Shown: positions 1 through 29,394 of the stretch, piece after piece
Layout of the letters: the number at the start of each line of letters is the position of its first letter
Position numbering within the stretch: the stretch's first letter is position 1
Origin: Chrysophaeum taylorii
Taxonomy: Eukaryota; Sar; Pelagophyceae; Pelagomonadales; Pelagomonadaceae
Assembly (NCBI GenBank): GCA_029834535.1
Contig: JAQMWT010000433.1
Span: 1 to 29,394 of the forward strand
DNA: 29,394 bases
Reading direction: 5' to 3'
Made by a program: the position numbers and the translations under genes
The notes under the pieces: generated by a model
The model's input: the letters and a program-made list of their open reading frames with translations, nothing else
The model's database searches: none
Told to the model about the DNA's origin: nothing

Positions 1-255
1 GGGATCGGTCAAGTTTGGTCAACAAGTTTGGTGAATTTCTTTCATGTTTGCTCGATTTTGATGTATGATTAAGGAAAAACTCACAAGTGTGGTCACTTTC
101 CATAGAAGTTTGGTCAGTTAAGTTTGGTCACTCCGAAGTTGCATTAAGTTTGATCAATCAGCCCTTCAAGTTTGATTAATTTCCTTGTAAGTTTGGTCAA
201 CAAGTTTGATCACTACTCCTCAAACTTCCACAGTATTGACCAAACTTCGGCTTTT
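1..255 (+). repeat. AAGTTTGGTCA subterminal-type array
   Basis: About nine direct, slightly diverged copies of AAGTTTGRTCA lie in the first 210 bases, irregularly spaced, followed by an inverted copy (TGACCAAACTT) near 237-248. The same motif recurs at 3690-3915 and 5155-5240. Dense short repeats of this kind are common in the terminal regions of MULE and CACTA transposons, where they can serve as transposase binding sites. With a MULE gene beside it, this array may be the left end of that element. The true end lies at or before the window start, so no target-site duplication can be read. Confidence 0.75.
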
Positions 256-1044
256 AAATCAAACTCAAGGAGGCTATTTAAGGGGGCGCGTGAGCGCTTT
301 TGGTGCGAAAATGCTTTTAAAACGAGAGCTAGGTGCTGCAGCTACGCAGAATCTACCGTGGCGTTACACGCGCGGCATGGACACCCCCCCATGACCGCCT
401 TAGAAGGAGATCCTAAGGCAGCGCGGCGATACGCAAGGAGCTTCGCATATTGAGGGCTGCGACGCGCGGCCTCGCCAGCAGTTTCCCACGGCTTGACGCG
501 GTTAAGCTGGGCCCATTCTCGCACCTTCCATCGTAGGAGCATCCCATACCGCGACTCACCATGGTGCTGTTGCCGTGGTCGTCCGCCATTCTTCGGCAAG
601 AGGCGGACGCCAAAAGACAAAGGTAAATGGTCAGCGTGACACGGATCACCCCATTCTGGATCCCAAAATCCGAGAGGGAGAGCGTCTTTGCGAATCGATT
701 CAGGGTCGAGCGCGCATCAGAGGTTCTAAGGAGGGTGCCTCTTGATAGTGTTGTGGAGGTTGTCGTTGGCGGTCTTGTCGAGGCAACCACACGGCTATGT
801 CGAAGTGCCCCCGGGCGTTAATGAACCATGGATTTGAAGTCGACGCGGGAGCTTGGAAATAAACAAGTCACCTGTGAGCCTTGTTGAACGAGCGGAGAAC
901 ATGGCGCACTGGGTCCTTTTCTTGGAGCGAGGCTTTCCGGCCGGTGGAGCACGCGTAGGCCGTCCTGATTGATTGGATTCCTGCACGAAGCCTGTTGTTT
1001 CCGTGTCGAGTGCGTTGGGTGTACATGCCCGATAGGACCGTGGG
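256..1044. other. GC-rich stretch with no recognisable gene
   Basis: Open frames of 60-125 codons exist on both strands, but none shows a motif or family resemblance I recognise. The stretch lies downstream of the last recognised MULE exon and could hold its 3' untranslated region or further degraded exons. An open minus-strand frame at 342-620 has a basic, tryptophan-containing composition but cannot be assigned. Confidence 0.4.
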
Positions 1045-2001
1045 TCACACGAGCTCGCTGCTACAAACATTCTTGGACACTCCCATAAAAACACACATCA
1101 TTGAACTCGGCTTCAAATATCGCACCGAATCGTTCTCGAAAGGTAAGAAGTACCCCATACTCAGCTCGGCAAGGATTCCCTTGTCTTCGTCGTTCGCATC
1201 ATACCGCTCCGTATCGTCCCCGTTGTCGTACGTGACGGCGAACTTAATTCTGGCGTAGGTGACTGTTCCAGGAACGTAGTGTTTAGGCTGCGCAGCGGGA
1301 TATGGCACATCCGAAGCCATCACCCGGACTGATTTGACACTCCTTCCGCGCGCCGTAAGCATATTGAGGGTGGTGGTGAGCTCGGCGCGCGCACGGTCCC
1401 ACGCTTCTTTGTCTGTTGGCCACCAGGGAGGAAAACGAGCTTGTAGACGACTCTTTCTGCTGCTTGTTTGGGGCTCGGCGACGCGGGCTCGTAGACGCGG
1501 AGGCTCGGTAGACGCGGGAGGCTCGGTAGACGCGGGAGGCTCGGTAGACGCGGGAGGCTCGGTAGGCTCGGTAGGCTCGGGAGGCTCGGTAGACGCGGGA
1601 GGCTCGGTAGGCTCGGGAGGCTCGGTTGCTTTGCGGCCTCCTTTCCTCCGCTTTTTACTGGCGACCCGGGCTGCAGTTCCTTCTGGGTCCAACCCGGCGA
1701 ACGTCTTGGCCATTTCTTTTCGTGCTCGCTTCCGGTCCTTCTTTGACCCCGACCCCGTATTCTTCCGCAGCGAGGATTCTTGGCGTTGGTCGTTCTTTGG
1801 CCTGCCTGTCCGTCGGGGCCCGATCGCGGATGGCAGCCAAGGCTCAAACTCCTCACCAGCTTCTTTGCATTCGGCTTCAATTTCTCCTTGCGCCGATTCA
1901 ATTTCCGTTGCGTTGAGAATCGGAAACACCCCCGACCCGATATTGATTTTCCCAACGCTGCGTCGTGGTCCAAAGTGGATAGAGATCCTCAGCATGCTCA
2001 C
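1045..2001 (-). pseudogene. MULE transposase, C-terminal part with Tudor-like module
   Basis: This 318-codon frame continues the SWIM exon after a one-base shift near a G5 run around 1930. Before the shift the other frame reads the typical tail LYPLWTTTQRWENQY; after it this frame carries an acidic stretch, an AT-hook-like GPRRTGRPKN (about residues 61-70) usual near the end of MULE transposases, basic KR-rich patches, and a TEPPAS/TEPPEP repeat (about 126-167). Residues 225-270 contain YVPGTV followed by FAVTYDNGDD and an acidic run, which resembles a Tudor or Agenet fold (inference from pattern only). A methylated-histone reader on a transposase could steer insertion. The shift may be a mutation, a small intron or an assembly error. 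The ORF ends in TAG or TGA at 1045. Confidence 0.65.
1490..1630 (-). repeat. Coding minisatellite, 18-bp and 9-bp units
   Basis: Tandem units of the type GGCTCGGTAGACGCGGGA (18 bp) are mixed with 9-bp half units (GGCTCGGTA, GGCTCGGGA). On the minus strand the units stay in frame and encode TEPPAS and TEP repeats. All unit lengths are multiples of three, so copy-number change would alter linker length without breaking the frame. Confidence 0.9.
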
Positions 2002-2296
2002 CGCGAGCTATCTGAGCTCCAATCATGCAAACGCACGGCAAGCGAGAGAGCGCGTAGTTGCCACAGCTACAGGAAAGTACGTCGAGTTGCTCCGAATCTT
2101 CAAAATTCACGTATCCCTTCTGCCCGATAACAACGACGGACGTAAGTTGCTGATTGTTGTCACCTTTGACATACACCAAGAACGTCCCCTTATTGGCCCC
2201 AGCGCCGCCGCCGTAAGGCTGAACTCTTGTTATCCGGGTCTTGCTTTTTGCAACCTTGACTTGGGCATCATTATTGTAGTTGGGCCTACGGTTCAC
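1898..2296 (-). pseudogene. MULE transposase, SWIM zinc-finger exon
   Basis: The 132-codon frame carries the SWIM finger: Cys76, Cys78, then LPCVCM with Cys88 and Cys90. The family signature is CxC...CxH, so the last histidine is replaced by cysteine here, which could still bind zinc. The following WTTTQRWENQY is also typical of the region after SWIM in MULE transposases. The exon is separated from the preceding one (ending near 2499) by about 200 bp that looks like an intron: the donor GTGAGT is clear, but the acceptor near 2285-2300 is not. The frame runs out at a stop at 1898 after an apparent shift in a G run. Confidence 0.7.
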
Positions 2297-2298
2297 GC

Positions 2299-2498
2299 TC
2301 AGATATCACATAGAACAACCCGACAAGTGTGAACATAACAACGGAAGTTTGATCTGAAAAGACAAAGGCCCGTAGGCCCGTGCGTATTTGAGATGGTCGA
2401 GACCCTTGAGATTATTGGCCGAAAACACGCTATTTTGATCGAAGACAAGACGAAACTAATGACGCAACAATTTGCATCCGAACACGAGTAAGACTCAC
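2299..2498 (-). other. Probable MULE intron
   Basis: On the minus strand the coding-looking sequence (AIRCAKPARGS) ends at 2499 and is followed directly by a strong donor GTGAGT (complement of 2493-2498). The next recognisable coding stretch is the SWIM exon. The acceptor was not fixed; candidates lie between 2285 and 2300. Confidence 0.5.
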
Positions 2499-2937
2499 GT
2501 GAGCCTCTCGCCGGTTTTGCGCACCGGATGGCCGCTGCGCTCGTATCCGCGTAGGTCGCTGCCTGCTCAGCGAACAAGGTCTGGAGGGACTTGGGTCCGT
2601 TGCATAACCTCGCGTTGATGTGCTTCTTGTTGAAAGCCTCCGCCGGGTTGTTCGTACTCGTGCCAAAGAGTGCCCTGGGCCCGTCTAACACTGTGACGGT
2701 GTCTGCTTCCTGATCGTTCAGATGCTTTCGCGCATATTCGCGCCGACTGGCAACCTGTAGTGCCAGAAAACTCAATGCCACGAGGAGATTATGACTCACC
2801 CAACGCTGGGCCTTGGGAGAAAGTTCGGCATGAAAACGGTCGCTGGCCGCCTTCGTAGGCGCCTCAACAAAGCGACGAAAGATAGCGGCGTCCCCGGATT
2901 CCGCGATCTTTGCGATGTTCTCGCTGCGGTGGTTCAC
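2499..2937 (-). pseudogene. MULE transposase, second half of DDE core
   Basis: Helical sequence leads to FGTSTNNPAEAFNKKHINAR (about residues 91-110). This matches the MULE signature near the third catalytic acid (a TSN-x-aE-x-N pattern); Glu100 is the candidate catalytic glutamate. It follows the D-D part of the core across a short intron (about 2937-3069). The 3' boundary at 2499 is set by a GTGAGT donor. Beyond that point the open frame becomes Cys/Ser-rich and is probably intronic read-through. Confidence 0.7.
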
Positions 2938-3069
2938 TGTGAATAGGACGTATTCACGAAGAGTAAACAGTTCATCAAAGACTTACTGCACGAGAAGGCG
3001 TCGGCCTCGGGCGTATGCTGCGCAGGAATCGGAATTAGACGAGGAATCAAATGGTGCTAGCGAGGTCAC
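2937..3069 (-). other. Probable short MULE intron
   Basis: The minus strand shows CTATTCACAG at the acceptor (2937-2946). Two overlapping donors are available: GTGAGT (3068-3073) and GTGACC (3064-3069). Only the second keeps the frame: exon end plus TG gives an ATG codon followed by NHRSEN. The intron would be 133 bp. Confidence 0.55.
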
Positions 3070-3611
3070 TCACGGTGACGTGCGCTATGAGGCCTCCCTT
3101 TTGGAAGTCCTGTACTATGACGAATCCCCGACAGTTTATCTGCGGGATGTTCTCGACGGTCAGTTTAATGACCTTGCCGATCGATTCCGCATACTCGGCA
3201 ATGTTCCACCGCGAAGTGTATATCATCACGAGGTGGTTGTTGGCATCACGGCCGGTCACAGAAATCATCACCTGGTTGTCGAGGCAGTGAGCGCCGTCAA
3301 TAAACGCCTGCCGGCGCAGGAGGCCCGCATTCATCATGCGTATGGCGGGTTTCGACACGACGACATAACCTAAGAAGAACTTCCTATCAGCCAAGGCAGG
3401 TGACTGCAGCGTTTCAGGGATCTTGTATTCGTTGAGGTCTAAGCTCTTGTACCGGCTCCTGTCGGAGCCATGCCTGAACTCTTGTTCCGACTTGTGCTCA
3501 GACTTGAGCCTCTTCATGAAAACCTTCCGGAGATCTCCTTGTTTCGCGCCATACAATTTAACCGCATGACCGTGGGCTCGCAACGCGCGCTGGCAAGCGT
3601 GCAACTCCGCC
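3070..3611 (-). pseudogene. MULE transposase, first half of DDE core
   Basis: The frame runs from a splice acceptor (TTCTCTTAG, near 3612) and contains GYVVVSKPAIRMM, then AFIDGAH with Asp103 and FVIVQDFQKG with Asp166 (numbered from the methionine at 3604). These match the first two acids of the MULE DDE core: D-G-x-H/T-F, and ..D...KG about 60 residues later. The nuclease cuts and rejoins transposon ends. The upstream part, rich in Lys, Arg and His, is the linker from the zinc-finger exon. It is part of a gene that has at least one in-frame stop and one shift. Confidence 0.8.
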
Positions 3612-4079
3612 TAAGAGAATGACAAGTGTGACTTTGATGCACACACGTGAAGGTAGATGTGGCGAAGTATACTAACACACTAAGCTACGATTTTCAAGTG
3701 TGGTCACGAAACCAATAGAGTTTGATCAGAAAGCTACAAGTTTAATCAGCTACAAGCTTAATCACAAAGTTTGATCACACGGACATAAGTTTGATCATAA
3801 AGTCACAAGTTTGATCACCAAGTCAAAAGTTTGGTCATTAAGTCACAAGTTTGGTCATAAAGTCACAAGTTTGGTCACAAAGTTTGGTCAGAACATTGCA
3901 AGTTTGATCACACACATGCACCTCCTTGCAGGACAACAGCCACAAACAAGACCTGCGCAAGACACCGTTGATACCGCGCTCCTCTCCTCGTCTCCCAAGA
4001 GCGCTAGGATGCACTTGAGCTTGATGTTCTCGACGGATGAGAGTGTATGCTCACGGTTCGTCATCTCATTGAGCCTTTC
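3612..4079 (-). other. MULE intron or insertion carrying an 11-mer array
   Basis: This stretch separates the zinc-finger exon from the DDE core. On the minus strand the frame after the TAG at 4080-4082 stays open and looks coding for about 30 codons (ERLNEMTNREHTL onward) before it degenerates, so the exon may extend to about 3985. The acceptor at 3612 is good. Most of the remainder is the AAGTTTGGTCA array (3690-3915), so it is either an intron with regulatory-like repeats or a miniature transposon inserted in the gene. Confidence 0.5.
3690..3915 (+). repeat. AAGTTTGRTCA tandem array inside the MULE gene
   Basis: About twelve direct copies of AAGTTTG(G/A)TCA are separated by 5-12 bases, the densest array in the window. 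The orientation is the same as at 1-255. Variants include AAGTGTGGTCA, AAGTTTAATCA and AAGCTTAATCA. Confidence 0.9.
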
Positions 4080-4700
4080 CTAGATGACGTTGTTGTGGAC
4101 ATCTATTAGACGCCTTTTCCGAGTCGTGCCTTCTGACTTGCTCTCCATAGAGCCCTTGATGATGGTCGTCACGGCCTCTAAGAAGTGCTCTGCGCGGTAG
4201 TTCGACTTGGGCTGGGTTTTCGTCGGTGTAAAAACTCCTGTGCAGGTGTGAGGTTCATCATGCGTGACGACGAAGTCTATAAGCCCATCACGACGAGCAG
4301 CGCGCTTAAAGAAGCCGCAGCCCTCTACTTTACACTTGAACGACAACGCCGCCGCGGTATTGATCATGTTATGCACGCGGTGCTTGCCCCCCGTGTCGAC
4401 CATCTTCTGCTGCAACTCGGCCTCTTCCCGAACGCACATACTAAATTCGGATTTCGTCGGGTAGCGTGAAAGCAGCGAAACGTGGTGCTTGAACATTCTG
4501 AGCTGCGACAGCGTACGCGGCGATCTGTCACAGTCGTTAACCTTCGTCAGGCCACGCTTGCCGTTCTTGGTGTCGTCGTCGCCCGACGTCAGCGTGATAC
4601 CATCACGGTCCCGCTCGACCTGAGCGAAGCCCTCGTCGATATCGACCTTCTCGTCATCCGTGTCGAAGTCGAAGGACGCTCCGGAGTCACGGCGCGACAT
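4080..4700 (-). pseudogene. MULE transposase, N-terminal MuDR-type zinc-finger exon
   Basis: The 206-codon frame begins at ATG 4700 with an acidic N-terminus (about residues 10-45). A zinc-finger pattern C123-x4-C128, then H147, H151 and C153 (SFKCKVEGCGFF ... THDEPHTC) matches the MuDR/FLYWCH-like DNA-binding domain found in front of MULE transposases. A basic TTRKRR follows. The frame meets a TAG at 4080-4082 but continues coding-like beyond it, so the stop may be a mutation. The ATG lies directly next to the (CTAA)4 end of an inverted-repeat arm (4702-5085) that could contain the promoter. Confidence 0.8.
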
Positions 4701-4701
4701 G

Positions 4702-5085
4702 CTAACTAACTAACTAACTTCGGACCTCTCCCGAGCATGGGAGCCAGGCCGGACCGACAGGAGCCAGCCCGGAATCACGGGCCTGTAGACGAGGAGCGCC
4801 GAAAGGTCGGTCGGCGGAGAGTGACCGTCAAGCTTGTCGCCATGCGACGAGGAGACCGCGATGTGACTGACAACCAACTCGTCGATAACCTTCTGTATTC
4901 GCCCCCCGGCCATACCCCGTCCCACTGCGAACGTTCCGGCTGCCAACCGGCCCGCCCGGGAGGCGAATAGGTGCCAACCTACGCCGGGAGGGCGGATGCC
5001 CTCGCAAGGCTCAGGATTCATGAGGCACCGTCCTCCATCGCAACCACAGTCGGCGATCAGGGTAAGGGTATTTTGATACGGCGAC
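4702..5085 (+). repeat. Left arm of a long inverted repeat ending in (CTAA)4
   Basis: The arm starts with four CTAA units and CTTCGGACCTCTCCCGAGCA; the reverse complement of 16668-17061 starts in the same way. Blocks of strong identity alternate with diverged ones. Conserved blocks include the first roughly 75 bases, CGGCCCGCCCGGGAGGCGA, and CCGTCCTCCATCGCAACCA near the inner end. It is either a TIR of a composite element spanning 4702-17061 or the shared 5' region of two MULE relatives in opposite orientation. The second reading fits the MULE start codon lying 2 bp away. Confidence 0.85.
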
Positions 5086-5154
5086 ATGCAGAACCTCCAA
5101 ATGCTTGATCACAGCGGGCCTTGGTTTGTCAGCGAGCCCTATCCTTGCTTTCTT

Positions 5155-5240
5155 CAAGCATAAGTTTGGTCAGTCCAGATACGGATTGACCAAACAAGAC
5201 CAAACTTGTTGGGGGTTTACGGTGACCAAACATACATGGT
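5155..5240. repeat. Mixed-orientation AAGTTTGGTCA remnant
   Basis: One direct copy (5161-5172) is followed by inverted copies: ATTGACCAAAC, AGACCAAACTTG and GTGACCAAACAT. The dominant orientation is opposite to that of the array at 1-255, as expected if the two arrays flank one element. The AT-rich copia sequence begins just to the right. Confidence 0.6.
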
Positions 5241-6088
5241 GGTTGGAAACTTGACTTTGCCCTTATATTTTTATGACTATGAAGAACCCAGTCTGAAGCT
5301 CTTTTCCAACATGGAGTAGGCCTCCAGGTGCGTACCGTCAGGTACGGGGTTTTCTGTTTAATTAACAGAGGCTTCGTTCCTCGTTGTCAGTGTAAACGCT
5401 TCTATGGGACCTAATGTCCTTAAGGAGTTAGGGCTTAAATCCCTACCTTGTGTAGTAGCATGTGACAAGCGGAATGGTCTGTACACGCCTAAGACTGCAC
5501 GCAGTCTCTACCATGTACCCGGAGAGGGTCAAATCTCTCCAGGTTATGGGCCCAGATGCGTAGGTGTGTCAGCCCAACTGTGTTGTACGTCTAAATGGAG
5601 TGATCAATTTACGCCTGATCACGAGTACAATGCGACAATGTGTTTGGCGGTGGTCTACTGTACATATTTGTTGTGTGACGGTATGTGCCCACCAGTTAAT
5701 TTGGTTTGTGACCGAGTTGGGTCGGTCACTGGTCATATGCACTCGCATAGCCAATAAAATTAAAATTTTCCTATACAAGCCGCGGAAACTTGTACGGGTT
5801 TTTCCTTCCATTCCCCAACAAAAGACTGACTGCTCGAGAATTAATCCATTCTTCAGTCTCAAGTCATCCTGTTTTAAATAGCATGTTGATTTGTTTGGTC
5901 TTGTAAATAAGCCCACGTTTAAAATAGCGTACTGTACATATAACCCGCACTTGAGAAACCCTTCATTCTTATGTGTCGAATCTGTCTATCAATCCTCTAA
6001 CCTACCTTGATCAGTCACGATACTTCTCCTAAAAATACCAATATCCGGAATGCTCCGGAATACAGTCAAATCCTTGATAACGAAGTAG
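5241..6088 (+). other. Probable 5' LTR and leader of the copia element
   Basis: Base composition turns AT-rich here and stays so to about 14090. A TATA-like CCTTATATTTTTATGAC lies near 5260 and a polyadenylation-type CCAATAAAATTAAAA near 5750, as expected inside an LTR. No second copy exists in the window because the element is cut at its 3' end, so LTR limits cannot be set by comparison. A TGTTGGGGG at 5207 could be an LTR start but overlaps the preceding repeats. A 117-codon Cys-rich frame (5404-5757) is open but unsupported. Confidence 0.5.
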
Positions 6089-7377
6089 ATGCCATCTTTT
6101 CAAGATGGATATCCGAGAAAATTAACGAATTACATCTGCATTAATGAAGATGCCCTGCCCGAACATTTAAAGACTTGGCACGTCAACTCTTCCCATCAAC
6201 TATCAGTTGATGTCCGTAATAATCTTGAACGACTTTACTACCAAGAGTCGTACAATCTCGTTCGTCCTGAATTAAATGAGGATGTCAAACGTGTCCTCAC
6301 TTTATTAGATACCCGATTCCCTAAATCAATTGTGTATGATTCATCTCTAACTAACATATCCTTTACAGGTCTCTCTAATGCCGACTGGATCAAACACTGC
6401 GAAACTTATGCTGGTTTCTTGTACACATTCTTTAACTTGGAATCACAAGAAAAACCCGCACTCGCTATGTGGCCTCAATTAAAGAAAATATATGCACTTA
6501 CTGCACATCCTAATAAATTACGTGCAGTAATGCTTTTAGCTTACCATTACTATGAGACAGTGTCTTGTACAGATGTAACTGAGCTTAAATCTCAGTTTAA
6601 TCGAATGTCTTTAAATGTTAATTGGTATGCCCATGTATTTGTCGAACAACTCCTTGCCTTTCAATCTCAGGCAAAGCAATTAAATAATGATGAAGCATCA
6701 ATCCAATTTAATAACTCCATAATCACTCTTAAAGCTCACGAGGAGATCTACCGTCTATATGCTAATCCCTCGGATCACGAGCGCTATTCTCAATCTTTAT
6801 TGGAATGGTGTAAACTCTACGAGACACGCTCTGGGAACAACTCGAGTCACGATCCTGAATTGTTAAAGCTAGTTGATCCTAACGACGTTCGTCCACTATT
6901 GGAATTCTTGTTAAAGATATACAATGAAACAAAGTTTTCCTCTAACCGACGCTTGGATAAACCCGCTTCCTGGATCCCTTACATCCCTGGTACTACCGCT
7001 ACCAAGCCACCTAAGGTATTATTGATGGATACTATTCATCAATCCCACGACTCTCTAAACAACGCTTACTCGTTGTTAGCTACTGTAGCTGGACAGTCTG
7101 GCTTCAACGCTCGTAAGCTTCGTAATGCAAAGATAAAGCATCGACAATTTCACCTCGTGACACGTCGTACTATCGTCCACCTTCAAATTATAACGTCAAA
7201 GGTACCAGCTTCGATCGTCCTGTCTACTCATCTTCCTCTAACCGTAATGCACGCTCTAATATGTCTCTTATGGACCGGGCTACTTATCAAGTTGATCGTC
7301 TTCGCCACCTGTTTGGTAAATTACAGGAAGCGAATCCCAACCTTCTACCGACTCTAAAATGGTACAGGAGGAAATGA
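6089..7377 (+). pseudogene. Copia gag (capsid-like)
   Basis: The ATG at 6089 begins a frame of mainly helical sequence with no zinc knuckle seen; by position and composition it is the capsid region. A tract around residues 100-240 (WPQLKKIYALTAHPNKLRAV onward) is alpha-helix rich, as in copia gag. At about 7130 (GCAAAGATAAAGC) the coding character jumps to the -1 frame, where Arg/Ser/Asn/Tyr-rich sequence (SPRDTSYYRPPSNYN) looks like a nucleic-acid-binding tail and runs to TGA 7375-7377. It overlaps the protease frame by 19 bases. Function is inferred from place; sequence similarity alone would not identify it. Confidence 0.65.
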
Positions 7378-8591
7378 AAAGCTTATTGAGTACCCTCTGG
7401 ACAACCGCTTCTCAAGCTTCGACACAGTCCTTAGATCCTGACGAAGCCACCCAAGTTCATCTCTACTTATCTCGAGTTGATACTATGTCCAATACCATAT
7501 CGAACCTCTTAGAAGCCGATAAGGAATCTCTTGTTTCAGAAGAAAAGTATCAAACTGAAACATCTGCTCCTGAAGCGTCCCCCAGTGATGCGGAGCAGAG
7601 GGGGACTGCTGATACAGAGAAAATGTTCCACACTTTTCTGTCCATTAAAGATGATGAAATCGATAACATCCCTCAGCCGCTATTGCAGCACATAAATGCT
7701 AAAGCTCAGAATGCTATCGTTCGTCGTCAAGCTCGGGAAACTTCCTCGCACTCTGAGCTCCCCAGTAATCTACCCAATGAAGATAATGAAGATGGTACAG
7801 ATCCCCCTGTGTTGCTACCAAAATTAAACACTGGTTTTACACTCGTCGTTGTGCCTTCCGAACAAACGCAAAGTTTCATGACACAGTACGTGTTTGGTCA
7901 AAGCTCAACACATGCCTGTTATGCAACAATGCTTAAACTGTACAACGAGTACAATTTGCCGCTAATGACTACGCCAGGATATGCTGACACATGTGCTTCT
8001 CAACATGTAATTAACTTTAAACGTTATGCTGATCCTATCCACATCGTAAAGCTACCCGAGTCCTTATCACCTGCTATCCAGACTGCTACGGATACGCAGA
8101 GAATCACACATGCTATGATTATAAGGACCGTCATTCCCGCTCTCCCAAAGCATCCAAATGTGGGATATGTAAAGCTAGACGTTGCGCTTTTCCTACCCAA
8201 GCAAAACGACCATAACGATCCCGATCTGCACATCATCAGTATGACTCAATGGGGAGAAGATAAACTTGGTATACATCTTTATGGAGTTGAATTTAAAGGA
8301 CAATCATCTATCCAGAGTAAAATTGATGATAATGTCAAGATTACTTTGTTTAGACTCAGTAACCTGTTGCCAACTCTACCAATTTATTCGCTACAACAAG
8401 CAAAAGCGCGTAAAATGGAACTTCGCTCACTACAGTTCAGACTATGTGCTTTTAATGAACAACGCGAAATGCTTAAACTATATTCCACCCTCATGGAACG
8501 CGTAATTTACGTCCCATGGCTTAAAACCATCTTGGAGTCAATGCATTCGCAGCTGCCTTACATACGCAAGCATTTCCCACCTCCCGTATGA
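7359..8591 (+). CDS. Copia protease region
   Basis: This 410-codon frame ends in TGA 8589-8591. The first part is Ser/Glu-rich spacer; the second (about residues 200-350) contains ADTCASQHV at 7984-8010. It aligns with the copia aspartic-protease signature D-S/T-G-A-T/S-x-H: the aspartate and following Ala-Ser-x-His are present, but the usual glycine is cysteine (TGT for GGT, a one-base change). Cleavage of the polyprotein would depend on this site. The same frame stays open directly after the TGA into the methyltransferase, so the two may be one reading frame joined by readthrough or interrupted by a single mutation. Confidence 0.7.
   Translation: MVQEEMKSLLSTLWTTASQASTQSLDPDEATQVHLYLSRVDTMSNTISNLLEADKESLVSEEKYQTETSAPEASPSDAEQRGTADTEKMFHTFLSIKDDEIDNIPQPLLQHINAKAQNAIVRRQARETSSHSELPSNLPNEDNEDGTDPPVLLPKLNTGFTLVVVPSEQTQSFMTQYVFGQSSTHACYATMLKLYNEYNLPLMTTPGYADTCASQHVINFKRYADPIHIVKLPESLSPAIQTATDTQRITHAMIIRTVIPALPKHPNVGYVKLDVALFLPKQNDHNDPDLHIISMTQWGEDKLGIHLYGVEFKGQSSIQSKIDDNVKITLFRLSNLLPTLPIYSLQQAKARKMELRSLQFRLCAFNEQREMLKLYSTLMERVIYVPWLKTILESMHSQLPYIRKHFPPPV
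7581..7610 (+). repeat. 30-bp purine-tract repeat, copy 1
   Basis: The segment contains GATGCGGAGCAGAGGGGGAC and matches 11774-11803 at 27 of 30 positions. In frame it encodes SDAEQRGTA. The AGAGGGGGA core resembles a polypurine tract, the primer for plus-strand synthesis in LTR retrotransposons. Confidence 0.75.
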
Positions 8592-8609
8592 CGCAAGGTT
8601 ACCACACGT

Positions 8610-10500
8610 TTGCTTCACACAGTAACTTCATCTCCTAGCTCACGAACACCTACTGTAACTCTACTTTGCTCTGGGATGTCCACTCCTGCATTCTTGGCTT
8701 GCGCTTCTAATGACTTGCAAATCAACATCAACGTTAAAGTTCTTGTTGAGAGCGACGACAATATCACGCACATGCTACGAAGACGTTTTGGTAATTCCAT
8801 CGAAGTTTTCCCATCCCTACCCAAGTTTCTGACATATCTCCATCGAGCATCGGACGTTGAACGTGCACGATATTACACCGATATAGTGGAATTGACATCA
8901 CCATGCACAAATCGCAACATAATCAATGGGAGATCCATTTCCACCTTCGAGCGTGATATGGATGATTCCTTGTTTCCAAGTGCTCTAAGTGTATTTGAGC
9001 TTTTAAAGCCGCTTGTTCTTTTCATGGAAATGACACCACCACACTCCGCATCGTATGAAGACCATATACGAGTTGCTAATCTCATCTTCTCAACGATGCA
9101 CTATACGGTGGATATATGTGACCGATTTCCATGCTATCTGTGTGGAGATTATCAAGCCAGAGAAAGATGGATCCTCGTTGCACGCAAATATAACACCGGC
9201 CCCCTTGATCTGCTTTCATGGCCTAACAATCGAGTCACTTCCTTTCTGGACATTGCAGACCACGCTAATTCCATCAGTCGCAAGTTAATAGTCGACGAAC
9301 CTTGGACGCAGGTCTTTCCCGACATACCATTCGTGTCCACACCTAAAACCTACAACACTGTCAGTCGTACAGGATCCGTGCGCTTAACTGTGACTGAGCT
9401 TAAAACCTTAACTATGCTGCTCCTTCGTCTGCACTCTAACAAAACAGTCGAACATCCCAGTCAAGATGAAATGGAGGGCATTTCTAACTTTCGCCTGGGA
9501 TTCTTGACTAATTCAAGAAAGCCACTTGCTTGTACGAGATCTCCTATTGAACTCAAAGCTTTCGTGCTCCTCTATAATATTATGGGACGTTTATTCCCTA
9601 AATCTATCACATTACCTGTGTCCTTTCGTATTACAACTATCGAATCTAACCAACCATCTCACAGGTTATTCTTAAATAAATCCTCTACTTCCTCCATCAT
9701 TTACATCACCGGTGGAAGACACACAGGCGGAGACATAACAGTTTCTAACTCCTCTTCTAAATACCAGGCACATATAAATGCTTTTGGCGAAACCTATACC
9801 TTCCTAACACATGATGCCGGAATCGATAAGACTGCTTCTCTCGAACCTGTTACTGGTTTTCTTTGGCTTTGCCAAGCATACCATAATAATAATGAAAATC
9901 AAGACACGCGTCGTCTAGTACAAGCACTGGTTCCCTATACTTCTCCTGTATTTCACGATTCTTTTGTCTTCTACCCTCAGGAAAATCGTCTCGAATTTAT
10001 CGATAAAATGTTTGCTTTAAGTGACATGCATCTGTCCCAAAGCAGATACCTGGGCTTTATTACATCAAGCGATAGGAAGATGGGTGCCAAAGTTCATTCT
10101 ATATACACTCCCACTCCCACCATTCGTGGATTTGCTAATATGCTCGTGTACGATCCACGACTCGATCGCATTCGACACTACTCAACTCGTGAATTGGCAC
10201 GCGCCAATAACTTCACAGCGTACCAAATCAATTTTCTTTTGTCTTTGTCCCCGGACCTATGCTGTGACATAATCGCTAATGCTATTCCGGCTGGAACATA
10301 TCATATAATTTATAAACATTTGTGTCAGCTTGTCTATGACTTGCGTAAATTAACGCTATCACCATCGTTTGACCCTGATCATGCTTCTCTAACCAAAAAC
10401 TATAGGTCAACATTCTTCACAAATATATTCCCAACCGACGCATCCTTAATATTACACCAGAGTTCCATTACAGTATTCTACATCTCCAATAAAAACTCTC
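8610..10500 (+). CDS. C5 cytosine DNA methyltransferase domain of the copia polyprotein
   Basis: Within this frame (numbered from the codon at 8610) the C5-MTase motifs appear in canonical order. Motif I is TVTLLCSGMSTPAFL (about 15-29), with acidic ESDD at 48-50. Motif IV is TSPC with candidate nucleophile Cys99. Motif VI is LVLFMEMTPP with Glu140, in place of ENV. Motif VIII is YQARERWILVARK (181-193), equivalent to QxRxR. A variable region of about 240 residues follows (target recognition). PTPTIRG (501-507) and STRELARANNF (525-535) form motif IX, and IIANAIPAGTYHI (554-566) is motif X. The enzyme class transfers a methyl group from S-adenosylmethionine to cytosine C5. It lies between protease and integrase. 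The frame shifts -1 near 10495 into integrase. Motif assignment is by eye; activity is inferred from retained Pro-Cys, Glu and QxRxR. Confidence 0.85.
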
Positions 10501-12980
10501 ATGTTGTGATAATCTTGCTTCTAACCACGAACTTCCATCTTTTCATCTCGATTCAGTAGCTCATGTCTTCCTCTCTAACACCTCATCCGCAGATATATCA
10601 TCTCCTACTAAAGAAAGACAAATTCCTCTTATAACGCCAAGACAGCTCCATGAGAAGCATGCGCCCTTCGATAAGAAAGTTCATGCCAGGGGCACCCTCG
10701 CATTTCGAGATGCGCAACAACGAGCTACCAATTTTCACAACATCCACCATTCTAGTGATTCTCAAGCTATAAAAGCTGTTCAAGATATTGCCAGTCCTGG
10801 ACATCACCCATCTGACGTACCCTACCGTAATTTCTGTGTGGATTGTACGATCCATAAAAAACGCTTCCCTCATCCACACCGCCTTACCAAGCAACCATCA
10901 TTCGAAAAAATTTTTCAACCTGGTGAAGCCTGGGCATGTGACGGTGGTTACGTATCTGTTCTCTCGGAATGGGGATCCTTTCGACATATCATTGTTTTTA
11001 AGTGTCTCATTTCTAAATTTTTGTTAGTGTACTTTTGTCGTAGCACTAATTCTAGCGAATTTTGTCACGCCCTTGAGTTTGTCCGCAATTTTTGCTCTAC
11101 TTATGTTCATGTACAACTAAAACAAATCTATTGTGATTCCTTTAAACCCTATTTATCTCAGCATGTTACAACCCCCTTCCGTGTGGAACATGGTATTAAC
11201 ATGTCCGCGTTCCCCCCTTACTTACATGTCTTTAATCATGAAGTAGAAGCCGCTGTTGGTCACATAGCCACTGCCGCGTCTACACGACTCCGGCATATGC
11301 TTAATGTGTCCTATAAAGGTCACCCCCTAACAGATCCCGCACCACACTACCCGTGGGCTGCTATACATGCCATCCAATCGTACAATCTCCTCCCTAACGT
11401 TTCCCTCGAGCGTATTTATAATAAAGTCCTAAGCCCCCAACAGGTTTTGTTAGACCAATGTAAAGATCCCCAACAGGACTACCTCAAACCTTTCGGTTCT
11501 GTTTGTTATCTGCATTTGGAACCTAACGAATTTCATAAATATGAACCTCGATGTCGTCCTTACATCTACTTATGTGGTGCTAATGTTATAAATCCTTTAA
11601 TCACACCCCATGTTAATCATTTAGCCGATGTTGTCCTTAATCCTGAAAACGGCCAAGTCCGTGTTTCCTCTAAACTGACTTTTCCTCATCTTATTTCTAA
11701 ATCTCCTCCTGATTATGAACAGCATCCACCTCCCGCACCTTCACCCGACATTCCCTTCTCTGTTCACAGCACCCCCAATGATGCGGCGCAGAGGGGGAAT
11801 GCTATGCCTACCGACACTGACCACGAGAGGGGGACTCCTTCTTCTCCTCTCCATGCTCCCTCTCCCGTTCCCGCATGTGTTCCAGCTGCTTCTGCAGCCG
11901 CTACTTCCGCCACCACACCTACATCTGAAGTGTCCTCCAACACTTTGCCACTTTTACCATCTTATCGGTCTCTCTATTCCCAGGATGTCCTACGTCTCAC
12001 CCGTGGTCCACCTCATCACCCTCAACCTCGTCGCAAAACCAATCTCAAGGATGTTCTTACTCGTATTGCCTCGCCTACTGTTGCCGCTTATAAACAAGCC
12101 GGTGGTGCGCTTGCCGACTTCAAGTATGACCTCTCAAAGCAGTACATAAATTTCTGCGACCCCACCCTCCACTCCCTTCATCTTGCTCATGGCATCCACT
12201 GGACGGCTATACCTCCAGAGGGGGGATTTACACCATCACTTCATCACCATGTGCACCAAGCGCTTTCACAGTCCTCTTCAGTTATGTGTCATAGGAGCCA
12301 TAGCCACCCATCGCCTGATACTCCTCATGTTCACTTCTGCGACGACGTCAACCTTGCAGACTATCACCTTCCTCAAGCTCTCGTTCATCTAATTTCTGAA
12401 CATGCTCACGCCTTTCAAGTTCCACCCGCTCAATATGTTTATGCTTTGTTTACACCCCACTCCATTTTGGATCATAATGACGCTTCTTATGGTGCTTCCG
12501 AGCCTCATCTCTCCGCCATCGAAGACTATATCACCGCGCAATCGCATTACATTGAGGTCCACCTTGGTGATGCTCCTCTACTAGTTGTTCAACTCGTCGA
12601 AGATCCCGATCACGCTCATCTGCACGATAATGTCGCTTCTTACGCAATTACTCATCTGACGACGACTCATGACCCCAGCACTGTTGGTTCGGACGAATAC
12701 AAGATTCAAGCCAAAGATATCAAAATTGATGAATATGAGTTGAACTGCCTCAAAGGTCTCTCAGACGCTGATCGCAAAGCTTATGTTGCTGCCATCTCCA
12801 AAGAGATTTTTGATATTGTTAAGTTTGGCTGCTTTAAACTAGCGCTGCCAATGGTCAACTCAAAGCCTATTGACACCCGCCTCGTCCTACGTATAAAAAC
12901 CAACGCTGCTGGTCAGTACATTAAACATAAAGCACGCCTGGTCCTACGAGGATTCTTAGCCTCTCTGGGCACCGATTTTT
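10493..12980 (+). CDS. Copia integrase and N-terminal reverse transcriptase
   Basis: The frame opens at 10493. An HHCC zinc-binding domain is visible: FHNIHH, then FCVDC about 30 residues later (about 10733-10845). The catalytic core has ACDGG (Asp at 10940), IYCDS (Asp at 11135) and N-x3-E in FNHEVEAAVGH (Glu at 11246), a D-D-36-E arrangement. The C-terminal KPFGSVCYLHLEP matches the copia pattern after the core. A Pro/Ser/Ala/Thr-rich hinge follows (about 11700-11950). RT begins near 12740, with KARLVLRGF and then GTDF at the frame change. The frame moves -1 at a T5 run (about 12976-12980); after it the canonical TFSP continues. Confidence 0.88.
11774..11803 (+). repeat. 30-bp purine-tract repeat, copy 2
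   Basis: This is the partner of 7581-7610, encoding NDAAQRGNA in the hinge between integrase and RT. Shorter relatives of the AGAGGGGG core follow at 11826-11835 and 12217-12226. Confidence 0.75.
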
Positions 12981-14092
12981 CAACACATTCAGCCCTATGG
13001 CACAGCTTACTGGCATCCGTTGTGTTCTGGCGCTAGCAGCTCATCTGCGACTTCCCGTCTACCATGTCGACGTCCCTAACGCTTTTGTTCAAGCTCCCAT
13101 CGACTCTCATGTCTATGTCAAACTGCCACAAGGCATTTACCTTCTCGATCCCGAAGATACTAAATATCAAGGCCGTCGTCTCCCAAAGCTACTTAAATCT
13201 CTCTATGGATTACGTCAGAGCCCTGCCCTTTGGAATCAAACCATAAACGGCTTCTTTGATTCATTAGGCTATACACGATTTCGAACAGACACCTGCATTT
13301 ACGCTAAAGTCCAAGCTGACGCTACATTTCTAATTTGCACGCTCTCAGTAGACGACGTCGTCATTACTTGTACTTCGGAAACTCTACGTCGTGAATTCCA
13401 GCAAGCCCTGAAAAAGGAATACTCAGTCGACACCTTCGAGGAAGTCCATACTCTCTTAGGCATGCGCATAACGCGTACAACTGATGGTTCTATATCACTG
13501 GACTGTCAGGCTAAACTTGATGCATTGTTCGAAGAGTACCCCATTTTAATGCAGTTACGTCCCACTTCCACACCGATGTCACCATCAACCACGTATAAAA
13601 CTGGAGAGCCATCTTCTGATATGGACAAGTTTATTCTTCATACCTTCTCCACCCTACTCGGCAAGCTCACGTTTGTCCAATTGGCCTGTCGCCCTGATCT
13701 ATCCCAAAGTCTTAGTCGTTGCTCTCGAGGAATGCATAATCCAGCATTTCTACATGTTCAAGTACTAACAGGAACGCTCCGCTACTTGCGCAAGCCCGAA
13801 AATCGTAATCTTCGACTCTGGTACTACTCTGGCTCTTCCGCTCTAATGGACCATCTTCGACTTCTTATCGGTAATCGCACTGACATGGCCACCATGTTGG
13901 ATTACACTAAAGAACAAGTCAATTCAGGTAACTTTGATCCATTGGTCGCGTTCGTTGATGCCGATAATGCACCTTCTTATGAACAAGACCGCAAGTCTAC
14001 AACCGGTTACGCCATCTTTTTGTTTGGTTCTCTCATCACTTGGAAGTCTAAGTTACAGCCTATCACAGCTACTCCTACGCACGAGACTAAAC
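12981..14092 (+). pseudogene. Copia reverse transcriptase and truncated RNase H
   Basis: Read from the -1 frame after 12980. RT motifs are LPVYHVDVPNAF (catalytic Asp at 13069), the copia hallmark KSLYGLRQSPALWNQ (13192-13236), and LSVDDVV, in which SVDD replaces the usual YVDD but both aspartates remain. YSVDTFEEVHTLLGM and later STPM are also typical. RNase H begins with FVDADNAPSYEQDRKSTTGY and SLITWKSKLQ, then stops at TPTHE, where the family would continue with the E-A-E-Y motif and about 70 further residues. From about 14092 the sequence is unrelated and GC-rich, so the copy lacks part of RNase H and the 3' LTR. Confidence 0.9.
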
Positions 14093-14108
14093 CAAGGCCC
14101 CGAAGGCA

Positions 14109-14875
14109 ATGAAAGTCAAACCTGTCGTCAACGAGCGTGCCCTCTTCGGGAGGGCCCAGCTATCGACGGTCAAGACGCGAGTCGACGCGGCACTCAAGCG
14201 CCCGAGCGACGCTGCGCGGTCGAACGTCCTCAAGGCGAACATCGAGAGGTACGTCGTCGGCATGGGCGTGGGCATGGGCGACCTCAAACCCAAGTCCTAT
14301 TCCTCGGGCAAGGACCCGACGATCGGCCAGGCCGGTTCCAAGGCCAACGTCGAATTCCTCACCGCGCACCTCAAGTACGTATACGAACACATCAAGACCA
14401 ACTCCCGCGAGTTGGTCGCCGAGGCAACGGTCCCGGGCGAGTGCCGACTGTAGCTGCCAGTGTTCGGGACCGCGACGACCCAGCGTCCCGCGAGTTGGTC
14501 GCCGAGGCAACGGTCCCGGGCGAGTGCCGACTGCAGCTGCCAGTGTTCGGGACCGCGACGACCCAGCGTGTCGAACTCGACGCGAGGCGGCACTTGAGCG
14601 TTGACGAGCTCAAGGCCAAGGTTGTGGAGTGCCGCGCCTCTCGCCACCCTAGGAAGCGGACGCGGACAACGAGTGGCAGCTCGAAGCTACCGACGATCGA
14701 CGTGGCGTTGTTTGGGTCGCGTGTCGAGGTTCTCTGGGAGTTGTCGGGTCATCCGGGTTGCAGCTGGATGCCCGACACCATCGAGGCGGTATTCGACGAA
14801 AACTCGAATGACGGTCGCAAGAAACTCGGGCTGGGTTGGATCTTCGTTTCCTATGACGACGGTTTCAGCGGGTGA
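14109..14875 (+). pseudogene. Gene with Tudor-like C-terminal module, broken by an 83-bp duplication
   Basis: The frame starts at ATG 14109 just after the copia breakpoint; the true start may have been further upstream. It reads to TAG 14451-14453 inside the first copy of an 83-bp tandem duplication. The second copy has CAG at that codon and continues in another frame to TGA 14873-14875. With one copy only, a single protein of about 225 residues results. It holds no recognised enzyme; the C-terminal segment has RVEVLWEL, SWMPDTI and FVSYDDGF, the pattern of a Tudor/Agenet barrel (inference). The MULE protein to the left carries a similar YDNG module. The gene lies inside the interval between the two inverted-repeat arms. 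Confidence 0.6.
14403..14568 (+). repeat. 83-bp perfect-but-one tandem duplication
   Basis: Copies lie at 14403-14485 and 14486-14568. I see a single difference, T versus C in CTG(T/C)AGCTG, which makes a stop (TAG) in copy 1. As 83 is not a multiple of three, the duplication also shifts the frame. Confidence 0.95.
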
Positions 14876-15103
14876 CTCTTAGACGACACCAGCCGGCTTC
14901 CTGCCGCTTCGTGTCCGAAGACAACGAATACGAGGAGGGGAGGAGGAGGGGGAGGAGGGGGAGGAGGACGCGATGGACGTCGATGACAACGACGACTTCG
15001 AATACCTGTGTTTGCGGGCCCCGACGCAGGTCTTCCCCGAGGATACCCAGCGTGAAGACCGGGCCAATAGAAGTGGCCTCAGCACGCGAAAGGCGCAGTC
15101 TAA
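14876..15103 (+). pseudogene. Acidic tract, continuation of the broken gene
   Basis: A polypurine run (14934-14969) encodes in one frame an acidic stretch with EEDAMDVDDNDDFEYL, then APTQVFPEDTQ. Another frame picks up with VKTGPIEVASARERRSL up to the inserted LTR element. These look like successive pieces of one coding region with one or two shifts, or tiny introns. Acidic tails of this kind are common in chromatin-associated proteins. Confidence 0.4.
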
Positions 15104-15434
15104 TGTGGCAGTAACGCCCATTCCCCCCCACTTGCCTGCCTGCCACCTGACTTACCATGATTGTTGCCCTGGTACTGACCTTGCAATTATGGGGGGGGTG
15201 TCATCTTGACGCCCTCACCTGCGCTTCCACCGAACTCAATGTACCGGGCATTTTTATCGCTTTCTTGCTGTCTTCTTGCTATTACCCTCATTTGATTGTC
15301 CGATTTTCGTGATGGCGTGCGTGTTTACGCTGAGATCGGCGTGTGGTGGTTTCACCCGCGGTTCGGGTTGGGAGAAAGGGCTGTTGAGGCCACTGGCCTG
15401 GCCAAGAGGGGCGGGTATCTGAAAAACCACTACA
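15104..15434 (+). repeat. 5' LTR of the miniature element
   Basis: It starts TGTGGCAGTAACG and ends AACCACTACA (TG...CA). It aligns over its length with 16175-16507 with roughly 16 differences in 331 bases. Confidence 0.93.
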
Positions 15435-15452
15435 GTGGTCTCATTAACGGGA

Positions 15453-15481
15453 ATCGATAGTCCAACTCCCGGACTATCGAT
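15453..15481 (+). other. Hairpin just behind the 5' LTR
   Basis: Perfect 11-bp arms, ATCGATAGTCC (15453-15463) and GGACTATCGAT (15471-15481), enclose a 7-base loop. They are placed where retrotransposon RNAs often carry packaging or dimerisation structures. That role is inference. Confidence 0.75.
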
Positions 15482-15932
15482 CTCCTGTTTTTCGGCGGCC
15501 TGTCGGTTCGCAGCGGTTGAGTGAGCGCAAAGCCGGCGTGTTGGTAGGCGGTTTCGACGGATCGGAAGAGCGACTGAGTGCTCTTTACGTGAATCGGAAT
15601 AAACGGCCGACGGATTACTACTCGGACGTTGAGCGGATTTTTGTGGGTCTCAAAACAAAAAGCGAGCCCGGGAGACCACCCACAGTCGCCGAAAAGAGGC
15701 AGAAAGAAGGCCGGAGAGACCAACCATAGTCTCTGGCGAGGCAAAAGGCTTGTGCCGTGTAAGTCCGTCGCACCGGTCAACCGCGCGAGTCGAACAGTAG
15801 CCGGCAAATTTTGCTGCTCGACGAGAAGTTTTGGTGTTCGAAATAGCCGTTGATATCCGAGAGAAACCGCACCATGGAAACTAGAGGAGACTGACGTTTG
15901 TTTTGCGACCGCTTCTGCTGAAGAACGACGCT

Positions 15933-16139
15933 TAAGACCAGAAGACAAAGACCCTGAAGGAGGTAGCTTCACTCGCCTACGAACGAATATGGACGGCTGT
16001 GAACCTTGTGACTTACTTTCGCCCGGATGATATCGACGCAATCGTCAGTAACTTCGGCCTCCACAGCAACAAAGTTCCTGCTGATTTAGCTGACCGAGCT
16101 TACCGTACCATTCGTGAGCGTGACCTTCGTCACCCTTGA
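15933..16139 (+). pseudogene. Coding-looking remnant in the miniature element
   Basis: A frame without ATG runs from just after a TAA (15930-15932) to TGA 16137-16139, about 68 codons, with ordinary protein-like content: VASLAYERIWTAVNLV, RPDDIDAIVSNFGLH, LADRAYRTIRERD. It may be the C-terminal end of a lost gag or other retrotransposon protein. No family match can be claimed. Confidence 0.4.
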
Positions 16140-16174
16140 AGTCGAGGACGACTTCATCTCAAGTAGGGGGCTCC

Positions 16175-16507
16175 TGTGGCAGTAACGCCCATTCCCCCCC
16201 CACTTGCCTGCCTGCCACCGGACTTACCATGATTGTTGCCCTTGTACTGACCTTGCAATTATGGGGGGGGTGTCATCTTGACACCCTCACCTCCGCTTCC
16301 ACTGAACTCAACGTACCGGGCATTTGTATTGCTTTCTTGCTGTCTTCTTGCTATTACCCTCATTTGATTGTCCGATTTTCGTGATGGCGTTAGTGTTTAC
16401 GCTGAGATTGGGCGTGTGGTGGTTTCGCCCGCGGTTCGGGTTGGGAGAAAGGGTTGTTGAGGCCACTGGCCTGGCCAAGAGGGGCGGGTATCTGAGAAAC
16501 CACTACA
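16175..16507 (+). repeat. 3' LTR of the miniature element
   Basis: This is the second copy of 15104-15434, starting TGTGGCAGTAACG and ending CCACTACA, followed by the CTAA duplication. Confidence 0.93.
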
Positions 16508-16663
16508 CTAAACGCCCGCACGACCCTCATTGGTCCTACAGACATTCTCGATGCGCCGGATGTTGTATTTGGAGCCGATGGCATCGTGCAGAATAGAGCC
16601 ACCCAGGCTCCCGCCTCGCCCGAGGGCCAAAATACCTCAATCCCGTGTAGATACCGCAAATAA
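16508..16663 (+). pseudogene. C-terminal piece of the interrupted gene
   Basis: After removal of the miniature element the frame continues through LIGPTDILDAPDVVFGADG and ends SIPCRYRK with TAA 16661-16663. Of the three frames, this one looks most protein-like and is the one that joins the sequence before the insertion. It ends directly before the right inverted-repeat arm. Confidence 0.5.
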
Positions 16664-16667
16664 CTAA

Positions 16668-17061
16668 CCCTGCGATCGCTAACCGTTGGTTGCGATGGAG
16701 GACGGCGCCTAACACGCTTGCTCCCTGCGGCGGTCCCGGCCGTCCCGGAGTGAGACGGTGCCTGCTCGCCTCCCGGGCTGGCCGGTTAGCACCCGGAAAG
16801 TCCGCGCTGGGATGGGGTTCGCTCGGTTGGGCAGAACGCGACGGACAGGTCGATTGTTCGTGGACCAACACGTTTGCGGCCTGCGACGCTTTTGCACGAC
16901 TTCGCACAAGACCGCGCGCAGTGGCGGTCCGTCATCAACGAGTCCTCGTCCCTCGCCTCTGCCCCAACTGCGTGATTTTCCTCTGTGATTCCGGATCGGC
17001 TCCTGCCTGTCCGGCCTGGCTCCCATGCTCGGGAGAGGTCTGAAGTTAGTTAGTTAGTTAG
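16668..17061 (-). repeat. Right arm of the long inverted repeat ending in (GTTA)4
   Basis: It is the reverse complement of 4702-5085 in diverged form, ending GAAGTTAGTTAGTTAGTTAG at 17061. It contains the matching GGTCCTCCATCGCAAC-type block (as GTTGCGATGGAGGACGG near 16689). It lies only 64 bp from the start of the next TIR element. A TATAAAA lies at 17098. Confidence 0.85.
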
Positions 17062-17125
17062 TTTACTGCAAATCGGCAGCTACCGACTTCGCTCCAGTAT
17101 AAAATCGGGGCACTGATTTTTTTTT

Positions 17126-17455
17126 GGGTAAATGTTACATCGCTGGTTCTTGAGGTCACATCATTCGCACCAAGGGTACATCACTGGTTCTCTTAATTTC
17201 TCGGGTCACATCACTGACTCCTTACCCACATCACTTGCCCTAATAATAAATAGGACACATCACTCGTCCTCTCGGGTCACATCACTCGTTCCAAGACGGA
17301 GCTCCGGACGGAGCTCCGGAGCGACACGAAAAAACTGTCACATAACTGGTTCTTAGAAACCAGTAATGTGACCCTGCTTGCCGAAGGCGGAACCAGTGAT
17401 GTGACCCAAAGGTTGACCAGGATTTTTTATGGGTAATGGTCACGTCACGGGTTAT
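17126..17455 (+). repeat. Left TIR with TCACATCACTGGTTC array
   Basis: It begins GGGTAAATG and carries about seven degenerate copies of GGTCACATCACTGGTTC in direct orientation, then two inverted copies (ACCAGTAATGTGACC, ACCAGTGATGTGACC) near 17370-17405. A GGAGCTCCGG duplication lies at about 17300-17322. The first 40 bases match the reverse complement of the right end at 28836, apart from a 4-base gap and a few substitutions. Confidence 0.9.
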
Positions 17456-17731
17456 TTCAAATACTTATTGTATCTCGATGCCCGCCGACGGGCCACGGCG
17501 GTGCGCGCCTGTGTTACCAACGCAATGGATGTTGCAAACGGCCGCGGGCCTGGTGAGTTGCTCGTGCCAGCAGATGTGTACTTTATTTTGTGGCTCGTGG
17601 CGAGGCTCGACTGCTCTTCGGGGCAATTGCGCCGCGCCGTGACGATAGACGCGGAGCCTCGGCCTGCCCCGGTGCCCCGCGGCCCTCGCCGGGACTCTGC
17701 TCGGTCCATTCGCCAGAACCAGAAAAGCAGG
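17429..17731 (+). pseudogene. Hypothetical frame of the TIR element, split by the LTR element
   Basis: The ATG at 17429 starts inside the TIR array (MGNGHVTGY). The frame runs to the GCAGG target site. After excision of the LTR element it would continue at 25731 for 11 codons (FLPHLAYTLS) to a TAG, giving about 112 residues. It has no recognised domain; the C-terminal half is Arg/Pro-rich. It could equally be non-coding, with the gene on the other strand. Confidence 0.35.
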
Positions 17732-17915
17732 TAGAGATAGGAAATTCCATTTAGGGTTAGGACCCCCCCCCTAGTCTCACACTCACACCTAAACACCCCA
17801 AATCGCTGTGTCGAACACCGTGCCGCTCTTTGTGTCGTAAGAGGACAGGGCGATAAGAGTGGCCTACCCTGCCACCATTCTCTACCAGAGGCACAGTGAT
17901 TTTTACTGTTCTCTC
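17732..17915 (+). repeat. 5' LTR of the 8-kb element
   Basis: It starts TAGAGATAGG and ends near TTACTGTTCTCTC. It matches 25540-25725 with about six substitutions and a 2-base length difference in a C run, roughly 96 percent identity by eye. It contains TTTAGGGTTAGG, a telomere-like stretch, before a C9 run. Ends are TAGA...TCTA and not TG...CA. Confidence 0.92.
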
Positions 17916-18140
17916 GGTTTGGACCCAGTCCGGTAATGGTAGAGAAACGTCCTCCGAAAGACATCGATCTCGATCGACGTCTCGGACAAAGACTCAGGAT
18001 TTCCAGGCAAGAGCAATCTCCTGAAGTTCCCGAATGTTTTAAGACCGTAGTCTCATCGCTTGCTACTGGTGAACAAGTGTGAACAAAGTGTGACAAAGTG
18101 AGAAAGGCAACAACAACGCGCAAAACGCAACCCCAAAACG

Positions 18141-19700
18141 ATGGCGACTCACGACCCACAAGTCCCGAGTCTGGAAGTAGCGACGCAACTCGCTACAGTA
18201 TTGCAACTGTTCAAAGCTGATTTAGCTAATCTAAGAGCCAAACACGCTGCCGAAAAAGCTGCGCTCGCCGAAAACTTCGCTGCCGCAATCGCAGCTCAAG
18301 ACGAGCAACTCGATCAAGACGAGCAACATGAACAAGCTCCTCAACCAGCTGTTCTTACGGCAACCCCCCTCAAGCAAGCTTCTCACGAAGTCGCGACCCA
18401 AGACCCGATCATCTCGATGGTCACACACCCCCCCTCCTGCTGTTCAAAGGGTTCTCGAACATGAACCGAACCCACCTCCTGTCGTCCACCCCACCGGATG
18501 TCAAACACCCCACAGCAAAGTCTCAGACCCCACTGCCTTCCCTCCGGACCCAGGCATATCCAAGGTTACTCCACAACCTGGTCCCACTTCACCATCTATT
18601 CAAGTTTCCCAGCATCCTCGTCAACCCCTTCGCCGCAACACTCATCCCCTTCCTGACGATCATGCCACCTACGGCCATGACGGCACCGGCACCGTCATCC
18701 CTGACCAAGCCCCCACCGCGGCTCAAACTCCTGCCGCCCCACCGTCGGACTCTCTTGTCCGATATCCATCATCTTCCGCAAGTCACTCTCCTCCGGACTT
18801 TCATCTCCATCCACAAGACCATGCCACCTACGGCCACGACGGCCCCGGCACTTCCATTCCTACCCCAGCTCCTTCCGCGGCTCAAGCTCCTGCCGCCCAA
18901 CCATCGGACCATCCTGACCGACCTTCATCACCTTTCGAAAGTCGCTGTTCCCCCGATTTTCATCTCCACCCGCGTGACTACGCACTCCACGGCTACGACC
19001 ATTCCCCCGTCTCCACCCAAGCAACACTCCACCTCCTTTCTCAAAGTTCCAATGCACCTCCGTCTGCGCTCCAACGCGAGTTGGCCACCACTAAGGCTGC
19101 ATTCCACTCCCAAACCGCTGACTTGGCCGCAACCAAGGCCATGCTCGTTGCAAGGACGACGCTTTGTCCTCCACAGCCGCCAAACTCACCATCACCGACG
19201 CCGCCCTGGCTTTCGCCACTGCCCAGCTCGCCATCCAAGCCGACGAATTGGACTACACCCGCGCGGAACTCCATCTCACCCACACCCAGTTCAAGGCACT
19301 CGAAACTGCCCACGCTGACATCCGCAACTCCCACTTTGAAACCAACGCCGTCCTCCACACCATTCTCACCTCATTAGATGCCACCCACCCCACCAACGAT
19401 GCTGCATCGCATCTTTCACCTCCTTTCCCCATCCACAACCAACCTTCATCCCCTTCCGAACCAACCTCCAATGCCTCTCCCCCGATTCTCCCCGAGTATC
19501 ATCACCACCTCCACGGATGCCCCGGACCTGGTTCTCCTGGTTCACCACCCACTCCGTCTCTCTGTTCTCAACCCCCCGCCATCTCTGGCCCCTCCTCCTC
19601 TGCCAAATCACTCTTCGCCTCTCTGGCACCCCCTGAACCCCCCTTTGCACCCGCTCGCCTTATCAGCCACCTGGTTCATTCCAACTCGACCACATCCCCG
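18141..19700 (+). pseudogene. Gag-like coiled-coil protein of the 8-kb element
   Basis: The ATG at 18141 (context AAAACGATGGCG) is the first after the LTR. Residues 10-60 (LATVLQLFKADLANLRAKHA, then AEKAALAENFAAA) form a coiled coil. At a C7-C8 run near 18425 the frame moves, and a Pro-rich part with a 159-bp triplicate repeat follows to about 19060. A second coiled coil (ELATTKAAFHSQTADLAATK, then after another shift near 19150 ADELDYTRAELHLTHTQFKA) runs to about 19330, then Pro/Ser-rich sequence. The order coiled coil, linker, coiled coil suggests a self-assembling structural protein; that it is a gag is inferred from position. Confidence 0.5.
18658..19030 (+). repeat. 159-bp (53-codon) repeat, two full and one partial copy
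   Basis: Units begin at 18658, 18817 and 18976 with D(H/Y)A(T/L)(Y/H)GHD or GYD and end in SPPDFHLHP or SPDFHLHP. The spacing is exactly 159 bases each time, a multiple of three, so the frame is kept. Confidence 0.85.
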
Positions 19701-21736
19701 CGTCCGAGTTGCGAGGGCGTACATCCAACACCGGCGACCGTACCCCTACCACCAGCGACGATCACCACGTGCAAAGTCCCACCAAGAAACAAGACCACCA
19801 ACATCAAGAGTCGACAAATTCCGAATTATCAAAAGACAGCTCTTTGCCTGATGGTCATGCTCACCATCATGCTGCCAAAACATGCACAAGGGCTTCTTCT
19901 CTCTTCGGGCACAACGGCCCAGGAAGCAGTCTTGTCGAAGGAACACCAAGCCACCTCGTTCCCACTTTCGACAAGTCAAAGAACAAGACACCTCGAGATG
20001 TTCCCGAGTATTATGCCTAAATCGACTATGGCAACCACACTCAAGGACCCAAGGCTCCGCCGTACTCTATGCCCCAGGCACAAGAGCCGCAGGCTACTGA
20101 CAACATCCCCTCGGATTCAGCCCCCTGGTATGATGCATACAGCGAAGAAGCAAGACCCACTTCACTAGCCTCGAAGATGGTCTCCTCGACCATTCCAGAT
20201 CAGCCGCCTGATCCTAGCACCATCAATGCCCCCGCATTGCCGTATCCACAAGGACAAGACACGCTGTCAACGGTCCCACGGTCAACATACTCGCAGGTAC
20301 TCACCGCACCTGCAGGTATCAGCTCAGATTCACCAGGCACTCCCGCCTTGTTCGATATCTCTCGATCAACAGCTCCCGATCACTTCGAAGCTGGTTCCAC
20401 CTCGCCGCCTTCTCTCCCCGACGACAGGCGCGCACTGCCGCTCACCGGCGCTCGCTGCTGCATCCACCATCCACCTTCTCGGCCGGATGCACTGGATGAC
20501 ACTGCTCAGCAGGTTGCATGGACCCATCTGCGATCACCATTTCACGATTCGATGGATGTCTTCGCACGAGCATCAGTCGCAGCACATGATCACCCGCTCC
20601 CCAACTCTCAGTCAGAGGACGCACTCCTTTCGGCTGCCGATCCTTATGTCTCACCGCGACCAAGCTTCTGGAAAGCCTTCCCCATGGCTGCAGTAATAGA
20701 CAAAGATTTCGAGAGTTCTGAACGACCCGATCAGCCGCAAACTATGCACGCTTCTATTGCGACCACTTCGGTCCTTTATGTCCCCTTGCATAGCTCTCTT
20801 CTGGACGCCACACGCTTGCGCTGCCTCCGGAAAATCGATGTTGCGCTCTCAGGAAACATTCTCCGCGCACAATGCACAGACTCGCTCCACCTGAACCGCT
20901 TCTGTCAGCACTTTCGCATCACTGGAATGTACGACAAACGTTCCACGCCAGCTGCCGGCTCCACCACAAACATGCACCCAAGTCACGCACGTTGCCTCCC
21001 TCAAAAGCGTCTTATCGCTCGGCACGTCACTCCTCATTTGAGGACGCATGTCACATGCCCGCACCTTCGAATGCCCTACACGCCTATGGGCAACCCTGGT
21101 CACTACGGCACTCACTGCTCTGGTCCCAGCATCTCCGCCATTGAGGATGCACCCAGCAGGACTGACCCTTTCATCGCCCTTGGTTCTACTGCACTCTCCT
21201 TCGGCGATCCCCCTTTTCGAATTCCCGCACTGGACCCCAAGCATTCCAGGCCGGATACTCTCCACCACGGGATCTCAGCTCACGCGCCCATCTGCCCTAC
21301 CTTGCAGACAGGTCAGCCGCGAGCCACACCCCTTTTGGCACTGACTTCGGACCACCCGCATCACGCGCTTTTGCTCTTGGAGCATGACACGCTTTTCGAT
21401 GCTCTCCGCGTCACCGCCTCTAACACCAAGACACTCGTCATTTCCACCGACGCTCCGCGCCGCAACGTATCTCACGACCTTCAGATCACCAACATAAGTC
21501 GCTCGCGCCCGCACCACGTCGCGCACGCCTTACGAGGGCGTATTTCAATTGGTGACCTCACAGGTCTTTCGATGCATTTTCCGACGTCCGACTTTGAACT
21601 TACGAGTTACTTTATGGCAATCCCCAATGCCAAGACGTCTGAAGCTGCGCAATCATGTCTCTGGAACTCCAAAGCCACAGAAACTGCCAGACAAGAAAGC
21701 ACTCAACTCTCACAGCTGCTCAACAGCTACTTATAG
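19650..21736 (+). pseudogene. Low-complexity frame of the 8-kb element, part 1
   Basis: One frame continues from about 19650 (QLDHIPASELRGRTS) through a TAA at 20018-20020 to TAG 21734-21736. Around the TAA both sides look alike in composition, so it may be a single mutation. Content is Ser/Pro/His/Thr/Asp-rich, with few hydrophobic blocks and no known motif. The tetrapeptide LRGR occurs at 19709-19720 and 21530-21541. A polymerase, integrase or protease could not be seen. Confidence 0.4.
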
Positions 21737-24700
21737 TCTCGCACATAGCAACGAGTACTATCTCGCAGTCTCTATTGGACGACAAGACGAAAGATAAGAC
21801 CACAACGGCCAGCTACACCAGCCAGCTCATTGATGTAGCAGACGAGACAATGCAAACCAACTGCACAGCACGGTTCCAGACTATGCAGACGATGCTCAGG
21901 TCCAACGCTCAATTACTCGACCACGCACACGTTCTGTCACCTGACCTTGCACTGCTACTGGCTCCTGTCTCATTCATAGCTGATGCACCCCATCCGATGG
22001 ACCAATCCTTAAGATATGTCCCGCTCGCAGAAGCACCACCACAGGACACACAGGTACATCATGAAGATACAGGTAAGCGCACCACGATCACGCGCACAAG
22101 CTCATTGCGCCTATCCGATCACGACGAGACGAAGCTACAGCTTTGCTTGTTCCCTTCGCCTCTGGAAGACAAAGGCCGCCTTTCAGCCTCCCAGGCACAT
22201 GACCCGTCCCTGTCGCTGCAATCCGTATTAGCACAGACGATCTCGCCTCCCTGCACGACTGCAGATCAGGCACAAGCCAATGTCAGCACTCTGCAGAGTT
22301 ATGCGCACCCGCTGGAATCTTACCAGCACGGCTACCTCAGCCAGTCAGGTCACTGCACCACCTCGGTCTCCCTGACACCAGGTCGACGCATCGCTCATTC
22401 GCGATCACCTCAAGTCATCTATTGGACGACTATGATCTCGAGCATGAACTCATCGCAACGCTTGAGTCATACCCAAGAAGGAATCCTACTTTGGAGTCAC
22501 CTCAGCCACTCCCACAGGAACTTTGGCCACAAGACGCCACCCATGTGCTCGTGGTTTCTCCATTGGTTTCTTCCAAAGCTTTTGACTGCAGCAGAGACAA
22601 AATGCAACCTCCCCATGCGACTTTTACCGCATTCTCGTTTGGGACACAAGCATTTACCTCATGTCATTTGTTTACGCCCATAGTACCGCGACACACGGCA
22701 ACCAAGATAGAAGTGGACTGCGTTCCACCCTCATCTCTGAGCGCTACCCCCGACATGCTGCTCCCGGCACTACTAGCCAGTCCCATCACGTCTGATTCAG
22801 CTTCCATCGCTTTGTATGACGTCATATGTCATATTCCGATTACAGCCCAGACACCGCACAGGCTACTATGCACTCGCGACGGCACGCTCACCGCCCCTCT
22901 CGGTTTAGACTACGAACATTGCGCCATACGCATGGTACACTCACAGTCAACTGAGATGCTCGCTCGCATGTCGCACAGTATGATGCCCGAACACCTTTTG
23001 GTTCGAGATACGCAGAACACTGTCGTCTCAGCCACCGCTGAAGCGCCTCCTCCGACCGCCGCCCGGCTCTGCGCTCGTTCCGCAACCATGGTCTCTCCGT
23101 CTCACCGGCAATTCGAAGATTTCACCCAGTTCGAATTACGAGGGCGCATTAGTTTTCCACCGACGACAAGATTCGTTTCGATTCGTATCAGTCATGTCTC
23201 CTATGGCTACTCTGGCTACATCGGAACTCACTTCAGGGCACGTACCGAAGTCCCTCTTTCCAAGGACCTCTGTCACACGCCAAGACCTCATGAGCATTCG
23301 TCGTCCCTCCCCGCTTCCACGCGACTCCCGACGACCAATTCCCCGACGACTTCTGATGACACTAAGTTTCGTCATCAATGCAATTCAGAGCCTCCCACGC
23401 TCTTCCGCCAGTCTCTTGCAGGTCACACCTCTAAAGTTTCAGCTCGCTCGATTTAATCCTGCATGCTGCCATATGCAAACGAAGTTATGTCACGCCAAAG
23501 CCAAACGTCGCAGATATCGCCAGTCTCGCGCAATAAACGCCCGCCACCAAATGATAGCCGCACGCAGAGTCCTCTGCTCACCTCTTTTAACGTCCCTCCC
23601 AGCACTATGCTTGACTTTGAAGCTCCGCACCACCAAGGTTCGGTTACAACACAACTTCGCGCGACATCCTCGTCCAGTTCAGATAATATCTCGCATCTGT
23701 CGACATTACTATCAGAATCATGCTTCGGACACAGCTCAGACTACACTCGCGTATTACGCTCTTATGACGCACCCGGTTCGCTCCTCTCCGTTCACACTGC
23801 AGGTTCCATCTTGCAGAACTCTGAGCCCAACAGCCGCCATTGCGATTCGCACCCAGTCGACACTTTCCGTAGCACCCGCGAGGATAACCCCCAATCTCCA
23901 CCGGTTGGACACGCGCTCTGCCGCACACCGCTAGCCCCACCCAGTTGTGTTACGAATCAAGGGAAGTTAACTGCCATGCCTATCTACTTCTTCATTCCCA
24001 CACACTCGCTGCTAGCACAGCCACAGTCTCGCATGACTCATTGTCGGATAGTTCTCGCATTATGGACTTTACCTCACATCATGTTCATTCTTCGGACATC
24101 ATCCGTCCACAGATTAATCCTCGCTTGAAACATACGCTCCCTACACGTTGTATACTGTACAGCTCTCGCATATCGACAACACCCTTCTGTCGAATGTCTC
24201 CCCTTTCAGTCACTGCACGATTCACCAGGGATGCACCACGCTCCCTCGCGCTTGTACATCAAGGGAAGTTTGATTCTGGTGAAAACGACTCCGGACATGA
24301 AATGAATACTGGATCAGTCGATTGTCACAGTTCAGGATTACTTTGCCGAATAGAACACGGAAGATGCGACTTTGACCATACCTTCGAAGTCAACTCTCCC
24401 CCTGGCACGGGCACTATCTTCAAGCAGTCCATCGCCTTCAGGCATTTTCTTCTGTTGCCCGACTCTTCTGCATTTTCTGCACAGGGCACCGACTCTTCAG
24501 CACAGGACACACGCCTGTATCCACCATCATACGCGATACACTCGCAAACCTCAGTCTCAGCCCAATCATCTTTCGATGATATCCACTGGCGACTTACACG
24601 AGACTACAACCCGAAGTCTGCAGCAAATTTAGAGTTCCCATATTTATGGCCTACCCCAGACAACTTTATCCCGGTATCCTCATCGCGCTGCGATTATCTG

Positions 24701-25102
24701 CATATTAATTTACACGCTCATAGCCTAGCTTCAGCTGTCCCACGCTACACTCAGGACGACAGCTTCGACACGTATGTGACAGGCAATTCTGGTTCTTTCA
24801 TCTTCCAGGAACAGCTCCGCCTTACTCGCTATCATTACGACGATTACCTTACCATGTCGAAACCGATTTGGTTAAATGGTCATATCTCTTCATGGGATAA
24901 CGCTGGCGCTCAGTCACATCGTCAAACCTTTACTAGCCCAACATTAGTCACAATAGAATCTCATCCCTACGGCCACTCTCACTATTCGCCTTTCGATCAA
25001 TCATTGGTCTGCTGCACAATTCCCGACTGCCTGACCCATGATCCCTACTGTTGTTATCAGTTAGACCACCCGTTCTACTACGAGGATCCCCCAGCCACTT
25101 AG
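21655..25102 (+). pseudogene. Low-complexity frames of the 8-kb element, part 2
   Basis: Successive overlapping frames (21655-22683, 22422-23456, 23463-24128, 23945-25102) share the same Ser/His/Pro/Thr-rich character, so they may be a single long protein interrupted by indels. The final 385-codon frame ends with a Tyr/His/Asp-rich segment (FDDIHWRLTRDYN, CCYQLDHPFYYEDPP) and TAG at 25100-25102. A third LRGR lies at 23136-23147. No domain was recognised. The alternative is a non-coding, GC-biased spacer that happens to stay open. Confidence 0.35.
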
Positions 25103-25539
25103 GATTTATCCACCGGCACGCACCGTCCCCTATCTCATCAGTCACTGAACAAGATGATGATCTGATCTCTCGAACAGAATTCGCCATACTTCGCCATTAG
25201 CCTACCTAGCATTTTCCTCCACGTATCCTCTTAGCATCTTCCTCCACTTTTCTTCTTCCTTACGATCGATGCCTTTTCTTTTCCTTGATCATTCACCTCT
25301 TCTTGCAATATCCTTTTATTTTGCTTCCCCTCTCAACCTATTCCACGTTCAACTTCGCGCTCTTTCTCCTTTCTCACTCACACTTACCTGCTATTCCGCT
25401 CTACTCTATCTCTCTCATGCACTTCGCACACTTTCCTTCCACGCCTCCTCACAACTCAACGTCTATTTGTCTCTGGCCAGACATTTGTTTTGTTTGTCCC
25501 AGATTTCGCTCATCACCGAGATTTCAATCTGCGAGGGCG
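25103..25539 (+). other. 3' untranslated region of the 8-kb element
   Basis: C/T-rich sequence without a convincing gene lies between the last stop and the 3' LTR. It ends in CTGCGAGGGCG, a purine-rich tract touching the LTR, in the position of the plus-strand primer. Confidence 0.6.
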
Positions 25540-25725
25540 TAGAGATAGAAAATTCCATTTAGGGTTAGGACCCCCCCCCTTTAGTCTCACACTCACACCT
25601 AAACACCCCAAATCGCTGTGTCGAACACCGTGCCGCTCTTTGTGTCGTAAGAGGACAGGACGAGAAGAGTGGCCTACCCTGCCACCATTCTCTACAAGAG
25701 GCACAGTGATTTTTACTGTTATCTA
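25540..25725 (+). repeat. 3' LTR of the 8-kb element
   Basis: This is the second copy of 17732-17915, starting TAGAGATAG and ending TTATCTA, followed by the GCAGG duplication. Confidence 0.92.
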
Positions 25726-25730
25726 GCAGG

Positions 25731-26520
25731 TTCCTACCCCATCTTGCATATACTCTAAGTTAGGGCTGGGGCACTGCTGCGGGGCACTGCTGGTCACCCG
25801 GCGCTTTTCGTCGGTGAACTTCCGGGTGAAGGCCCTTCTTCGGCTGAATGGCTAATTGGGGCTTCCTCCGGAGGCAAGCAAAGGGAATCATGCGTGCGAG
25901 TGAAATGGGAGCATACAAGTGCACCCAGGCATTTGATGGCAGACATGCGAGGTTTTAGGATTGCCACATGCTCCAGAGGATTATGAAGTGCAGTGGGAAG
26001 AGAACTGAAGAACTATCCCGCCTCAACGTGTGAATCTGGTAGGTTAGAATTCAGGGAACTGGTTAGTTCCCCTAGCCTAGGCACACGACAGACGATACGT
26101 AGAACTGCACCTGGCTTTAACATGTAAAACTACGTGCCTACGGGGCGCGCTAATCTATGAAGATGAGCGTAAGCACGATCCATAGGTCGACTGCTAAGAG
26201 GTGCACTCGAGGGGTTTTTAAAGGTCGACTGCAAAGAGGCGGGGGGTGCTTGTGGGTGCTTGAAGGTCAATCGAGGGGTTATTGACAAGGGAGGAAGAAG
26301 GGCTGTAGGAGAGAGATGTCTTCTCAACGGACAGCGATGGGGTGACACGCGCAAGAAAGTCGCATGCGCAAGAATAAGAAAGATCGTCGCATGTCGCATG
26401 AGCAAGAAAGTGGGCTGCATGCGCAAGAATAGCACGTCGCAGCTTGTCTGAGTGGAAACTACCATGAACAGCGCCTTGCCCTCGGCGGGACACGGGTGGG
26501 TGTAGCATGGTTCTGAAGAG
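25731..26520. other. Non-coding part of the TIR element with short repeats
   Basis: No gene is recognised. An interrupted inverted repeat (GGAGCAT near 25908, ATGCTCC near 25970) could form a stem. The block AGGTCGACTGC(T/A)AAGAGG with a following TCGAGGGGTT occurs twice (about 26186-26216 and 26222-26282). GCATGCGCAAGAA and close variants occur about four times at 26350-26430. Confidence 0.5.
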
Positions 26521-26901
26521 CTATTTGCCACGGCGGAGTTTCACCTCGCGCTGTGGCTTGCGAATTGGCTTGCACTTGGGTTCCCAGCAGTTGTTTTGCT
26601 GGTCGCTTTCATCAACTCCCCGAGCGCGTGCAGCGCACCGTAGGTGAATAAACCACTGGCAGCGTGAACACGTGTGCTGCGATGGCAGCCCCTCGAAGCA
26701 CCCAGCAACTGCGCGCTTCTGGCCTGGTTCTAAGCGCGACTGGGTAGTTTCCTGCACATGGGCGAATGGATGAGCCTGAAAGTCCCGAGCAATCGCCACC
26801 GGCAGTCGCACCTCGAGTGCCTTTCGAGGTCGGCTCACAGACACCCGCGGCGGGTTGCTGTGACGCGCGGGGTTGCTGCAAATTCGGCGCTGCTTCCTCA
26901 T
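26521..26901 (-). pseudogene. C-terminal Cys/His cluster of the TIR-element protein
   Basis: The frame ends at 26521 and carries C78-x2-C81, H86-x2-C89 and C105-x4-C110 (HTCSRCQWFIHLRC ... NNCWEPKC), a zinc-binding pattern recalling the second half of a PHD finger. Zinc-binding C-termini are also seen in piggyBac-type transposases, but I cannot assign a family. A basic tail (KPQREVKLRRGK) follows. It belongs to the broken minus-strand gene of the TIR element. Confidence 0.45.
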
Positions 26902-27434
26902 CAGACGCCTCTTCGTCTCGAAAGCTTCGCTTGCGTTCCTTCAAAAAAAAATGGCGGCTTGTGCTTTCGCAGCCTTCTCCTCGGCCACGAGCACCTCGTC
27001 CTCGACAGGTGGCCACAGTTGGTCTCCAGCAGCGGATGGGGCAGCCAGCCACGGTTCGTCTCCAGCAGTGGCCGGGGTGTCAGAAGGCGGGCCATCTCGA
27101 GGAGCGTCGCGATCGTCTTCTTCGTCGTCAGTGAACACGTCGACGTTGTCATATTCGTCGCCGTCGTCATCTTTGTCGCCGTCGTGCTCGTCAGCCAAAG
27201 GCCAGAAAAAGAGATTGTAGTGCTCTTTTTGCAGGATGCCAGCTTGACAATCCCGCCCAAGCACCCGCTTTGGTGTGGGTGAAATCACCGAAGCTCACGT
27301 TCGAGCAGTCCGGAAGGAGCTCGTATGCGAATTGGAAGCATACCGAGTAGCCGATGACGAATCGTGTGTCCTCGCCCAGATGCCATACATTTGGAGAGGA
27401 ACAGTCGTAGGATCGAACTTGGCCTTCTCCTTAA
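26902..27434 (-). pseudogene. Middle part of the TIR-element protein, acidic
   Basis: Coding-looking pieces lie in three frames: GEDTRFVIGYSVCFQFAYEL (about 27300-27370), RDCQAGILQKEHYNLFFW, then a long acidic tract (DEHDGDKDDDGDEYDNVDVF) with DDEEDD. A T9 run at 26944-26952 shifts to RSFRDEEASDEEAAP. A GTGAGC...AAAG stretch of 31 bp joins the first two pieces and could be a tiny intron. No catalytic motif was identified. Confidence 0.45.
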
Positions 27435-27974
27435 TCAGCTTCCATTTATCAGGCGCTCCTGTTCCCGCCCGAATTTGAGCTTCTCGGCCTCGAGATGCAC
27501 GGGCTTCGCCTTCGCTGCGTTGACGCAGATAAATTCGAGGTGGATGCCAGCAGCAGCACATGCTTGCTCGATATGAGATATGGCCTTAACATCATCCTCT
27601 GGCTTCCCGTATATCACAGCCCGCGTGTGTTTCAGCAGCCGGTGCGCGAATTCGATGTCTACTTTCCGAGGAACAAACTCTTGTAAGATGGAAACCAATC
27701 CGCTCGGCGTTGCTTTGCGTTCTTGCTTCTTCTTCTTTTCGAGGTCGTGAAGCAAAGCGGATAGAATAACTGGAAGCAGCTGCAGCGCGGTGTAGGCGAG
27801 CTGCTTTCGATAGTCGTTCGAAGGCCCGCCATTCCGCGGCTGGCGTGACGAGACAGTCATCGACCGTTGATTTGAGTAATTGATATCATGATCCCGGGCA
27901 TACTGGAGAATCCAACTCTCGCAGTCCGTGCGCGTCATGATAACGAAAAAACTATCGCGCCTACCACAGCGCAA
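27435..27974 (-). pseudogene. Central part of the TIR-element protein
   Basis: This is the best-preserved segment: about 170 codons with normal hydrophobic pattern (MTRTDCESWILQYARDHDIN, LAYTALQLLPVILSALLHDL, VDIEFAHRLLKHTRAVIYG, IEQACAAAGIHLEFICVNAA). It ends in TGA at 27435 and continues in another frame (WKLIKEKAKFDPTTVPLQMY). A KKKKQERK patch could be a nuclear signal. As the only large protein inside the TIRs it is a transposase candidate, but no DDE or tyrosine-recombinase signature was found. Confidence 0.5.
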
Positions 27975-28425
27975 GCCTACTTCCGTTCTTCGTCGGCTTC
28001 ATGTTAATGCCCGAGGCGAGCCTTTGAACCGGTGGGCCATTCGCGAGCAGGACCTTGCTGTCCCTCGCAGCCAATTCAGTCGCTTGAAGTTCTGCGTGGG
28101 CCCGAATCGGGTACACTTTGCCGACTTCGAGTTTCTCGTCGTGCGGGATTTGCGCCAGTTTTCGCGGCATCGGCTGGTTCAAGACCTCGTAGCGGGCATT
28201 CTCGGCTTTGATGGCCTCGGTCCTGGCCTTTCGACGCACCGCCTTGCGCTCCGTCGCCGAGACTCCTTCAGCGCCCCCGCCCCGCAGCGCATCCTCGGGC
28301 CCTCCATCCTCCTCGTCGTCGTCGGAAGCTGGGCGTTCAATTTGAGTCGCGAAAACTTCTGCGTATTATCTGAATGTGTCCGAGATGTTCATTAGGCTAT
28401 CGACGCTCTCCCGAGACGCCGACAT
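27961..28425 (-). pseudogene. N-terminal part of the TIR-element protein
   Basis: From ATG 28425 the frame reads MSASRESVDSLMNISDTFR, meets TAA at codon 20 (28366-28368), and goes on in the same frame for 135 codons: YAEVFATQIERPASDDDEED, KAVRRKARTEAIKAENARYE, then a stop at 27961. The stop is most simply a nonsense mutation. The next segment overlaps in another frame. No family was recognised. Confidence 0.5.
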
Positions 28426-28616
28426 CCTCACGAGAGTCTACCGACCGTCCAAGATCCGGCGGGACCGGCACCTGCAGAAAGCGCGCGTCTCTCACTCACC
28501 CCCGTCTGCAGGACCGCTGGCAACGGTGCACTGATACGAAACTGCCGGCGTAAGTCTGATTTGAGCTACGTTCCATCAACTGTTCTTTCTTGCTCACACT
28601 TGTACTGTTTTCTAAT

Positions 28617-28836
28617 ATGGGTCATATCACTGGTTACTATAGATCAGTTCGGGACACATCACTGGTACCTGTGAGCCCGCGAGACGGGGAACGAGTGATG
28701 TGTCCCTAGGGTACGGGTGATGTGACCTAAGCATAAATGGGGTACCAGTGATTTGCCTAGGGTGAGTGATGTGACCTCACTTTTTGGGTACCAGTGATGT
28801 GACCTCAAGAACCAGTGATGTGACATTTATTTACCC
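28617..28836 (-). repeat. Right TIR with TCACATCACTGGTTC array
   Basis: About eight copies of the unit, mostly as ACCAGTGATGTGACC, end in CAAGAACCAGTGATGTGACATTTATTTACCC. The outer half is inverted relative to the left end; two direct copies (28619-28660) lie at the inner side, mirroring the left TIR. Confidence 0.9.
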
Positions 28837-29394
28837 TGATGTTATATACCCGCTCTAGAAAATTTTATTGAACGCCGCCATTCCCCATCAGCCCGCCATC
28901 GTGCCAGCCCCCGCCCGTACGTTTCCTACGTTTTTACTACTGGATGCGTATATAGTGATAAAGCACACAACAAAGAACAATGATGATTATAGTGGAGTTG
29001 AGCTATTCGGCGCATTCATAGCCGCCAGGGGAACCTGGCTTTCCTGTCGCTTTCATCGACGCGGCAGAATGCGCGGGAGCTACCCGGTTCCAATGCCCAA
29101 TAGCGACCCTATTGCATATATATTATATATGCGGTTCCGCTTCCAATAGCAATAGGGTCGCTTCTTGCAGCGGGCACAGCGGCGACATACGGTTGCGTGT
29201 GTGTGTTGGCCAGATTCTGGCCGGGCCGCCGGGGCACGGACGACCATGTGTGGGAGCAGCGGGAGCAGCAGGCGGAGTAGGCTCAGGCTCATGTCGCAGC
29301 TGACTGCGGGCGACCTGAATGTCGGGCACGGTAAGGCTTGGCGACAGCCGCATCCGAAGGGGGGTGGGACGCGAGAACATGCTTTTGCTGGGCG
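28837..29394. other. Flank of the TIR element, no gene seen
   Basis: Open frames are short (60-93 codons) and lack any recognisable feature. The hairpin at 29102-29162 is the only structured item. Confidence 0.5.
29102..29162. repeat. Perfect 14-bp inverted repeat around an AT-rich centre
   Basis: AGCGACCCTATTGC (29102-29115) and GCAATAGGGTCGCT (29149-29162) flank 33 bases that include ATATATATTATATAT. The arm itself contains the smaller inverted pair CAATAG/CTATTG. Confidence 0.85.

Follow-up and report, generated by a model that had tools for sequence, protein, structure and literature searches.

The stretch of DNA analysed here (the window: 29,394 nucleotides, the whole of contig C433, JAQMWT010000433.1, from a Chrysophaeum taylorii genome assembly of 70.8 Mb in 697 contigs) was found to carry a Ty1/copia LTR retrotransposon copy that is truncated and broken in frame, and the analysis supported that its Pol polyprotein starts with a C5-cytosine DNA methyltransferase (MTase). 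A C5-MTase-family domain is almost certainly present within the element, as the first-pass annotation had proposed, a judgement based on homology, on the low-confidence fold of a core model and on selection. The fuller account, to which a probability of about 60% is given, is that of a Ty1/copia element whose Pol carries a C5-MTase behind a recoded TGA, the enzyme methylating the element's own cDNA. Elements carrying such enzymes are puzzling, because DNA methylation is a main route by which hosts silence transposons.

The element lies on the forward strand, where it begins with the 3′ part of the 5′ LTR (5263..5541), the first ~116 bases being missing (it aligned to copy L022 from base 117 of the latter). 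The LTR of another copy, C668, was delimited by comparing its own two ends and measured 402 bases, with the same final letters as the LTR piece of the window. The two LTRs of C668, 11.8 kb apart, share 398 of their 402 bases, and at least one insertion is therefore recent. The LTR is followed by a gag-like frame of 422 codons (6089..7357), named by its position, and by a protease-region frame (7320..8588), named by its position and by the motif ADTCASQHV (D at 7986), a DGGAS-type motif occupying the equivalent place in a second family (family B, below); a Pfam search gave no match for either frame. The protease triad (window site 7986-8000) reads DTC in the family of the window (family A), DSC in L051 and in a family D piece (L053), and DGG in family B. 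Retropepsins usually have Gly where family A, the D piece and L051 show Cys. An in-frame TGA followed by CGC (8589..8591), a kept stop and probable read-through site, stands between the protease region and the C5-MTase domain, the first part of Pol (8592..10493, in a frame open to 10559). Downstream are an integrase frame running into the start of the reverse transcriptase (RT) (10493..13036; rve 0.0038 and SH3_retrovirus 1.6e-5, both below curated cut-offs) and the RT with the start of RNase H (12931..14086; RVT_2 9.6e-33).

This RVT_2-type RT is of the Ty1/copia type and not that of a DIRS or Ty3/gypsy backbone, and the order protease, integrase, RT agrees with it, the integrase models of the window being weak and the protease being recognised by motif only; the same order was found in L025 and L051. 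Homology with the other copies stops at 14086, where the window copy is 3′-truncated, and its frame is broken at gag/protease, at MTase/integrase and between the start and the rest of the RT, all of which are bridged by single frames elsewhere (L023; L021, L022 and L023; and L024, respectively). The frame change near 7.3 kb was attributed to a break in the window copy, since L023 covers the gag-like stretch and the beginning of the protease region with one 608-codon frame. In L021 (1464 codons) and in L022 and L023 (1184 codons each), the MTase continues unbroken into the integrase. The first-pass annotation had placed the MTase in frame with the protease and upstream of the integrase. The shared frame is real, but it is split by the in-frame TGA at 8589-8591, which had been missed; the integrase does lie downstream, but in another frame (10493-13036), and the broken state of the copy had gone unmentioned.

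All the motifs named beforehand were present, in the order given, in the one open frame of the MTase (8592-10559, 655 codons): TVTLLCSGMSTPAFL, TSPC, LFMEM, YQARERWI, PTPTIRG, STRELARANNF and ANAIPAG. The first of these is the SAM-binding turn of motif I (8652..8696). The Pro-Cys of motif IV (residues 104-105, 8901..8906), aligned with that of M.HhaI in the family profile, includes the expected nucleophile (Cys) and is invariant in 9/9 aligned proteins, as are Glu 146 of motif VI (9027..9029, in MEMTPP; ENV in family B) and R192 in the motif VIII-like QARER (9153..9167). A long target-recognition insert follows (9192..10109). It separates the motif VIII region from PTPTIRG by ~300 residues, not the ~240 first estimated, and is a feature of family A, mostly missing in L051, in part common to the family D piece L052 (40% over 218 aa) and of another length in family B. 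The stretch PTPTIRG ... STRELARANNF ... ANAIPAG (10110..10295) holds the C-terminal motifs up to and including IX-X and aligned with PVPTITRYGN ... YIANAVP of L051 and PT...N ... ANAVP of family B. The domain shows, in all, the order I, IV (PC), VI (E), VIII (RxR), target-recognition region and IX-X, with the catalytic Cys and Glu. Among 11 family A copies compared, TSPC, (F/L)MEMTPP and GDYQ(A/S)R(E/G)RW were kept in all and ANAIPAG in ten, the eleventh (L032) having three stops and ending, over the stretch examined, before the site; apart from one Glu/Gly change next to the motif VIII Arg in L024, the Cys, Glu and Arg were kept in 11/11.

The window frame alone gave no match in Pfam or NCBIfam, PF00145 included, and neither did copies L021 and L024 to PF00145, so that the PF00145 check suggested at first pass failed for the window translation itself and succeeded with its relatives. 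This lack of a direct match to any curated family is what would favour a chance resemblance, the domain being an ordinary Pol spacer with coincidental motifs. Against it, the close relatives P0002 and P0003 and family B matched PF00145 above the cut-off (P0001 slightly below), BLASTP connected the family to P0002 and P0003 at 6e-25 and 8e-20, and the MTase region of L051 alone reached 23 bits for a cut-off of 22. Moreover, a profile-profile comparison of family A with family B, which matches PF00145, aligned 282 columns (E 4.6e-5, probability 69%), while five reversed sequences used as control gave a probability of at most 0.56%. Structure prediction, also proposed earlier, failed at full length (pLDDT 39, unusable) and, for the MTase core (mean pLDDT 57, pTM 0.56), yielded a low-confidence model that Foldseek and the VIA rows assigned to a class I MTase core of C5 type. 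Coincidence is accordingly given a vanishingly small chance, and homology to C5-MTases is preferred.

The family A MTase was shown to be under purifying selection, with a pooled Ka/Ks of 0.085, and 0.051 for the core, over 11 copies. For pairs with Ks >0.3 among five copies, in which Ks to L024 is near or past saturation, Ka/Ks was 0.079 for the whole MTase, 0.051 for its core, 0.059 for the integrase, 0.031 for the RT (3 pairs only), 0.095 for the protease region and 0.248 for the integrase-RT linker; the figures being comparable, the MTase appears constrained about like the integrase. These values bear on whether the domain could be catalytically dead and retained in Pol for binding nucleic acids or for a structural role. 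As the first-pass annotation had rightly noticed, motifs IV and VI are divergent, reading SPC and MEM where GPPCQ and ENV are usual, and the sequence no longer matches Pfam directly, as might be expected of a dead enzyme. However, none of the nine aligned proteins departs from the Cys, Glu and Arg, and within the domain Ka/Ks is lowest in the catalytic core (0.051 vs 0.081 and 0.093 in the other parts). Loss of activity is thus considered quite improbable, and an active enzyme is favoured.

The arrangement of the TGA was the same in 11/11 copies, where the protease-region frame (open upstream for 30 to 486 codons) ends at TGA-C and the MTase frame follows immediately. Among the copies that keep it are L021 and L024, whose MTase Ks to the window is 0.9 and about 2, respectively; a twelfth copy, L005, kept the junction letters with a frame change nearby. 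Genome-wide, the junction pattern had 166 matches with any codon at the site and 166 with TGA, a count that does not cover copies whose flanks have changed (L021 and L024, for example) and does not amount to 166 independent events, as many of the copies are closely related. Among the 41 junction places whose letters were displayed, variation does occur at the two free flanking positions. UGA-C is a leaky stop context, and read-through of a gag-pol stop occurs in some retroviruses, e.g., MLV. The TGA is very probably read through or recoded in another way, read-through offering the simplest account of its conservation in these sequences, and selenocysteine or other recoding being also possible.

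The TGA might instead be the plain end of ORF1, with the MTase produced by non-AUG internal initiation, from a spliced RNA, by frameshifting or by selenocysteine insertion. Conservation by itself proves only that the stop is retained, and the predicted local RNA structure has scant covariation: a conserved hairpin at the TGA was rejected, given that only 2 of 22 pairs changed on both sides and that L024 disrupts several. The reading frames, nevertheless, argue otherwise. The MTase frames of the family copies have no Met ahead of motif I, the first one standing not before residue 29 in ten copies or 61 in L024, and re-initiation at the ATG overlapping the TGA would not yield an intact MTase, because this ATG lies in a different frame that is soon stopped. 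In addition, the protease and MTase frames meet exactly at the TGA in all 11 copies, and L051 is open across the whole protease-MTase region. A plain stop is therefore judged improbable, and recoding remains the preferred reading. It would resemble MLV-type retroviral gag-pol read-through in having a kept stop that limits Pol relative to Gag, and would differ in the position of the stop, which separates the protease region from an MTase, and in the element type, Ty1/copia, where read-through is predicted.

The enzyme is not restricted to one family; the counts of places given here include fragments and are lower bounds. The 655-aa protein of family A matched 73 places in the genome. Family B, a second Ty1/copia family with ~85 places (loci L025-L028 and L020), has a clearer C5-MTase (PCQ, VENVPP), and in L025 PF00145, rve (below cut-off) and RVT_2 follow in order in one 1952-codon frame. 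An RT identity of 28% between families A and B was set aside, as the stretches compared had been cut to unequal extents. Coding-strand GC skew was strong, -0.17 to -0.29 (G-poor), in the copia families A (window 5263-14086) and B and was absent in the gypsy family C. The compact MTase of L051 was used in a further genome search, which gave 109 places with 33-38% identity to it (family D). This family is also copia: a family D MTase lies 2.6-4.9 kb upstream at 35 of the best 150 RVT_2 places (in a comparison made with 51 of the 73 family A places and without a family B list), and in C42 the family D MTase and RVT_2 share one 1691-codon frame. It had been considered that 133 of those best 150 places, which lack an MTase of family A or B at 0.5-9 kb upstream, were MTase-less copia elements; this was wrong at least in part, because the L051 search revealed the 109 further MTase places and the 35 RVT_2 places with one upstream. 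Three RVT_2 places without a listed MTase were sampled, of which two carried MTase pieces (C560, L052; C2, L054) and the third (C131, L053) gave a protease region.

A third MTase, that of family C (~118 places; loci L029, L030, L033, L035, L036, L037 and L041-L046), is characterized by FSGAGGSTLGL or FAGAGGSTLGI, SPPC and SVVPP, lies upstream of an RT and matched PF00145 in its two subfamilies at 4.6e-6 and 3.4e-10. Family C is Ty3/gypsy-like, with RT_RNaseH and Integrase_H2C2 in downstream frames, and two of its places lie within frames of more than 3000 codons. Profile-profile comparisons of A with C (0.17% probability) and B with C (0.08%) gave no match and thus do not support shared ancestry for the MTases of the copia and gypsy elements; the gypsy MTase of the same host may be a separate acquisition, or may have diverged beyond comparison. 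Two C5-MTase genes also occur outside the LTR families, L009 and L010 (full-length PF00145, 4.1e-19 and 7.9e-18), the latter within a 2086-codon frame. The host is photosynthetic, with 84 Chloroa_b-bind matches in its genome.

L051 (NHBR02000125.1) is a 7.7-kb contig titled Muricauda sp. TMED12 and consists of one 2557-codon frame with a protease-like DSCGS, a compact MTase with a short target-recognition part, rve (below cut-off) and RVT_2 (4.5e-45); it is probably a eukaryotic contig misfiled in a bacterial bin. Since the MTase occurs in several copia families here and in this second, marine source, it is tentatively suggested, at somewhat less than even odds, that the C5-MTase is an old, standard Pol part of a marine Ty1/copia lineage, that it is expressed first in Pol after a recoded stop, and that it marks the element's own cDNA. 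If this were true, the dose of the MTase would be tied to that of integrase and RT, and a retrotransposon would label its daughters before they land.

Under the proposed mechanism, gag-protease would be the main product, terminating at the TGA, and occasional read-through or other recoding would supply a low dose of MTase-integrase-RT-RNase H. The protease would then release the MTase inside the particle, where it could methylate cytosines of the new cDNA before or during integration; new copies would then land with a host-like mark. Such a mark might protect them from nucleases, deaminases or foreign-DNA sensing, or preset their chromatin state. An even chance is given to the enzyme acting mainly on the DNA of the element itself. 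The enzyme might chiefly act on the host genome (the landing site or competing elements) or on RNA (m5C of the element), which is regarded as unlikely, although C5-MTase folds include the tRNA methylase DNMT2, found among the VIA rows, RNA was suggested as a possible target of the LINE enzyme (PMC5890265), and the CpG signal of family A is weak. Its place in Pol between protease and integrase speaks against such targets, as the domain would presumably be packaged with RT and cDNA.

The CpG observed/expected ratio was 0.86-0.94 in family A (five stretches), 1.01-1.06 in B (four), 1.08-1.31 in C (four), 1.00-1.46 in other stretches (eight) and 1.34 in L051. The ratio of transition rates at CpG and at other C was, unmasked, 1.23 in A, 1.36 in B and 1.07 in C (9, 4 and 7 copies). 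Masking was applied because two family A copies had ~300 singletons each from misaligned flanks, and it gave 2.11 in A (p 0.04), 1.66 in B (p 0.03) and 0.86 in C (p 1.0) for 9, 3 and 6 copies, with L028 and L030 dropped, the A region shortened and, as in all these tests, related copies counted as independent. The depletion of CpG in family A is slight and the transition excess small in A and B and nil in C, a weak signal for self-methylation. These data neither prove nor refute it, since no scar would be left if methylation fell in other contexts, if the copies were young or if repair were good. Methylation of the element's own cDNA raises a testable question: whether new cDNA is methylated, in which context, and whether this helps or hurts element and host. 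Its testability rests on the invariant stop, some recent insertions, and parallel copia and gypsy MTase families in one compact algal genome.

Other features were observed in the window. A stretch duplicated at 15123-15434 and 16195-16507 (within 15104-16508) also occurs near the ends of the gypsy-type L035-L038, and these repeats are probably pieces of family C LTRs. Direct repeats at 17731-17914 and 25539-25724, 7.8 kb apart and also present in L017 beside a family B copy, enclose a coding-like sequence of 7 kb that is rich in C and poor in G (GC skew -0.32, frames of up to 571 codons); the pair and its interior are perhaps a second, non-autonomous LTR element. At 1465-1644, 9-base units lie in tandem inside a long frame.

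Methylases have been described in other mobile elements. De Mendoza et al. 2018 (PMC5890265) reported DNMTs from Symbiodinium (in LINE and DIRS elements) and from Klebsormidium (in a Gypsy element), demonstrated that SymbioDIRS enzymes methylate CG in yeast, and found the Copia elements of Symbiodinium to be without DNMT. The earlier suggestion of a separate capture holds as far as those reported captures are LINE, DIRS and Gypsy. In the literature searched, the terms used brought up no account of a C5-MTase in a Ty1/copia element. The only mention of a Copia-DNMT association found was one sentence of PMC12344493 (2025), which places DNMT3s in 'LTR Copia and DIRS' elements, describes no element at that point and cites de Mendoza et al. 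2018; the cited work describes Gypsy, and 'LTR Copia' is therefore possibly a slip. Morozov et al. 2019 (PMC6338049) name Ty3/Gypsy and DIRS. Dam-type adenine MTases in DIRS and the ParB-MTase of Sola DNA transposons, as presented in PMC5890265, PMC12477816 and PMC6338049, are likewise DNA methylases of mobile elements, but belong to other enzyme classes (N4-cytosine/N6-adenine for Sola) and other element types. SymbioDIRS-Dnmt3 and SymbioLINE-Dnmt (PMC5890265) share with the present case the presence of numerous C5-MTase-carrying retrotransposons in a microalga, those being DIRS and LINE, whereas the window element is Ty1/copia. A further resemblance is to KnitGypsy-Dnmt3 of Klebsormidium nitens (PMC5890265), an LTR retrotransposon that likewise encodes a C5-MTase in its Pol frame, is present in many copies and shows Ka/Ks <0.2 with conserved key residues; however, that element is Ty3/gypsy with an enzyme of the Dnmt3 clade, and the window element is Ty1/copia, with the MTase between protease and integrase and a conserved TGA. 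What is new with respect to the literature searched, beside the known LINE, DIRS and Gypsy cases, is a retrotransposon-borne C5-MTase in Ty1/copia, together with the proposed arrangement for its expression.
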